Shown: in pieces, positions 1-64,000 of the stretch
Layout: every line of letters starts with the position of its first letter
Numbering within the stretch: position 1 is the stretch's first letter
Assembly (NCBI GenBank): GCA_030694265.1
Contig: JAUXYP010000002.1
Span: forward strand, 124,001-188,000
DNA length: 64,000 nt
DNA from: Sulfuricurvum sp.
Lineage (GTDB): Bacteria > Campylobacterota > Campylobacteria > Campylobacterales > Sulfurimonadaceae
Direction: 5' to 3'
Notes under the pieces: model-generated
What the model saw: the letters and a program-made list of their open reading frames with translations, nothing else
Databases searched by the model: none
What the model was told of the DNA's origin: nothing
Made by a program: the position numbers and the translations under genes

Positions 1-312
1 TCACATATGGATGCTGTAGAAAAACTATGTATTAAATACGGAGTCGACATAGCAAATGTCAATGAAGCAGAAGTCGGTGTATTTGTTTTACCAGAATTAC
101 AAGCATTGTATAACACACTGGTTATTCAAGGTTCGGTATCTCTACTCGAAGGACAAAAGGTAGGTGTTTTGATTGAACAGAAAGATATTACAGATATTTT
201 GGCGGCTGAAGTTGGCATGCCAAGCGATGTTGTGAAAGTCTTTGAAAATCTTCGAGCAGGTTCTTATAGTCACTTGGATGCATTTAACAAAGCTGTCGCT
301 GCTTTATTATGA
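1..312 (+). CDS. DUF2202 ferritin-like protein, C-terminal part
   Basis: Partial gene entering from the left edge; the frame is open from base 1 and reads S-H-M-D-A-V before ending at TGA 310-312. The residues SHMDAV, the GVFVLPELQALYNTLVIQGSVSLLEG stretch (split here only for description) and the final AGSYSHLDAFNKAV match what I know of the DUF2202 family, four-helix ferritin-like proteins with a probable di-metal site. The ATG at base 7 is an internal Met, because the family has an E-x-x-H motif here and helices upstream. Physiological role is unknown for most members. An inverted repeat follows the stop codon. Confidence 0.8.
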   Translation, partial: SHMDAVEKLCIKYGVDIANVNEAEVGVFVLPELQALYNTLVIQGSVSLLEGQKVGVLIEQKDITDILAAEVGMPSDVVKVFENLRAGSYSHLDAFNKAVAALL

Positions 313-317
313 TTACC

Positions 318-343
318 ATATGTAGCATTATAGTGCTACATAT
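318..343. repeat. Inverted repeat downstream of the DUF2202 gene
   Basis: A perfect 10-bp inverted repeat, ATATGTAGCA / TGCTACATAT, with a 6-nt loop begins 6 bases after the DUF2202 stop codon. It would make a stable hairpin and probably acts as the 3' end of that transcript, but no clear U-run follows, so an operator role is also possible. Confidence 0.5.
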
Positions 344-429
344 AGTTGTTGTACCCACTCTACCTCACAGATACACTCCATTGGAATCCTATTTGCTTTA
401 ATTATTGTAAATAAATAAGTGGATTAAAC

Positions 430-633
430 ATGTATCGAATGACCTATAATAATAAAGGGGTAACTGGATGCTCTGCTCGCGGGATCGCAAAACGTGAAAG
501 CAAAGAAGAACTTCTGGTATTAGCCGAGCAGCTTAAAGATGCAATCTGCAATATTCACATTGAAAAAATCAACAATCTGCAAGACGAGCATATTCCTATG
601 GAGCTTTTTGAAAACATGAAAGAGCTTAAATGA
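430..633 (+). CDS. Small hypothetical protein coupled to the AI-2 kinase gene
   Basis: A 67-residue protein that I do not recognise. It is mixed-charge, has no signal peptide or membrane segment, and has a central helical stretch (roughly residues 22-60) rich in Glu, Lys and Leu. Its TGA stop overlaps the ATG of the next gene in an ATGA junction (630-633), which normally means translational coupling, so it is probably expressed with the kinase. No strong Shine-Dalgarno sequence is visible ahead of its ATG. It could be a partner or regulator of the kinase, but nothing in the sequence proves that. Confidence 0.55.
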   Translation: MYRMTYNNKGVTGCSARGIAKRESKEELLVLAEQLKDAICNIHIEKINNLQDEHIPMELFENMKELK

Positions 634-2162
634 ACCAATATTTTCTCGTAATCGATGCAGGGACGGGCAGTATCCGTGCAATAATTTTTGATATCTACGG
701 AAATCAGATTTCGATTGCGCAATATGAGTGGAATCATGTGGCGGAAGATGGGATTGCGGGGTCAATGGGGTTTGATTTTCGTGCCGGATGGGAACTGGCT
801 CGAAAGTGCGTACAAGAAGCCATAGCAAAATCAGAGATTGATCCTAAGAATATCATAGCCGTTTCTGCCTCAAGTATGCGTGAGGGAATAGTAGTTTATG
901 ATAAAAATAAAAACGAACTCTGGGGCGTGGCGAACGTGGATTCTCGCGCAGGTGTAGAAGTAGCGCAGCTTAAGCATGAGAATAAAACCATGGAGCATGA
1001 TTTTTACAAAACAAGCGGTCAAACGTTTGCATTGTCTGCTGCTCCACGTCTGTTATGGCTCAAAAATAATAGACCGTCCTTGTATGAAAAAGCAACCTAC
1101 TTTACGATGATCAGTGATTGGATACTGTTTAAACTTAGCGGTGAATTGGCGTGCGAACCCTCCAATGCCGGGACGGCAGGGGCGTTTAATCTCTCCACTC
1201 GAAATTGGGACAAAGAACAATTTAAAAAGTGCGGTTTAAAAGATTTATTTGTCCCTGTCTTAGAGAGTGGCGATATCCTGGGTAAAATTTCCAAGTCTGC
1301 ATCTGATGAAATAGGGTTAAGTACCCATACGCTTGTGGTGATGGGTGGCGGTGATGTTCAAATCGGTACGGCTGGCCTTGGTGCAAATACTATGGGCGAT
1401 GCGGTAGTATTAGGTGGAAGCTTTTGGCAGCAAGTGGTGAACGTTCCTGTAAATGCAAAACTTTCAGATGAAATGCTTCTGCGTGTAAACCCACATGTGG
1501 TACAAGGAATGTCACAAGCAGAAGGGATCACGTTCTTTACAGGACTAGTCATGCGGTGGTTTCGAGACACCCTTGGTGGCGGGAGAAGCTACAGCGAGCT
1601 TGAAGCGATGGCCTCTAAAATTCCGTTGGGATCGCATGGGATACTCCCAATATTTAGCGATAGCATGAAATATGGCGAGTGGATACATGCAAGCCCGTCT
1701 TTTGTCGGGCTTGGGATTGATCCTCTTAAATACAATATCGGATCTATGTTTCGGGCATTAGAAGAAAATGCGTGTATTGTGAGTGCTATTAACCTTGAAA
1801 ATATCAAGGCATTTAGCGGCGTAAATCCTACTTCATTGATCTTCGCGAGCGGTGCATCACAAGGGCCACTTTGGTCTCAAATATTGGCAGATGTTACAGG
1901 TTTGGAAGTTAAAGTTCCGATCGTCAAAGAGGCAACGGCATTGGGTGTGGCGATGGCGGCAGGAATCGGTGCAGGTGTCTACACCAGTTTTGAAGAAGCG
2001 GGGAAGAACATCGTTAAGATGGAGTGTTCCTATCAACCAAAGGTAGAGCACTATGAAACCTATCAAGAGGTTAAAGAAAAATGGATCCGTGTCTACGCAA
2101 AACAGATGGAATTGGTTAGGGAGGGGATATTAGAGCCTATGTGGAAGGCTCCAGGGATTTAG
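630..2162 (+). CDS. lsrK: Autoinducer-2 kinase (FGGY family)
   Basis: A 510-residue sugar kinase of the FGGY family that phosphorylates the open form of AI-2 (DPD) using ATP in the cytoplasm. The N-terminal phosphate loop DAGTGSIRA, the SSMREGIVVYD segment, ANVDSRA, the GGGDVQIG and LGGSFWQQVVN segments, MRWFRDTLGGG, ALEENACIVSA, SGASQGPLWSQILADVTGL, KEATALGVAMAAG and the C-terminal MWKAPGI all agree, by memory, with Escherichia coli LsrK (530 residues) rather than with glycerol or xylulose kinases. No LsrACDB transporter or LsrR repressor is seen in the window, but luxS lies 3 kb downstream. Function is strongly suggested by family likeness; the exact substrate here is inferred. Confidence 0.88.
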   Translation: MNQYFLVIDAGTGSIRAIIFDIYGNQISIAQYEWNHVAEDGIAGSMGFDFRAGWELARKCVQEAIAKSEIDPKNIIAVSASSMREGIVVYDKNKNELWGVANVDSRAGVEVAQLKHENKTMEHDFYKTSGQTFALSAAPRLLWLKNNRPSLYEKATYFTMISDWILFKLSGELACEPSNAGTAGAFNLSTRNWDKEQFKKCGLKDLFVPVLESGDILGKISKSASDEIGLSTHTLVVMGGGDVQIGTAGLGANTMGDAVVLGGSFWQQVVNVPVNAKLSDEMLLRVNPHVVQGMSQAEGITFFTGLVMRWFRDTLGGGRSYSELEAMASKIPLGSHGILPIFSDSMKYGEWIHASPSFVGLGIDPLKYNIGSMFRALEENACIVSAINLENIKAFSGVNPTSLIFASGASQGPLWSQILADVTGLEVKVPIVKEATALGVAMAAGIGAGVYTSFEEAGKNIVKMECSYQPKVEHYETYQEVKEKWIRVYAKQMELVREGILEPMWKAPGI

Positions 2163-2209
2163 ACATTAGCTGCTGGTGCCAATTTTGTTTATATGAGGTA
2201 TAATATTTT

Positions 2210-2440
2210 ATGGCTAAAATAGATGAAATCAAAGAATTGTTAAATTCACTTAGAATATGGCTAAGTATTACAGTCGGCTTAATGGTTGTGGTATGTGGCG
2301 GACTCATTAGCCGTTTCGATAATGCTAAAATTGATTTAATATTTTGGTTGGGTTCGTTTTTATTTTTTATTTTTCTCTTTGTAATTGTTTTGTTGATAGT
2401 AAATATCTCAAAACGGACGAAAGAGATAGGGAGCTTTTGA
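2210..2440 (+). CDS. Small two-helix membrane protein
   Basis: A 76-residue protein with a short amphipathic N-terminus (MAKIDEIKELLNSLRIW) and two hydrophobic helices (about residues 17-36 and 44-68), ending in a positively charged tail. GAGG precedes the start at a workable distance. It overlaps the next ORF by one base (TGATG-type junction). Family not recognised. With the next two ORFs it forms a run of tiny membrane-protein genes. Confidence 0.5.
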   Translation: MAKIDEIKELLNSLRIWLSITVGLMVVVCGGLISRFDNAKIDLIFWLGSFLFFIFLFVIVLLIVNISKRTKEIGSF

Positions 2441-2526
2441 TGAGTGTAACATTAATTTTTATTGTAGCCGCATTGGCTATTGGAGCTGTTTTTATTTTTG
2501 GTGCTATTAAGTTAGCTGAAATTTAA
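2440..2526 (+). CDS. 28-residue single-helix membrane peptide
   Basis: A very short ORF (MSVTLIFIVAALAIGAVFIF is its first 20 residues) that is almost one transmembrane helix ending in KLAEI. Its ATG overlaps the stop of the upstream gene and AGGGAG lies 6 bases ahead, a good ribosome binding site, which is the main reason to believe it is translated. Function unknown. Confidence 0.4.
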   Translation: MSVTLIFIVAALAIGAVFIFGAIKLAEI

Positions 2527-2527
2527 A

Positions 2528-2620
2528 ATGGAAATATTTGCATTAGCTTTATTGGGCGCAACTTTGGTTATTTTTATTTACGCAATGAGTGGCGGTAAAA
2601 TCTGTCATTCAAAGCATTAA
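2528..2620 (+). CDS. 30-residue single-helix membrane peptide
   Basis: The ORF starts one base after the preceding stop and encodes a hydrophobic helix (MEIFALALLGATLVIFIYAM, first 20 residues) with a short polar tail containing one Cys and two His. The ribosome binding site is poor, so translation would depend on coupling to the ORF above. It ends five bases before the stop codon of the convergent regulator gene. Function unknown and existence uncertain. Confidence 0.3.
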   Translation: MEIFALALLGATLVIFIYAMSGGKICHSKH

Positions 2621-2625
2621 GCTAC

Positions 2626-3012
2626 TTATAACTCTCTCATCCCCTCTTCATACGTCTTTTTAAACTTACGCATAACTATTTTTATCTGTTCTAACATCGG
2701 CTTGGGCGTATATTGAAGCAAATCCAAAATTTCTCTCGCATCTTTGGAATAGCGCAGATTGTATTCGGTGGCATATTCGATGTCGAAACGAAAAAGCTCC
2801 TGCTCATCAACTCCTAGCACTTCTGCAATATAGGGGATCAGCTCTACTTTTAGTTCTCGTTTGCCATTTAAATAGCCGTATATTGTTTGCTCGCTCGGCA
2901 CTTCGCCCGTCGATTTTAGCTTTGGTTCAATCGCTTGGAGCATTTTGACAAAATCTTTTTTCTGTAAATTTTTTTCTTTGATGAGGTAGTTGATTTTGTC
3001 GATGATTTCCAC
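2626..3012 (-). CDS. Helix-turn-helix transcriptional regulator
   Basis: A 128-residue protein with an N-terminal Xre/Cro-type DNA-binding domain (residues about 5-70; helix-turn-helix around PSEQTIYGYLNGKRELKVELIPYIAEVL, described in parts) and a short helical C-terminal part likely to serve dimerisation. It starts at GTG 3010-3012 with AAGG upstream. It is divergent from a lipoprotein gene, and a perfect 18-bp palindrome lies between them, so autoregulation and control of the lipoprotein are likely. The target and signal are unknown. Confidence 0.75.
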   Translation of the reverse strand: MEIIDKINYLIKEKNLQKKDFVKMLQAIEPKLKSTGEVPSEQTIYGYLNGKRELKVELIPYIAEVLGVDEQELFRFDIEYATEYNLRYSKDAREILDLLQYTPKPMLEQIKIVMRKFKKTYEEGMREL

Positions 3013-3072
3013 TTGAAGCCTTATCCGATTTGAATAATATTCTTCATATATTAAGGATGCTGTAAATTATTA

Positions 3073-3090
3073 ACGGATAATATTATCCGT
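3073..3090. promoter_or_regulatory. Perfect 18-bp palindrome, probable operator
   Basis: ACGGATAATATTATCCGT is its own reverse complement. It sits in the 102-base gap between the divergent HTH regulator and the lipoprotein gene, 24 bases ahead of the lipoprotein start, the usual place for a dimeric repressor. A related half-site TTATCCGA lies at about 3014-3021 by the regulator's start codon. Confidence 0.65.
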
Positions 3091-3114
3091 ATAGGAAAAT
3101 TAAAAGGATTTGAA

Positions 3115-3468
3115 ATGAAACGTTCAATTTTATTGACTATTATAGTAGCAATATTTTTAGTTGGCTGTGGAGCAGCACCGGGTACCTCCTATAGAAAATA
3201 TGGTGAAGGCGCATTGACTAAGGGGATTGGTTATAGTGATTTTGAGATTTCTAAAAATAAATATAAAGTCTCTTATACTGGGGGAATATATAGCTCTACG
3301 AATGAGGTAATGCAATTTGCTTATAAAAGAGCAAAAGAGCTGTGTCAAGAGAATGGATTTCAGGACTACTCTGCTAGCAATGCAAACACTAGCATGACGA
3401 CAACTCTCATGTTTGGTCAACAAGCTAATCAAGTGACGTATGCGATGGATATAGAATGTAAAAATTAA
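3115..3468 (+). CDS. Probable lipoprotein of the CC0125/CC1285 type
   Basis: A 117-residue protein with a signal peptide of lipoprotein type: MKRSILLTIIVAIFLVGCG contains the lipobox LVGC, so Cys18 would be lipidated and the protein anchored in an envelope membrane. The mature part has the pattern GYSDFEI..NKYKVSYTGG...S..EV..FAYKRAKELC that I associate with a small family of CC0125/CC1285-like lipoproteins of unknown function. AAAGGA precedes the start. Probably controlled by the divergent HTH regulator through the palindrome upstream. Confidence 0.7.
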   Translation: MKRSILLTIIVAIFLVGCGAAPGTSYRKYGEGALTKGIGYSDFEISKNKYKVSYTGGIYSSTNEVMQFAYKRAKELCQENGFQDYSASNANTSMTTTLMFGQQANQVTYAMDIECKN

Positions 3469-3592
3469 CTATGCAATCTTGTTTTCTCGTTCCACCTCTC
3501 TAGAGGTTGGAATGTAAATAAATGATACATCATCTATTTATTATTTGTAGATTCCGTGTCGTAACACGAAATGAGAAGAAAGAGTATAGATA

Positions 3593-3898
3593 TTAAAACC
3601 CATACGCCTTTTCGTTTAAAATATCTAAATCCTCTGTGTATTTGTCTTCGACAAATGGCTCATAATGAGATTTGTAGTAGGCGTAGTGTTCCGTATGCTT
3701 ATGCCCATCAAGTGCCTCATTATTTGCCCATGATTCTATGGCAAAGAATTTTTTCGGGTTGCTTTGAGATTGAAAGATGTAGTAAAAAAGACATCCCGGC
3801 TCTTTGATGGAAGGGGCAACCATATCTTCGAGTAATTTTTTAACTGTTTGGATGTGCTCTTCTTTGGCGATAAACGTCACTTTTTTCGTAATTTTCAT
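3593..3898 (-). CDS. ABM (antibiotic biosynthesis monooxygenase) domain protein, LsrG-like size
   Basis: A 101-residue single-domain protein of the dimeric alpha-beta barrel ABM superfamily: an N-terminal strand MKITKKVTFIAKEEHIQTVK, the PGCLFYYIFQSQSNPKKFFAIESWANNEALDGH core and a H-x(n)-Y region typical of the fold. E. coli LsrG (96 residues), which isomerises phospho-AI-2, belongs to this superfamily; so do YgiN-type quinol monooxygenases. It starts 10 bases downstream of the aldolase stop codon with a strong AAGGAAG ribosome binding site, so the two are one operon. The nearby LsrK and LuxS make an AI-2-related role plausible, but sequence alone does not settle it. Confidence 0.7.
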   Translation of the reverse strand: MKITKKVTFIAKEEHIQTVKKLLEDMVAPSIKEPGCLFYYIFQSQSNPKKFFAIESWANNEALDGHKHTEHYAYYKSHYEPFVEDKYTEDLDILNEKAYGF

Positions 3899-3907
3899 TT
3901 TACTTCC

Positions 3908-5080
3908 TTATTTTTTTAATTTTGCTTGTTCTAATTCCCAATATTCCATTTCAAATATATCTGCCAGTGAAAGTGATATCCAAGCACCAAGCTGTTCACC
4001 GCTTAATATTGCGGTGATAGTATGATTGACGATATCGGCGATGATACTGGATTCTTTTTCATCTTTTCCAAGGGCAACCGCACCTACACCTTTGATGATA
4101 GCGTATCGAGGAGCTAGGTCCAGGCAGATATGAGAATTATTGCTGTATTTGTCAAAATAGGCTTGATATTCTTTGGTAAATGTCTCGATTCCTGCAGCAA
4201 TATCATTCTCGATGATTGCAGGGAACGGTTTAATTCGGATGACATGCTCAGGAGTAAGGCCCCCTTGTTTCATCAGCCGTTTGAGATTTGGAAAGAGTGA
4301 GAGGAGTTTTGCACGAGGTGAATCGATAGCAATAGGAAAAATAGGCGTTCCTCGCACTTCGGATACGGCATCTGAAATTTTTTGTATGAATGCTGGATCA
4401 CTTTCTCCCGGGCAATCACGGCAAGGCAGGGTAACATTTTGCTCAAGATATTCTTCTGCCTTTGTGACAATGGCAATCATTTTTTCATAGGCTTTTTTAG
4501 GATCGTTATCAAAGGTAAAGACGCCGTGGTTGAGCAAAATTATCCCGTCAAGAGTATTCCAATCAATATTTTTGGTGACGTCATAGATATGTTTGGCGAG
4601 TAGAAATCCGGGCATAACGTAGTCAATGAGGAGCATATTAGGCCCATAGATCTCTTCCATCAGTTCTTGACCATTTGGAGTATTGGTAATGGTCACAACA
4701 GCATCTGCATGAGTATGGTCGACAAAGTCAAAGGGAATAATAGCATGCAGTATTGCTTCGATCGAGGGATTTGGAAAGCTTTGATCGCTCATTGCTTCGC
4801 GTTGCTCTTTGACCATTTGTGTGTCGCTTAATCTCTCACGTTTTGCCATAGAAATAAGGGTTTCTAAATCTACGGGAGAAAACCCGCCCTTTTCAATCGT
4901 ATCCAGATTCCAGCCAGAACCTTTGACATACAAAGTTCCATCTATCTTGACAGAGGTATTTCCGCCTCCATGAAGGACCAACTCTTTACTTTGACCCAAG
5001 AGTTGGGAGGTGTAAACCCGCATGCCCAGCGGATCATTGGCATACTGTTGGGCGATAGTATCATCATAGAGGCTTTTCAT
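3908..5080 (-). CDS. Class II aldolase/adducin family protein
   Basis: A 390-residue zinc-dependent aldolase-like protein. The substrate-phosphate loop GGGNTSVK is at about residues 38-45, the acid E in PSIEAILH at about 108, the metal-binding H-T-H at about 122-124 and a third His in LNHGVF at about 185. It resembles the aldolase half of the long RhaD-type aldolase/dehydrogenase fusions but lacks the C-terminal short-chain dehydrogenase. Members act on phosphorylated ketoses such as fuculose-1-P, rhamnulose-1-P or ribulose-5-P. It is divergent from luxS and co-directional with the ABM gene. Cleavage or epimerisation of a phosphorylated AI-2 derivative is an inference from neighbours; substrate unknown. 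Confidence 0.8.
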   Translation of the reverse strand: MKSLYDDTIAQQYANDPLGMRVYTSQLLGQSKELVLHGGGNTSVKIDGTLYVKGSGWNLDTIEKGGFSPVDLETLISMAKRERLSDTQMVKEQREAMSDQSFPNPSIEAILHAIIPFDFVDHTHADAVVTITNTPNGQELMEEIYGPNMLLIDYVMPGFLLAKHIYDVTKNIDWNTLDGIILLNHGVFTFDNDPKKAYEKMIAIVTKAEEYLEQNVTLPCRDCPGESDPAFIQKISDAVSEVRGTPIFPIAIDSPRAKLLSLFPNLKRLMKQGGLTPEHVIRIKPFPAIIENDIAAGIETFTKEYQAYFDKYSNNSHICLDLAPRYAIIKGVGAVALGKDEKESSIIADIVNHTITAILSGEQLGAWISLSLADIFEMEYWELEQAKLKK

Positions 5081-5176
5081 TGTTTGAGTTCCTAGTATTA
5101 GTGGTCAAATTATAGCGATGCAATGGTGAAATGTGTTACTATTACTACCAATAAAGATAAATATTTAAGGATTACC

Positions 5177-5683
5177 ATGCCATTACTCGATAGCTTTACC
5201 GTAGACCACACCATTATGCCAGCACCTGCAGTACGCCGTGCCAAGGGTATGAAAACACCAAGTGGTGATGATATTACTGTTTTTGATTTACGTTTTTGCC
5301 GTCCAAATGAGGCAATTTTGTCTCAAGAGGGTATTCACACTCTTGAGCATTTGTTTGCTGGGTTCATGCGCGCTCACCTTAACACTGGTAAAACAGAAAT
5401 TATTGATCTCTCACCTATGGGATGCCGTACTGGTTTTTACATGAGCGTTATCGGCAGTCCAAGTGAAGAAGAGGTTGCCACTGCATGGGAAGAATCTATG
5501 AAAGACGTGATTGCTGTTGAGAGTCAAAATGACATCCCTGAATTGAACCTTTATCAGTGCGGTACATATTCGATGCACTCGCTCGCTGATGCAAAAGCGA
5601 TTGCTGCAGAAGTACTTCGTAAAGACATTGATATTATGGATAATGAAGCATTGAAGCTTGATTTATCAAAGGTTAATCAGTAA
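5177..5683 (+). CDS. luxS: S-ribosylhomocysteine lyase, AI-2 synthase
   Basis: LuxS splits S-ribosylhomocysteine into homocysteine and DPD, the AI-2 precursor, within the activated methyl cycle. The protein starts [11 protein letters not shown] at ATG 5177 with TAAGGA upstream; an earlier in-frame ATG at 5123 would add 18 residues without family support. Zinc ligands are His54 and His58 in HTLEH and Cys128, and the catalytic Cys83 is in SPMGCRTGF; 168 residues is the normal length. Its stop overlaps the start of the next ORF (TAATG at 5681-5685), starting a run of overlapping genes that ends with cheB and cheR. Confidence 0.97.
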
Positions 5684-5985
5684 TGTTGCTCTTGTTGCCG
5701 ATGAATGGTGACGATACGCAGGAATCTGAACTCGTCTCTATAAATGATGTCACATTTTGGGCAACGGTTGAAGTCGAGGAAGGGCGCGTCATAGAGATTA
5801 ATTTTCATAAAGACCGTTCAGAGATCGACGGGTGGTTAGACGCCGTTATCGTTGTAGGAAACTATGAGCCAGTTATGGAGTTTATCGATAATCAGACGAT
5901 GGTTTTAGTAGCACACACGCAACGTACAATCGACGATGTCGTGGAAGCCTATTTATTCAGAGAGCTGCACGATTTGGCGATATGA
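5683..5985 (+). CDS. Conserved-looking hypothetical protein in the luxS-cheBR run
   Basis: A 100-residue soluble protein of alternating strands and helices. The segment GWLDAVIVVGNYEPVMEFID followed by TIDDVVEAYLF gives it a faint likeness to the NifX/dinitrogenase cofactor-binding fold, but the likeness is too weak to name a function. Its start overlaps the luxS stop and its stop overlaps the next start (ATGA at 5982-5985), so translation is very probably coupled on both sides. Confidence 0.7.
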   Translation: MLLLLPMNGDDTQESELVSINDVTFWATVEVEEGRVIEINFHKDRSEIDGWLDAVIVVGNYEPVMEFIDNQTMVLVAHTQRTIDDVVEAYLFRELHDLAI

Positions 5986-6461
5986 TTACCCAGCTTCTCC
6001 ATCCTACGCCCAATACAAAGATTATGGTTGCGACCAGTCATTTGGACGCTCTGATGGAAGAATTGAGCTTTTTTTTATCTCCGTATGAGGGGCTTATCGA
6101 CCTCTCATTGTTCCCAGGGGAACATCAAGAGTTCTCTTTCCCTTCTATACATAAAGTACACACCATCAAAGATTACAAATCTCCTGCATTTGGAATTCCT
6201 CGCGATTATGCAGCGGTAATCGTTCAGGATGTCTTGCATCTGCATGAGCATCCGCTCAAATTTTTACAGCTAATCTATCGTACGTTACTCAATGCAACTG
6301 AAATCATTATTGTTCAAAAGAATGGATCGATGAGTATAGATGAAGTAGTAGATTTATTGGATAAAGCTGAATTTCGTGCTTCTAATACTATTATGGATTT
6401 GATTGATGGGTATGAAGTGATTGTGGCTAAAAAAATGCACATGTGGGGCAATGGACTCTGA
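5982..6461 (+). CDS. Hypothetical protein, possibly a degenerate methyltransferase fold
   Basis: A 159-residue protein. DYAAVIVQDVLHLHEHPLKF, then a strand ATEIIIVQKNG, a helix IDEVVDLLDKAEFRAS and a final IDGYEVIVAKKMHMW follow the order seen in the second half of class I SAM-dependent methyltransferases, but no glycine-rich SAM loop is visible in the first half. It could therefore be a non-catalytic relative. It overlaps both the preceding ORF and the cheB start. Confidence 0.65.
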   Translation: MITQLLHPTPNTKIMVATSHLDALMEELSFFLSPYEGLIDLSLFPGEHQEFSFPSIHKVHTIKDYKSPAFGIPRDYAAVIVQDVLHLHEHPLKFLQLIYRTLLNATEIIIVQKNGSMSIDEVVDLLDKAEFRASNTIMDLIDGYEVIVAKKMHMWGNGL

Positions 6462-7036
6462 AGCTTAAAAATATCCTTTTGATTGGTGCTTCGACCGGAG
6501 GTCCGGGTCGATTGCATTCGATTTTAGAGCAATTACCATCGGACTTCCTTCCTGCAATCGTTATTGCACAACATATGGGCTCTCCTTTTATTCCAAGCTT
6601 TGTAAAACAGCTTTCGTCTGTTTCATCACTGAAAGTTTTACGAGTATGTGATGGGATGGAACTTGAGCTTTCATCGGTCTATATTTGTTCAGGTGAGTGC
6701 CGATTGGTAGAACAAGAGGGACGTATATATTTTATACACAATGAATACTCATCCTTGCCGTATACGCCGGATATTGATACTTTATTATTTTCAGCAGCAG
6801 AGCTTTCGAAATCGATTAGGAAAATGGGCGTGATTTTGAGCGGTATCGGTGATGATGGAGCAAAGGGAGCAAAAGCGCTTTTCGATGCAGGCGGGATTTG
6901 TATGTTTGAGAGCGAGGAAAGCGCAACCGTCTATGGAATGCCACGATGCGCTATAGAGCTTGTGCCTCAAGCAGATACAGGGGCAATGACACAAATCATC
7001 ACTGCAATGAAGCATTTTGGAGAAAAAAGTGTTTAG
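6443..7036 (+). CDS. cheB: Protein-glutamate methylesterase CheB, receiver-less
   Basis: CheB removes methyl groups from (or deamidates) glutamyl residues of chemoreceptors. The 197-residue protein is only the catalytic domain: Ser in GASTGGPG (about residue 17), His in IAQHMG and Asp in LSGIGDDGAKG form the triad. The N-terminal receiver domain of enterobacterial CheB is missing, as known in Campylobacter and Helicobacter relatives, so it cannot be activated by CheA phosphorylation in the usual way. The start used is ATG 6443, which overlaps the upstream gene by 19 bases; a CTG at 6458 is a possible alternative. The gene overlaps cheR. Confidence 0.92.
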   Translation: MGQWTLKLKNILLIGASTGGPGRLHSILEQLPSDFLPAIVIAQHMGSPFIPSFVKQLSSVSSLKVLRVCDGMELELSSVYICSGECRLVEQEGRIYFIHNEYSSLPYTPDIDTLLFSAAELSKSIRKMGVILSGIGDDGAKGAKALFDAGGICMFESEESATVYGMPRCAIELVPQADTGAMTQIITAMKHFGEKSV

Positions 7037-7868
7037 TTGGTTCAAAAGTCAAAAAACTTTGCCGCTTGTACAGGAATCATCGTATTTGGAAGATTTTACC
7101 GACGCAACGGATATATATCACTATTTTACCAATTTAACCGGTATTAATTTTGATCAAAAGGAGTCTATTACGACTCCTAAAATCATTCGTTTTGCCAGAG
7201 GGCATGGGTGTATTTCTTTTTACGATTTGATGGAGAAATTACGTGTAAATTCCAGCATAAGGGAATCATTAATCAATCTTCTTACGGTGAATGAAACGTA
7301 TTTTTTTCGTGAAAAAGGACAGCTTGATTTTTTGTTGCATCATTATAAAAATACATCAAAGAGTTTGCGCATATTGTGTGCTCCTGGATCGACGGGAGAA
7401 GAGGCCTATTCGATTGCTATTATTTTAGCGGAGGGTGGATTTTCTCTTTCTTCTATTGGGATTGTTTCCATAGATATCAATACAGAAGCAATATCGCGGG
7501 CATCTGCTGGAGTGTATACTGCAAGAGCGCTCCATCGTCTACCTGAGACGCTTAAAGAACGTTATTTTGTCATGGAAGGAAATCAATACCGCGTGTGTGA
7601 TTCCATCAAAAAGGTGGTAGATTTTCGCTCATGTAATATATTTGAGGCAGAGTTTTTGGAACTGGGTTCTTTTGATGTCTTGTTTTCGAGAAATATGCTC
7701 ATTTATTTCGATCAGTCTACGGTTGAAAAAGCGGTTCATCAGCTTACAAAACTTGCTGCAACAAATCAAAGTATCTTTTTCTTCGGCCATGCAGATCTTC
7801 TGATTACCCCTGCACCATTGCAGGATCATTTTGAACATGGAATCAAATATTATACGTTACAACAATAA
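7029..7868 (+). CDS. cheR: Chemoreceptor methyltransferase CheR
   Basis: CheR transfers methyl groups from SAM to receptor glutamates. The motifs are NLLTVNETYFFRE, the SAM loop CAPGSTGEEAYSIA and LFSRNMLIYFD, all close to textbook CheR. I prefer GTG 7029 as start, because GGAG lies 6 bases ahead; a TTG at 7017 is in frame but lacks a site. The first 8 bases overlap cheB, so CheB and CheR are translationally coupled. About 279 residues, normal length. SAM use by CheR feeds, through SAH, the reaction of the LuxS encoded at the head of the run. Confidence 0.93.
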   Translation: MFSWFKSQKTLPLVQESSYLEDFTDATDIYHYFTNLTGINFDQKESITTPKIIRFARGHGCISFYDLMEKLRVNSSIRESLINLLTVNETYFFREKGQLDFLLHHYKNTSKSLRILCAPGSTGEEAYSIAIILAEGGFSLSSIGIVSIDINTEAISRASAGVYTARALHRLPETLKERYFVMEGNQYRVCDSIKKVVDFRSCNIFEAEFLELGSFDVLFSRNMLIYFDQSTVEKAVHQLTKLAATNQSIFFFGHADLLITPAPLQDHFEHGIKYYTLQQ

Positions 7869-7887
7869 TATGAAAAGGCAATGATAG

Positions 7888-8640
7888 ATGAAATGGATAG
7901 AAAGTGAAGATGGCAGTTTTACGGCATTTAGCACACAGTACGGTGAGCATTACCATTCGACTAAAGACGGTGCGTTAAATGAGTCATTGAAAAAACACAT
8001 TGAACCTGCTTTTGCAATCCATAGTGATAAAAATCATCTCAAAATCATCGATATCTGTTTTGGATTAGGGTTAAATACCTTGGCAACCCTCTATTATCGT
8101 GACACCTATTTTCCTAACACGACACTGGAAATTTTTTCCCCTGAACTCAATGGAGAGCTCGTTGCTTCATTGGTGAGGTTTCCCTATCCCGATATTTTTA
8201 AATCCTATCTTCCTGTCATCGCTTCACTGACAGAATGCGGCGTTTATGAAGATGTAAAAACAAAAATCACAGTTGTCATTGCAGATGCACGTCTGGCGAT
8301 GCAAGAGTTGTCAGGTGTTTGGGATGTCTGTTATCAGGACGCTTTCAGCCCCTCTGCCAATCCTTTGTTATGGACGAGAGAATATTTTGCAGATGTGGCA
8401 CGATTGGTGGGAAATGAAGGAATTATGACGACTTATTCTATTGCACTTGCCATACGGATGGGGCTGCATGAAAATGGTTTTAACGTCTATCTCAATGCAG
8501 GTGAAGGATACCGCAGTGCTACGGTGGCATCGGTGCGATTACTCTGCGAATTTGAAAAAATAGACGTGGAGCATAAGATGAAGTGTAACCCCGGCACGAC
8601 GTCTTTGTGTGATGTTGATTACATCGCTTTAAGTGTGTGA
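7888..8640 (+). CDS. mnmD: MnmD-type tRNA (mnm5s2U34) methyltransferase
   Basis: A 250-residue SAM-dependent methyltransferase of the DUF752/MnmC1 type, which makes the last methylation of 5-methylaminomethyl-2-thiouridine at the tRNA wobble position. DICFGLGLNTLATL is the SAM-binding loop and QDAFSPSANPLLWTREYF the catalytic region. Only the methyltransferase half of the bifunctional MnmC is present; no FAD oxidase domain follows. Starts 19 bases after cheR. Its 3' end overlaps the convergent membrane-protein gene by 22 bases. Confidence 0.82.
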   Translation: MKWIESEDGSFTAFSTQYGEHYHSTKDGALNESLKKHIEPAFAIHSDKNHLKIIDICFGLGLNTLATLYYRDTYFPNTTLEIFSPELNGELVASLVRFPYPDIFKSYLPVIASLTECGVYEDVKTKITVVIADARLAMQELSGVWDVCYQDAFSPSANPLLWTREYFADVARLVGNEGIMTTYSIALAIRMGLHENGFNVYLNAGEGYRSATVASVRLLCEFEKIDVEHKMKCNPGTTSLCDVDYIALSV

Positions 8641-9047
8641 CGAAAAAGTAGATAAGAGACTACTGCTAACGCTACTTCAAATCCTAGAAAAGCGATAAGT
8701 TTAATATAGGCAAAAAAATTGATTCCAAGATTTATAAATATAGGAGCAGTTTGATCTAGGATGAAAAGTCCGAATAACAGATGAATCCAATACTGCTTTT
8801 TCTTTTCGCCAAAGGTGGCAATAAATCCTAAAAAATGAAGACTCCCCATCAAAGCTACACCGATGAATAAGGTATGCGGAGCAAGTGTTTCGAGCAATCC
8901 GTGCAACGACTTTTGAGCGTAGTAGTCACCGATAGCATGAGGAGTCCATCCCACGATTGTGGTAAAAACAGCACCGCCTAGAAGGGATTGTAAAACCACT
9001 AAAGCGATAAAGATAAGGGCTACGATACGTAAAGATTGATGGTGCAT
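8619..9047 (-). CDS. Four-helix membrane protein of the flavinylation locus
   Basis: A 142-residue protein with about four transmembrane helices and several His residues near the membrane edges (MHHQ at the start, PHTLF, SLHFLGF). No family name is clear to me. Its ATG directly follows the stop of the upstream gene (TAAATG), so the two are coupled. It is the last gene of the minus-strand run porin, FMN-binding protein, membrane protein, membrane protein; a role as a membrane electron carrier or docking subunit is inferred from that context. Confidence 0.65.
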   Translation of the reverse strand: MHHQSLRIVALIFIALVVLQSLLGGAVFTTIVGWTPHAIGDYYAQKSLHGLLETLAPHTLFIGVALMGSLHFLGFIATFGEKKKQYWIHLLFGLFILDQTAPIFINLGINFFAYIKLIAFLGFEVALAVVSYLLFRHTLKAM

Positions 9048-9527
9048 TTACAATTGCTTACGGAGTAACAAAATCAAAATATCAACGCTACTGCCTACCA
9101 TTACCAGATGAAAAGCTAAAAATCCGCCCCATGCGATGAGGATGGTAAAACTCCCACCGACCAGCGAAGAAAGTACTCCAATAGGGTAGAGTAAAAGAGC
9201 GATGCTTGCGGTTACGAGAATCGCCATTTTAAGTTCTTTGGCTCTTGATGTGCGCATGAGCAAAGCACTGATCAAAATAAATATGAGAATCAATCCAAAC
9301 AGTTCTGTGTGAAGGGTGAGCAATAGATCTTTCATCGCAAGCGGTTCACTAAACTCCGCTTCATTTCCCAGAATATGACTGCTCCAGAGATCAGGAGTTA
9401 TTCCGAAATCGATACCTTTAGCAATAACACTCAGGGCTAAAGCAATGATGAGGAAAAGTACCATCCATAACACGCTGACATACAATGCACGGTTGTCGAT
9501 AATCTTTTTGGAGACGATAAATTTCAT
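9048..9527 (-). CDS. Four-helix membrane protein of the flavinylation locus
   Basis: A 159-residue protein with helices at roughly residues 14-36, 66-88, 97-120 and 125-150. It is not a known enzyme by eye. Three bases separate it from the FMN-binding gene and it abuts the next membrane gene. The pairing of two small polytopic proteins with a covalent-FMN protein suggests a membrane-embedded electron transfer or transport unit; this is inference. Confidence 0.65.
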   Translation of the reverse strand: MKFIVSKKIIDNRALYVSVLWMVLFLIIALALSVIAKGIDFGITPDLWSSHILGNEAEFSEPLAMKDLLLTLHTELFGLILIFILISALLMRTSRAKELKMAILVTASIALLLYPIGVLSSLVGGSFTILIAWGGFLAFHLVMVGSSVDILILLLRKQL

Positions 9528-9530
9528 GGT

Positions 9531-10046
9531 CTATGGCTTTACAATATCTAACAACGCCAGTGCTGCACGCGCACCGTCTGTAATCGCTCTTGCGGAGAGC
9601 GTTGCCCCTGTCGTTGTTGGGATATCTTGATTGAGCTTGAGGGTGTTCGCGGCATTCTTATTATCAAAGACATTGAGCCATGTTGCCGTTGGGAGATATT
9701 CCATTGGCTCATTAAACGCGACGATTTCGATCGATTTGATCTTGCTATCCGTGCCGATGAGGTACAGCGCTACGGCAGTTTTGGTACGCACTTTTTTGTT
9801 CATCAACACACCATAACCGGCCGTTTTATCCCCATTTTTTGCCACGTAGACACGATAGAGTTTGGAATCGATGGGTTGCTGTGAGCTTTTAATCAGCTGT
9901 TGCAGTTGCACGTCACTGAGAATGATGTTTTGGGTATCAACAGTTTTACTTGCAAAGGTACGCTGTGTGAGGGAAACGGGATCGCCCAAAACTTGGGCGA
10001 TGCTAAGGGTTGTCAATGTGAGTAATAGTAAAGCGGTTTTAATCAA
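9531..10046 (-). CDS. Exported FMN-binding domain protein, probable ApbE substrate
   Basis: A 171-residue protein with a signal peptide (MIKTALLLLTLTTLSIAQ) and a C-terminal FMN-binding domain of the NqrC/RnfG type. The flavinylation motif is in PTTTGATLSAR, where the Thr of the T-G-A-T-L-S core is the expected phosphoester acceptor of FMN. It would carry covalent FMN in the periplasm. It starts with TTG 10044-10046, which overlaps the porin stop. A matching apbE gene is divergent from the porin 1.4 kb away. Confidence 0.82.
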   Translation of the reverse strand: MIKTALLLLTLTTLSIAQVLGDPVSLTQRTFASKTVDTQNIILSDVQLQQLIKSSQQPIDSKLYRVYVAKNGDKTAGYGVLMNKKVRTKTAVALYLIGTDSKIKSIEIVAFNEPMEYLPTATWLNVFDNKNAANTLKLNQDIPTTTGATLSARAITDGARAALALLDIVKP

Positions 10047-11341
10047 AAGATAAATCCTAATCCAAGCGAGTAGATACCTTCATCAAAATATGAGGAAGCA
10101 GTCGCTGTATTTTTATTTTTGCGATTTAAATATTCCGCTTTGAGGACCACTTGGTCGTGTGGAAAATAGTTCAAACCGTATGTAAATGTTTCTGTGTTTC
10201 CAAATGCACTTCCGTTAGCCATACTTGTAGCCAAATTATAGTTTTCGTATTGAAAAAATAACGGTAAACGCTGAGAAGTTTGTGCAAAAAATGGTAGCAC
10301 ATTATACTCTAAATTGACATAACCTCCACGCGCACTTTCTGGCATATCGGTTTTGTAAGAATTGGCATTAGTCAAATGACTTTCAGTATAAAGGGCACGG
10401 GCTTTAAAGCCTTCATTTTGATAGACGGCATGCAGATCAAACATCGTCATCTGTCCTTCTTGTGATTTGCTTGGAAGATTGGCTTTGCCGGCTTTACCTG
10501 TATAACCGCTGATACCTAGCTGTAATCCATTAATCCCATTGTAATCCAAACGTGCCACGACGGCCATATTTTCAATGCCGGTATCACTTTCATTTCCAAC
10601 ACGGGCTTTTCGGATCCAATCTTTGCCGGAAGCTCCTGTAGTATTCATATCCAATGCGGCAAAAGCACCTATCTGATATTCAAAATTTTCACTCTTTCCG
10701 TAAACACTTAATCCAAGTTCGTGCCAAGTAGATGGAATCAGTTGCTTCTCAATATCCGGGCGTTGAACCGTGTTAAACAAGGTCGGTTCGTGATAGAGGT
10801 TGACGTATCCCATAGGTAGCAGCTGATGTCCAAGACGAATAGTTGCAAGAGGATCAAGAATGAAATCCATATAGAGTTGCTCGATCGCTACTTCATTGCC
10901 ATGTTCGAATTCGATTTCAGAATTTAGAATGATGTTATCACTAAATTTGTACCCGATATACGGGATAAAACGGTAGGTATCACCAAAAGGATCCTTACTC
11001 CCTGTATTAGCACCATCATGCGTATAATTGGAATAGTATAATTCACCATAGCCACCGATGGAAAGAGGATTTTTGGAATAGTAGACTTTTGATGCTGCAG
11101 GACTCATTCCCTGAATTGCTTTGTCTTCATCAATAGCTGTGAATGATGTTTGATTTTGCACATTAATAAGTTCAGACGTTAGGGCATTGGTTTGTTCAAC
11201 TTGTTTTTTATCATTGGCTTCGAGCGTTGAGAGGCGTTCGCTTAGAAGTTTGAGCTGGGTTTTAAGATCGCTGAGCTCATCAGCGCCTAGGGTAGTAGTG
11301 AGAGCTATAGCCGTAACGGCACTTAGCAGGAGGGATTTCAT
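10043..11341 (-). CDS. Outer-membrane porin-like protein
   Basis: A 432-residue outer-membrane beta-barrel protein. From ATG 11339-11341 (AAGGAAT upstream) it has a signal peptide MKSLLLSAVTAIALTTTLGA, a coiled coil (LSDLKTQLKLLSERLSTLEA), then many amphipathic strands and a terminal aromatic residue (GLGFIF), as in porins. An upstream in-frame start would add 29 residues in front of the signal peptide and is unlikely. It is first in the minus-strand operon whose promoter region carries Fur-like boxes shared with apbE. Substrate unknown. Confidence 0.8.
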   Translation of the reverse strand: MKSLLLSAVTAIALTTTLGADELSDLKTQLKLLSERLSTLEANDKKQVEQTNALTSELINVQNQTSFTAIDEDKAIQGMSPAASKVYYSKNPLSIGGYGELYYSNYTHDGANTGSKDPFGDTYRFIPYIGYKFSDNIILNSEIEFEHGNEVAIEQLYMDFILDPLATIRLGHQLLPMGYVNLYHEPTLFNTVQRPDIEKQLIPSTWHELGLSVYGKSENFEYQIGAFAALDMNTTGASGKDWIRKARVGNESDTGIENMAVVARLDYNGINGLQLGISGYTGKAGKANLPSKSQEGQMTMFDLHAVYQNEGFKARALYTESHLTNANSYKTDMPESARGGYVNLEYNVLPFFAQTSQRLPLFFQYENYNLATSMANGSAFGNTETFTYGLNYFPHDQVVLKAEYLNRKNKNTATASSYFDEGIYSLGLGFIF

Positions 11342-11355
11342 CGGTATTCCTTTAT

Positions 11356-11426
11356 GATAGTGATTATTAATTGCGAAAGTATAGGCGATATTCCTGAATT
11401 TAAAATTAATAATGAAAATAACTATC
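11356..11426. promoter_or_regulatory. Two Fur-box-like sites between the porin and apbE
   Basis: AATAATGAAAATAACTATC at 11408-11426 agrees with the classical Fur box GATAATGATAATCATTATC at 15 of 19 positions, and GATAGTGATTATTAATTGC at 11356-11374 at 13 of 19 (counted by eye). They lie within the 124-base divergent promoter region, 15 bases from the porin start and about 40 bases from the apbE start. Iron-dependent repression of both directions is a reasonable inference. Confidence 0.6.
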
Positions 11427-11465
11427 ATTTACATAATCTAAGTTTTATCGTGTTATTCTTTTACC

Positions 11466-12386
11466 ATGAAAATAGTATTTGGCTTATTGGCATCGGTTTT
11501 ATTGTTGTCGGGTGCTGGGCGTACACAAGCGCATATGGGGACACTTATTAGTGTGGAACTAGAGGATCAAAACCTGAGTGATGAGGTCTTTTCTCTTTTT
11601 GGAAAATTGGATCAGCGTCTTTCAACGTATAAAAGTGATTCCGAAATTTCATCCCTTAACCGGAATCTTGAGCTAAATGTTTCTGAAGTGACACGTGCTA
11701 TCTTGGAGCGCTCTTTGGAAATGAATCGCTTAAGCGATGGGGCGTTTGATGTAACGGTTGGTTCATTGACACATGGTGCTTATCGTTTTGGCTATGATAA
11801 CGAGCATCTACCCTCCCAACCAGAGCTGAAAAATGCAGAGAAATTAGTAGGTTCAAATCGTATGAGCATAGAGGGTAATACTGTAACATTGCTGCCAGGT
11901 ACGATTATTGATTTAGGAGGAATCGGTAAAGGATACGCAGTTGATTTAGCGATTAATTTATTAACAAACAAAGGGGTCAGTAAAGGCATTGTTGCAGCTT
12001 CGGGAGACATAGGGTGTTTGGGTGAGTGCACGGTTACCATACAAGATCCGTTTCATTCTAGCGGTCATATCGCTACGGTTGTTTCAACATTGCCTCGTTT
12101 TTCCATAAGCACTAGCGGTAATTATGAGCGATACATTAAAAATAAAACGCATAACCATCTTATTGATCCAAAAACGGGAAAATCACAACAGCATTATGCT
12201 TCTATCACTCTTATTGATGTGGGAAACAATACTCGTATAGATGCACTTGCAACGGCTGTTTCGATAATGGAGGAGAAAAAAGCGATCGCAATGCTGAACA
12301 AATTAAAACTTTCGTATCTTCTAATACGTACGGATGGAACGATGATAAAGAGTCTGATGCCTATTGGAGTGCTTATCACGCTATAA
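11466..12386 (+). CDS. apbE: FAD:protein FMN transferase
   Basis: ApbE attaches FMN from FAD to Thr/Ser residues of exported proteins, using Mg2+. The 306-residue protein has an exported N-terminus (MKIVFGLLASVLLLSGAG), the segment MGTLISVEL, LSTYKSDSEISSLNR, DGAFDVTVG, IDLGGIGKGYAVD, ASGDIG and HNHLIDPKTG..., then a metal-binding region near VGNNTRIDALATAV. In the common family the last motif is DA-x-ST-A; here it reads DALATAV, close enough for activity. It is divergent from the porin/FMN-binding protein operon and is the likely modifying enzyme of that FMN-binding protein. Confidence 0.9.
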   Translation: MKIVFGLLASVLLLSGAGRTQAHMGTLISVELEDQNLSDEVFSLFGKLDQRLSTYKSDSEISSLNRNLELNVSEVTRAILERSLEMNRLSDGAFDVTVGSLTHGAYRFGYDNEHLPSQPELKNAEKLVGSNRMSIEGNTVTLLPGTIIDLGGIGKGYAVDLAINLLTNKGVSKGIVAASGDIGCLGECTVTIQDPFHSSGHIATVVSTLPRFSISTSGNYERYIKNKTHNHLIDPKTGKSQQHYASITLIDVGNNTRIDALATAVSIMEEKKAIAMLNKLKLSYLLIRTDGTMIKSLMPIGVLITL

Positions 12387-12413
12387 TTCCAAACTTTTTT
12401 TACAGGATTTTTA

Positions 12414-12965
12414 ATGGAAATGATTTTTATTCTCGCGATTGCTCTGGCGATGGATTCCGTTGCCGTATCGATAGCAATGGGGGCAAAATACAAAAGACTC
12501 CGTTTGCCGAAAGTTTTGTATATAGCGGCTGTATTTGGAATATTCCAAGGGCTAATGCCTCTGGCTGGTTATTTTATCGGTATTAGTTTTGCCAATTATG
12601 CTCAGGCGTATGACCACTGGATCGCGTTCGTGTTGCTGGTTGGATTGGGTGCAAAGATGCTTTATGAAGCGTATCAAGACGAATTTGATGAAGAGGTTAC
12701 GGATCTCTCTTCTAAAACGCTTATCACCTTGGCGATTGCTACGAGTATTGATGCTATGGCTGTTGGTGTGACGTTCGCATTTTTGCAGACCGATATTTAC
12801 ACGGCATCCGCAATGATTGCCATTGTGACATTTGTATTATGCTGGATGGCAGTGTATGTCGGGAAAAAATTGGGATCGCTTTTGGAAAGCAAAGCCGAAA
12901 TGCTCGGAGGCGTTATTTTGATAGGGCTTGGGTGTAAGATTTTAGCCGAGCATTTGGGTAATTAA
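12414..12965 (+). CDS. mntP: Manganese efflux pump MntP
   Basis: A 183-residue protein with six predicted helices in two repeats of three: each repeat has an Asp in the first helix, AMDSVAVSIAMG near residue 15 and SIDAMAVGVTFAF near residue 118, the hallmark of MntP (DUF204). It exports Mn2+ across the inner membrane. The start is 27 bases after apbE with a -10-like TATAAT (12382-12387) over the apbE stop codon; no room exists for a manganese riboswitch. Confidence 0.9.
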   Translation: MEMIFILAIALAMDSVAVSIAMGAKYKRLRLPKVLYIAAVFGIFQGLMPLAGYFIGISFANYAQAYDHWIAFVLLVGLGAKMLYEAYQDEFDEEVTDLSSKTLITLAIATSIDAMAVGVTFAFLQTDIYTASAMIAIVTFVLCWMAVYVGKKLGSLLESKAEMLGGVILIGLGCKILAEHLGN

Positions 12966-12983
12966 ATGGCTAAACTTATCTGA

Positions 12984-13295
12984 TTATCGACGAAAGTTTG
13001 GCTCTTTTAAGCGATAGTCTTCAACGAGGTGTCGAAGACGATTGAGGTTGAATCGCCAAAAAAAAGTGGAATCAAAAGAGGGGTTCTCAAGAATCTTTTG
13101 AAATAAATCTTCTTCATTAAGATGGGGATTTACACGGTCACACTCGACCATTATGTGCTGTAGCTTTTCAATAGCTTGGGGTGTCGTATCATCATCCAAT
13201 AGAGGTTTGTTGGGGAAGAAAACATACAGTTTTAAGATTGATAATCCTACAGCGCTTATAAAAGCGCCCAGCATAATCCATTGAATAATATCCAT
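12984..13295 (-). CDS. Small membrane-anchored hypothetical protein
   Basis: A 103-residue protein with one N-terminal transmembrane helix (residues about 4-26) followed by a soluble domain with acidic helices (ECDRVNPHLNEEDLFQKIL). I do not recognise the family. It lies 10 bases downstream of ribE on the same strand and is probably co-transcribed. Confidence 0.6.
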   Translation of the reverse strand: MDIIQWIMLGAFISAVGLSILKLYVFFPNKPLLDDDTTPQAIEKLQHIMVECDRVNPHLNEEDLFQKILENPSFDSTFFWRFNLNRLRHLVEDYRLKEPNFRR

Positions 13296-13305
13296 ACGTA
13301 TGACG

Positions 13306-13920
13306 TTAATACAGTGCGCTGATGCGCTCTACATCATTCCAGCTAAGATCACTTTTTTTGGATGTGTTCATAATATGGTGCATATAGCGGGCAAAAACAT
13401 CGGTTTCGATGTTGACTCTCGTCCCTTTTTTATAGGTTCCAAAGAGCGTTTCACGCATTGTTATGGGAATGATTGTGAGGCGAAAAGAGTCTTTGAGCAC
13501 TTCATTCACAGTGAGACTCACACCATCTATGGCGATAGACCCTTTAGGAGGAATGAGGGTGATAAATTTCGGGTCAACGCTTATGATCACATCAAAACTG
13601 TTGCCATTATCGGCGATGGAATCTATGGTGCCGATGGTATCAATATGCCCTTGGACGATATGCCCCTCAAACCGTTCTCCCATCATCATAGCGGGTTCGA
13701 TATGGACATGACCTTTTAGTTTTTCTGTGGCAATATGAGTAAGTGTTTCAGGTGAGAGTTCAACAGTAAAGCCGTCATTATCGAGAGTTACGACACTTAA
13801 GCACGTACCGTTTATGGCGATGGAATCTCCAAGCTTTGGTTTATATGCCGCTTTGAGAGAGAGGCGATTTTGACCGAAATTTTTGACCATTGCCATTTCG
13901 CGAATCAATCCTGTAAACAC
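13306..13920 (-). CDS. ribE: Riboflavin synthase alpha chain
   Basis: The enzyme converts two molecules of 6,7-dimethyl-8-ribityllumazine into riboflavin. The 204-residue protein shows the typical internal duplication: MFTGLIREMAMV with GDSIAINGTCLSVV in the first half and GHIVQGHIDTIGTI with GSIAIDGVSLTVNEV in the second. Start is GTG 13918-13920 with AAAGGA ahead. The gene lies 0.9 kb from apbE and the FMN-binding protein, perhaps by chance. Confidence 0.95.
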   Translation of the reverse strand: MFTGLIREMAMVKNFGQNRLSLKAAYKPKLGDSIAINGTCLSVVTLDNDGFTVELSPETLTHIATEKLKGHVHIEPAMMMGERFEGHIVQGHIDTIGTIDSIADNGNSFDVIISVDPKFITLIPPKGSIAIDGVSLTVNEVLKDSFRLTIIPITMRETLFGTYKKGTRVNIETDVFARYMHHIMNTSKKSDLSWNDVERISALY

Positions 13921-14032
13921 ACTTTTCCTTTGATACTCTATGAATTTATTATAGCTAATATGACTGAAAAGGAGTGTATTTTATTTTTTTAAAGGTATTA
14001 TGAGTTTTAACTAAACAGATGGATAGAGATTG

Positions 14033-16120
14033 ATGATTAAATTTGGATTACGTGCTCGAAGCGCAGCAGTAGGAGTTTCTGTTTTTCTCCTGATGAGTTT
14101 TATGACATTTTTATTTATTCGTTATTTTTCTGCTGACATTGCTCGTGACTTGGGAAGCAAATATGCGCAAGAAAACGCAATGCGTTATGCTGAAAAGATC
14201 AAAGGAACCATTAACTTTGATGTAACTCTGACTCAAAAACTAGCTTCCAGTATTCCTATAGGTGAATGGGCGGTGAATGAAAAGAACCTTCAGCAAAAGC
14301 AAGAGGTTTTTGCTATCCTGAATGATTATCTTGAAGTGAGTAAAGCGGGAAGTTGGTTTATTGCATTCGAGAAAAGCGGTCATTATTATTTTAACGACGC
14401 CAATGGGAGTCATACGGGTTCAGAGTATATTAAAACACTTGAATCAAATAATTATAATGATAGCTGGTTTTTTCATACACTTAAATCCCCTGATCCCTAT
14501 AATCTTAACATTGATTATGATGAGGCTTTGGGGCTAACAAAATTGTGGCTTAATATGCCTATTGTTCATAATGGCAAGCGGATCGGCGTTATTGGGGTAG
14601 GATTTGATTACACCCGCTTTATTGATGAGTATATTGCTGAGGATAAAGAGGGATTTACGACGATGATCCTCAATGCAAAAGGAGTAATTGTCGCGCATAA
14701 AGAGAAGCGTTATGTCAATTATAAATCAGAGGTGGTGGACTCTACATCATGGATTACCTTAGCTTCATTGGTAGATAAAGGTCATAATGAAGCAGAATTT
14801 TCAAAACAGCTTGCCTTATTAGCTGAACAGAAGATAAATGCTACAAGTTTTGATCTTTATCTTAACGGTCGTCATTACATAGCATCTGCAACGTATCTTC
14901 CACAGCTAAAATGGATTAATCTTTCGATGGTGGATTTGGATAATATTTTTGGCATGCGGGAAATGGCAATTATTGGTACAATTTTTATAATTCTGGCATT
15001 TTTATCGTGGGTATTTATTTTCATGGTCAGTGAGCGGTATTTGATCTCTCCGATTAGAGCTATCTCTGAAGTGATGCGAAGGATTAAAGATGGAGACTAC
15101 TCTGTACGTTTAAATGCTGAAGAGGCAAGATGTGATGAGATCGGTGAGCTTTGCCGAAATATCAATGAAATGGCTGAAAGAATCGAGGATTCTGCAAAAG
15201 ATGCCAAACAACAATACCAATGGCTTGCCGATAATATGTCGGATGTTATTTGGATTATGGAGCTGAATGGGCATTTTAGTTATATTAGCCCGTCTGTTGA
15301 ACGATTGCGCGGATTTACTCCAAAAGAAGTGATGAATCAAAGTCTGGACAAAGTAATATGCCAAGGGTCAATGGATGAGGTTCAAAAATCAATGGCAGAT
15401 GCATTCGCAGATGTGGCAGCGGGAAAAATACCTAAGGCAATGACCATCATGATTGAGCAGCCGCATAAAAATGGTTCGACAATATGGACGGAGGTTAACG
15501 CTCGTCTTATTTTGGATGATGAAGGGAAACCATTTCGTTTTATTGGAGTGACGCGAGATGCTTCACAGCGGATCAAAGCCGAAGAAGAAATACGTAAACT
15601 CGCTTTTTATGATCCGCTTACTTCTCTTGCAAATCGACGTTTGCTGCTTGATCGTCTTGAACAGGCAATTGTCTCGGCAAAACGGACGGGGTCTTATGGC
15701 GGACTGATCTATTTGGATTTGGATCGCTTTAAACCACTTAATGATCGTTTTGGGCACGATGCAGGAGATGAACTTTTGATCGAAGTCGGACGTCGTATCC
15801 AAGAATGTATCCGTGCAACCGATACGGCTGCACGTTTTGGTGGGGATGAATTTGTCATTCTTGTTAATGATTTAGGGGTTGCGAGAGAAGAAGGATTTCA
15901 ATATACCGAATCAATTGCTAAAAAAATTCAGATGAAGTTGTCTCTGCCTTATGAACTGAAAATGACGACGTATATCCTTTCTGCCAGCGTTGGGATAAGT
16001 TTATTTGGTCCGTACTCTTCTTCGACACGGGAAGCCATTATTGAAGTGGATAAATTAATGTATGAAGCAAAAGAAGCGCGAAGAGATGAGTACAAGGGGC
16101 ATTTTGCTTCAAATATCTAA
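14033..16120 (+). CDS. Membrane diguanylate cyclase with Cache, HAMP, PAS and GGDEF domains
   Basis: A 695-residue inner-membrane sensor. Order: TM helix (about 12-32), a periplasmic double Cache sensor (about 35-300), second TM helix (about 305-330), HAMP (about 332-385), PAS (about 395-515, with MELNGHFSYISPSVERLRGF) and a C-terminal GGDEF domain (about 530-690). The active site reads RFGGDEFVILV and the inhibitory site RATD lies five residues before GGDEF, so c-di-GMP synthesis with product inhibition is expected. No EAL domain. ATG 14033 is preferred to the TTG just before it. The 3' end overlaps trpD2 by 12 bases. Confidence 0.9.
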   Translation: MIKFGLRARSAAVGVSVFLLMSFMTFLFIRYFSADIARDLGSKYAQENAMRYAEKIKGTINFDVTLTQKLASSIPIGEWAVNEKNLQQKQEVFAILNDYLEVSKAGSWFIAFEKSGHYYFNDANGSHTGSEYIKTLESNNYNDSWFFHTLKSPDPYNLNIDYDEALGLTKLWLNMPIVHNGKRIGVIGVGFDYTRFIDEYIAEDKEGFTTMILNAKGVIVAHKEKRYVNYKSEVVDSTSWITLASLVDKGHNEAEFSKQLALLAEQKINATSFDLYLNGRHYIASATYLPQLKWINLSMVDLDNIFGMREMAIIGTIFIILAFLSWVFIFMVSERYLISPIRAISEVMRRIKDGDYSVRLNAEEARCDEIGELCRNINEMAERIEDSAKDAKQQYQWLADNMSDVIWIMELNGHFSYISPSVERLRGFTPKEVMNQSLDKVICQGSMDEVQKSMADAFADVAAGKIPKAMTIMIEQPHKNGSTIWTEVNARLILDDEGKPFRFIGVTRDASQRIKAEEEIRKLAFYDPLTSLANRRLLLDRLEQAIVSAKRTGSYGGLIYLDLDRFKPLNDRFGHDAGDELLIEVGRRIQECIRATDTAARFGGDEFVILVNDLGVAREEGFQYTESIAKKIQMKLSLPYELKMTTYILSASVGISLFGPYSSSTREAIIEVDKLMYEAKEARRDEYKGHFASNI

Positions 16121-17020
16121 AAAAGAATAACCCTTTTCGATACTTTCGTATTGCCCTGCCGACCATCCTAAAAATGCCGCATTGAGTCGTATCATTTTAG
16201 CAAGATTTTCATCGGGATGGTCCATGAGTGCTTGCATTGCATCCAGACTCATCTCCTCTTTGGCGCTGATGGGTTCTATGCCGAATTCTTCGGGATCAAT
16301 ATGATGGGTGGTGATTTCGCTGTTTTGAACGAGCTTGTATTTTGTTTTTTTGAGAATTTCAGGTGTCCCCTCATGTCCTTGTACAATGACGAGCCGTTGA
16401 TAATGTTTTGCGTATAAAGAGGCATACAAATCGAAATAAGGGGCATGGTGCATACCAATCAATGCTATGGGAGCTAAAAAATTGAGTTTTTCAAGAGTGT
16501 TGAATGCGGTACGAATTCCAATGTCGTTGCGCAATGTTGTTAGTGCACTCAGCCCAGGCATCAGATCACTGCGATTATGGAGAATGACATTGGAAGGAAT
16601 AGTATGAAACTGATTGAGGGTAGAGCCGTATTTAGGTCCCAAGGGGAGATCGTACGTAGTATGGACAGTTAAATCATTAAGATATTGCGCCGCTTTGAGC
16701 ATTATGGGAAAAAATTTGGCCTTTCCATCAAATGGGTAGCCGATCTCGATTCCTATTTTGGAAACAGACGTCTGTTGAAGCGCCAGCCAGTCTACACAGC
16801 CGCTGAGTTCCTCATCACTCTCAATTTGAACACGCCATCCGAGTAAAAAAGCGGATATGGCAACATCAGGCACGCGACGCTGTACGATGAGTTCAAACGC
16901 ATCTTGCATCTCTTCACGCGTTAGATGACGATTTCCTTTTGGTCCTGTTCCGACACAGCGGATATAGGAGAGAAAGCGAATGTGTTCTGACGAAAAGGAA
17001 GCGTTTGGATGGGTTACCAA
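16109..17020 (-). CDS. TrpD2/YbiB-type anthranilate phosphoribosyltransferase-like protein
   Basis: A 303-residue protein related to anthranilate phosphoribosyltransferase: GPKGNRHLTREEMQDAFELI... and AFLLGWRVQIESDEEL match the N-terminal helical domain. The GTGD-type phosphoribosyl-binding loop of TrpD is not evident, as in TrpD2/YbiB proteins, which bind nucleic acid and have no known biosynthetic role. Start is TTG 17018-17020 overlapping the upstream gene end. No other trp gene is near. Confidence 0.72.
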   Translation of the reverse strand: MVTHPNASFSSEHIRFLSYIRCVGTGPKGNRHLTREEMQDAFELIVQRRVPDVAISAFLLGWRVQIESDEELSGCVDWLALQQTSVSKIGIEIGYPFDGKAKFFPIMLKAAQYLNDLTVHTTYDLPLGPKYGSTLNQFHTIPSNVILHNRSDLMPGLSALTTLRNDIGIRTAFNTLEKLNFLAPIALIGMHHAPYFDLYASLYAKHYQRLVIVQGHEGTPEILKKTKYKLVQNSEITTHHIDPEEFGIEPISAKEEMSLDAMQALMDHPDENLAKMIRLNAAFLGWSAGQYESIEKGYSFLDI

Positions 17021-17697
17021 ATGATTTTCCCCTCTTCCTGCAGCCCTTGGATAATTTGTTTGGCTTTTTCATGACCGTTATAGGCCGCTTTTCGGCACCA
17101 CTCCAGCGCTACGTCATGATCAGCATCACACCCAAGCCCTTGATCGTACATGAGTCCAAGATTGTATTGTGCTTCAGGGAGATTCATACCAGCAGAGCGA
17201 GAAAAACAGATAAATGCTTTGGTGTAGTCTTGCATCACCCCATGACCCTCTTTATAGAGGACTCCAAGATTGTTAAAAGCACCGCCATGTCCTCGTTTTG
17301 CCGCTTCTTCGTACCAAAATGCAGCTTCACTGTAGTTTTGCACACATCCTAATCCACGCTCTAAACTGTGGCCTGTTTCAAATTGTCCTTGGGGAAATTC
17401 GAGTATTGCACTGCGCATAAAAAGTTCGTAGGCTTTAAATTGATCGTGTGGAACGCTTGCTCCATCAGTGTACATTAGCCCTAGATTATAAAGAGCGGTT
17501 GGTTCATTCAACTCACTGCCGCGGATGTAAAAATCACGCGCTTTATCCAAGTCAACAGTAACGCCAAGACCATTTTGGTACATATAGCCCAAAGAAGCAA
17601 TTGCCGTGGGGTTATTTTGGTCGGCCAATGTTTGAAAGAGAGGAAGTGCTGTTGTGTAGTCTTTGTTGTTAAAAGCAGTAAAAGCGGCTTGTATCAT
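17014..17697 (-). CDS. Sel1-like repeat protein
   Basis: A 227-residue protein built almost wholly of about six Sel1/TPR-type repeats of about 36 residues, recognised by patterns such as A-x-LG-x-MY-x-NG-x-GV-x-x-D-x-x-KA and YNLG-x-MY-x-x-G. These are alpha-helical scaffolds for protein contact. No signal peptide is visible, so it is probably cytoplasmic. Partner unknown. It overlaps trpD2. Confidence 0.85.
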   Translation of the reverse strand: MIQAAFTAFNNKDYTTALPLFQTLADQNNPTAIASLGYMYQNGLGVTVDLDKARDFYIRGSELNEPTALYNLGLMYTDGASVPHDQFKAYELFMRSAILEFPQGQFETGHSLERGLGCVQNYSEAAFWYEEAAKRGHGGAFNNLGVLYKEGHGVMQDYTKAFICFSRSAGMNLPEAQYNLGLMYDQGLGCDADHDVALEWCRKAAYNGHEKAKQIIQGLQEEGKIIW

Positions 17698-17740
17698 AGG
17701 ATGTTCATACCTGTTTTTAGGAAATTATAACGCGCACATC

Positions 17741-17953
17741 TTAACGTCGTATTTTTCGATCACCACGATTTTTTTCTTTAAGTTTGGTAATAATGTCTTT
17801 CATGCGCTCTTTTTCTTTTAAAAGATCATCACGAACCAAGTGTTCTTCATCTTCATCGACCTTTGGATCATATTCAATTGGAGTTGAATCGTACTCTTTG
17901 AGAAGTTCTTCCAGTGTTTTGGTGCGTTGTGTACTCATATTTTGGGCTGCCAT
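17741..17953 (-). CDS. Small charged hypothetical protein
   Basis: About 70 residues, highly charged, with helical segments (KTLEELLKEYD and DLLKEKERMKDIITKLKEKN) and a basic C-terminus ending KIRR. ATG 17951-17953 is used; a TTG one codon earlier and an ATG five codons later are alternatives. No strong ribosome binding site is visible. Function unknown. Confidence 0.5.
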   Translation of the reverse strand: MAAQNMSTQRTKTLEELLKEYDSTPIEYDPKVDEDEEHLVRDDLLKEKERMKDIITKLKEKNRGDRKIRR

Positions 17954-18018
17954 CAAAATGTTTTCTTAATTGTAAGATGATTTACCTTTTGTTTTTTATA
18001 GGTTTCAACTATGGAGGT

Positions 18019-18024
18019 TATAAT
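18019..18024 (+). promoter_or_regulatory. -10 element ahead of mnmG
   Basis: TATAAT lies 31 bases upstream of the mnmG start in the gap between divergent genes. No good -35 hexamer is visible, as is usual for the main sigma factor of Campylobacterota. Confidence 0.5.
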
Positions 18025-18054
18025 TGCGTATAGAATTAAACCAAAGAAGTAAAA

Positions 18055-19929
18055 ATGCAATATGATGTCATCGTTGTAGGCGGCGGACACGCCGGGATTG
18101 AAGCAGCACTTGCCTGCGCGCGAATGGGTCAGCAGACACTTATGGTTTCCATCTTGGCTGAACAAGTGGGAGCAACGAGTTGTAATCCAGCTGTGGGTGG
18201 TTTGGCAAAAGGGCATTTGGTTCGGGAACTTGATGCGCTTGGCGGCGAAATGGGTTTGCTTACTGATGAAGCAGGTATCCAGTTTCGTATTTTAAATATT
18301 ACAAAAGGCCCTGCTGTTCGTGGAAGCCGTGCCCAAATCGATATGGACCGTTATCGTATTATTGCCCGTAATACCATACTGACAACACCTAATCTGAGCT
18401 TGATTCAAGAAACGGTACAGTCTCTTATTTTTGAAGACGGGTATGTTGTAGGGGTTCGAACCGATCTGTTAAACGAATATCGGGCACATCGTGTGATTAT
18501 CACTACGGGTACGTTTCTAAACGGTATGATCCATATAGGAGAAATACGCCAAGAAGCAGGACGTTTTGGAGAGTTTGCGGCAAAGGGGCTTACGGATTCA
18601 TTACGCGAAGCAGGTCTCAATGTAGGGCGGCTTAAAACCGGAACGTGCCCACGTGTCGACAGTTCATCGATTGATTTTTCTGTGATGGAGGAACAAGGGG
18701 GAGATGAAATTCCAAATCCGTTTAGTTTTCGTACCGACAGAGAAAAATTTGCGCGTGAGAAAAAACAGCTACCGTGCTACATAGCTTATACCAATGAAGA
18801 TACGCATACTCTCATCGAGGGTAACTTCCATCGTGCACCCCTTTTTACGGGTCAGATTGAGGGGGTAGGCCCACGTTATTGCCCAAGTATCGAAGATAAA
18901 GTGAACCGCTTTCGGGACAAAGACCGTCATCACCTCTTTATCGAACCGCAAACGGCGGAAAATACCGAGTGTTATATCAATGGGATGAGTACGTCATTAC
19001 CGCCCGATGTGCAGCGTCAAATGATCCATTCGGTGCACGGTATGGAAAATGCGAAGATTGTCCGTTACGGTTATGCGATTGAGTATGACTATGTGGATCC
19101 TACTGAACTGCGTCATACGCTTGAAACCAAAAAGGTAAAGCATCTGTATCTTGCAGGGCAGATTAACGGAACAACGGGATACGAAGAGGCAGCGGCACAG
19201 GGGATGATGGCAGGGATCAATGCTGCATTGTCGTTACAGGGTAAAGAACCACTGGTATTACGCCGTGATGAAGCGTATATCGGTGTTTTGATCGATGATT
19301 TGGTGACCAAGGGGACCAAAGAGCCGTATCGCATGTTTACCTCACGTGCCGAGTATCGCTTATTGTTACGCGAAGAGACGGCTGATTTGCGGCTGGGACA
19401 CTATGGGCACGCATTGGGTTTAATTACGGACACTCAGATGAAGCAAATCGAGAGTAAACGTCGCCAAATCAATGAAGGGTTAGCGCTCCTAGAAGAGACC
19501 ATTTATACCCCGAATAAAGAGTTTTTAGCTTTTTTAGAATCGATTGACGAAGAGCGTATCAGTGATAGACTCAATGGTACACAACTTGTCTCTCGTAAGA
19601 GTTTTGAGTTGGATAAATTGCCTAAACTCATTCCAAGTTTTGCGCAATTAGATCTCTATATTCAAGAACAGATTCTCATCGAGGCCAAATACGCCCGTTA
19701 TGTTGAGAAACAAAGCGACGATATTGAGCGTATGTCCAAGATGCTGCATATTGCTATTCCGGAAAACTTTGATTTTAAATCGGTTTCGGGACTTTCAAAT
19801 GAGATTGTGGACAAATTGGGAAAATTCAATCCTCCTACGCTTCAAGCCGCGTCGCAAATCAGCGGGATGACCCCTGCAGCGTTGGATATTTTACAAATTT
19901 ACATCAAAATGGCACAACGAAAAAAATAA
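18055..19929 (+). CDS. mnmG: tRNA uridine-5-carboxymethylaminomethyl modification enzyme MnmG
   Basis: The FAD-dependent partner of MnmE that installs the cmnm5 group on U34 of tRNAs. 624 residues, full length. The FAD-binding [17 protein letters not shown] is at about residues 9-25; [20 protein letters not shown], the Cys-containing [12 protein letters not shown] and [26 protein letters not shown] and the C-terminal helical tRNA domain are all present. MnmD in the same window acts later in the same pathway. An AT-rich island starts right after this gene. Confidence 0.97.
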
Positions 19930-19953
19930 TTATTCCAGCAGTTTTATGCATGG

Positions 19954-19959
19954 TATAAT
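19954..19959 (+). promoter_or_regulatory. Extended -10 promoter of the toxin-antitoxin pair
   Basis: TATAAT preceded by TGG (TGGTATAAT) lies 25 bases before the antitoxin start in the 54-base gap after mnmG, so the island has its own promoter. Confidence 0.5.
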
Positions 19960-19983
19960 AAGCAATACAATAAAGGAGAATGA

Positions 19984-20217
19984 ATGTTAGCATTACCCAT
20001 ATCCGAAAATCAAATTGTTCAACTTATTTCACAGCTTGATTTGGTGTCTCTTGAAAAAGTACGTAAAGCAATTGTCAAAAAAGAAGCGTATTTCAAACGA
20101 TTTCAAAAAGCTCCCATTGATGAAATAGTCCAAGATTTTAAATCCGAAGGATACAGCAGTGACTTTTTAGCGGATTTAGAAGATGGGCTGAAAAAGAGTC
20201 GAACGTATACTAAATGA
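19984..20217 (+). CDS. Probable type II antitoxin
   Basis: A 77-residue helical, charged protein with GGAG ahead of its ATG. It overlaps by four bases (ATGA at 20214-20217) a gene for a RelE/ParE-type toxin, the classic antitoxin-first arrangement. I cannot assign its DNA-binding family; the C-terminal half (DEIVQDFKSEGYSSDFLADL) would be the toxin-binding tail. It may be addictive to the downstream island. Confidence 0.7.
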   Translation: MLALPISENQIVQLISQLDLVSLEKVRKAIVKKEAYFKRFQKAPIDEIVQDFKSEGYSSDFLADLEDGLKKSRTYTK

Positions 20218-20462
20218 GAATTTTAGAGCTTCGTGACGACCAAATAGAATATTTAAAGCAACATCAACTACTCAAAAAATACGAAAAAGCAAAAACACTT
20301 TTTGAACAAAATCCATTTCACCCTTCCCTCAATATGGAACTTTTAGAACCAAAACATAGACTTTTATATTCATTTCGGCTGGATCGGAAATATCGAGCAA
20401 TTTTTGCGTATATTGAGAATGAAACGATTGAAATCATTGCTTATACAAATCATTATAAATAA
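20214..20462 (+). CDS. RelE/ParE-superfamily toxin
   Basis: An 82-residue protein with the pattern of RelE/YafQ/YoeB toxins: helices in the first half, then NPFHPSLNMELLEP, YSFRLDRKYRAIFAY and a final strand ETIEIIAYTNHYK. The Arg residues and the terminal H-Y-K fit ribosome-dependent mRNA cleavage, though a gyrase-poisoning ParE mode cannot be excluded. Directly followed, after 8 bases, by the large NTPase gene. Confidence 0.78.
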   Translation: MRILELRDDQIEYLKQHQLLKKYEKAKTLFEQNPFHPSLNMELLEPKHRLLYSFRLDRKYRAIFAYIENETIEIIAYTNHYK

Positions 20463-20470
20463 GGCTAAGA

Positions 20471-23400
20471 TTGATTTATAATTGGGAACGTTTTTGGATC
20501 AAAAAGGGTGGAGAATATCATCCTGACAGATATGGATTTTTGTATGATCCAAACGAGCTGCATAGTCCCAATTATGAGTGTAAAACTTTTGCAGATTTGC
20601 AAGAAAACTCTCTCTTGTTCTTACTTGGTGAGCCAGGAATTGGAAAATCAAAAACTATCGAACAAATTTATACTACATTAAAAAATAATCAACAAAATGT
20701 TCATCTTATCAATCTTCGTTTAGTCAATGATGCAATAACTTTACAAGAAAAAGTTTTTAATGATCCCATTGTACAAGATTGGCAAAGCACGGATACGGAC
20801 TTAGAGTTATTTTTAGATAGTTATGATGAGGGTCTTTTAGGATTTGAAAATATAACTGCGCATATTATTGATAATTTTCGGAAAATTTCCCAAGAGAAAT
20901 TAAAAACTTTAAAACTTCGTATCATTTGTAGAACAGCTGAACTCCCACAAATGCTGGAAAATGAATTAAAAGAATTATTTAGACAATCAGAAGATAAAAA
21001 AAACAAAGAAATAAGCCATGAGCTTTTAATTTTACGTTACAAAGATATTGAAGATGTTCTAAGAATAGAACAAATTGTTGCTGATGATTTTATACGACAT
21101 ATTGAGCAAAATGATCTTTCTGTCTTTGTATCAATACCAGTGACATTGATAATGTTGATAAATCTTTTTAAGCAAAATAACTTTTTGCCGCATGGAAAAT
21201 GGGAAATCTTTTCAAAAGGTTTATTACACTTAGCTAAAGAACAAAGTGAACAAAGAAAAACGATTGGCAAAATCGGTGTATTGTCACCTGATGATCGATT
21301 AGCATTAGCTTCCAGAACAGCTTTTTATTTTTTATTTGCAAATAAACACACGTTTATACTTGAAGATGACTTATTGTTATTAGAGTCTCACGATGATTTA
21401 AAAAGTAATGAAGTTGCTTCTAAAGAATATATCAAAGAATTAATAAACACCTCTCTGTTTGCAGCGAGAGAAAATGGAAGATTCGGATTTATTCATAGAA
21501 CTTTTATTGATTTTTTAGCCACCAAATATATTTTAGATAATGATATTTCTATTGACGTAATAATTCCGATGCTCATTGATATGAAGAGTTCATATAAAAG
21601 AGTATACCCACAGTTGATGGAAGTGGCTTCATGGCTTGCCACTCAAAGAATAGAGTATTTTGATGTACTTAAAAATTATAATCCTGATGTAATTGTGCAA
21701 GGTGATTTGAGTAAACTCTCTAATCAGCAAAAGGATGAACTTATTGATCAATGTCTCAAAGCTATTGAAAATGAAATTATCAATCAAGTGCACTATGATA
21801 CTTTGAAGTATTTTCCAAAATTACTTACAAAAGAAACGACCAATTTATTAAAACAGTATTTCTTTAGTTCTCCTCGTAATATATTTTCTCGTCGTGTAGC
21901 AATTGATATTGCAAAGATATGTGAGATTAAAGAAGTAGAAAAATATATTTTTCAGATATTACATAATTCTATAGAATATTTACCCTTGCGGATTAGTGCT
22001 ATGGAATATATTGCAAAATTAAATAGCGGTACATATACTGAAGAACTTAAATATTATGCTATCGGAATCGAAGAAGATAAAGATGATGAATTAAAAGGTT
22101 TTGCACTAAAAGCACTTTTTCCTAATCACATAAATATTGATGAACTTTTATTATTACTTACTTCACAAAAACAGAAAAATCTTTATGGTAAATATCAAAA
22201 ATTTCTACAACATGAATTTTGTTCCATTTTAACAGAGGCACAAATAAGTGTTATTATTCAATGGCTTATACATAATCATGATAATGGTTTATATCGTGAA
22301 CTGATTCACCCTGTAATAGTTAAAGCTTGGGAATATATAGACCATAATATCATTATTCTTCGCCTATTGACTGATTTGATTGAATTTAATTATCAAAAAT
22401 ATCATCGTTTTCCGGAAAGCTATAGTAAACCAATGTTTAAAGAATTATGGGAACGAGATACTCAAAAGCGGCATAAAATTATTCAAGAAATAGTTTCTCG
22501 GCAAAGTCGAATATCTGCTCAGTTTTCTTCAATTGTGTATAAAAATGAAGTTCATTTGGAAGAAGATCTGCTTTGGAATATTGAACAATTAAAAAATTCT
22601 TCTAATGAAAATGAGCAAAAAATTTATGCACAGATGTTACGGCAAAAATATGGATGGGTTAATAATGCCGAAAATGTGAAGAGATTATTAGAGCTTGCAG
22701 AAAGTTTTCAAACTGTGAAGGAAGTATTTTCAGACTACTTAGAACCGGTTGAACTTGATTCTAATAAAGCGAGCGAGGACAAACAACTTTATAATGAATT
22801 ATTGATAGACCATTCATCATATGAAACCCAAAAATTTGAGACTAATATTGTAGAAATACAATTACTTTTGATCAATGAAGGCGATCTTGAAATAATAAAT
22901 AAGCTTATCTATAAACTTACTTATTTAGATGAGTACGAAAGCTATAAAAACAATACGGGCAAAATATTTTTGGAATCATTAACTTCTGATGAACAAACTA
23001 AAATTATTAATCTTCTCAAATATTTTATTGAAAGTATGTCTTTTCCTTCACAAGGTTTTGAAAATTTGGATAATGATGAATATTCTAGAAATTTGTGTAG
23101 AGCGTATATGTTATTATACCGCTATAAGTCGGATGAATTAGAATCAATCACTCCAAAGATTTTGTCCGAGCATATTTATGTTTTGATGTATTTTAGTTTT
23201 AGATATGGGAAGTATGTAGGTCAAGAAGAATTTGCGTATTTAGCACAAAAAGTTTATTATGCAGATCAACAAAAATTTAATAATTCTTTACTTGAAATTA
23301 TTCGACATTTTGATAACGATAAGACAATTATTGATTTCTTTCAATATATTTACCCTATTAATAATATCCAAATGAGTACACTTGATGATCTAATGGATTT

Positions 23401-24049
23401 AGTAGTTGGAAAAAAAGTGTCAGCAGATTTTGAAAAAGTTATTTTAAATTTCCTCTTAGAAAAAAAGTATGAAAAAGCATTAGCTTATCTAAAAGAGATA
23501 ATTACAGTACCTTCAGTTATTGGTACATTTTTACCTTTTGCGAATACTAAAAATCTTTCTGATGAGTATATACAAAATGCTTTGTGGTTGCTAACAGTCA
23601 AAGATAAAGAATTTGATCGTGTCATCAAATATTTGTATAGTAATTTGACAAAAGCAGAAGAATATATCTTGGGAGCATTCGGTGAGGGGCAAGAACAAGA
23701 AATTTCAAAAAATTTAACTGAAATGGAATTAGCAGAATTCTATATTTTAATATATATGCTGTTCCCCCCTATATCTGATCTTAAAACTCCTTTGGGTACC
23801 TCTTATTTACAGACACCAATAATGAGTGTATCAAGTCTTAGAAATCATATATTACAAAAAATTGTTTCTTTCGGAACATATGGGTCTTTGGACGCTTTAC
23901 GATTAATTCATAAAAAAATACCTAATCATAAATTTCTTTTTTACTATATAAATCAAGCGATTGAGACTACGAATCGTATGCAAGTTAAATTTTATAGTAT
24001 TGACCAGCTTAAAAAACTTGAGGATAAGGATATCCTATGTCTGAAATAA
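20471..24049 (+). CDS. Large NACHT/STAND-like NTPase with helical-repeat C-terminus
   Basis: A 1192-residue protein. The N-terminus (IYNWERFWIKKGG...YGFLYDP) precedes a P-loop GEPGIGKS at residues 53-60, an acidic Walker B-like strand LELFLDSYDE at 111-120, a sensor-like RIICRTAELP at 150-159 and a winged-helix motif FGFIHRTFIDFLATKYI at 338-354, the mark of NACHT/STAND ATPases. The remaining 800 residues look like irregular HEAT/TPR-type helices, the usual ligand-sensing region. It starts at TTG 20471; no in-frame ATG is suitable. The gene is visibly AT-richer than the flanking mnmG and petA region. Many such proteins are phage sensors; no nuclease or protease effector domain is seen in it. 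It overlaps the membrane-protein gene by 13 bases. Confidence 0.75.
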   Translation: MIYNWERFWIKKGGEYHPDRYGFLYDPNELHSPNYECKTFADLQENSLLFLLGEPGIGKSKTIEQIYTTLKNNQQNVHLINLRLVNDAITLQEKVFNDPIVQDWQSTDTDLELFLDSYDEGLLGFENITAHIIDNFRKISQEKLKTLKLRIICRTAELPQMLENELKELFRQSEDKKNKEISHELLILRYKDIEDVLRIEQIVADDFIRHIEQNDLSVFVSIPVTLIMLINLFKQNNFLPHGKWEIFSKGLLHLAKEQSEQRKTIGKIGVLSPDDRLALASRTAFYFLFANKHTFILEDDLLLLESHDDLKSNEVASKEYIKELINTSLFAARENGRFGFIHRTFIDFLATKYILDNDISIDVIIPMLIDMKSSYKRVYPQLMEVASWLATQRIEYFDVLKNYNPDVIVQGDLSKLSNQQKDELIDQCLKAIENEIINQVHYDTLKYFPKLLTKETTNLLKQYFFSSPRNIFSRRVAIDIAKICEIKEVEKYIFQILHNSIEYLPLRISAMEYIAKLNSGTYTEELKYYAIGIEEDKDDELKGFALKALFPNHINIDELLLLLTSQKQKNLYGKYQKFLQHEFCSILTEAQISVIIQWLIHNHDNGLYRELIHPVIVKAWEYIDHNIIILRLLTDLIEFNYQKYHRFPESYSKPMFKELWERDTQKRHKIIQEIVSRQSRISAQFSSIVYKNEVHLEEDLLWNIEQLKNSSNENEQKIYAQMLRQKYGWVNNAENVKRLLELAESFQTVKEVFSDYLEPVELDSNKASEDKQLYNELLIDHSSYETQKFETNIVEIQLLLINEGDLEIINKLIYKLTYLDEYESYKNNTGKIFLESLTSDEQTKIINLLKYFIESMSFPSQGFENLDNDEYSRNLCRAYMLLYRYKSDELESITPKILSEHIYVLMYFSFRYGKYVGQEEFAYLAQKVYYADQQKFNNSLLEIIRHFDNDKTIIDFFQYIYPINNIQMSTLDDLMDLVVGKKVSADFEKVILNFLLEKKYEKALAYLKEIITVPSVIGTFLPFANTKNLSDEYIQNALWLLTVKDKEFDRVIKYLYSNLTKAEEYILGAFGEGQEQEISKNLTEMELAEFYILIYMLFPPISDLKTPLGTSYLQTPIMSVSSLRNHILQKIVSFGTYGSLDALRLIHKKIPNHKFLFYYINQAIETTNRMQVKFYSIDQLKKLEDKDILCLK

Positions 24050-24780
24050 AAGAATATCTGAAATGGGTATGCGATTTTGTAATTCACCCAAATATATCAT
24101 TGGAAAAATTTAATCTAAAAAAATCATTGATTATAAGTTTAACGGGACTATTTCTCTCTTTATTAACCATTAATATATTTTTTCAGATTTCGGAGTATAT
24201 TTTTTCTTTCGGCTCTGTATTAAAAGAGAGTTTAAACCCTTGGTATGGTTCATTAATGATACTTTATTATGTCATTCTTCTAGCAGCCATATTGGGGCTT
24301 TTAGCACATATTTTGCTATTCTTTCGGATTAAAGATTTATGGCTAAAAATATTATTTCATTTTGTAAAAGTCAGTACTGTATTGATCCCTATTTTTACGA
24401 TTCTTTTTTTTATAGCGACAGATCAAATGTTATCAAAAACTTTCCAAGAGGAATATTCTAATCTTCAACTTGGATTCGGAATGTTATTGATATTTATACT
24501 TTTATCATTAATTATTTGGTTATTAATTTTACCATTAGCTACTTTTTTTAAAATGTATACAAATAGTTTTAAGAGTTATGGTGTTGCAATTAACTCATTT
24601 ATTATAATGCTATGTGTTGGACAGTATGTGAGTTATCCATATTCTTCAGAAATATTTTCACAAAAATATTTTCAAAAAGAAATTGTTAAAACGTTATACG
24701 AGGATGGAAAAATGGAAAAGGATAAAGTTGATGAAATTAATGAAAAAATTAGAAAAAATAAAATTCAAATAAGGGATTAA
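24037..24780 (+). CDS. Polytopic membrane protein coupled to the NTPase
   Basis: A 247-residue protein with about five to six hydrophobic helices (roughly residues 28-52, 68-92, 105-127, 146-172, 180-205) and a charged, helical C-terminal tail (EKDKVDEINEKIRKNKIQIRD, part shown). Its ATG lies inside the end of the NTPase gene, so they are co-translated. I do not know its family. By analogy with sensor plus membrane-effector pairs, it could be the effector that damages the membrane, but this is inference. Confidence 0.65.
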   Translation: MSEIKEYLKWVCDFVIHPNISLEKFNLKKSLIISLTGLFLSLLTINIFFQISEYIFSFGSVLKESLNPWYGSLMILYYVILLAAILGLLAHILLFFRIKDLWLKILFHFVKVSTVLIPIFTILFFIATDQMLSKTFQEEYSNLQLGFGMLLIFILLSLIIWLLILPLATFFKMYTNSFKSYGVAINSFIIMLCVGQYVSYPYSSEIFSQKYFQKEIVKTLYEDGKMEKDKVDEINEKIRKNKIQIRD

Positions 24781-24783
24781 AGA

Positions 24784-25653
24784 ATGAGACTTTTTTATTA
24801 CGTACATACAGGACATCGTATCGGACTTGACCGATTTCATCGTGCAGCGGCCATCATCAACCAATTGGGGGATGTGGATATCACGTTATTGTCTCCTGAT
24901 TATCGTATTGCGGCGGAGGCAAAAGATTTTGGGATTAAACGTTCTGTGGGTATGGATGTCGTTCGTAATATTCCACAAATTGCTCAGCACGGCGATAAAA
25001 TCATTTTTGATTCAGCTGAGCTCAATCCGATGCTATTGGACGATATGAGCCAGTTTTTCTCAACGTTTATTCGTATAGGGGATTCTCCTAATGATACGAA
25101 GCATCCAAAGGAGTTTTTGATCTCTCCTTATTTGAGTGGGGAAGGGATTGTTCAAGGGGTTGTTATTGGTGAGCACTATTATGAACAACGCCCTAAAACC
25201 ATACCGATGGCACTGTTTTTTGGGGATGATGACTACGAAAAAGATTTGGAAATACATCAGGTGATGTTTGCCCCTTTTGAAATGGATTTATTGATGGGCT
25301 TCTACCATTTTTTGGGTTATGAAAAAGTACTACAAAACAGTTTCAAAACGGTCCATGATTGGGAAGAATACGATGAGGTCATTCGTAGTACAGATATCTT
25401 GATAACTGCTTCTCCAATGGCCGTATTACAAAATTTAGCAGGTGGAGGACGACCTATTTATTTACAGCGTCCTGACTATGTTAATGATTTTATTCCTCTC
25501 TTCCAATCATTGAATATCCCGATTGTTGAGGGGTATGATACAGCTTCGCTTGAAAGGGCCGTAAATTCCATTTCAGCGGTTATTTATGGTAAGTTGTCAC
25601 AATCGGATCACAAAGTTGTTGAATTTATTAAAAAAACCTGTAATTTAGGCTAA
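24784..25653 (+). CDS. Hypothetical protein with a GT-B/UDP-sugar-type fold
   Basis: A 289-residue soluble protein. The N-terminus RLFYYVHTGHRIGLDRFHRAAAII and the C-terminal segment STDILITASPMAVLQNLAGGGRPIYLQRP resemble glycosyltransferase family 28 and PseG-like proteins, where a nucleotide-sugar is bound near the A-G-G-G-R-P-type loop. No clear function. It lies just ahead of petABC, with 57 bases between, and its base composition is normal again, so it likely marks the end of the island. Confidence 0.6.
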   Translation: MRLFYYVHTGHRIGLDRFHRAAAIINQLGDVDITLLSPDYRIAAEAKDFGIKRSVGMDVVRNIPQIAQHGDKIIFDSAELNPMLLDDMSQFFSTFIRIGDSPNDTKHPKEFLISPYLSGEGIVQGVVIGEHYYEQRPKTIPMALFFGDDDYEKDLEIHQVMFAPFEMDLLMGFYHFLGYEKVLQNSFKTVHDWEEYDEVIRSTDILITASPMAVLQNLAGGGRPIYLQRPDYVNDFIPLFQSLNIPIVEGYDTASLERAVNSISAVIYGKLSQSDHKVVEFIKKTCNLG

Positions 25654-25710
25654 GTTAAACGTTTTTTCCTTATGATAAGCTATTAAATTTTTAACTTAAG
25701 AGAGATCATT

Positions 25711-26220
25711 ATGATGGATGAAAGCAGAAGAGGGTTCGTCGGTAAAGCCTTTGGTGCCTTCGCTGCAGTGGGCGGGGTCGCCTCACTGATCGCGATGAAG
25801 AAAACATGGGATCCGCTTCCAAGTGTCATGTCCGCTGGTTTTACAACCGTGGATGTGTCAGCTCTTGAAGCTAACAAATTAGAAATCGCTGTTTGGCGCG
25901 GTAAGCCGATATTTATTCTTAAATATACTGAAGACATGAAGCCGACAGACGGACGCAGTGTTAAAGTCGGTGATCATTATTACTCGGTTATGATTGGATT
26001 GTGTACCCATTTGGGTTGTATTCCTGCGTATCGCTGTGATGAAAAAGATTTCAAATGCGCTTGTCACGGTGGTGAATTCACATTGGCTGGTGTACAAAAA
26101 TTTGGACCGCCTCCGCGTCCACTTGATCTTCCTCCGTTTAAAATTGATGGAACAACCCTTGTCCTTGGTGAAGAAGGTCCTGAGTATAAAGCTATGATGG
26201 CAAAAGCAGGAGGAGCATAA
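25711..26220 (+). CDS. petA: Ubiquinol-cytochrome c reductase Rieske iron-sulfur subunit
   Basis: A 169-residue subunit of the quinol:cytochrome c reductase. The N-terminus SRRGFVGKAFGAFAAVGGVA is a Tat-like signal anchor. The 2Fe-2S site is CTHLGC (ligands Cys98, His100; Cys103 for the disulfide) and CACHGG (ligands Cys116, His119; Cys118 for the disulfide). ATG 25711 or the next ATG may be used. First gene of petABC; cytochrome b follows one base after its stop. Confidence 0.96.
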   Translation: MMDESRRGFVGKAFGAFAAVGGVASLIAMKKTWDPLPSVMSAGFTTVDVSALEANKLEIAVWRGKPIFILKYTEDMKPTDGRSVKVGDHYYSVMIGLCTHLGCIPAYRCDEKDFKCACHGGEFTLAGVQKFGPPPRPLDLPPFKIDGTTLVLGEEGPEYKAMMAKAGGA

Positions 26221-26221
26221 G

Positions 26222-27472
26222 ATGGCAGAGTTCAAGCAAGCAGACTCATTGTATGAGTGGTTTGATCAGCGTTTAGGAATTGATAAATTTGTCAAAGTGA
26301 TGATGACGGAATATTGGATTCCTAAAAATATCAACTTTTTGTGGGCAATGGGTGTTTTATTGACGGTTATGTTCACATTGTTAGTGGTTTCTGGTATTTT
26401 TCTTCTAATGTACTACAAGCCTGATATCAATATGGCATTTGACAGTGTCAACTACACAATTATGCAAGAAGTTGGCTACGGGTGGTTATTCCGACATATC
26501 CATGCTGTTGGTGCATCGGTTGTCTTTTTGGTGATTTATATTCACATGTTTACGGGTATCTATTATGGCTCTTATAAAAAAGGGCGTGAGATGATTTGGA
26601 TTTCCGGGATGTTGTTGTTTGTACTTTTCTCAGCAGAAGGTTTTAGCGGCTATATGCTTCCATGGGGACAAATGAGTTACTGGGCAGCGTATGTTATTAC
26701 AGAAATCTTCGGTGGAATTCCTCTGATTGGTGGCGATTTAGTCGTATGGATCCGGGGTAATTTCTATGTGTCTGATTCTACATTGACGCGTTTCTTTATG
26801 TTGCATGTATTGTTGGTTCCTCTTGCTATTATCGGTGCGATTGTACTTCATTTCTATGCTCTTCGTTTTCCACACGTAAACAATGAAGCAGGAGAGTTTT
26901 TTGATTTTGATCAGGAAGCCGAAAAATATCTTGCAGGAGATAAAAAGAATTCTAAAGTAGTTCCTTTCTGGCCTGTATTCTTGTCTAAAGACTTTTTTGT
27001 CTTGGGTGTCTTTTTAGTCTTTTTCTTCTATTTGGTATTCTTCCATTACGATTTTGCGATGGATCCGGTTAACTTTGATAAAGCAGATGGTCTTAAAACC
27101 CCGGCCCATATCTACCCTGAGTGGTATTTCTTATGGAGTTATGAAGTGTTGCGTGGATTCTTTTTTGAAATCGCGGGAATTTCGGGTAAATCATTAGGGC
27201 TTATCGCCTTTGCTGTCGCTCAAGGCGTTTTCTTCGTCTTGCCATGGTTGGATCGTTCTCCAATGGTCAAACCTGCCAATCAGCGTCCGTATTTTAAATA
27301 CTGGTTTTGGTTCTTGATGGTGGATTTGATTGTTCTTACAGTATATGGTAAATTGCCTCCGACGGGTGCAAATGCATGGGTTGGATTTGCGTCATCAATG
27401 ACGTTCTTGATGTTGTTTATCGCATTGCCGTTCATTACTAGAGCAGAAGCTAAAAAAGTAGGGGGCAAATAA
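26222..27472 (+). CDS. petB: Cytochrome b of the bc1-type complex
   Basis: A 416-residue inner-membrane protein with about eight to nine helices. Heme-ligand regions are visible in FRHIHAVGASVVFLVIYIHMF and FFMLHVLLVPLAIIGAIVLHFYALRFPH, and the quinol-oxidation loop in PAHIYPEWYFLWSYEVLRG (PEWY). GFSGYMLPWGQMSYWAA is another family signature. Its stop overlaps the petC start. Confidence 0.96.
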   Translation: MAEFKQADSLYEWFDQRLGIDKFVKVMMTEYWIPKNINFLWAMGVLLTVMFTLLVVSGIFLLMYYKPDINMAFDSVNYTIMQEVGYGWLFRHIHAVGASVVFLVIYIHMFTGIYYGSYKKGREMIWISGMLLFVLFSAEGFSGYMLPWGQMSYWAAYVITEIFGGIPLIGGDLVVWIRGNFYVSDSTLTRFFMLHVLLVPLAIIGAIVLHFYALRFPHVNNEAGEFFDFDQEAEKYLAGDKKNSKVVPFWPVFLSKDFFVLGVFLVFFFYLVFFHYDFAMDPVNFDKADGLKTPAHIYPEWYFLWSYEVLRGFFFEIAGISGKSLGLIAFAVAQGVFFVLPWLDRSPMVKPANQRPYFKYWFWFLMVDLIVLTVYGKLPPTGANAWVGFASSMTFLMLFIALPFITRAEAKKVGGK

Positions 27473-28347
27473 TGAAAGAGTTTAAAATATTAGCAATTAT
27501 TGCGGCTCTTGTTGGTATTACGTATTACGGGATTGAACCGTATGCACATCATATTATGCACCCTGAGGTAAAAGCAGCTGATTTCGAATTTAAAGATTTA
27601 AAAAATGTTGATACTTCTCTTGCTGGAAATATTGACAATGGTAAAGTCCTTGTAGAAGCTAACTGTATTGCATGTCACTCAATTGAAAAAGCAGGTCACC
27701 TGCAAATAATGTCCAATGCGGATGCTGCGGCAGCGTATGGTGTTGTTCCGCCTGATTTGAGCAGTGCAGGTCGTATTTATGACAAAAACTATTTGGCAAA
27801 CTTTATTTTTGATCCGGTTAGTGCTATGCACCTCAGTCATAAATATCCAGTAGGAGGAGCAAAAGCATTCCCAATGCCTTCTTATAACTGGATGTCTCCT
27901 CAAGAGATTATGGACGTTGTGGCGTATCTTCAATCGGTTGCTCCAAAAGTAGCCGGAAAAGATGCACATAAAGCAACGTATGATGCTGCATGTGGACGTT
28001 GTCACTCGATGAGCTATGCGAAGTTTGAAGCGACAACGCCGAAAGATGCTATCAAAGCCTATATGGGCGCAACTCCACCGGATTTGTCTCAGTACATAAA
28101 AAGTCGTAAAGAGCACTATTTACATGGCTTTATCAATGATCCTCAATTGTTGTTGGCAGGAACATCTATGCCACGCGTAGGATTGAATGAAAAAGCCCAA
28201 GAAGAAGTGATCGCTTATATGGAAGAGATTGGAGATTCAAAAAAAGCAGAACGTGAAAGTGTTGGCCTTTGGGTCATGCTTTATACCTTTGTATTCGCAA
28301 TCCTTGCTTATTTGTGGAAACGCAAAATTTGGTCAGAAGTTCACTAA
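27472..28347 (+). CDS. petC: Diheme cytochrome c subunit of the bc1-type complex
   Basis: A 291-residue protein with two heme c attachment motifs, CIACH at residues 65-69 and CGRCH at 174-178, and two Met-rich axial-ligand regions (AFPMPSYNWMSP and GTSMPRVG). A helix near the N-terminus and a second at residues about 264-287 would hold it in the membrane. The two-heme form replaces the one-heme c1 of mitochondria and is typical of Campylobacterota. A terminator hairpin follows. Confidence 0.95.
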   Translation: MKEFKILAIIAALVGITYYGIEPYAHHIMHPEVKAADFEFKDLKNVDTSLAGNIDNGKVLVEANCIACHSIEKAGHLQIMSNADAAAAYGVVPPDLSSAGRIYDKNYLANFIFDPVSAMHLSHKYPVGGAKAFPMPSYNWMSPQEIMDVVAYLQSVAPKVAGKDAHKATYDAACGRCHSMSYAKFEATTPKDAIKAYMGATPPDLSQYIKSRKEHYLHGFINDPQLLLAGTSMPRVGLNEKAQEEVIAYMEEIGDSKKAERESVGLWVMLYTFVFAILAYLWKRKIWSEVH

Positions 28348-28361
28348 TATTTCTTTCTTCT

Positions 28362-28385
28362 TTCACCCTTTGGGGTGAATTTAAT
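28362..28385 (+). terminator. Probable Rho-independent terminator of petABC
   Basis: TTCACCC-TTTG-GGGTGAA, a 7-bp stem with a 4-nt loop, starts 15 bases after the petC stop and is followed by TTTAAT. Confidence 0.65.
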
Positions 28386-28468
28386 ACCCTTTTCTCCGTC
28401 TTCTTAACACTAATGTAACACTTCTTTAATACTATACCTGTAATTTTACACAGGGTTAGATTACGCAC

Positions 28469-29818
28469 ATGATAAGACTTTCAAAACTGCACAAATTTGG
28501 TGCTCATTCAGTAGTATTTGTACTACTAATACTTTCAATCAGCGGTTTTTTCCTGAATCATAAAAATTGGAATTTTTTGTATTCCACGACGTTTACCTCA
28601 GTGCCAAAATCGGTAATAGAGCATGATGATTCACTTATCAATGGATATTGGATCGATTCAGCAAATAAAAATCACATTGTTATCGTCGGAAAGAGGGGTG
28701 TATTTGAAAGTGACAATAAAGGTAAAAGCTTTAGATCACGTTTATCGATACCGTGTAATGCCCTAAAAGTCTATGATGGGGTTTTGTATGTAGCGACTCA
28801 TGAGGGGATCTATCGTCAAGATAACTTGAATGTATGGAAATTGTTAGCGTTTCATACCGAGAATATCAATGCTATAAGTGTGTATGCTAATCGAATTTTT
28901 GCCTCTGTGGATCAGAGCGAAGTCATAGTAATGGATTTGGAGGGAAAGGTACTCCAACGGGCTAAACCTCAAATCAAAAGTTCTGAGTTGAAGCATGACA
29001 TTACCCTTGCACGTCTAATACGTGATGTTCACTATGGACGCGGTCTTTTTGATGGGATTTGGTCACTACTAATTAATGATTTTGCAACCATTATGTTGAG
29101 CTTTTTGCTGCTTAGCGGTATGGTGATGTCGGTATTGATTTATCAAACACGTAAAAAAATTGCGAATCGCGGTAAATCAATACGGGTTATATTAAAACTG
29201 CATGCTACAAGCATCAGCGTATTGGCAGGTATCCCTCTAATATTGATTGCATTGAGTGGAATTTTACTTGATCATTCCAAGTTGTTTACCCCATTTTTAA
29301 AATCGGTGAATATTTCTTCTGTCTATCAGCCTCCTGTATATCACAGCTTGAGTGAAGATATTTGGTCAGTGGATTATGATGGAAAAACATATCGTATTGG
29401 AAATCGTCATGGTATCTATCAAAGCAGCGATTTACAAGAGTGGCAGTTTGAAAACAGCGGATTTGCATACAAAATGATCCGCAACGATGCAACGCTGTAT
29501 GTGAGTGGCATGGGCGCACCTAATAGGACTTTAGAAAACAATGATTGGACTAAACTAGGGGATTCTCCTCATATGTTCAAAGATGTCTTTATGAAAAATG
29601 GAAAAGTAAGCTATTTAAAAGGGCATAAAAATACCCTTCCATTGCCTCATTTTCAAGATGCAACACTTTACTCAGTTTTATTTACCCTTCATGACGGGTC
29701 ATTTTTTGGCGATTGGTGGGCATATGTCAATGATATAGCTGCGGTAATCCTTGTCTTTTTACTGATCAGTGGAACAATATTATGGATGCGAATCAAACGA
29801 ATTTTGGAAGTCAAATAA
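28469..29818 (+). CDS. PepSY-type membrane protein with internal duplication
   Basis: A 449-residue inner-membrane protein with four helices in two tandem units. Each unit has K-L-H near a first helix (KLHKFGAHSVVFVLLILSIS; LKLHATSISVLAGIPLILIA), an SGxxLxH or SGFFLNH motif, a soluble part with propeller-like strands (GVFESDNKGKSF; GIYQSSDLQEWQF), and a second helix after an H-[YD]-G...W...[IV]ND motif (LINDFATIMLSFLLLSGMV; YVNDIAAVILVFLLISGTI). PepSY_TM proteins often accompany TonB receptors and are thought to act in reduction or release of a metal complex. It heads the TonB module. Confidence 0.75.
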   Translation: MIRLSKLHKFGAHSVVFVLLILSISGFFLNHKNWNFLYSTTFTSVPKSVIEHDDSLINGYWIDSANKNHIVIVGKRGVFESDNKGKSFRSRLSIPCNALKVYDGVLYVATHEGIYRQDNLNVWKLLAFHTENINAISVYANRIFASVDQSEVIVMDLEGKVLQRAKPQIKSSELKHDITLARLIRDVHYGRGLFDGIWSLLINDFATIMLSFLLLSGMVMSVLIYQTRKKIANRGKSIRVILKLHATSISVLAGIPLILIALSGILLDHSKLFTPFLKSVNISSVYQPPVYHSLSEDIWSVDYDGKTYRIGNRHGIYQSSDLQEWQFENSGFAYKMIRNDATLYVSGMGAPNRTLENNDWTKLGDSPHMFKDVFMKNGKVSYLKGHKNTLPLPHFQDATLYSVLFTLHDGSFFGDWWAYVNDIAAVILVFLLISGTILWMRIKRILEVK

Positions 29819-29831
29819 ATAAAGGTTAAGA

Positions 29832-32123
29832 ATGAAATTATCAAAAATATCTCTATCTGCATGTGCTGTGTTGGCATTATCATCTCTGGTAATGGCACAA
29901 GAAGTGAGTGATATCAATACGACCGAATCAACAATGGAAAGTATTAGTGTTACACAAAAACGTCCGACAGTGGTTGTCAATAACCCATCCAATAATGCAC
30001 ACGTAAGTGCAAGTGATATTGAGAAGATCAATGTCATTAACGTAGAAGATGCACTGAAGTATGTACCAAGTCTGCATATACGTAAACGCTATATCGGGGA
30101 TCGCAACAGTATTATATCAACGCGTACGAGCGGAACGATACAAAGTGCTTTATCACTTGTTTATGCGGATGGGCTATTATTGTCTAACTTACTAGGTAAC
30201 AGCTACGCGTTTCCTCCGCGCTGGGCACTTGTTGGCACATCAGAGCTTGAATCTGTGGATGTATTGTATGGCCCTTTTTCAGCACTTCTCCCTGGAAACA
30301 GTGAGGGAGCAACAGTCATTATGACGACGAAGCGACCAGAAAAATTTGAAGCATCGGCGGATGTAACCGCTTTTACGGAAGATTTCAGCCTCTTTGGGAC
30401 GAATGAATCTTTTAGTGGTCATCAAGAACAAGCGCGCATTGCCAATAAGCATGGAAATTTGAGCTGGGAGATTTTTGCTAATCATCTAGACAGTTATGGG
30501 CACCCTATGACGTTTGCCACGGCAGCTGTTAAAACCGCGCCATCTGGTGTTGGGACTCCCGTCAGTGGATATCATAAATATGCAGCTGTAGATGGTACGC
30601 AAACTCTTGTATTTGGTGCAACTTCGATCGATCATTCTGTTCAAGATACGGTAAAAACACGTTTAGTCTATGATCTTGACCAATACAATCAAGTGGCATT
30701 GACAGCGGCCAAGTTTTATCTCGATTCCTATAGCAATTCGGAAACGTATTTACGGGATGCAAGCGGGAATCCAGTTTATAGTGGTAGTATTAATATTGAG
30801 GGGCATAACTATACCCTTTCTAATACTACCTTTGGACAGACTAAAACAAAAACAGAAAATAATCTTATAGGACTGACGCTTAATAGTAAGCTGTCGTCAC
30901 AGTGGCGTACCGAAATAGCAGGGTCTATTTATACAACACCCAAAGATATTGCAAGAACACCAAGTGTCGCAAAACCTACAGCGGACGTGATCGGAGCTGG
31001 AAGTATTACATTTGGTGACGATACAGGCTGGAAGAATCTTGATTTACGCGCTATCTATAAATCGAGTGAAACTAAACCGGATCACACGCTCACTTTGGGC
31101 TATCATTATGACGGTTATGAAATGGCAAGTAAAAAGTATAATGTTTCAAACTGGATGGATGAAGGAAGTATTACAAGCTATAACAGCGGTTTTTTAGGAA
31201 AAACGCAGACTCAGGCACTGTATGCGCAGGATGTATGGCATGTAGCACAAGATTGGTCAGTGACTGCAGGATTGCGTGCGGAACAATGGAAAGCATTTGA
31301 TGGATCACGTGATGTAAATAATACAACCGCCGGACATAATGACTATACTGACCGAAAAGAAACATTGTATTCACCAAAGCTTTCTATTTCATGGGATTTT
31401 AGTGACGATTGGACAGCTCGTTTCTCAATGGCAAAAGCTTACAGAATGCCAACAGTTGGAGAATTATTTCAAACAGAAACACGTGGATCTACGATCTTCT
31501 TTAGTGAACCGAATTTGAAGCCTGAGAATATCTTTTCGAAAGAGTTGACGCTTGAAAATACACTTGAACAAGGGTATGCACGCTTCTCATTTTTTGATCA
31601 AGAAGTAAAAGATATGATTTTCAGCCAAACCGATGTAAGTGTCATTCCCAATGTTACAAGTCAGCAAAATCTTGATAAAACACGTATCTATGGTGTAGAA
31701 GCGGCTTATGGGCAAGGTGGATTTATGAATGATCTGCTTGAAATCGGCGGAAGTTTGACCTTGGTTAAATCGCAAATCGTTTCTAACTCTGCAATGCCAA
31801 CATCGCAAGGAAAATGGATTCCACGTATCCCAAATATACGTTTGACAACATATGGGACATACCATATTAGCAGTGCGCTTGATGCAACGATTGGATACCG
31901 TTATAGCGGAAAACAGTATGGTACATTGGATAACTCAGATGTCAATCGTAATGTTTATGGTTCATCGAGTGCTTTTTCGGTATTGGATGCTAAGCTTGGG
32001 TATAAGGTTGGTAAAAACCTTCAGGCATTTATTGGTGTTGATAATCTTACCAACTGTGAATATTATGCTTACCACCCGTATGCACAACGAACGTACAGCG
32101 CGCAGTTGAAATACACATACTAA
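29832..32123 (+). CDS. TonB-dependent outer-membrane receptor
   Basis: A 763-residue receptor with signal peptide (MKLSKISLSACAVLALSSLVMAQ), a plug domain (about 45-175; VEDALKYVPSLHIRKRYIGD, ELESVDVLYGPFSALLPGNSEGATV) and a 22-strand barrel ending in an aromatic residue (YSAQLKYTY). Ligand unknown; a metal chelate or siderophore is likely given the PepSY-type partner. It follows the PepSY gene by 13 bases and is followed by its own tonB-exbB-exbD. Confidence 0.93.
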   Translation: MKLSKISLSACAVLALSSLVMAQEVSDINTTESTMESISVTQKRPTVVVNNPSNNAHVSASDIEKINVINVEDALKYVPSLHIRKRYIGDRNSIISTRTSGTIQSALSLVYADGLLLSNLLGNSYAFPPRWALVGTSELESVDVLYGPFSALLPGNSEGATVIMTTKRPEKFEASADVTAFTEDFSLFGTNESFSGHQEQARIANKHGNLSWEIFANHLDSYGHPMTFATAAVKTAPSGVGTPVSGYHKYAAVDGTQTLVFGATSIDHSVQDTVKTRLVYDLDQYNQVALTAAKFYLDSYSNSETYLRDASGNPVYSGSINIEGHNYTLSNTTFGQTKTKTENNLIGLTLNSKLSSQWRTEIAGSIYTTPKDIARTPSVAKPTADVIGAGSITFGDDTGWKNLDLRAIYKSSETKPDHTLTLGYHYDGYEMASKKYNVSNWMDEGSITSYNSGFLGKTQTQALYAQDVWHVAQDWSVTAGLRAEQWKAFDGSRDVNNTTAGHNDYTDRKETLYSPKLSISWDFSDDWTARFSMAKAYRMPTVGELFQTETRGSTIFFSEPNLKPENIFSKELTLENTLEQGYARFSFFDQEVKDMIFSQTDVSVIPNVTSQQNLDKTRIYGVEAAYGQGGFMNDLLEIGGSLTLVKSQIVSNSAMPTSQGKWIPRIPNIRLTTYGTYHISSALDATIGYRYSGKQYGTLDNSDVNRNVYGSSSAFSVLDAKLGYKVGKNLQAFIGVDNLTNCEYYAYHPYAQRTYSAQLKYTY

Positions 32124-32124
32124 A

Positions 32125-32790
32125 ATGATGTTGATGTCAAAAGAAAAATCACTTCTTCTGATATTGATCATTGTCGCTCATGCTTTGGGAATTTACACAT
32201 TTTCTCGTATGTCAATTGTCTCGGCTGAAAGTAAAGCTCAACCTGTAATAGAAGTGAGTATGGTGATATTACAGCAGGCTCAACCACCCATGATAAAGCC
32301 TGTACTAGAAGAAAAAAAACAAATTCAGCCGATTAAAAAATCAGTAACTCCGCAAGCCATCGTAGAGCCAAATTCATTGGTGTCTGTCGCAAAAAGTGTT
32401 GTGCCTGCACAAGCACAAGTAGTAGTACCTACGCCTATGCGAGCAGCTGAAGTAAGTAAACAAGAAGCACCAAGTGCACCACCTGTGATGCAGAAGCCTG
32501 TTGTCCTTAGTGGGGATTTGTCGGTGAGTTGTCCTGTTCGTACTGCTCCGAAGTATCCGCGTATTTCTCTTAAGATGGATGAAGAGGGGAGTGTTGTTGT
32601 GCGCGTAAAGCTTGATAAAGAGGGTAAGATAGCAGAAGCATCTGTAAAATCATCCAGCGGGTATAAAAGACTGGATGACGCGGCAATTTCAGCAGTGCAG
32701 ACATGGAAATGTCATCCGGCTATGCGTGACAATGTGGCGGTGGAAGCTTATGCGCTTCAGCCATTTGAATTTAAATTAGAAGGAAATTAA
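32125..32790 (+). CDS. tonB: TonB energy-transducing protein
   Basis: A 221-residue periplasmic-spanning protein: one N-terminal helix (about residues 7-28), a Pro/Lys/Glu/Val-rich linker (about 30-130) and a C-terminal TonB domain (APKYPRISLKMDEEGSVVVRV..LDDAAISAVQTWKCHPA). The N-terminal helix would contact ExbB/ExbD, and the C-terminal domain the receptor encoded just upstream. The two adjacent ATGs at 32125 and 32128 are both possible. Confidence 0.9.
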   Translation: MMLMSKEKSLLLILIIVAHALGIYTFSRMSIVSAESKAQPVIEVSMVILQQAQPPMIKPVLEEKKQIQPIKKSVTPQAIVEPNSLVSVAKSVVPAQAQVVVPTPMRAAEVSKQEAPSAPPVMQKPVVLSGDLSVSCPVRTAPKYPRISLKMDEEGSVVVRVKLDKEGKIAEASVKSSSGYKRLDDAAISAVQTWKCHPAMRDNVAVEAYALQPFEFKLEGN

Positions 32791-32794
32791 TCGT

Positions 32795-33463
32795 ATGGAA
32801 CAGTTTGGATTTAGTCATTTTATTACGTCACTTGACGCTCTTGGGATAAGTGTGCTCATTGCTTTGCTGGTTCTTTCAATAGCCTCTTGGTACATCATTA
32901 TTGTCAAGGGAATAGCGCTGTATGGTTTGAATCGTCAGACGGATCGTTTTATGGATCGTTTTGTGGAGGCAGACACGATGAAAAAAATGGTTGAATTATC
33001 CGATGAGTCATTGTATCCATGCGATCTTTCCCGTGTACTAAAAAAAGTAACCGATCTGTCTATGGACCATAAGATCGAAACACTCGATACGATGTCAACA
33101 CGTATTTTGCATCACAGTATCGACAAAGCAACAGAAGAGACGGAAAAAGGAATGATATTATTGGCATCTGCTGGATCAGTTGCCCCATTTATAGGACTTT
33201 TTGGAACGGTATGGGGTATCTATCACGCACTTCTTACTATCGGGATGATGACACAAGGTTCGTTGGACAAAGTGGCAGGTCCCGTAGGTGAAGCTCTTAT
33301 AATGACAGCTTTAGGTCTTGGAGTAGCAATTCCTGCTGTTTTGGCTTACAATGCTTTTACCCGTGTCAATCGTCTTTATCTTTCAAAGTTGGATGGATTT
33401 GCTCATGATGTCCACTTGATGATCATGAATCACGCCCTAGGGCAAAATCAAAAGGACAGTTAA
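32795..33463 (+). CDS. exbB: ExbB-type proton channel subunit (MotA/TolQ/ExbB family)
   Basis: A 222-residue protein with three helices; the conserved core is LASAGSVAPFIGLFGTVWGIYHAL and GEALIMTALGLGVAIPAVLAYN. It forms the proton-driven motor with ExbD. It overlaps exbD by one base (TAATG at 33461-33465). TolQ is an alternative name, but the tonB and receptor neighbours favour ExbB. Confidence 0.93.
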   Translation: MEQFGFSHFITSLDALGISVLIALLVLSIASWYIIIVKGIALYGLNRQTDRFMDRFVEADTMKKMVELSDESLYPCDLSRVLKKVTDLSMDHKIETLDTMSTRILHHSIDKATEETEKGMILLASAGSVAPFIGLFGTVWGIYHALLTIGMMTQGSLDKVAGPVGEALIMTALGLGVAIPAVLAYNAFTRVNRLYLSKLDGFAHDVHLMIMNHALGQNQKDS

Positions 33464-33885
33464 TGGGCTTCGGTCGTTTTTCATCCAGAGATTCTTCCCC
33501 CATCAATGATATCAATGTTGTGCCATTGGTCGATGTGTTACTTGTTCTTCTGGTTGTTTTGATTGTAACCACGCCGTTGTTGATGCATGGTGTAAAAGTA
33601 GAATTGCCTAAGACGTCTGCATCGGTTATTGAGCCGCCACAGAAGCCTTTGACGTTGAGTATCCAAGCAGATGGTTCTTCCCTGCTTGATGATAACAAAG
33701 TGGACAACGATACAATAACGTCAACTTTAATGGAGCAATCAAAACGTTCCCCTGAGATACAATTACTGATTAAAGCAGATCGGGAAGTACCGTATGATTA
33801 TGTTGCGAAGGCGATGGCTCTTTCAGCGCAAGCGGGTATAACAAAAATCGGGTTTGTAAATGAACCTGATTGTGGATGCGACTAA
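33463..33885 (+). CDS. exbD: ExbD-type motor subunit (ExbD/TolR family)
   Basis: A 140-residue protein with one helix; INDINVVPLVDVLLVLLVVLIV carries the Asp that conducts protons. The periplasmic domain follows (GVKVELPKTSASV...). Last gene of the TonB module, followed by a terminator hairpin. Confidence 0.92.
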   Translation: MGFGRFSSRDSSPINDINVVPLVDVLLVLLVVLIVTTPLLMHGVKVELPKTSASVIEPPQKPLTLSIQADGSSLLDDNKVDNDTITSTLMEQSKRSPEIQLLIKADREVPYDYVAKAMALSAQAGITKIGFVNEPDCGCD

Positions 33886-33907
33886 AAGACAAGTAACATC
33901 TTTATTC

Positions 33908-33932
33908 TCTCTCCACATGGAGAGATTCTTTT
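33908..33932 (+). terminator. Terminator after exbD
   Basis: TCTCTCC-ACAT-GGAGAGA, a 7-bp stem with a 4-nt loop and TTCTTTT tail, 22 bases after the exbD stop. Confidence 0.75.
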
Positions 33933-33972
33933 GACGTAAATCAAAGACAAATCCTTCTTATTTTTCTATAAT
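33931..33972 (+). promoter_or_regulatory. FNR/CRP-like site and -10 element upstream of moaA
   Basis: TTGACGTAAATCAA (33931-33944) differs from the FNR consensus TTGAT-N4-ATCAA at one base. TATAAT lies at 33967-33972. If transcription starts about 7 bases after the -10 (near 33979), the site is centred at about -41.5, the classic activator position. A second -10-like TATGAT is at 34029, so a promoter nearer moaA cannot be excluded. Confidence 0.55.
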
Positions 33973-34063
33973 AAAACACTTCAACCCTTTCAAACTATCT
34001 TTTATTTATAATACGGCTTTGAGGTAGTTATGATACTCTTTGGGTGAAATTAAAAGGACGAAT

Positions 34064-35029
34064 GTGTTAATAGATAGTTATGGCAGAACAGTTGATTATT
34101 TACGCGTTTCGGTGACGGAGCGGTGTAATTTTCGATGTCAGTACTGTATGCCTGAAAAACCATTTTCTTGGGTTCCAAAAGAGAACTTGCTGAGTTTTGA
34201 AGAATTATTTGAATTTATTAAAGTATCCATTGACGAAGGTGTTAAAAAAATTCGTATTACCGGTGGTGAGCCGTTATTGCGTGAAGACCTTGACTGCTTT
34301 ATCAAAATGATTCATGAGTATAAAAATGATATTGATTTGGCGATGACAACGAATGCGTATTTACTCAAGGGCGCCGCACAAAAACTCTATGATGCAGGTC
34401 TGCGCCGTATTAATGTTTCCATCGATTCCCTTATCCCCGATATTGCTGAAAAAATTGCTAAAAAAGATGTGTTGAGTCATGTACTAGCAGGTGTAGAAGA
34501 AGCACTTCGTGTAGGATTTCGTGTAAAAGTCAATATGGTTCCCATGAAGGGGATGAACGACAATGAAATTTTGGACGTATTGGAGTTTTGCAAAGAGCGC
34601 AACATGACAGTCCGCTTTATCGAATACATGGAAAACGTTCATGCCGAAGTTGATATTAAAGGGATGCAAAGTGCAGAGCTTTTAGAAATGATCGGCAGTC
34701 GTTACAGCTACATTGATGAAGGTTTTGACGGTCACTCACCATCGCATTATTATAAACTCGATGATGGGTATGAGTTTGGAATCATTGAGCCGCACAAAGA
34801 TGATTTTTGTGCAAAATGCAATCGTATCCGTCTTACAGCCGAGGGCAATTTGATCCCATGTTTGTATTTTGATGAAGCAATGAGCATTCGTGATGCAATA
34901 CGCCGAGGCGATATCAAAGAAGCGGCATTGGTGCTCAAAGAAGTGATTCGTACAAAGCCGGAAAAAAACCGCTGGAGTGACCCTGACGGAGAACTTTCCA
35001 AGCGTGCTTTTTATGAAACGGGTGGATGA
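34064..35029 (+). CDS. moaA: GTP 3',8-cyclase MoaA (molybdenum cofactor)
   Basis: A radical SAM enzyme of molybdenum-cofactor synthesis. The N-terminal cluster motif is RCNFRCQYC and the C-terminal second cluster uses [20 protein letters not shown] choose GTG 34064 as start: AAAGGACG lies ahead and the protein then begins [16 protein letters not shown], as known Campylobacter MoaA does; TTG 34040 has no site. 321 residues. Its stop overlaps the queE start (ATGA 35026-35029). Confidence 0.93.
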
Positions 35030-35787
35030 TGCTGCATTTGGTTGAACATTTTTACTCGATCCAAGGTGAGGGAAAATATACAGGGGTTCCATCACTATTT
35101 TTTCGCTTTGGGGGATGCAATCTCACGTGTGCAGGATTTGGATGCCATGAAATAGCACCCGATGGAACCGAAGTTATTGGATGTGATACGGCCTATGCGG
35201 TTGATCGTAAAGCATTTGGAAAACTTTGGCAGGAAGTAGAAGAACTCCAAACCCTTATTTGGATCATGAACTCCTACCGTCTTCCTCCTCATGTTGACGT
35301 AGTACTCACAGGCGGAGAGCCGTTAATTTATGCAAATGAGCCGGTTTTTGTGGAATTTATCGATTATTTGATTGGTCAAGGTCATCGCGTTACGTTTGAA
35401 ACCAATGCAACCATTACGCCTGATTTTATTCGATACCCTTTTTACAAAGAAGCCGTTTATGCACTCTCGGTCAAGCTTTCAAACAGTGGTGAACCGTATG
35501 ATAAACGAGTGAAGTTTGAGGTTTTGGATTGGATTATTGCCAATACTAAGGGAAGTTTTTTTAAATTTACCGTCGATGAACCCTCCCTCGTCAGTCATAT
35601 CGAATCTGAAATTGATGAAATCATTGCCAAATATCCCAATACCTCTGTGTATTGTATGCCATTGGGTGGGGATAAATCTCATATTGAGGCAAACTGCGAA
35701 GCGGTCATCGAGTTTTGCAAACGCCGTGGTTTTATCTACAGCGACCGTCTGCATATCCGCATCTGGGATAAAAATCATGGAGTGTAG
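35026..35787 (+). CDS. queE: 7-carboxy-7-deazaguanine synthase QueE
   Basis: A radical SAM enzyme in queuosine (and related deazaguanine) synthesis. [25 protein letters not shown] opens the protein, TGGEPL is the SAM motif, and FETNAT follows. 253 residues. The cysteine motif is not the usual CX3CX2C: CNLTC is followed by AGFGC and then GCDTAYAVD, so the third ligand could be Cys10 or Cys23 counted from the first. The next gene is queD, an adjoining step of the pathway. Confidence 0.9.
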
Positions 35788-35790
35788 TCA

Positions 35791-36372
35791 ATGATCATCC
35801 GTAAACTTTTTAAATTTGAAAATGCGCATATTGTTCGTGGATGTTCGAGCGAGCGGTGTCGTGCATCGGTTCATGGACACTCGTATAAAATCGAGGTGCT
35901 TTTTGAATCAGATTATCTTGACAATGGGCAAATGGTGTACGATTTCGGACTGATGAAGCAGGGGATGAAAGCACTCATCGACAGTTTTGATCACTCTATT
36001 GCTTTATGGAGTGGGGATGATACACACTATCTTGAGGATATGAAACGCCACTCGAGTCGTTGGGTAGAACTTCCTGTATCACCGTCCGCAGAACAGTTTA
36101 GCCGTGTTATTTTCGTGATGATTGATAAATTACTTGGATGTACCCAATCGATCAATGGTGAGCGCGAGGTGAAATTGCACAGCATAATCGTTCATGAAAC
36201 CGATACAGGATATGCCCAAGGCTTTCGTGAGGATGCATATTCCCAAAAGATGGGATTAATCGGGCTAGAAAAAATTATTTTTAGCGATGGAGTACGAGAA
36301 GAGTGGGGTGATCCACAGCTTTGGGAAAAAATAATTGCAAATCAGATTTTTATTAACCCCGATACGGTTTAA
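35791..36372 (+). CDS. queD: 6-carboxy-5,6,7,8-tetrahydropterin synthase QueD
   Basis: A PTPS-family enzyme that makes carboxy-tetrahydropterin, the substrate of QueE. 193 residues. FENAHIV, VHGHSYKIEVLFE and FDHSIAL supply the zinc His ligands, and Cys23-type CRASVHGH and the Glu near LHSIIVHETDTGYA are catalytic residues. Longer than the usual 120-residue QueD, with a C-terminal extension. It is 3 bases after queE and converges on moeA. Confidence 0.9.
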   Translation: MIIRKLFKFENAHIVRGCSSERCRASVHGHSYKIEVLFESDYLDNGQMVYDFGLMKQGMKALIDSFDHSIALWSGDDTHYLEDMKRHSSRWVELPVSPSAEQFSRVIFVMIDKLLGCTQSINGEREVKLHSIIVHETDTGYAQGFREDAYSQKMGLIGLEKIIFSDGVREEWGDPQLWEKIIANQIFINPDTV

Positions 36373-37586
36373 TGCGTTACGAGTGAAACTTGCGTGTCGG
36401 TATTCATACACCAGCGTGTAGGGATGATTTTCACTTCCGCACCTTGCTCAAATTTTTCCACACTTTCATCCACCATCATATAGCTGTTTGCACGAGAGAG
36501 CGGCAATACCATCCCTGGACCAAAATTGGGACTTGGGGTAAAACTTGATCCATCAAACCATCCAGGGATCAATGATCGACGTCCTTTTTTCATCACAAAC
36601 GGCTGAGCCATCCGAGTGGTGATAGTGGAGAGGTATTTATCACTCCGACCGCTAAGGGCGTGGATGATACTCTGACCAAAGAGCTCAAAACACAGTGCTG
36701 ATGCAAGTGGATTTCCCGGTAAATTTAAAATAAGCGTCTCTTTGATCTTTCCAAAGGTTGTTGGTTTCCCCGGTTTGATCTCGACTGATTCAAAGATATT
36801 TTCAAAGTTAAGCCCTTGAAACGCTTTTTTAGTGTAATCAGCATCGCCGACACTTACGCCTCCTGATGTGACGATCAAATCGGCATCCAAAGAACTTAGG
36901 ATATGATTTTGGATGGATTCAATGGTATCCCCGGCTGTTCCTGTAAATATCACTTCACATCCTAACTCCGTTGCACGCGCAGTAAAAGTTGGGGTGTTGG
37001 TGTTATAGAGTTGATTATTTCCAAGAGTCTCAAAATGCATCTTGAGTTCATTTCCTGAAGAGAAAAAGGCAACGCGAAGACGTCGATACAGCTTTACGTG
37101 TGTGATCCCCTGTGATGCGAGCAGTGTGATGTGATGGGCATTTAGAAAAGTCCCTTTTTCGAGCAATGTCATATCGTATTGGATGTCTTCGCCTTTGAGA
37201 CGGATATGTTGTCCTGCTTTAATATTGGAGCCAAAGGTGACATTATCCCCCTCGATGGTCACGTTTTCTATAGGGACAATCGCTTCGCACCCTTGTGGAA
37301 TTTTTGCTCCGGTCATGATACGGATACATTGATCCTCCGTGAGTCTGACGTCATTAACATCGCCGGCGAAGACAATGCAAGACTGCGGCAAAGTCTTGCC
37401 GCGATCGCAGGTGCGAATAGCGTATCCGTCCATTGCTGAATTATCAAAAGCAGGGAGAGAATGCGTAGCGGTAATGGTCTGCGCTAAAATACGATTGATT
37501 GCATTTTCGATAGGAGCAATTTCGGTACTGCGTGGCAATGCTGTGGAATATATATAATGAAGTGCCTCTTCGACGTTGATGGCCAT
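36369..37586 (-). CDS. moeA: Molybdopterin molybdenumtransferase MoeA
   Basis: Inserts molybdate into adenylylated molybdopterin. 405 residues, full length: AIENAINRILAQTI, PAFDNSAMDGYAIRT, IMTGAKIPQGCEAIVPIE, the MoaB/Mog-like domain with FSSGNEL, VTSGGVSVGDADY and LNLPGNPLASALCFELF, then a C-terminal beta domain. AAGGAGA ahead of its ATG. Convergent with queD, overlapping by four bases. Confidence 0.95.
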   Translation of the reverse strand: MAINVEEALHYIYSTALPRSTEIAPIENAINRILAQTITATHSLPAFDNSAMDGYAIRTCDRGKTLPQSCIVFAGDVNDVRLTEDQCIRIMTGAKIPQGCEAIVPIENVTIEGDNVTFGSNIKAGQHIRLKGEDIQYDMTLLEKGTFLNAHHITLLASQGITHVKLYRRLRVAFFSSGNELKMHFETLGNNQLYNTNTPTFTARATELGCEVIFTGTAGDTIESIQNHILSSLDADLIVTSGGVSVGDADYTKKAFQGLNFENIFESVEIKPGKPTTFGKIKETLILNLPGNPLASALCFELFGQSIIHALSGRSDKYLSTITTRMAQPFVMKKGRRSLIPGWFDGSSFTPSPNFGPGMVLPLSRANSYMMVDESVEKFEQGAEVKIIPTRWCMNTDTQVSLVTH

Positions 37587-37664
37587 TGTGTCTCCTTGAG
37601 GTCGTTCCCAGATACTAGGGAATGGTTGTGAAGATTATAAGCAAAGTAAGGTAAAATCCCCTTT

Positions 37665-38075
37665 ATGGAAGCATTGTACGCAACAGGATTAGAGATCCAT
37701 TTTGTCGGAGTTGTTGTTTTGTTGGCGGTTGTGATGTTTAATATCATCATGCTTGCCCTCTCGCATCAGGTTATTCGTTATGCCAAACGGTTGCGTATCG
37801 TCATGCCTATATCGGCTTTGCTTATTACGATCTCTATTTTTACAGGGATCGTGATGATGGCAGCCAAGCATCTAAATTTTTCTCTTGCTAATAGCGCGAT
37901 GATTGTTGTCAGTATTGTCTTTATTATTTTAGAAGTGAAGCGATATAAAATACTAAAACATGAAACGGACATACAACAAGAAGGGGCTTTTATCGACTAC
38001 AAGAGAAAAGCATTCCGGATTTTAGTCATAGAAATGGCTCTTTTGACTGTGATGAGCGCTTGGATGCTGCTGTGA
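37665..38075 (+). CDS. Four-helix membrane hypothetical protein
   Basis: A 136-residue protein with four helices (about 7-30, 43-65, 70-90, 112-134) and a His at GLEIHFVGV. Not recognised. Its stop overlaps the GTG start of rsmE, suggesting coupling. GTAAAAT (about 37649-37655) may be its -10 box. Confidence 0.6.
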   Translation: MEALYATGLEIHFVGVVVLLAVVMFNIIMLALSHQVIRYAKRLRIVMPISALLITISIFTGIVMMAAKHLNFSLANSAMIVVSIVFIILEVKRYKILKHETDIQQEGAFIDYKRKAFRILVIEMALLTVMSAWMLL

Positions 38076-38740
38076 AATTCATATTAAGTTCGGATGCGGG
38101 GAAACCGCAGTTGCGTCTGAGCGGTGATGATTACAAATACGTCATCAAAGTACGTCGTCAGGTTGTTGGAGACATCATTGCATTTCGTAACCGTACCAAT
38201 CTAAATGAAGAGTATCGTTATATCCTTGAGGGCACTGATGGGCGCAACGCTTCTTTTATGTTGGACAGTCATAACTATGTTCCTTGCGGAGCAGCCAAAA
38301 AATTGCACATCGGATGGTGCATTGTTGACCCTAAAACGGTTGAAAAAGTGCTCCCGATGCTTACCGAGATGGGAGTGTCGAAAATCACTTTTATTGCGTG
38401 TCATCGTTCTCAGCGCAATTTTCGTTTTGACTTCGAGCGGTTTGAGCGTATTATGGAAAGTTCGATCATGCAGTGTGGGCGTACTTCGTTGATCGAGTTT
38501 AATGAGTCTGCTTCTTTGAGTGAATTTCTAAATGACAATCCCAATTCTGTTATTTTGGACTTTGGTGGAGAAGAACTTAACAGTGCTGAGGTATTTGATA
38601 CGGCAGTAATTGGATGCGAGGGGGGCTTTCACGAGAGCGAACGCTCACTCTTCGCGGCTCATCGTGTCCGCCATTTTAGTTCACTGATGATTTTACGCTC
38701 TGAGAGTGCTGCAGTTGCGGTGGCAGCACGTCATTTGTAA
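38072..38740 (+). CDS. rsmE: 16S rRNA (uracil-1498-N3)-methyltransferase RsmE
   Basis: A SPOUT-class methyltransferase. DPKTVEKVLPMLTEMGVSKITFIACHRSQRNF and the knot motifs IGCEGGFHESER and LILRSESAA are present. I choose GTG 38072 (MKFILSSDAG) instead of TTG 38060, because it overlaps the TGA of the upstream gene and gives the family's start. 222 residues. Confidence 0.92.
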   Translation: MKFILSSDAGKPQLRLSGDDYKYVIKVRRQVVGDIIAFRNRTNLNEEYRYILEGTDGRNASFMLDSHNYVPCGAAKKLHIGWCIVDPKTVEKVLPMLTEMGVSKITFIACHRSQRNFRFDFERFERIMESSIMQCGRTSLIEFNESASLSEFLNDNPNSVILDFGGEELNSAEVFDTAVIGCEGGFHESERSLFAAHRVRHFSSLMILRSESAAVAVAARHL

Positions 38741-38757
38741 AAACAGAATTCTTTGGG

Positions 38758-38763
38758 TATAAT
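38758..38763 (+). promoter_or_regulatory. -10 element of rpmE
   Basis: GGGTATAATTC about 84 bases upstream of the rpmE ATG, immediately after rsmE. The long leader (38770-38846) may be a control region of L31; no known riboswitch is recognised. Confidence 0.5.
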
Positions 38764-38846
38764 TCGCCTCCAACAATCCGTCCCCAGGTACGGATGTAAA
38801 ACTCAAACCGATTGACGTACAACGCCGTCATTCACAAGGTAATATT

Positions 38847-39050
38847 ATGAAAAAAGAACTTCACCCAAATACTGTTGAATGTACTGTTAGCTGCGCATGC
38901 GGTAACACATTTACAACAAAAAGCACAAAAGAAACTTTTCGTGTTGATATCTGCAGCGAATGTCACCCGTTTTACACAGGTTCTGAGCGTCAAGTAGATA
39001 CAGCTGGCCGTATTGATAAATTCAAAAAACGTTACGCACTAAATTCATAA
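38847..39050 (+). CDS. rpmE: 50S ribosomal protein L31
   Basis: A 67-residue zinc-binding L31: [22 protein letters not shown], then [12 protein letters not shown] with four Cys in place for zinc. Ends in the basic [13 protein letters not shown]. Good start at ATG 38847. Confidence 0.97.
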
Positions 39051-39069
39051 TTTGAACGCCAAAGGAACT

Positions 39070-39127
39070 CATCCCTTTGGCTACGCTCGCCGCTGTGGCG
39101 CTAAAGCTTGCTTCTGCGAAGCAGATT
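39070..39127 (+). repeat. 58-nt intergenic repeat, copy A
   Basis: A 58-base element that matches bases 44676-44733 without gaps at 47 of 58 positions. Its 3' part folds as GCTTC-TGC-GAAGC; copy B has TCCTC-TTC-GAGGA, so two base pairs changed on both sides and the stem stayed paired. The element lies between rpmE and rsmI, 20 bases after rpmE. It may be a REP-like element or an RNA structure. Confidence 0.6.
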
Positions 39128-39137
39128 AAGAGGCATT

Positions 39138-39947
39138 GTGTTATCTCTTGTACCTACTCCTATCGGCAATATTTCCGATATTTCCCTTCGTTCCCTAGAA
39201 ATACTCTCAACTGCTGATATCATCCTTTGCGAAGATACCCGTGTCACCAAAAAACTGATTCATTTACTCAAAGAGCGTCATGATCTCATTACGAGCGAAC
39301 CTCAATTTTTGAGTTTGCATTCTCACAATGAGGCCGATTTTGTTGCCAAATTAACCCCCGATTTTTTTAATGCCAATGTTCTTTATGTGAGCGATGCCGG
39401 GATGCCTGGGATTAGTGACCCGGGACAGTTATTAGTACGCTATTGTTTGGATAATGGGATAAAGTACGATATTTTACCGGGTGCCAATGCAGTATTAAGT
39501 GCTTTTGTCGCGAGTGGTTTTTGTGAGACAAAAATGCTTTTTTTCGGCTTTTTACCGCACAAAGGGCATGATAGAGCCGCTGCATTGCAGGAAGCTCTTT
39601 TCAATGGGTACACGACGGTTTTGTATGAATCTCCGAAGCGTTTGGATAAGCTGTTGCATGAAATAGTCATTGCAGCACCGCAACGCCAGGTATTTCTAGC
39701 CAAAGAGATCAGTAAAAAATTTCAACGTTTTTATCGCGCAACAGCATTCGAACTTTTGAGTCAATTAACAGAAGAAATTCGGGGTGAGTGGGTTGTGGTG
39801 ATTGAGGCCTCTGATCATCAAGGCGGCAATTTGAGTGAACAAGATATTCTTGATTTGGATATTCCTAAAAAAGCAGCCTCAAAACTGATTGCTAAAATCA
39901 CCGGCGAAAATCCAAAAGAGTGCTATCAGCGACTCTTAAACACATAG
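39138..39947 (+). CDS. rsmI: 16S rRNA (cytidine-1402-2'-O)-methyltransferase RsmI
   Basis: A tetrapyrrole-methylase-fold enzyme that methylates C1402 of 16S rRNA. SLVPTPIGNISDISLRSLEIL, EDTRVTKKL, YVSDAGMPGISDPG and YESPKRL are family motifs. GTG 39138 (AGAGG ahead) gives MLSLVPTPIG; an earlier in-frame TTG falls inside the repeat and is wrong. 269 residues. Confidence 0.94.
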   Translation: MLSLVPTPIGNISDISLRSLEILSTADIILCEDTRVTKKLIHLLKERHDLITSEPQFLSLHSHNEADFVAKLTPDFFNANVLYVSDAGMPGISDPGQLLVRYCLDNGIKYDILPGANAVLSAFVASGFCETKMLFFGFLPHKGHDRAAALQEALFNGYTTVLYESPKRLDKLLHEIVIAAPQRQVFLAKEISKKFQRFYRATAFELLSQLTEEIRGEWVVVIEASDHQGGNLSEQDILDLDIPKKAASKLIAKITGENPKECYQRLLNT

Positions 39948-39950
39948 AGA

Positions 39951-39956
39951 TATAAT
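39951..39956 (+). promoter_or_regulatory. -10 element of rlmB
   Basis: TATAAT starts 4 bases after the rsmI stop codon, 38 bases ahead of the rlmB start. Confidence 0.45.
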
Positions 39957-39993
39957 AAGCGTTCAAAAATATTTTTGAGCCAAAGAGAGCAAA

Positions 39994-40671
39994 ATGCTAA
40001 TTTACGGAAAACAACCTGTATTCTACGCCCTAGAGCGCCATCGTGATCGTATAAAGACTCTTTATTTAGCCAAAGAAGTGGATAAGAAAGAGTATTCAGT
40101 TTTGATGAAAATGGGCATTGAGGTAAAGCGTATTCCTGAAAATGCAGCACAGTCAATGGTAAAAGGCGGTAACCACCAAGGTTATATTGCCGAAATGTCT
40201 GCATTAGTCCCTTATGCATCCCCCTTTTTAAAAAAATGTGAATTTATTGTTATTTTGAGCTCCATTACCGATATGGGGAATATCGGTTCATTGGTGCGAA
40301 GTGCTTATGCATTAGGTGTAGATGCTATGGTGATTTCTGGTATTAAAGAACCAAACTTTGAATCCATTATTCGTACCAGCAGCGGTGCTGCTTTGGACTT
40401 GCCGTTTGTTATTATTCATAATATTCACGACGTCATGCATGAGTTAAAACAGTCCGGATTTACCTTGTATGGAGCTATGGCGGAGGGGATCAGTGTCCGT
40501 GAGATGAACTTTACCTCTAAACGCGCACTGATTTTGGGAAGCGAGGGCGAAGGCTTAAGCGGTAGGATTCAAAAAGGAATTGATCATGGTGTATCGATTC
40601 CTATGGCACATGATTTTGATTCACTGAATGTTGGTGTTGCCGGTGCAATTTTAATGGAGAGAATGCGATGA
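39994..40671 (+). CDS. rlmB: 23S rRNA (guanosine-2'-O)-methyltransferase RlmB
   Basis: A SpoU-family SPOUT enzyme of 225 residues: LIYGKQPVFYAL, then SSITDMGNIGSLVRSA, LILGSEGEGLS and IPM...DSLNVGVAGAILMERM. The N-terminal L30e-like substrate domain is short. It methylates G2251 in E. coli; another TrmH-type member could have other targets, so the exact site is uncertain. Overlaps the next ORF start. Confidence 0.9.
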   Translation: MLIYGKQPVFYALERHRDRIKTLYLAKEVDKKEYSVLMKMGIEVKRIPENAAQSMVKGGNHQGYIAEMSALVPYASPFLKKCEFIVILSSITDMGNIGSLVRSAYALGVDAMVISGIKEPNFESIIRTSSGAALDLPFVIIHNIHDVMHELKQSGFTLYGAMAEGISVREMNFTSKRALILGSEGEGLSGRIQKGIDHGVSIPMAHDFDSLNVGVAGAILMERMR

Positions 40672-41474
40672 AAACCTTTGAAGATTTACAGAGTTTAGGT
40701 GCGAATGTTATTCACGAACAAACCCACATAGCACGTTCAAAGCTTGAATTGGTGTTAAACAAAGTATTTTCTGACTTGACCCGCGTTCAATTTATGGGGT
40801 TTATATCTATTTTAGAGCGTGAATACGGTATTGATCTTTCCGGTATCCGTCAAGAATACGACGAGTTCATGCAAACGCATCCTGATGTCGTTATCCAAAA
40901 AAAATCGGTTATTTTGCAAGCTCAATCTAGGTCCAGACAAAAATGGGTACTTGGGGGAGTAGTGGCCATAACCTTATTGATCGCTATTGGATCGATGATA
41001 CAGGGGCGCTTGAGTATTGCTCCCTCGGAGGAGGTTATACAGCTCAGCAGTGCTAATGTAGAAGTAGTGGATGAGAATATGGGTATGGCTCCTTTGGAGA
41101 TAAACACAACCGTTGTGCCGACAATTGCGGAAGCAAATGTTACAGCGGTTAAGCAGGATTCAAATGCAAGTACTAAGTCTGTTGCAACTATCGATAATGC
41201 TATAAGTATTAAACCGACGGTAAAAGTATGGATGGGAACACTCGATTTAACAACAGGTGCCAAATCGCAAAAAACAACTATGGATCCAATTGTTCTAGAT
41301 AAAAGTAAAAATACACTGTATATGTTTGGACACGGCCGATTAGAAATTGCCACCCCGGAGGGGATGAAAATATTAAAAGATAGAAATACGGTTTGGTTCA
41401 CTTATGAAAACGGTTACTTAAAGCAAATAAATGAAACAGAATTTGTAGCTAAGAACAATGGAGCCACTTGGTAA
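40668..41474 (+). CDS. Single-pass membrane protein, RodZ-like layout
   Basis: A 268-residue protein with a cytoplasmic N-terminal helical domain (residues 1-90), one helix at about 93-110 (WVLGGVVAITLLIAIGSM), a Ser/Thr/Val-rich linker, and a C-terminal beta-rich domain (VKVWMGTLDLTTGAKSQKT...MFGHGRLEIATPEG). This order recalls RodZ-type cell-shape proteins, but the DNA-binding-like N-domain is not convincing. Overlaps rlmB by 4 bases and the next gene by one base. Confidence 0.6.
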   Translation: MKTFEDLQSLGANVIHEQTHIARSKLELVLNKVFSDLTRVQFMGFISILEREYGIDLSGIRQEYDEFMQTHPDVVIQKKSVILQAQSRSRQKWVLGGVVAITLLIAIGSMIQGRLSIAPSEEVIQLSSANVEVVDENMGMAPLEINTTVVPTIAEANVTAVKQDSNASTKSVATIDNAISIKPTVKVWMGTLDLTTGAKSQKTTMDPIVLDKSKNTLYMFGHGRLEIATPEGMKILKDRNTVWFTYENGYLKQINETEFVAKNNGATW

Positions 41475-42109
41475 TGAAATTTTTCTTTTTGCTGTTACTG
41501 GTTGTACTATCAGTCGCCGCAAAAGAGACAAAAAATGACATCCATATAAATGTGACTCATGGCGGATTACTTTCAACTGTCATTGTTGAACATGTTTTAG
41601 GATCAATGGGTTTTAAAGCGGATGTCCATCGTTTTAGCAGTGCTAATGAAGTGATCGAGGTAGATATGATGCTTCATGGTAAGAAGCGATTTGATCCAAA
41701 TGAGTTTACCGAAGCATTGAGTTTACATCAGATTACGGCACACAATGGACAAATGAAAAATAAACAGTGGACGATTGAGTTAGATGCATCACATGCATTA
41801 TGGAATGTACCTGCCATAACAGAAGATGAGGGAGCGCAAGTTGACCGTACCAATGTTGCCTCCTGGTTTAGAGTAAATAAAACTTTTGGCATTACAGTAG
41901 AAGCGCCATATGGTCATAAATGGTATCCTGAAATTGCTGTCCTTGATGATAAAATGCAGACTTTGGTTTCTATTAAAGAATTTACCTTCAAAGATCGAAT
42001 GACTTTTCAATTGCCTGAACACGCGATGTATTTAAAGGTTTCCAATACCAACGGAATGAAAATACTTAGAGAAGGAATGTGGATAGAGTCTGCAAATAAT
42101 GAACAATAA
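41474..42109 (+). CDS. Exported hypothetical protein
   Basis: A 211-residue protein with a signal peptide (MKFFFLLLLVVLSVAAKE). ATG 41474 overlaps the stop of the preceding gene (TAATG). The mature part is beta-rich and lacks recognised motifs. Probably acts in the periplasm together with the upstream membrane protein. A terminator overlaps its stop codon. Confidence 0.6.
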   Translation: MKFFFLLLLVVLSVAAKETKNDIHINVTHGGLLSTVIVEHVLGSMGFKADVHRFSSANEVIEVDMMLHGKKRFDPNEFTEALSLHQITAHNGQMKNKQWTIELDASHALWNVPAITEDEGAQVDRTNVASWFRVNKTFGITVEAPYGHKWYPEIAVLDDKMQTLVSIKEFTFKDRMTFQLPEHAMYLKVSNTNGMKILREGMWIESANNEQ

Positions 42110-42126
42110 GAGCTATAAGCTTTTTT
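42108..42126 (+). terminator. Terminator of the rlmB operon
   Basis: AAGAGCT-ATA-AGCTTTT with a T6 run. It starts at the stop codon of the exported protein gene and has one G-U pair. Confidence 0.6.
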
Positions 42127-42136
42127 GGAGTCCCAC

Positions 42137-42163
42137 TGTGCTAGAATTGCACAATTTTTTTTT
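42137..42163 (+). other. Second hairpin with T9 tract and embedded -10-like box, before alaC
   Basis: TGTGC-TAGAATT-GCACA followed by A and nine T residues. It looks like a terminator, but TGCTAGAAT within it is also an extended -10 box placed well for an alaC start at 42178. Both readings are possible. Confidence 0.45.
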
Positions 42164-42177
42164 GACAGGTTGCAATA

Positions 42178-43401
42178 ATGTTTGATGAAATACAGTTTGA
42201 TCGTATCAAGCGCCTCCCTAAATACGTCTTCGCAGAGGTAAATGAACTTAAAATGGCACGCAGACGAGCGGGTGCTGATGTTATCGACTTCAGTATGGGG
42301 AATCCTGATGGTGATACTCCTGAGCATATTCGCGAAAAACTTATAGAGTCTGCCCAAAAGACGAAAACACACGGTTATTCGGCTTCAAAAGGGATTCCAA
42401 AGCTCCGTCAGGCAATTTGCGACTGGTATAAGCGCCGTTATGATGTCGATCTTGACCCTGAGACAGAAGCCGTTGCGACCATGGGTTCAAAAGAGGGATA
42501 TGCTCATCTCGCGTACGCTATTACAAATCCAGGCGATGTGGTAGTTGTCCCTGATCCAACCTATCCGATTCATTCGTACGCCTTTATCCTCGCAGGGGGA
42601 AATGTTCAAAAAATGGAGCTTCCGTTTGATGAAGATTATAAAGTCGATGAGGATCTCTTTTTTGAACGCCTTGAAACGGCATTTCATATTTCTTTTCCTA
42701 AACCAAAATATGTAGTCGTAAATTTTCCGCATAATCCGACAACGGCAACCGTGACACCAGAGTTTTATGTACGCATCGTTGAAATGGCTAAACGAGAGCG
42801 TTTTTACATCATCAGTGATATTGCGTATGGTGATTTGACGTTTAACGGATACAAGACACCTTCTATCCTCTCAGTTCCTGGGGCAAAAGATGTAGCAGTA
42901 GAAAGTTTTACCCTTTCGAAAAGTTATAACATGGCGGGATGGCGTGTTGGTTTCTTTGTAGGGAATGCAAAGCTAATCGGTGCATTGCAAAAAATCAAAA
43001 GCTGGCTTGATTATGGAATGTTTCTACCTATCCAAGTCGCAGCAACCGTTGCGCTCAATGGGGATCAAACATGCGTTCAAGAGATTACCGATAAATACGA
43101 TCACCGTCAGGATGTATTACTAGAAGCCTTTAACCGTTCAGGATGGCCGGTTCGACGTAATCAATCGTCTATGTTTGTCTGGGCACGTATCCCTGAATGT
43201 GCACGACATTTAGGCAGTTTAGAATTTTCAAAGCGTCTTTTAGTTGAGGCAAACGTAGCAGTAGCCCCTGGTATCGGATTTGGTGACTATGGCGATGAGT
43301 ATGTTCGTCTTGCATTGATTGAGAACGACAAGCGTATTCGTCAGGCGGCTAAAAATATCAAAAACTTTTTACAGCAGTTTGATTGTAAAGGTTCTGAGTG
43401 A
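42178..43401 (+). CDS. alaC: Alanine/glutamate aminotransferase (AlaC-type)
   Basis: A class I/II PLP aminotransferase of 407 residues. [36 protein letters not shown] (described in parts), [17 protein letters not shown], and [16 protein letters not shown] with the PLP Lys match E. coli AlaC closely. AlaC makes alanine from pyruvate. In related genomes similar genes are labelled LL-diaminopimelate aminotransferase, so a role in lysine or aspartate-family synthesis is possible. It overlaps hom by four bases. Confidence 0.85.
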
Positions 43402-44657
43402 TTCGTGTCGGTGTTATCGGGGTTGGAACAGTTGGACGTTCTGTTGTTAAAATACTCGAAGAAAATGCAGCCATTATCACGGCACGCGCAGGAGATACGA
43501 TTGTTGTAAAACGCGGAGTCGTCCGTAATTTAGAAAAAGTGCGAGATCTTAAAATTGAGCTTTCTCAAAATCCGGATGATATTATCAACGATCCCGAAAT
43601 TGATATTGTTGTTGAGCTTATGGGTGGGGTTGAAGAACCTTTTCGAATTCTCAAATCAGCCCTTGCCAGTGGAAAAGCGGTTGTAACAGCGAATAAAGCA
43701 CTTTTGGCTTATCATCGATATGAGCTTCAAGAAATTGCGGGAGACATCCCTTTTGAATTTGAAGCAAGCGTTGCCGGCGGAATCCCAATTATCAGTGCAT
43801 TGCGTGATGGACTCTCCGCCAACCATATCCTTTCCATTATGGGCATCATGAACGGTACATGTAACTATATGTTGACCAAGATGATGAATGAAGGAATAGA
43901 TTTTAATTCTATTTTGGCAGAAGCACAGCGTCTTGGTTATGCTGAAGCGGATCCTACGTTTGACATCGGCGGTTTTGATGCTGCGCATAAACTTTTAATT
44001 TTAGCTTCCATTGCTTATGGAATAGATGCAAAACCTGAAGAGATATTGATTGAGGGGATCGAGGGGATCACCCAAGCAGACATCGCCTTTGCCAAAGAGT
44101 TTGGATATACCATCAAATTGCTGGGAATCGCAAAACGTGACGGTATGGAAGTGGAACTCAGAGTCCATGCCGCATTGGTTAAGCAAGATGCTATGATCGG
44201 AAAAATTGACGGGGTTATGAATGGTATCAGTGTTGTCGGTGATCGTGTCGGAGAGACATTGTATTACGGACCCGGTGCCGGTGGAGATGCAACGGCCAGT
44301 GCGGTAGTTGCGAATATCATAGATATCGTCCGTTCAGGAAAACGCTCTCCAATGCTTGGATTTAACCATCCGCTCGAAGAGGGCCTGACTCTTAAAGATT
44401 CAGGTAATATCCGATCGAAATATTATTTGCGTTTGCGAATCAGTGACAAGCCAGGGATGTTGGCGCAGATAACACAGCTGTTTGCGGATCATAGGATTTC
44501 AGTAGAAACGATGTTGCAACGTCCATATGAAGCTCAATGTGCCCATTTACTGTTTTCAACACACGAAGCGTTGGAAAGCGATGTCTGCGCTATGATCAAG
44601 GATCTTGAATTACTTGAGGCCGTTTTAGAGAAGCCATTTATGATACGAATTATTTGA
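43398..44657 (+). CDS. hom: Homoserine dehydrogenase
   Basis: Reduces aspartate semialdehyde to homoserine for threonine and methionine. 419 residues: NAD(P) site [23 protein letters not shown], the catalytic region [11 protein letters not shown]...[13 protein letters not shown] and [17 protein letters not shown], and a C-terminal ACT domain ([17 protein letters not shown]) for feedback by threonine. Start is GTG 43398, overlapping the alaC stop. Confidence 0.95.
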
Positions 44658-44675
44658 TTTAACGCAAAAAAAATA

Positions 44676-44733
44676 CATCCCTTTTGCTACGCTAGCCGCT
44701 TAGGCACTAAAGCTTTCCTCTTCGAGGAAGAAT
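44676..44733 (+). repeat. 58-nt intergenic repeat, copy B
   Basis: Second copy of the element seen at 39070-39127, placed 19 bases after hom on the same strand. Its 3' stem is TCCTC-TTC-GAGGA and is longer with the outer TT/AG pairing. The internal GCC-gctta-GGC pairing also matches copy A. Confidence 0.6.
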
Positions 44734-44917
44734 ATCACACTTCTTTTTCATCTTAATAAAACTTTAACTTAAAATTATGTAAAATACGCGTCCACTTTGC
44801 CCTCTCAGACAAGCGTGATTGAATGTTTGTAACTGCTTTTAAGAGTAGTCACAAGTATTGGTATACGTTCGCGTGTACCTACGAGAGATCAAAGAAGCTA
44901 TATAACGGAGCTTACCG

Positions 44918-45031
44918 ATGAAAGTACGTTCTTCAGTGAAGAAAATGTGCGACGATTGTAAAATCATCAAGCGCAAAGGGGTGGTTCGCGTAATATGCAA
45001 AACCCCTAAACATAAACAAAGACAAGGATAA
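44918..45031 (+). CDS. rpmJ: 50S ribosomal protein L36
   Basis: A 37-residue zinc-binding L36: [20 protein letters not shown] (first 20 residues) with Cys, Cys, Cys and His ligands; ends [12 protein letters not shown] lies 7 bases ahead. Too short for most gene callers. infA, which often precedes it, is not present here. Confidence 0.97.
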
Positions 45032-45033
45032 GC

Positions 45034-45402
45034 ATGGCACGTATCGCCGGTGTGGACTTACCTAAGAAAAAACGTCTGGAATATGCATTAACTTATATCT
45101 ATGGTATCGGTTTGCATACGTCTCGTAAGATTTTGGATGCTACAGGTCTCGATTACAACAAGCGTGTATTCGAATTGACTGAAGATGACGCTGCAACAAT
45201 CGCGAAAGAAATTCGTGCTAGTGCCGTTGTTGAAGGTGACCTTCGTAAGCAAGTTGCTATGGATATTAAAGCGTTGATGGATCTCGGTTCTTACCGTGGT
45301 CTTCGTCACCGTAAAGGTCTCCCATGCCGTGGTCAAAAAACCAAAACCAATGCACGTACACGCAAAGGTAAGAAGAAAACTGTCGGTTCAGTCACAAGAT
45401 AA
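45034..45402 (+). CDS. rpsM: 30S ribosomal protein S13
   Basis: 122 residues; [25 protein letters not shown] start, and [18 protein letters not shown] end, are typical of S13. Follows rpmJ by 2 bases. Confidence 0.98.
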
Positions 45403-45413
45403 GGGATTAGAGT

Positions 45414-45806
45414 ATGGCAAAAAGAAAAGCAACTCGTAAAAAAGTCGTAAAAAAGAATATTGCAAGAGGTATTGTACATATCCTTGCAACATTTAATAAC
45501 ACTCTTGTAACAGTAACAGATGAGATGGGTAATATGATCGCATGGAGCTCAGCCGGTGCGCTTGGTTTCAAAGGTTCAAAAAAATCTACTCCATTTGCTG
45601 CTCAACAAGCAGTAGAATCGGCTTTAGAAAAAGCAATGGTCCACGGAATTAAAGAAGTGGGAATCAAAGTTCAAGGACCAGGTTCTGGTCGTGAAACTGC
45701 AGTTAAAAGTGTTGGTGCTATTGAGGGACTACGTATTTCATTTATGAAAGACGTTACTCCACTGCCACACAATGGATGTCGTGCGCCTAAGCGCCGACGC
45801 GTCTAA
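45414..45806 (+). CDS. rpsK: 30S ribosomal protein S11
   Basis: 130 residues. [18 protein letters not shown] and the C-terminal [18 protein letters not shown] are S11 signatures. The lead [13 protein letters not shown] is a basic tail. Confidence 0.98.
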
Positions 45807-45817
45807 GGAGTTTAGCA

Positions 45818-46444
45818 ATGGCAAGATATAGAGGACCCGTAGAAAAAATCGAAAGAAGATTCGGTGTTAGCCTTGGTCTAAAAGGTGAGCGTCGTCTTGC
45901 AGGTAAAAGTGCACTTGACAAACGTCCATATGGACCTGGTCAACACGGTCAACGCCGCACAAAAATTTCTGAATACGGTACACAGCTTCGTGAAAAACAA
46001 AAAGCGAAGTTTATGTACGGTTTGAGCGAAAAGCAAATGCATTCATTATTTGATGAAGCAAAGCGTCGCCAAGGAAATACAGGTACAAACCTAGTATTGC
46101 TTCTTGAGCAGCGTCTTGACAATGTTGTATACCGTATGGGTTTTGCAACAACACGTCGTTTCGCTCGTCAATTGGTTAATCATGGTCATGTCATGGTAGA
46201 TGGTAATCGTGTTGATATTCCATCATACCGTGTTAAGCCTGGTCAAAAAATCGAAATTATTGAGCGTAGCAAAAAGAATAACCAAATTATTCGTGCAGGT
46301 GAGCTTACAAATCAAACTGGCCTTGCGGCATGGGTTGATATTGATCAAGCTAAATTATTTGGTATCTTTACACGTCTTCCAGAGCGTGAAGAGATTGTTA
46401 TTCCTGTAGAAGAACGTCTAATCGTCGAGCTTTACTCGAAATAA
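45818..46444 (+). CDS. rpsD: 30S ribosomal protein S4
   Basis: 208 residues; [18 protein letters not shown] start, [13 protein letters not shown] and an S4 RNA-binding domain ([31 protein letters not shown]). Member of the rpoA operon; S4 often autoregulates such operons. Confidence 0.98.
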
Positions 46445-46467
46445 TCACTAAATAAAGGGCACTCAGC

Positions 46468-47463
46468 ATGAAAAAAATTAAAACATCTCCGCTTCTTCCG
46501 AAAGAGTTTGTCGTTGAGCAAATTAGTCCGAATGAAGCGAACATAATTGCGTATCCTTTTGAAACAGGGTATGCAGTTTCGATTGCCCACCCGATCCGTC
46601 GCTTTTTATTAAGCAGTTCGGTCGGTTTTGCTCCAATCGGGATTAAAATTGAGGGTGCTAAGCATGAGTTTGACTCTGTGCGCGGTATGCTTGAAGATAT
46701 TTCTGATTTTATCATCAACTTAAAGGGCATTCGTTTCAAATTGAAGAATGGCCTTAAAGAAAAAGAGATCAACTATACTTTTGCAGGCCCTTGTGAAATT
46801 AATGGTAGTGATCTGGAAAATGATGATGTTGAAGTCGTTACTCCAAATGGATTCTTGGCAACGTTGAATGAAGATGCAACTCTTAGTTTCTCAGTCAAAA
46901 TTCATCAAGGAATAGGCTATACACCAAGTGAAGACATTCGTGACATGTTGGGCGATGGGTACATTGCGCTTGATGCGTATTTTACTCCTGTTCGTCGTGC
47001 TACGTATGCGATCGAAAACATCTTGGTTGAAGACAATCCTAACTTCGAAAAAGTGATTATCAACATCGTTACTGATGGTCAAATTTCACCTGTGGATGCG
47101 TTTAAAAATTCACTCGAAGTTATGTATGCTCAAATGGCTGTATTTAACAGTGAAGTGAGTATTAAAACAACAAATACAGTAGTTGAGCATTCAGACGAGC
47201 ACCCTGAACTTAAGCGTTTAGGTGCACGTATTGAAGAGCTTGGCTTAAGTGCGCGTAGTTTTAACTGTTTAGACCGTTCAAATATTAAACATATTGGTGA
47301 AATCGTAATGATGAGTCAAAATGATTTGAAAGAAGTTAAAAACCTTGGTAAAAAATCGTTTGAAGAGATTTTAGAAAAGATCAATGAATTCGGTTATGCA
47401 GTAGGGCAAGACCTCGCAGATGATTTAATCACTGCGATCAAAAAGAAAATCGAAGCTGAATAA
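46468..47463 (+). CDS. rpoA: RNA polymerase subunit alpha
   Basis: 331 residues. The N-terminal assembly domain ([37 protein letters not shown]) and the C-terminal promoter/activator-contact domain ([22 protein letters not shown]) are intact. Confidence 0.98.
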
Positions 47464-47488
47464 GCTTTAATACAATAGAGGAAGTATC

Positions 47489-47839
47489 ATGAGACATCGT
47501 CACGGATACCGCAAATTAGGTCGAACAAGCTCACACCGTGCTGCTTTGTTGAAAAACCTTAGCATTGCGTTGATTGAACACGGCAAAATCGAAACAACGT
47601 TGATTAAAGCAAAAGAAGTTCGTTCATTTGCTGAAAAATTAATTACTACTGCACGTGTAGGCGATGCGAATGCTCACCGTGCTATTTTTGCAGCTCTTCA
47701 AAATAAAGAGGCAACTAAAAAGCTTCTTAACGAAGTGGCTCCAAAATACACTGAACGTGACGGTGGTTACACCCGTATCGTTAAAACTCGTATCCGTCGC
47801 GGCGACGCAACGGTTATGGCATACATTGAACTCGTTTAA
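47489..47839 (+). CDS. rplQ: 50S ribosomal protein L17
   Basis: 116 residues: [20 protein letters not shown], then [24 protein letters not shown]. The last codons form part of an inverted repeat that continues past the stop. Confidence 0.98.
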
Positions 47840-47848
47840 CGAGTTCAA
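47826..47848 (+). terminator. Inverted repeat spanning the rplQ stop codon
   Basis: TTGAACTCG-TTTAA-CGAGTTCAA, a perfect 9-bp stem whose loop contains the rplQ stop codon TAA. TCCCTCTCT follows, pyrimidine-rich but not a U-run. Probably the terminator or a 3'-protecting hairpin of the ribosomal operon. Confidence 0.6.
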
Positions 47849-47976
47849 TCCCTCTCTATTCCCCAATCTTCTTAAAAAAAACTTCGCTTAGAAATTATTG
47901 AGTTCCTATTAGTACATGTTTAGTCCATTTCCTCTATATTGTCACATTCATTTCCAATATACAAGGTAAAATACTT

Positions 47977-48252
47977 ATGATTCCATTTACAGATGAAGAG
48001 TTAATGCAGCCAGTTCGTAACGTGATCGATAAAGTTCGCCCAAATTTGGCACTGGATGGTGGAGATATCGCATTTTTGACAGTCAAGAATGGAACAGTAT
48101 ATGTACAGCTTCAAGGAGCTTGTGTTGGCTGTGGAAGTAGCGGTAATACACTAAAATATGGAGTTGAGCGACAGCTTAGAATGGACATTCACCCAGATCT
48201 TACGGTTATTAATGTACCGCATGGGATGGAAAATCAAATCGATACATTATAA
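47977..48252 (+). CDS. NifU-like (Nfu) iron-sulfur scaffold domain protein
   Basis: A 91-residue protein with the NifU C-terminal fold: VRPNLALDGGDIAFLTVKNGTVYVQLQGACVGC, with the conserved C-x-G-C motif CVGCGSS that binds a transient 4Fe-4S cluster as a dimer. It delivers clusters to client proteins; the window contains several (Rieske, MoaA, QueE, 2Fe-2S protein). Confidence 0.92.
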   Translation: MIPFTDEELMQPVRNVIDKVRPNLALDGGDIAFLTVKNGTVYVQLQGACVGCGSSGNTLKYGVERQLRMDIHPDLTVINVPHGMENQIDTL

Positions 48253-48300
48253 TTTAGATATTATGTCGATATACATTTAATAAAATTTTGGAGGGAAACC

Positions 48301-48894
48301 GTGAAATTGAAAACCTTATCTAAAACCCTCAATCAAGCTAATGAATATTTTTTAGCAGGTCAGTATACAGATGCAATACGTGAATATTCTTTTGCATTGG
48401 AAGCCAACCCATTGTCTAAAGAGGCATACAATGGTGCGATACTCGCTGATATGGCTATCAGCGGAGAAAACGGTGCGGAAGCGTTGTTTGATTACTATGC
48501 AATTTTGCGTGGAGAAGATGCACAACAAGCCGATATTGTTATTTCTGAAATTTTAGAAACCATGGATGGAACACTTGATCAGTTGGGTACTCTCTTTGAT
48601 GATACAATGAAGCAGCGTATGGCATATGAAGACGGAATCATGTATAAAGAGTTTAAAGAACTGGTACAAGATGAAAATGATTTTAATAGAATTTTTGAAA
48701 ATATTATGTTTTCAACACGTGTTATAATCACAGAAAAAGAAGATTTTGTAGACTTTCTCGATAATTTGATTGACCACGGTTATAAAGAGATGGCCCTAGG
48801 ATATTTGGAAAGTGCTTTGGGCGTGTATCCCAACGATAAACAATTACGAAACCTATTAAGACGTCTTGCAAAAGGAAATCCGCTTGAAAGTTGA
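48301..48894 (+). CDS. TPR-like hypothetical protein
   Basis: A 197-residue, acidic, helical protein. ANEYFLAGQYTDAIREYSFALEANPLSKEAY is one TPR unit; ALGYLESALGVYPNDKQLR is a second one near the end. Start is GTG 48301 with GGAGGG ahead, a strong site. It overlaps murE by 11 bases, so it may be coupled to cell-wall synthesis. Confidence 0.72.
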   Translation: MKLKTLSKTLNQANEYFLAGQYTDAIREYSFALEANPLSKEAYNGAILADMAISGENGAEALFDYYAILRGEDAQQADIVISEILETMDGTLDQLGTLFDDTMKQRMAYEDGIMYKEFKELVQDENDFNRIFENIMFSTRVIITEKEDFVDFLDNLIDHGYKEMALGYLESALGVYPNDKQLRNLLRRLAKGNPLES

Positions 48895-50179
48895 GCTCTC
48901 CGGACAACCTTATCGTTATATTTCTGAGAATTCTGCGGAGTGTTCACCAGAATGTGCTTTTTTACTTACAAAGCAGAATGAAAAATATAAAGATGATGTT
49001 ATTGCACATGGGGCGCAATGTATTGTAACGCCTGACGAATGTTGGAAAATTTTTGGGTTGGATCGCATTAAAGTTATCGGGATAACGGGGACCAATGGTA
49101 AAACAACCACGGCGAGTGCTATCTATTCGATCCTTTTGGATCTAGATCATAAAGTTGCGATGCAAGGGACCCGCGGTTTTTTTATGAACGATACTATTGT
49201 CGAGGGAAAAACACTCACAACCCCAACTGTGATGAATACCTATCGACATATGGTACAGGCGATTCAAGCAGGATGTGAATACTTTGTCATGGAAGTAAGC
49301 TCCCATGCAATAGAGCAAGAACGTATTGCCGGTATGCAGTTCGCTTTAAAAATATTGACAAACATCACCCAAGACCATCTTGATTATCATAACACTCTTG
49401 AAGAGTATGTACGGATAAAAAACCTCTTTTTTCAAGACGAGAGTAAAAAACTTATTAATAAAGATGAGCCTAGAGCTGACTTCAATATGAAAAATGCTTA
49501 TAGTTATGGTGTCGAAAACCCTGCAACCTATAAGATTTTAGCGTATTCGCTCAATGATGGCATCAGTGGTGTTTTAAAGTATTTTGAAGAGATGGTCACG
49601 TTTGAAACGTCACTTCATGGTTTTTTCAATCTTTATAACATAACTGCGGCAATGGCAGCAGTGCATCTGGTGAGTGGCGATAGTTTTGAAAAAATCACAC
49701 AAGCCGTTGAAAATTTTGGAGGCGTAAGCGGACGGATGGAGGTGGTGAGTGAATCGCCTCTCGTCATCGTTGATTTTGCGCACACTCCCGATGGAATGCA
49801 GCAAGTACTCAATGCCCTTAAAGAAAAAGAGGTCTTGGTTGTTTTTGGCGCAGGAGGAGATCGTGACCGATCTAAGCGTCCTATGATGGGAAAAGTTGCG
49901 GCATCGTTTGCTAAAAAAATATATGTCACGAGCGATAATCCGCGTTTCGAAGATCCGGATGATATTATTGCGGATATCTTGGCAGGTATAGAGGATCAAA
50001 CGAATGTTTACGTTGATGTTAATCGACGTAATGCAATCGCTCAGGCTCTTAGTGACCGTAGTGGGGATGAAGTCGTTCTAATCCTAGGCAAAGGGGATGA
50101 AACGACACAAACGATTTATGATAAGCAATTCCCTTTTGATGATCGTGTTGTGGCTCGTGAGATTTTAGGGGAACTTTAA
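48884..50179 (+). CDS. murE: UDP-N-acetylmuramoyl-tripeptide synthetase MurE
   Basis: Adds the third residue to the peptidoglycan peptide. ITGTNGKTTTA is the ATP loop, MEVSSHAIEQERI the Mg2+/substrate region and SDNPRFEDP carries DNPR, the motif that goes with meso-diaminopimelate. I choose TTG 48884 (MKVELSG), with AAGGA 9 bases ahead; a TTG at 48866 lacks a site. About 431 residues, slightly short as in other Campylobacterota. Confidence 0.94.
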   Translation: MKVELSGQPYRYISENSAECSPECAFLLTKQNEKYKDDVIAHGAQCIVTPDECWKIFGLDRIKVIGITGTNGKTTTASAIYSILLDLDHKVAMQGTRGFFMNDTIVEGKTLTTPTVMNTYRHMVQAIQAGCEYFVMEVSSHAIEQERIAGMQFALKILTNITQDHLDYHNTLEEYVRIKNLFFQDESKKLINKDEPRADFNMKNAYSYGVENPATYKILAYSLNDGISGVLKYFEEMVTFETSLHGFFNLYNITAAMAAVHLVSGDSFEKITQAVENFGGVSGRMEVVSESPLVIVDFAHTPDGMQQVLNALKEKEVLVVFGAGGDRDRSKRPMMGKVAASFAKKIYVTSDNPRFEDPDDIIADILAGIEDQTNVYVDVNRRNAIAQALSDRSGDEVVLILGKGDETTQTIYDKQFPFDDRVVAREILGEL

Positions 50180-50238
50180 ACATTCGCTGAAATTAAAGGG
50201 CTGTTTTTAAAGCTTAATACGTAAGATTCGAATTTGGC

Positions 50239-50244
50239 TATAAT
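50239..50244 (+). promoter_or_regulatory. -10 element ahead of the 2Fe-2S protein gene
   Basis: GGCTATAATTCC, about 51 bases upstream of the ATG; no -35 hexamer is visible. Confidence 0.5.
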
Positions 50245-50294
50245 TCCATTCAATTTTCAAGTGCACAGTCACAAAACCAATTAAGGAGTCTACG

Positions 50295-50669
50295 ATGGGT
50301 GTTCCACAACCAGCGTTCTATATATTTAAATGTGAGCAAAGTTCACCTCCAGGTATGCCAAAACCAAGTTGTGTCAACCCACAGACTCAAGACCTTTTTC
50401 AACATCTTGCGCAGACACTGATGCAAAAAGGGATTATTGGTACGGTTCAACCGATTCGTTCGGCATGTTTAAATCGTTGTAATGCAGGTCCAGTTATGCT
50501 TGTAGAACCAGGCCATGTTATGTATGCAGGATTGACCAAAGAAAGAATAACAGAGATTATTGATCGTCACATCATTGGTGGTGAAGTGGTTGAAGAGTAT
50601 GTGATCTCAGCAGAACTTTGGGACGCTCCTATTACTCCTGCAGCCATGATAAAGCAGATGGGACGCTAA
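50295..50669 (+). CDS. Thioredoxin-like [2Fe-2S] ferredoxin
   Basis: A 124-residue protein with four Cys at 13, 26, 58 and 62 (CX12CX31CX3C), the spacing of thioredoxin-fold 2Fe-2S ferredoxins such as those in NuoE and hydrogenase subunits. SACLNRCNAGPVMLVEPGHVMY is typical. Electron partner unknown. panD follows after 3 bases. Confidence 0.88.
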   Translation: MGVPQPAFYIFKCEQSSPPGMPKPSCVNPQTQDLFQHLAQTLMQKGIIGTVQPIRSACLNRCNAGPVMLVEPGHVMYAGLTKERITEIIDRHIIGGEVVEEYVISAELWDAPITPAAMIKQMGR

Positions 50670-50672
50670 ACC

Positions 50673-51038
50673 ATGCTAATGGAAATGCTTTACAGCAAAA
50701 TTCACCGTGCGACAGTGACAGATGCTAATTTGAATTATGTTGGGTCTATTACGATCGATGAAGAGCTTATGCAAGCTTCAAAGATGCGTGTCGGGCAAAA
50801 AGTAGAGATCCTGAATATCAACAATGGCGAACGCTTTTCGACCTATGTTATCCTCGGGGAGCGTGGACAGCGCGATATTTGTTTAAATGGTGCTGCTGCG
50901 CGTAAGGTACACAAAGGGGATAAAATCATAATTGTTGCGTATGCAACCTATAACGATGCAGAACTTGAAACGTACAAGCCGACGGTTGTGCTAGTAGATG
51001 ATGAGAATAATATTACCGAAGTGATTGAACAGATATAA
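50673..51038 (+). CDS. panD: Aspartate 1-decarboxylase
   Basis: Makes beta-alanine for coenzyme A. The Gly24-Ser25 self-cleavage site (NYVGSITID) falls at the same positions as in E. coli PanD, which supports the start at 50673. 121 residues with VVAYA-like IIVAYATYN near the end. Confidence 0.96.
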
Positions 51039-51115
51039 TGGTGAACTACTTGACTTCGTTTGACGCTAAATCAAGTTCCTTCGTGATAAAATTTCACTAA
51101 AAAATAGTGGGGATC

Positions 51116-51964
51116 ATGGAGCAGTTCGAATCGTTTTTGCTTTCGCATTTACCAGTTTCTACGAGTTTTCACCCCCACTACGAAGTTTCTTTACGTCAAA
51201 TGCTCACTGGCGGAGGGAAGCGGTTCCGTCCTGCTTTGTTACTTGATGTCGTACGTGCTTACAACCCTTTGATGGTAGAGAGTGCGTATCATGTTGCTTT
51301 AGCTATTGAGCTTTTACATACGTATTCTTTAATTCACGATGATTTGCCTTCAATGGACAATGCTGATTTGCGCCGCGGCGTGATAACGTTGCACAAGATG
51401 TATGATGAAATGAGCGCTATTTTAGCGGGCGATGCACTTAATACTTATGCCTTTGAAGTATTAAGCTATGCTCCCTTTAGTGCGACAGTGCTTGTCAAAC
51501 TCATTCGAGAACTTTCTCGTAATGGCGGATTAAACGGCATGGTATTGGGGCAGGCGATTGATTGTCATTTTGAAAATCAGCGTCTTGAATTAGAGCAAGT
51601 AAAGATGCTGCATATCCACAAAACAGGAATGCTTATAGCCGCATCACTTAAAATGGGGGCAATCATTGTGGGACGCGATGATATTGCTGACTCACTTTAT
51701 GATTTCGGTATTGATCTTGGGCTGTTGTTCCAAATTCAGGATGATATTTTAGATGTCACACAAGATTCTGTAAGTGCCGGAAAAACAACGCACAATGATG
51801 AGGCTAAGAATAGCTTTGTTACGTTACTTGGATTTGAAGAAGCGATGAACGAGGCCAATGCCCTTGCTCAAAAGTTACTACACCACATGAAAAGTTTTGA
51901 TGAGAATTTATATCGTGAATTGTCACCAACACTTACCAAATACATTAACCGACATAAGGAATAA
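51116..51964 (+). CDS. ispA: Farnesyl diphosphate synthase (polyprenyl synthetase)
   Basis: Condenses isopentenyl and allylic diphosphates. HDDLPSMDNADLRRG is the first Asp-rich motif and QIQDDILDVT the second, with GGGKRFRP binding isopentenyl diphosphate. The small insertion in the first motif fits the bacterial FPP/GGPP type. ATG 51116 with GGGGA ahead is chosen. tkt follows after 2 bases. Confidence 0.92.
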   Translation: MEQFESFLLSHLPVSTSFHPHYEVSLRQMLTGGGKRFRPALLLDVVRAYNPLMVESAYHVALAIELLHTYSLIHDDLPSMDNADLRRGVITLHKMYDEMSAILAGDALNTYAFEVLSYAPFSATVLVKLIRELSRNGGLNGMVLGQAIDCHFENQRLELEQVKMLHIHKTGMLIAASLKMGAIIVGRDDIADSLYDFGIDLGLLFQIQDDILDVTQDSVSAGKTTHNDEAKNSFVTLLGFEEAMNEANALAQKLLHHMKSFDENLYRELSPTLTKYINRHKE

Positions 51965-51966
51965 CA

Positions 51967-53883
51967 ATGAGTAATGCAATGCGTCAAAAAATGGCAGATA
52001 CGATCCGGTTTTTAGCGGCTGATATGGTTCAGCAAGCCAATTCTGGTCATCCGGGTGCTCCAATGGGACTCGCTGATATCGCCGTTGTTTTGTCGGAACA
52101 CATGAATCATAATCCTAAAGACCCAGCATGGCTTAATCGTGATCGTCTTGTTTTTTCAGGTGGACATGGAACAGGACTTATTTATTCACTCAATTATCTT
52201 TGGGGTTACGGATTGGAAATTGATGATCTGAAACAATTTCGTCAATTACATTCAAAAACACCAGGTCATCCTGAGTATCGGCATACACCGGGTATCGAAA
52301 TTACGACGGGGCCTTTGGGTCAGGGAATTGCCAATGCGGTTGGATTTGCGATGGGTTCCAAATATGTCGGGCATAAGGTAAACTCTGAAACGGCATCGTT
52401 AATCGATCACCGTGTTTATTGTTTATGTGGTGATGGTGATTTGGAAGAGGGAATCAGTTATGAGGCGTGTTCGATTGCCGGACATATGGGCTTAGACAAT
52501 CTTGTATTGATCTACGATTCCAATCGTATTACCATTGAAGGTTCTACTGAACTGAGCTTGAGTGAGAATATTCGTGATCGTTTTGAATCGCAAAAATGGG
52601 CAGTATTAGAGATTGACGGTCATAATTTTGATGAGATTGATGGTGCATTGACGCAAGCAAAAACCATTGCACGGCCTGTATTGATTATCGCCAATACTGT
52701 TATTGCAAAAGGTGCCGGTAAGCTAGAAGGGTCTCACCATGCACACGGTGCCCCATTAGGTCACGATGTGATCAAAGCGGCAAAAGTAGAAGCAGGGTTT
52801 GATCCTGAAGCTACGTTTACAGTTGATGCCGATGTGCTAGAACGTTTCCGTTGTGCGATTGAAAAAGGGGATTTGGCACAGCGTGAATGGAATCATCGTC
52901 TTAAAGAGCTTCCGCTAATGGAGCAAAACGAAGCGTATGAGCAACTCCTTAACCCTGATTTTAGTCGAATACAGTGGCCAACATTTGAAAAAGCGGACGC
53001 AACGCGTAATACTAATGGAATGATTTTGAATGCGATTGCGAGAGCAATTCCAGGGTTTTTGGGTGGGTCTGCTGATTTGGCACCATCAAATAAAACCGAG
53101 CTCGTCAATATGGGCGAATTTCCTAAAGGCAAAAATATCCATTTTGGTATTCGTGAGCATGCGATGGCATCCATTACGAATGCGATGGCGCTGTACGGAC
53201 CATTATTGCCGTTTAGTGCTACGTTCTTTGTCTTCAGTGACTATCTTAAACCCTCCGCTCGTATTGCCGCACTTGCCGGTATCCAGCAGTTCTTTATTTG
53301 GACACATGACAGTATCGGTGTAGGTGAAGACGGTCCTACTCACCAGCCTATTGAACATTTAAGTCAATTTCGTGCGTTGCCGAACTTTTATGTTTACCGT
53401 CCGGCGGATGGATCTGAGAATGTAAAAGCATGGCAAAAAGCTCTCTCTATGAAAGCATCTCCAAGTGCCTTTGTTTGTTCACGACAAAATCTTCCGGTAC
53501 TGTCAGCACCTCTTAAAGGGGATGTTGAGAACGGCGGTTATTTATTGAGTCAAGCAGCTAATGCAACCGTAACGTTGATGGCTTCTGGGTCTGAGGTTTC
53601 TTTGGCATTAGCAACGGCAAAAGAGCTAGCCCAGCGTGGTGTCATAGCAAATGTAGTGAGTGTGCCGTGTTATGATCTCTTAATTGAACAGTCTCAAAGT
53701 TATATAGATTCGATTATCAAACCCGATACGAAAAAAGTGGCGATTGAAGCGGCTCGTGGATTGGAATGGTATCGTTTTGCAGATACGGTTATCGCGATGG
53801 ATACTTTTGGTGCCAGTGCCCCTGCTGATCAACTGTTTGAATATTTTGGATTTAGCGCTCAAGCAATCGCTTCACGCGTTTAA
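51967..53883 (+). CDS. tkt: Transketolase
   Basis: TPP enzyme of the pentose phosphate or Calvin-type interconversions. 638 residues. GDGDLEEGISYEACSIAGHMGLDNL is the TPP/Mg2+ motif, HTPGIEITTGPLGQG and GPTHQPIEHLSQFRALPN are substrate/cofactor regions, and FGASAPADQLFEYFG marks the C-terminal domain. Confidence 0.97.
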   Translation: MSNAMRQKMADTIRFLAADMVQQANSGHPGAPMGLADIAVVLSEHMNHNPKDPAWLNRDRLVFSGGHGTGLIYSLNYLWGYGLEIDDLKQFRQLHSKTPGHPEYRHTPGIEITTGPLGQGIANAVGFAMGSKYVGHKVNSETASLIDHRVYCLCGDGDLEEGISYEACSIAGHMGLDNLVLIYDSNRITIEGSTELSLSENIRDRFESQKWAVLEIDGHNFDEIDGALTQAKTIARPVLIIANTVIAKGAGKLEGSHHAHGAPLGHDVIKAAKVEAGFDPEATFTVDADVLERFRCAIEKGDLAQREWNHRLKELPLMEQNEAYEQLLNPDFSRIQWPTFEKADATRNTNGMILNAIARAIPGFLGGSADLAPSNKTELVNMGEFPKGKNIHFGIREHAMASITNAMALYGPLLPFSATFFVFSDYLKPSARIAALAGIQQFFIWTHDSIGVGEDGPTHQPIEHLSQFRALPNFYVYRPADGSENVKAWQKALSMKASPSAFVCSRQNLPVLSAPLKGDVENGGYLLSQAANATVTLMASGSEVSLALATAKELAQRGVIANVVSVPCYDLLIEQSQSYIDSIIKPDTKKVAIEAARGLEWYRFADTVIAMDTFGASAPADQLFEYFGFSAQAIASRV

Positions 53884-53885
53884 TC

Positions 53886-54638
53886 ATGACCGATTCTCCT
53901 GAATATTTAGAGAAAAAAGCTTTTTTTGATTCACTGATTACTTTATATGGGCGCAATGTTGCTGTAGAAGTTTTACGTGATGACACTATCCAAATACACA
54001 AACTTCACCTTTCAAAGAGCAACCGCAGTGATGAGACGATCGAAGAGATCCTTTCTCTTGCCGATATGCGTGGTGTAGAGATAAAGTATCACACTAAAGA
54101 GTCTCTTTCTCGTATCTCTAAAAACAGTGCGCAGGATCAAGGGGTAGCGATTGATATCCACTCATCCAATTATCGCCATGTTGGATCTATAAATGAAGAT
54201 TTTCCCAATGATTTTCGCTTCTTAGCCCTGGATGGAATTAATAATCCTCAAAATCTTGGTATGATTGTTCGTTCTGCTGCTGCGAGTAAGATTGATGGAA
54301 TTATTCTTCCGCGTAAAAACAGCACGAAACTCTCACCCTTGGTGATGAAAGCTAGTGCTGGAACGCTCTTTAAAATTCCTATTTATTATTGCAATGATTT
54401 AGACGAGATTTTGCATCTCAAAGAAACAGCGATTATTACCCTCTCATCGCATGCACAAAGCGATATCCATTCGCTAAAAATTCCACCTCGTTCAATCTTC
54501 GTTTTGGGAAATGAGAGCGAAGGGGTGAGTGAAAAAGTATCAGCTGCCTCTTCGCATAGCGTTTCGATTCCAATGTATCGTGGCGTTGAGTCCCTCAATG
54601 TAGCCGTGACCGCAGGGATAGTTAGCTTTCTTCCATGA
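53886..54638 (+). CDS. SpoU/TrmH-family RNA 2'-O-methyltransferase
   Basis: A 250-residue SPOUT enzyme: LDGINNPQNLGMIVRSAAASKIDGI, VLGNESEGVSE and IPMYRGVESLNVAVTAGIVSF are the three knot motifs. N-terminal substrate domain present. It is a second TrmH-like protein in addition to RlmB at 39994; its rRNA or tRNA target cannot be told from sequence. The radical SAM gene follows 10 bases later. Confidence 0.85.
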   Translation: MTDSPEYLEKKAFFDSLITLYGRNVAVEVLRDDTIQIHKLHLSKSNRSDETIEEILSLADMRGVEIKYHTKESLSRISKNSAQDQGVAIDIHSSNYRHVGSINEDFPNDFRFLALDGINNPQNLGMIVRSAAASKIDGIILPRKNSTKLSPLVMKASAGTLFKIPIYYCNDLDEILHLKETAIITLSSHAQSDIHSLKIPPRSIFVLGNESEGVSEKVSAASSHSVSIPMYRGVESLNVAVTAGIVSFLP

Positions 54639-54648
54639 GAAAAGCCGC

Positions 54649-55530
54649 GTGAAATTTCACCGCGTCTATATCGAAATAACCAACGTATGCGGCTTGGCAT
54701 GCAGTTTTTGTCCACCTAAAGATCAGCCTACCCAGACGATGAGTCTCCCTTTTTTTGAGTCAATATTAATACAGCTTCAAGAGTACACCCGTGATATTGC
54801 CTTGCATGTAATGGGCGATCCAATGGTATTGTCCAATTTGAATGATTATTTGGATGTAGCCCATCGATTGGACTTTTCGGTTATGATCACAACAAGTGGG
54901 TTTTATCTCGATGAACCGCGCCGCAGGATGTTGGTGCACCCTTGCATTAAACAAGTCAATATTTCGTTAAACAGCTTCAATAAAAACAGTGTCTCTCGAA
55001 GTTTTGAAGCTTATATGGATAATATTTTGGCACTGTGCGATGAAAAATTGTTACAAACACATGAGTTTTTTATCAATTTGCGACTTTGGAACTTAGATGA
55101 GGCATGCAGTGCAGAGGTATTTAATGAACAGCTGTTCACCCTGTTGGAAAATCATTTTATACTTGAGGAGGGAATGATTCGTGATTCTGTAAGCGGCAAG
55201 CGACAATCATTACGCTTAGCGTCTAAGATATTACTCCATTTTGATCGTTATTTTCAGTGGCCTGCACTAAATAATGAAGTATCAGGAGACGGATATTGCC
55301 ATGGTTTGAGTAAACAAATTGCGATATTAGCAGATGGGCGTGTAGTGCCGTGTTGTTTGGATGGCGAGGGGATTATTGAGTTGGGTAACCTGCATGCAAC
55401 AAATTTGGGTAAAATTCTAGCATCTGAACGGGCCTGTTCCATTGTTGGTGGATTTAAAGAGGGCAAAGCGATTGAAGAACTGTGCCAAAAATGCAGTTAT
55501 AAAAAACGATTTGAGAAAGGGTTATCATGA
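54649..55530 (+). CDS. Radical SAM protein with SPASM-like C-terminus
   Basis: A 293-residue enzyme. The radical SAM motif is ITNVCGLACSFCPPK (CX3CX2C) at about residues 14-21. The C-terminal part has YCHGLSKQIAILADGRVVPCCLDGEGIIELGNL and ELCQKCSYKKRF, typical of SPASM auxiliary-cluster proteins. Start is GTG 54649. Members often modify peptides or tRNA/cofactors, but no precursor peptide is visible nearby. It overlaps corA by four bases. Confidence 0.82.
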   Translation: MKFHRVYIEITNVCGLACSFCPPKDQPTQTMSLPFFESILIQLQEYTRDIALHVMGDPMVLSNLNDYLDVAHRLDFSVMITTSGFYLDEPRRRMLVHPCIKQVNISLNSFNKNSVSRSFEAYMDNILALCDEKLLQTHEFFINLRLWNLDEACSAEVFNEQLFTLLENHFILEEGMIRDSVSGKRQSLRLASKILLHFDRYFQWPALNNEVSGDGYCHGLSKQIAILADGRVVPCCLDGEGIIELGNLHATNLGKILASERACSIVGGFKEGKAIEELCQKCSYKKRFEKGLS

Positions 55531-56480
55531 TTAAATGTTTTGTTAAAAATGAAAACGCAATTGCATTAATCGACACCATGTCTGACCTTGATGGAGATGT
55601 TATTGATCGAGTTATCTGGATTGATATGCTTATGCCAACGCATGATGAGATTATTTTTATTGAAAATACTTTCGGGATTAAATTTCCGACGAAACAAGAA
55701 ACCGAAGAGATTGAAATAAGTTCACGTTATTGGGAAGAAAATGACAAGATCGAGATTAACAGCTATTTTTTGATTAGTTCTAATCAACATTCCTTTAATG
55801 AAACGGTTTCTTTTATACTATACAGAGAAATATTGATTTCGATTCGTTACGCGGCATTGTATACCTTTGAAGAGTTTAATCGTAAAGTCTACGCTACTCC
55901 TCAACAATTTGACAGCGGTTACGATGTTTTTTGTAATCTCTTGGATATCCGTATTGATGCGGATGCAGATATCATTGAAAAGCTCTCGCGTGACATTGCC
56001 CGAATTCGTAAACACGTCTTTACTGATTATAAAAATGATGATGAAGAAATCTTGGAAAAAATCTCCTCATTTGAAGATTTGAACATGCAAATTCGAGAAA
56101 GTCTGACGGATAAGCAACGTATTTTGAGTTCCTTTTTAAAATCAGATAAATACAAAGCGTCGTTAAAAAATGATGTGACGATCATGCTCAAAGATATTAA
56201 GTCGCTTGTTGATTACACTGATTTTAATTTTCAACGGCTCGACTATCTACAAAATGTTTTTGTCGGCCTTTTGAGTATTCAGCAAAATAAAGTCATCAAA
56301 ATCTTTACGATTGTGAATGTTATTTTCCTCCCCCCTACATTGATTGCGAGTATTTATGGGATGAATTTTCAGATTATGCCGGAATTGAATTGGGAGTATG
56401 GCTATGGAGTGTCAGTCATTTTGATGATTTGTTCTTCTATCTTGCCAATTTATATTTTTAAACGAAAAGGGTTGATTTAA
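55527..56480 (+). CDS. corA: CorA-type magnesium/cobalt transporter
   Basis: A 317-residue channel with a large cytoplasmic N-domain (strands then long helices) and two C-terminal helices. The signature YGMNFQIMPEL follows the first helix at about residue 282, and the second helix ends in KRKGLI. Normal length. Confidence 0.92.
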   Translation: MIKCFVKNENAIALIDTMSDLDGDVIDRVIWIDMLMPTHDEIIFIENTFGIKFPTKQETEEIEISSRYWEENDKIEINSYFLISSNQHSFNETVSFILYREILISIRYAALYTFEEFNRKVYATPQQFDSGYDVFCNLLDIRIDADADIIEKLSRDIARIRKHVFTDYKNDDEEILEKISSFEDLNMQIRESLTDKQRILSSFLKSDKYKASLKNDVTIMLKDIKSLVDYTDFNFQRLDYLQNVFVGLLSIQQNKVIKIFTIVNVIFLPPTLIASIYGMNFQIMPELNWEYGYGVSVILMICSSILPIYIFKRKGLI

Positions 56481-56542
56481 AGATCAGCTTATGAGTACTG
56501 ATATGGTACTATACACAACTTAATACATAAAAGGATAAACTT

Positions 56543-57691
56543 TTGGACAGGCGGATACGCTATTTTATAGAAGATTATTGGGATATATTCACGGGAATTG
56601 TCTCCATGTTGCTTGCTTTTTTCTTTCATGCTCAAGGCGATGGTGTTATGGCAACACTCTTTTCAGCCATAGGCATTGCTGCCCTTTCTTTAACGGTTGC
56701 TGAGGTAGCCGACATACTTTCTGAACGATTACATGAACCTTATGGCAGTTTTGTTTTAACATTTAGTGCTGTAGTTGTTGAGATTGTTTTGCTCTATATG
56801 ATTTTACTCGAGGTACGACACAGTCCAGATGTTTTAGAAACGGTCAAAGGTGGAATCATCTCTGCTGTTATTGTGGATTTGAATGTTCTCCTTGGTCTGT
56901 CAGTATTTTTAGGAGGTCTCGCATTCAGTCAGCAGCAACACAATAAAGAAACTTCTAGCGCTTATAGCACTGTCTTGTTTGTGGCATCTTCCGCGTTATT
57001 GGTTCCTGGCTTGCTGAGCCATACGGAACATGGATCTGAGTCGCTGACACAAGTAAGTCATTTGATTGCGGGCTTGCTGATGTTTTTTTATCTGATCATT
57101 TTTATTTTTCAGACGCAAACGCATACGCACTTTTTCAAAGCAACTGCGCGAAGCCGTTTTTTTCGTCTTAAGCGCAAACTTCAAGAAGAAGAGGGTGAAA
57201 TTGATGAAAATGATACAAGTGATTATATTTTTGAGCACCTGCATACGGGCATTAACTTTCTTGTTATTTTTGCGTTGATTGGAATCATTGCTTTGGGTGC
57301 GGAGATTTTCGCTGCGCATGGGATCAAGCTTGCACGTGAATATGGAGTTTCAGCAGGGCTATCGGGATTAATAATTGCCATTATTAGTGTATCACCTGAA
57401 ATTTTTACGGCAGTGCGTGCTGCACGTAATGATCAAATTCAGCGTGTTGTCAATATTGCAATGGGAGCTTCGACGGTTTCGATTATTCTGACAGTTCCGA
57501 TTTTAATGCTTTTGGCTTATTACTCTGGTATTAACTTGACGCTTGATTTTAATCCTCTTCAAATCGGTGCCTTGCTTCTTACAATTCTATTGGTATGGAA
57601 AACAACAGAAGAGGGGGAGACCAATTATTTTGAAGGGGCTTCTCATCTGATGTTTTTTATTAGCTATGCCATTATTGCAACGTATTACTGA
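56543..57691 (+). CDS. ChaA-type Ca2+(Na+)/H+ antiporter
   Basis: A 382-residue cation/proton exchanger with about ten helices in two inverted halves: TVAEVADILSERLHEPYGSFVLTFSAVVVEIVL and ALGAEIFAAHGIKL...SPEIFTAVRAARNDQIQRVVNIAMGAS hold the Glu-containing alpha repeats. An acidic loop (QEEEGEIDENDTSD) separates the halves. Start is TTG 56543 with AAGGA ahead. The preferred ion is not certain. Confidence 0.82.
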   Translation: MDRRIRYFIEDYWDIFTGIVSMLLAFFFHAQGDGVMATLFSAIGIAALSLTVAEVADILSERLHEPYGSFVLTFSAVVVEIVLLYMILLEVRHSPDVLETVKGGIISAVIVDLNVLLGLSVFLGGLAFSQQQHNKETSSAYSTVLFVASSALLVPGLLSHTEHGSESLTQVSHLIAGLLMFFYLIIFIFQTQTHTHFFKATARSRFFRLKRKLQEEEGEIDENDTSDYIFEHLHTGINFLVIFALIGIIALGAEIFAAHGIKLAREYGVSAGLSGLIIAIISVSPEIFTAVRAARNDQIQRVVNIAMGASTVSIILTVPILMLLAYYSGINLTLDFNPLQIGALLLTILLVWKTTEEGETNYFEGASHLMFFISYAIIATYY

Positions 57692-57693
57692 TT

Positions 57694-58431
57694 ATGATTG
57701 TTTTATTCGCGCCAAGTGAAGGAAAACGCCCAGGTGGTGACGCCCCTAGTCTTACTCCAGATTCTTTGATCTTTCCGAATCTTTACGAAAAACGTTTCGA
57801 AGTTATTTCTCAATATGAGCAGCTGATAAAAGAGGGAGACTACCCTCAGCTCAATGAACTGTTTGGCCTTAAAGATGAAAAAGAGTTTGTACGGTATAAA
57901 ACTTCATTTGATACAGCACCTACTATGAAGGCCATAGAGCGCTATGACGGCGTTGCATACGATTATCTTGCATACGGCCAGTTAAGCTGTCCTGAGCAAG
58001 CCTACATAGATAAGAACGTCATTCTCTTCTCCAATTTGTTTGGTCCCATCAGCGCAGGTGACTTTATACCCGATTACAAACTAAAACAAGGTTCCGCTGT
58101 AGGTTCAATGGCCCCCGAAAAGTTTTACAAAAAATATTTTACGGATCCGTTGGACCTGTTGATAGGTGAGCGGGAAGTTTTAGATTTACGTGCAGGGTTT
58201 TACGATAAGTTTTACACCCGAAAAAGTTCTGCTATGACGTTAAAGTTCCTTAAAGATGGGAAAGTAGTTAGTCACTGGGCAAAAGCTTATCGCGGTATCG
58301 TCTTGAAAGCATTAGCAAAAAATCAGATTGATTCTTTGAAGGATTTCAAGGGAATGAATATTGATGGATTGAGCATCATTGAAATAGTTGAAACAGAGAA
58401 AAAAAACGAGATTATTTACGCAATTGGGTGA
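57694..58431 (+). CDS. yaaA: YaaA-family peroxide-stress protein
   Basis: A 245-residue protein of the YaaA (DUF328) family: LFAPSEGKRPGGD at the start, IERYDGVAYDYLAYGQL, LFGPISAGDFIPDYKLKQGS and NEIIYAIG. In E. coli YaaA lowers intracellular iron and protects DNA during peroxide stress. The last bases and the first post-stop bases form a small inverted repeat GCAATT/AATTGC. Confidence 0.82.
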   Translation: MIVLFAPSEGKRPGGDAPSLTPDSLIFPNLYEKRFEVISQYEQLIKEGDYPQLNELFGLKDEKEFVRYKTSFDTAPTMKAIERYDGVAYDYLAYGQLSCPEQAYIDKNVILFSNLFGPISAGDFIPDYKLKQGSAVGSMAPEKFYKKYFTDPLDLLIGEREVLDLRAGFYDKFYTRKSSAMTLKFLKDGKVVSHWAKAYRGIVLKALAKNQIDSLKDFKGMNIDGLSIIEIVETEKKNEIIYAIG

Positions 58432-58445
58432 ATTGCAAATAGCTC

Positions 58446-58474
58446 TTGACATTTAAAGAAAAAGGAACTATAAT
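58446..58474 (+). promoter_or_regulatory. Consensus sigma-70 promoter of the tRNA cluster
   Basis: TTGACA (58446-58451), a 17-base spacer, and TATAAT (58469-58474). It is an exact match to both hexamers, with the tRNA-Thr gene starting 20 bases after the -10. Confidence 0.8.
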
Positions 58475-58494
58475 TTCGGCTCCATTTCGTACAT

Positions 58495-58571
58495 GCCGGC
58501 ATAGCTCAGTTGGCTAGAGCAGCTGATTTGTAATCAGCAGGCCCGGGGTTCAAGTCCTCGTGCCGGCACCA
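58495..58571 (+). tRNA. tRNA-Thr (anticodon TGT)
   Basis: 77 bases including encoded CCA. Acceptor GCCGGCA / TGCCGGC, anticodon stem-loop GCTGA-TTTGTAA-TCAGC and T-arm GGTTCAAGTCC. First of four tandem tRNA genes ahead of tuf. Confidence 0.95.
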
Positions 58572-58625
58572 TTGAACGAAATCGGAATGCATTACAATTA
58601 TCAGTGTTAGACCAGATTAGGCCGT

Positions 58626-58711
<86 letters not shown>

Positions 58712-58714
58712 TCT

Positions 58715-58791
<77 letters not shown>

Positions 58792-58888
58792 CTGGGAGCT
58801 GAAGTACAATTCATAAAACTACTTCATAATTACCTAAAACCGTAAAATAGTTTTTAAGCTTCCAAATACAAATATATTTATTGTTTAT

Positions 58889-58963
<75 letters not shown>

Positions 58964-59017
58964 GTAACCAGTTTGTAATTTTTTGAAAGCTTGAAAGCTA
59001 TTTCAGCTGTTTTTAGG

Positions 59018-59023
59018 TATAAT
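59018..59023 (+). promoter_or_regulatory. -10 element of tuf
   Basis: GGTATAATTCC, 36 bases upstream of the tuf ATG; no -35 consensus. Confidence 0.5.
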
Positions 59024-59059
59024 TCCATTTTCGTTTACAATATTAAGTCGGAGGACACT

Positions 59060-60259
59060 ATGGCAAAAGAAAAGTTTGCACGTACTAAACCACACTGCAA
59101 CATCGGTACTATCGGTCACGTTGACCACGGTAAAACTACATTGACAGCAGCAATTACCGCTGTTTTGGCAACTAAAACTGGTGCTAAATTTATGGACTAC
59201 GATCAAATCGACAACGCTCCTGAAGAGCGTGAGCGCGGAATCACGATCGCTACTTCACACGTTGAGTACGAAACAGAAAATCGTCACTATGCACACGTTG
59301 ACTGTCCTGGACACGCCGACTATGTTAAGAACATGATTACTGGTGCTGCACAAATGGATGGTGCTATTCTTGTTGTTTCTGCAGCAGATGGCCCAATGCC
59401 ACAAACACGTGAGCACATTTTGCTTTCACGTCAAGTTGGTGTTCCATACATCGTTGTTTTCATGAACAAAGAAGATATGGTTGATGATGAAGAACTTCTT
59501 GAGCTCGTAGAGATGGAAATTCGTGAACTTCTTGATATGTATGATTTCCCAGGTGATGATACTCCAATCGTTGCTGGTTCTGCTCTTAAAGCACTTGAAG
59601 AGGCTAAAGCTGGCGCTCTTGGTGTTTGGGCAGATAAAATTATCAAATTGATGGATGAAGTGGATCGTTATATCCCTCAACCTATCCGTGAAACTGAAAA
59701 AGATTTCTTGATGCCGGTAGAGGACGTTTTCTCTATTTCTGGTCGTGGAACTGTTGTTACTGGTCGTATCGAGCGTGGTACTATCAAAATCGGTGAAACA
59801 ATTGAAATCGTAGGTATCCGTGATACACAAACAACAACAGTAACTGGCGTTGAAATGTTCCGTAAAGAAATGGACATGGGTGAAGCGGGTGATAACTGCG
59901 GAATCTTGCTTCGTGGTACTAAGAAAGAAGATGTTGAGCGTGGTCAAGTTCTTTGTAAGCCTAAGTCAATCAATCCTCACACAAAATTTGAGGCTGAAAT
60001 TTATGTATTGAGCAAAGAAGAAGGTGGACGTCATACTCCATTCTTCAACGGTTACCGTCCACAATTCTATGTTCGTACTACTGACTGTACTGGTGCAATC
60101 ACTTTGCAAGAAGGTACTGAAATGGTTATGCCAGGCGATAATGTTAAAATTTTCGCTGAGTTGATTCACCCGATCGCAATGGAAGAGGGAACTCGTTTCG
60201 CTATCCGTGAGGGTGGACGTACTGTCGGTGCAGGTGTTGTTTCTAAAATCCTTGCATAA
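59060..60259 (+). CDS. tuf: Elongation factor Tu
   Basis: GTPase that brings aminoacyl-tRNA to the ribosome. From ATG 59060 (GGAGGA upstream) the protein is [32 protein letters not shown], about 399 residues. G1 GHVDHGKT, G3 DCPGHADY and G4 around NKEDMV are present. A longer in-frame start 23 codons upstream is not supported. Confidence 0.99.
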
Positions 60260-60264
60260 TTTTA

Positions 60265-60281
60265 CCCGACCTTAGGGTCGG
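60265..60281 (+). other. Hairpin between tuf and rpmG
   Basis: CCGACC-TTAG-GGTCGG in the 37-base gap; no U-run follows, so it is a transcript-processing or attenuator hairpin at most. Confidence 0.4.
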
Positions 60282-60296
60282 AACATAAGGTCTGAT

Positions 60297-60449
60297 ATGC
60301 GCGAAAATATACATTTAGCTTGTGAAAAGTGCACACGTCGTAACTATCACATTACTAAGAATAAAAAAACTCATACTGAGAAATTCTCAGCTAACAAATT
60401 TTGTAAATTCTGTCGTGAGCACACGGTTCACAAAGAAGCAAAACTTTAA
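60297..60449 (+). CDS. rpmG: 50S ribosomal protein L33
   Basis: A 50-residue protein, MRENIHLACEKCTRRNYHIT (first 20), with zinc ligands CEKC and CKFC. Too short for most gene calls. A terminator follows. Confidence 0.97.
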   Translation: MRENIHLACEKCTRRNYHITKNKKTHTEKFSANKFCKFCREHTVHKEAKL

Positions 60450-60453
60450 GTTG

Positions 60454-60470
60454 TCCCCTTCGGGGATTTT
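60454..60470 (+). terminator. Terminator/hairpin after rpmG
   Basis: TCCCC-TTC-GGGGA followed by TTTT, 4 bases after the rpmG stop and just before tRNA-Trp. Confidence 0.65.
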
Positions 60471-60472
60471 AT

Positions 60473-60548
60473 AGGTCAGTAGCTCCAATGGTAGAGCGCC
60501 GGATTCCAAATCCGATGGTTGCGGGTTCGAATCCCCCCTGGCCTGCCA
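60473..60548 (+). tRNA. tRNA-Trp (anticodon CCA)
   Basis: 76 bases with encoded CCA. Acceptor AGGTCAG / CTGGCCT, loop with CCA anticodon flanked by TT and AA. Between rpmG and secE, a known bacterial arrangement. Confidence 0.93.
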
Positions 60549-60612
60549 CAAGCATTTTAAACTAATGATGCTTTCGGGCTTTATTCGTTGGAAATGTCCT
60601 AAGGATCATGGT

Positions 60613-60798
60613 ATGAAAAACAGTGTAAACAATTATTTCAGATCTGCAAAGCTTGAGTTGGCAAAAGTCATTTTTCCAACTAAGCCGCAAGTTAAACAGG
60701 CGTTTATCGCCGTTCTTGTGGTTGTAACTTTTGTTGTTCTTTTCTTGGCATTGGTTGACTTTGCTATGTCATCATTATTATCGGCAATTTTGGGTTAA
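60613..60798 (+). CDS. secE: Preprotein translocase subunit SecE
   Basis: A 61-residue protein: MKNSVNNYFRSAKLELAKVI with the conserved E-L-x-K-V-x-x-P amphipathic helix and one membrane helix (VKQAFIAVLVVVTFVVLFLALVDF). ATG 60613 with AAGGATC ahead; a longer ORF from 60565 is unlikely. Confidence 0.93.
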   Translation: MKNSVNNYFRSAKLELAKVIFPTKPQVKQAFIAVLVVVTFVVLFLALVDFAMSSLLSAILG

Positions 60799-60807
60799 GG
60801 AAAAAAT

Positions 60808-61338
60808 ATGGCACATCGTTGGTACTCAATTCAAACTTATGCCGGCAGCGAGCGCAGTGTGAAAGCTGCAATCGAAAACATTATTGCTGAAAATCATCTT
60901 GAAGAGGTCATAACAGAAGTTATCGTCCCTACTGAAGATGTTATTGAAGTAAAAAACGGCAAGAAAAAAATAACAGAACGTTCGCTCTACTCAGGGTATG
61001 TATTTGCTAATATTGATCTCAGTGTCGATTTACAGCATAGAATACAATCTCTTCCGCGTGTCGCGGGATTTATTGGTGAGGGCAGTAAGCCAACACCATT
61101 AAGTGATAATGATATTAATGTTATCTTGGATCGTGTTGCGAATCGTGCAGCTCCTAAACCAAAAGTCTATTTTGACAATGGTGAGATGGTACGTATAGTT
61201 GACGGTCCGTTTGCAAACTTCACAGGCACAGTGGATGAGTATGATCTTGAGCATGGTACACTGAAACTCAATGTTTCTATCTTTGGTCGTAGTACACCTG
61301 TTGATATATCGTATACACAAGTCGAAAAAATAATTTAA
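60808..61338 (+). CDS. nusG: Transcription termination/antitermination factor NusG
   Basis: 176 residues: WYSIQTYAGSERSVKAAIENII, then KITERSLYSGYVFANIDLS, and a KOW domain (NGEMVRIVDGPFANFTGTV). N-domain binds RNA polymerase, KOW binds S10 or Rho. Confidence 0.97.
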   Translation: MAHRWYSIQTYAGSERSVKAAIENIIAENHLEEVITEVIVPTEDVIEVKNGKKKITERSLYSGYVFANIDLSVDLQHRIQSLPRVAGFIGEGSKPTPLSDNDINVILDRVANRAAPKPKVYFDNGEMVRIVDGPFANFTGTVDEYDLEHGTLKLNVSIFGRSTPVDISYTQVEKII

Positions 61339-61359
61339 TCTCAAAAAAAGGAAGCACAA

Positions 61360-61785
61360 ATGGCAAAGAAAATTACAGGTTACATTAAGTTACAAGTTCA
61401 AGCTGGCGCGGCTAATCCGGCACCACCGGTTGGTCCTGCCCTTGGTCAACGTGGTGTTAACATCATGGAATTTTGTAAAGCGTTTAACGAGCGTACGAAA
61501 GATAAGGCAGGATTTAAACTCCCTGTAGTTATCACTGTGTATGCGGATAAAACGTTTTCATTCATCACAAAACAGCCCCCGGCATCTGCTCTTATCATGA
61601 AAGCAGCTGGTCTTAAAAAAGGGACTGATAATCCGATGAAAAACAAAGTGGGTAAAATCACTAAAGCTCAATTGATGGAAATTGTAAAGCAAAAAATGCA
61701 AGACATGAACACAGATAATATTGATGCAGCAGCAGCAACTATTACTGGTTCTGCACGTTCAATGGGTGTTGATATCGTCGACTAA
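61360..61785 (+). CDS. rplK: 50S ribosomal protein L11
   Basis: 141 residues; [33 protein letters not shown] and the C-terminal [12 protein letters not shown]. 21 bases after nusG. Confidence 0.98.
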
Positions 61786-61851
61786 ACCCTTAACTCTTCG
61801 ACCGCAAAGAGACTAAATCATGCGGCAGATTCTATTTTATGGAGAATTATC

Positions 61852-62547
61852 ATGGCAGGAAAACGCTATAAATTATTAAGTGAAAAAATTGACTTGGCAA
61901 AAAGCTACAGTGTAGCGGATGCATCCGTTTTTTTACAAGAACTAAAATCTGCAAAATTCGACGAGACTGTTGAAATTGCTCTTAACCTTAATGTTGATCC
62001 TCGTCACGCTGACCAGATGATCCGTGGCGCTGTTGTGCTTCCTCACGGTACGGGTAAAGTGGTCCGTGTAGCGGTTTTCGCTAAAGGTGCTAAAGCTGAT
62101 GAAGCTAAAGCAGCCGGTGCTGACATTGTTGGTGCTGAAGATCTAGTAGATCAAATCAAATCTGGTAACATTAACTTCGATATCGTTGTTGCTGCACCTG
62201 ATTGTATGGGTCTAGTAGGTCAAGTTGGCCGTATTCTTGGGCCAAAAGGTATGATGCCTAATCCTAAGACAGGCACTGTTACTGCTGATATCGCCAAGGC
62301 TGTTTCCAATGTTAAAGGCGGGCAAGTAAATTTCCGTGTTGACAAAAAAGGAAATATCCACGCTGGTGTTGGTAAAGTAAGTTTTGACGCTGCTAAAATT
62401 GAAGAAAACATCAAAGCGTTTGTTGGTGCTATTAATCGTGCAAAACCATCAACTGCAAAGGGCCGTTATATCAAAAACGCGGCACTTTCATTGACAATGA
62501 GCCCAGCTATTAAGTTTGATATTCAAGAGCTTCTTGATATCCGTTAA
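61852..62547 (+). CDS. rplA: 50S ribosomal protein L1
   Basis: 231 residues: [55 protein letters not shown] and the final [15 protein letters not shown]. The L1 site upstream may mediate feedback. Confidence 0.98.
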
Positions 62548-62559
62548 CTACTAGCCTCA

Positions 62560-62595
62560 GAAGCCGCCTTGTAAGGTGGTTTCTTTTTATTTTAT
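62560..62595 (+). terminator. Hairpin with T-rich tail after rplA
   Basis: GAAGCCGCCTT-GT-AAGGTGGTTTC with G-U pairs, followed by TTTTTATTTTA; probable partial terminator between rplKA and rplJL. Confidence 0.7.
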
Positions 62596-62599
62596 GGAC

Positions 62600-62675
62600 T
62601 TAAGATAGTAGGGGGCGAGAGCCTTAATCAGATTGATTCTGCCCCGCTTGAAGTTGTGTCTGGAAAGGAGAAACG
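62600..62675 (+). promoter_or_regulatory. L10 leader region of rplJL
   Basis: The gap before rplJ contains GGGGGCGAGAGCCTTAATC and GATTCTGCCCCGC, complementary G/C arms around an unpaired loop, the layout of the L10 leader at which L10-(L12)4 binds its own message. GGAAAGGAG precedes the start. Confidence 0.6.
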
Positions 62676-63161
62676 ATGAACAAAACACAAAAATCAGAAA
62701 TTGTTAATACTCTCACGTCAGAGTTTAAATCAGCTGCTGCTGTAGTGATGTGTGATTACCGTGGCCTTACTGTTTCAAATTTAGAGTCACTACGTAGTAT
62801 TGCACGTGCTAAAGATACGAAAGTTCAAGTGGTTAAAAATACCCTTGCTTCAATCGCTTTAGCAAATGCAGATATGACTGGTATCGCTATTACAGATACT
62901 AACATTTTTGTTTGGGGCGAAGATTCAATTGCAGCTGCAAAAACAGTTGTTGAATTTTCAAAAGCTAACGATAAATTTGTGATCCGTACGGCATACATCG
63001 ACGGTCAACCCGCTGATGAGAAAAAAGTACGTACATTTGCTACCCTACCGGGACGTGAAGAATTGCTTGGCATGTTGGCATCTGTTTGGATGGGTCCAGT
63101 ACGCAATTTCACAATCGGTCTCGATGCGCTTAAACGTAAAAAAGAAGAAGAAGCAGCTTAA
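62676..63161 (+). CDS. rplJ: 50S ribosomal protein L10
   Basis: 161 residues; VVMCDYRGLTVSNLESLRS, VVKNTLASIAL and a helical tail ending KRKKEEEAA to which L7/L12 dimers bind. Confidence 0.97.
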   Translation: MNKTQKSEIVNTLTSEFKSAAAVVMCDYRGLTVSNLESLRSIARAKDTKVQVVKNTLASIALANADMTGIAITDTNIFVWGEDSIAAAKTVVEFSKANDKFVIRTAYIDGQPADEKKVRTFATLPGREELLGMLASVWMGPVRNFTIGLDALKRKKEEEAA

Positions 63162-63229
63162 TCGCTGTTTTGAAGTAACGCTGGATTTAATTCCGGCATA
63201 AAAAAATAAAAATATCATAGGAGAATACA

Positions 63230-63598
63230 ATGGCTGTTACAAAACAAGACGTTCTTGAGTTTATCTCAAACCTTTCTGTCCTTGAGCTTTCTGAGCTTGT
63301 AAAAGAATTCGAAGAAAAATTCGGAGTATCTGCTCAACCGGTAGCGGTTGCTGGTGGCGCTGCTGTTGCAGAAGCTGCAGAAGAAAAAACTGAGTTTGAT
63401 GTTATCCTTAAAGACGCTGGTGAAAAGAAAATCAACGTTATTAAGGTAGTTCGTGCACTTACTGGTCTTGGTCTTAAAGAGGCAAAAGATGCAGTTGATG
63501 GCGCTCCAACAACTATCAAAGAGGGCATCAACAAAGAAGACGCTGAAGCCGCTAAAAAAGAGCTTGAAGAAGCTGGCGCAGTCGTAGAAGTTAAATAA
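63230..63598 (+). CDS. rplL: 50S ribosomal protein L7/L12
   Basis: 122 residues; [26 protein letters not shown], an Ala-rich hinge, and [43 protein letters not shown]-domain. Two hairpins follow before rpoB. Confidence 0.98.
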
Positions 63599-63611
63599 TT
63601 ATTTTATGATT

Positions 63612-63681
63612 GGAGGGTTTTCCCTCCGTTCAATCAGAGGGCACTTTTCCGAATTGATTTTTTCATTTTGGAAAAGTGCCC
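63612..63681 (+). other. Two inverted repeats between rplL and rpoB
   Basis: GGAGGG-TTTT-CCCTCC (63612-63627) and then a perfect 12-bp stem GGGCACTTTTCC / GGAAAAGTGCCC with a 19-nt loop (63639-63650 and 63670-63681). In E. coli this gap holds an attenuator and an RNase III site; this structure is placed likewise. Confidence 0.65.
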
Positions 63682-63762
63682 ATACGTCGTTATACGGTTA
63701 AGGTCACTTAACTAGACATGCATTTATCCATCCCTCTGGGATTACAAACTTGATTGAGGTAG

Positions 63763-64000
<238 letters not shown>

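Follow-up and report, generated by a model that had tools for sequence, protein, structure and literature searches.

A putative Nss-type Crp/Fnr activator box ahead of moaA in a Sulfuricurvum genome, with a promoter spacing shared with napA and recurring in near relatives

The moaA gene of this Sulfuricurvum genome is preceded by a predicted Crp/Fnr-type activator box, whose class II position relative to a predicted promoter (P1) is supported by the sequence. We consider it probable that P1 is a class II, Nss-type, activator-dependent promoter and that a second promoter (P2) gives the basal level, so that the molybdenum cofactor would be raised together with NapA. The window, i.e., the whole stretch of 64,000 nucleotides analysed here (G000:C18:124001-188000), belongs to a genome of 2.147 Mb that is rated 100% complete, and its MoaA shares 97% identity with the MoaA of L018, a Sulfuricurvum metagenome assembly. 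The box, its gap to the -10 hexamer, their recurrence in relatives, the targets shared with napA, and the two regulator genes are read from the DNA itself. The features of the region, in window coordinates, are:

33906-33933, plus strand: intrinsic terminator after exbD (stem 33906-33925, T-rich tail; -10.9 kcal/mol, z -2.93)
33931-33944, plus strand: predicted Nss/FNR-type box TTGACGTAAATCAA, matching TTGAY-N4-RTCAA at 10 of 10 positions
33967-33972, plus strand: P1 -10 hexamer TATAAT, 22 nt 3' of the box, predicted start near 33979
33979-34063, plus strand: leader of the predicted P1 transcript, fold not significant (z -1.06)
33980-33984, plus strand: TTCAA half-site, 22 nt before the P2 -10, possibly a decayed box (its function is a guess)
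34007-34012, plus strand: P2 -10 hexamer TATAAT, 40 bp after P1, predicted start near 34019
34053-34058, plus strand: ribosome-binding site AAAGGA, read from the sequence
34064-35029, plus strand: moaA, GTP 3',8-cyclase (TIGR02666, 353 bits, cut-off 284)
35026-35787, plus strand: queE-like gene, 7-carboxy-7-deazaguanine synthase (top NCBIfam matches below their cut-offs)
35791-36372, plus strand: queD-like gene, 6-carboxytetrahydropterin synthase (TIGR03367, 68 bits, cut-off 89)
36369-37586, minus strand: moeA-like gene, convergent and outside the P1-controlled unit

The box lies in the intergenic stretch between position 33885, the end of a gene that we take from its sequence to be exbD, and the GTG codon of moaA at 34064; its first bases are overlapped by the T-rich tail of the terminator. 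TTGACGTAAATCAA has a single mismatch to TTGAT-N4-ATCAA and is centred at 33937.5, which is 41.5 nt before the P1 start (33979, a prediction placed 7 nt after the -10 hexamer) and hence at a class II position. The first-pass annotation had described an FNR-like box one base off the consensus and centred 41.5 bases before the start predicted from TATAAT at 33967-33972; its sequence and coordinates were correct, and recomputing the distance gave the same value. The box also has the form TTGA-N6-TCAA of Nss-type sites, and the class II distance is the one seen at nap, with 22 nt to TATAAT ahead of both moaA and napA.

The genes downstream are tightly packed: the end of moaA overlaps queE, and queD follows after 3 nt. 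We chose the GTG start at 34064 for moaA, whose mechanical reading frame opens at 34040. The earlier proposal that molybdenum cofactor and queuosine genes are the target would hold for moaA-queE-queD but not for moeA, which is on the opposite strand. Among the 77 relatives with enough room downstream, queE begins at most 60 nt after moaA in 60 (18/26 of those bearing the box vs 42/51 of those free of it).

Genome-wide, TTGAYNNNNRTCAA occurs at 30 places, compared with 5 for the pattern read backwards. Most of these places (24) fall within mechanical reading frames. A -10-like hexamer stands at 22 nt in each of the remaining six, which precede napA, moaA, two genes for c-type cytochromes, nnrS, and a gene for a hemerythrin. 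The motif scan that had been suggested as a check retains only two loci with the exact box, 22 nt, and TATAAT, namely napA (C10:4642-4683) and moaA. Allowing one mismatch adds five further places (the two cytochromes, nnrS, hemerythrin, and C9:8183), while up to three mismatches give 144 matches vs 91 in the control, i.e., barely above it. The nnrS gene and a cytochrome c/COX1-family pair, which we read as norC/norB, are oriented divergently. At C9:8183 (L270:2526-3225, minus strand), TATAAT follows a 9/10 box after 22 nt, perhaps by chance; we take the gene there to be nucleotidyltransferase-like and followed by a small partner gene (an MNT/HEPN-like pair). The window itself holds a perfect TTGATATTGATCAA at 46335-46348, within a reading frame that presumably encodes ribosomal protein S4, with no -10 hexamer at 18-25 nt.

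The napA genes of the relatives carry the same arrangement. Their 39 match rows correspond to 30 loci, one of which (L219) is cut at its start and unusable. A 10/10 box with a -10-like hexamer matching at least 4 of 6 positions is present in 28 of the 29 usable loci, at a gap of 22 nt in 25 and of 23 nt in 3, and the only exception, L203, has no box ahead of napA. In the 50 genomes examined, the exact box followed after 22 nt by TANNNT occurs 352 times vs 20 times for the reversed control. The six genomes in which we found no Crp/Fnr factor have 6, 0, 0, 0, 1, and 1 such matches, compared with a median of 8 (range 1-17) in the other 44 (p = 0.0008, not corrected for relatedness). The genome with six matches and no factor found (that of L020, 1.6 Mb) is probably incomplete. 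In one relative, napD, nrdD, and nrdG are followed after about 1.1 kb by moaA on the same strand (L030:604-5966), and in this genome napA and the nap-type regulator lie 8-12 kb from the moaA box, napA at about 8 kb.

We then compared 80 usable moaA upstreams, i.e., the window and 79 of 80 loci; L060 was left out, its match beginning at base 2 with no upstream, and three upstreams are shorter than 300 nt. A box matching at least 9 of 10 positions anywhere in the 300 nt is only mildly enriched (29/80 vs 14/80 for the reversed motif). With a -10 hexamer matching at least 5 of 6 positions at 21-22 nt, this box is found in 28 of the 80 (24 at 22 nt, 4 at 21 nt) and is missing from 52; relaxing the box to at least 8/10 raises the count to 34. 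First-order Markov resamples (60 draws) average 0.08 with at most 1 at 9/10, and 0.9 with at most 3 at 8/10. The reversed motif with the gap is never found at 9/10 and is found four times at 8/10, all at 22 nt and none at 21 nt. The distance from the box to the start codon varies from 64 to 226 nt while the gap between box and -10 stays fixed. Eight loci (L051, L059, L061-L064, L066, and L069) have asymmetric boxes, TTAAY-N4-RTCAA, in which the promoter-near half keeps the consensus and the far half has A for G.

General conservation of the box through the class was rejected. From the 99 non-window moaA rows in a sample drawn evenly over the class we picked 40 by hand across families and dropped L298, which has 12 nt; a comparable pair occurs in one of the remaining 39 upstreams (L279, with a weak -10) and in none of the six from the same family, and L271 appears to be the same contig as L077, with the same best motif. 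The box changes between present and absent at least 16 times on a quickly made moaA tree, many branches of which are weak. These scattered changes and the single case across the class suggest that the box is a feature of near relatives, often gained or lost.

The second promoter behaves differently. In a hand-chosen alignment of 10 close sequences, including the window, TATAAT of P2 and the TCAAC 22 nt ahead of it are invariant, whereas P1 varies and the box is present in six sequences and absent from four; P2 is thus more conserved than P1. This points to P2 as probably the basal promoter and P1 as an added, activated one. The first-pass annotation had the genes "switched on" by the regulator: an activator box is indeed there, but "on" is too strong, since the second promoter is invariant also in the four box-free sequences and probably gives a basal level, and "boosted" describes the likely effect better. 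Because TTCAA stands at the same 22 nt from P2, it suggests an old box that has lost one half, which is a guess. The leader contains a five-codon frame (34030-34047, ATG ATA CTC TTT GGG TGA) after GAGG, whose start codon is not universal in relatives (ACG in L019). Rfam gave nothing above the gathering score within 33300-34300. A Moco riboswitch was rejected for lack of any Rfam match in this interval at E up to 5, as was another leader RNA, with no Rfam match and no significant fold.

Which protein could read the box? We found two Crp/Fnr transcription factors suitable for such a role in the genome, and no third; one of them adjoins nap:

C10:5604-6260, minus strand: nap-linked Crp/Fnr factor, two genes upstream of napA
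C9:479561-480190, minus strand: second Crp/Fnr factor, closest solved structure DNR (3dkw, E 1e-16)

One factor has cysteines at positions 14, 86, 91, 106, and 138 and the other at 25, 95, and 143; the N-terminal cysteine set by which FNR holds its [4Fe-4S] cluster is absent from both. We made five models (mean pLDDT 62.6 to 80.8), in which the nap-linked factor has the CRP/FNR fold (Z 16.9 to 2gau); it matches Aliivibrio fischeri holo-FNR with Z 16.4-16.6 and rmsd 5.8-5.9 over 210-212 aligned residues, a fold comparison that is uninformative on the type of sensor. A PilJ-domain protein with weak similarity to NarQ adjoins the nap-linked factor (L103:4203-5105, minus strand) and is possibly its nitrate sensor partner.

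The recognition helices read PATLSR in the nap-linked factor and PETLSR in the C9 factor. Among regulator sequences (78 matches read; three partial and extra weak matches were left out), 77 of 80 fit [PH]-[AE]-T-[LFH]-S-R, with Glu in 59 and Ala in 18, and the three exceptions are a cut-off sequence, one AETLSR, and one SREVISR. The Glu of the recognition helix is described as correlating with the box, its loss going with the loss of TTGA (PMC1274295, in part). PETLSR therefore fits TTGAY well, and the nap-linked factor, with Ala where FNR and DNR carry Glu, may not be the reader of the box. The napA boxes beside the PATLSR factor are of the TTGAC type, also in L018 and L024, where only the nap-type factor was found and where there are 5 and 3 exact boxes, respectively. 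A moaA box occurs in L018, where the nap-type factor is the only one found, and in L064, L066, L081, L083, and L091, where all factors found are of the PETLSR type.

We asked if the box goes with nap or with the regulators across the 50 of 80 genomes examined (27 with the box at 9/10 or better and 23 without), scoring the fragmentary napA matches of G013 as present. No test was significant, be it for nap (21/28 vs 12/23, p = 0.14), the nap-type factor (16/28 vs 9/23, p = 0.26), the other factor type (p = 0.32), any factor (26/28 vs 19/23, p = 0.39), or tree-based pairs. A link across genomes was thus rejected and co-occurrence is not used as evidence. Many of these genomes are incomplete metagenome assemblies, which makes absences weak. 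Seven of the 23 box-free cases have nap and a nap-type factor 72-88% identical (L021, L023, L024, L025, L028, L034, and L038), and two more have nap and a distant nap-type factor (L077 and L080). L068 has a near-box, no factor found, and no exact box elsewhere. Sister genomes conflict: L022 lacks box, nap, and factors, and L024 lacks the box but has both nap and the nap-type factor.

These data bear on several other explanations of the box. It might be a chance resemblance beside a terminator, given that the genomic palindromes within reading frames are probably not sites and that the reversed motif at 9/10 also turns up in 14 moaA upstreams; yet 28 of 80 upstreams keep the fixed gap where resamples average 0.08, and moaA is one of two exact matches genome-wide, the other being napA. 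These results refute chance at the level of sequence statistics, and we regard such an origin of the box as very improbable. Action at moaA by FNR proper, an oxygen sensor carrying a [4Fe-4S] cluster, would agree with a box one base off the FNR consensus, but both Crp/Fnr factors found in this genome, rated 100% complete, lack the N-terminal cysteines, and no FNR orthologues were found in Campylobacterota according to the available text of a review (PMC6682613); we find this reading the hardest of all to credit. Of the FNR/NssR-type regulator proposed initially, an NssR/Nss-type protein stands as the likely reader and FNR itself does not, neither factor having its cysteine set. The same observation leaves low oxygen, also proposed, without support as the direct signal. 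The shared targets and published work on Nss make nitrate or NO the likelier signal.

The remaining explanations concern how the box would act. If the site were weak or in decay and had little effect, P2 would do the work and P1 contribute little. This agrees with the invariance of P2 and TCAAC in the 10 sequences where P1 and the box come and go, with the 16 or more changes on the tree, and with the lack of a significant link to nap. Still, the distance from box to -10 is fixed in the many lineages that keep the box, and decay would hardly leave a full 10/10 box with TATAAT as in the window, so that we deem it unlikely, if the most serious of these alternatives. Alternatively, P2 could be activated from the box in a class I arrangement, with the box centred 81.5 nt before the predicted P2 start; the 40 bp between P1 and P2 are close to four helical turns, and P2 is the better conserved. 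We judge this quite improbable: what recurs is a first -10 placed 21-22 nt from the box, and 13 of 28 box-bearing relatives have only 64-74 nt between box and start codon, too little for another promoter 40 bp downstream.

The activator-dependent P1 thus remains our preferred reading. We infer from the features above the binding, the activation, the signal, and the basal role of P2, and either of the two regulators may be the one that acts at moaA. The moaA-queE-queD unit would have two promoters, with P2 (34007-34012) supplying a basal level. An Nss-type Crp/Fnr dimer would sit on 33931-33944 at -41.5, overlapping a poor -35 region, and would help RNA polymerase to start at P1 in the presence of nitrate or of NO formed from it. 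More of the molybdenum cofactor would then be made along with NapA, the molybdoenzyme that depends on it, as suggested by the same box and 22-nt gap ahead of the napA, nnrS, two cytochrome c, and hemerythrin genes. The moaA-queE-queD unit is probably a lineage-specific member of a nitrate/NO regulon.

The closest known system is the Nss regulon of Wolinella succinogenes (NssA, NssB, and NssC), whose Crp/Fnr activators for nitrate, NO, and N2O respiration increase nap, nrf, and nos in response to these compounds (excerpts of PMC6682613 and PMC8139620). One of the factors found here adjoins nap and the other is nearest to the NO sensor DNR, which fits this family, and the nap-linked one fits NssA by its position beside nap, from context alone. 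In Nitrosophilus, too, a regulator gene lies upstream of nap, and the Nss box, TTGA-N6-TCAA, begins 48-49 nt before the predicted starts of napA, norE, and nosB, compared with 48 nt here (PMC11539149, in part). A difference is that moaA is not mentioned in PMC11539149 or PMC8139620. The former reports denitrification transcripts present without nitrogen oxides and a negative correlation between the nap-linked factor and nosZ, which argue against a simple switch.

NssR of Campylobacter jejuni, an activator for nitrosative stress, is of the same family and phylum, but its box is TTAAC-N4-GTTAA and its specificity positions are A and Q (PMC1274295, in part). Here, they are P and A or P and E and the box is TTGAY-N4-RTCAA, with G at position 3 and C at position 12 in the window; the moaA boxes of relatives have TTAAY as first half only. 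DNR of Pseudomonas aeruginosa, the closest solved relative of the C9 factor, shares the PET-x-SR recognition helix. In Escherichia coli, FNR activates moaABCDE (PMC10845959, in part), so that there also a member of the FNR family turns up the first Moco operon at times of need for molybdoenzymes. In the present case, the likely regulator lacks Fe-S cysteines, moaA stands singly and is joined to queuosine genes, and no Moco riboswitch was found. Among open-licence papers, we found no text on moaA as an Nss or Crp-Fnr target in the phylum.

The regulation of metabolism in Campylobacterota was called an enigma in a 2019 review (PMC6682613, in part). The moaA promoter offers a testable candidate, supported by sequence, for Nss control that reaches past the respiratory enzymes; the type of control is known and the link is modestly new. 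Such control would account for a cofactor supply that keeps step with nitrate reductase in a genome where neither FNR nor a Moco riboswitch was found. The box is patchily distributed among close relatives, which provides natural comparisons. More tentatively, and with our judgement close to balanced but leaning slightly against, moaA and a queuosine precursor step may have been drawn repeatedly into the Nss nitrate/NO regulon in Sulfurimonadaceae, the box settling at one fixed distance from the promoter of each lineage and the older promoter keeping a half-site. If this is true, nitrate respiration would raise both the cofactor of nitrate reductase and a tRNA modification.
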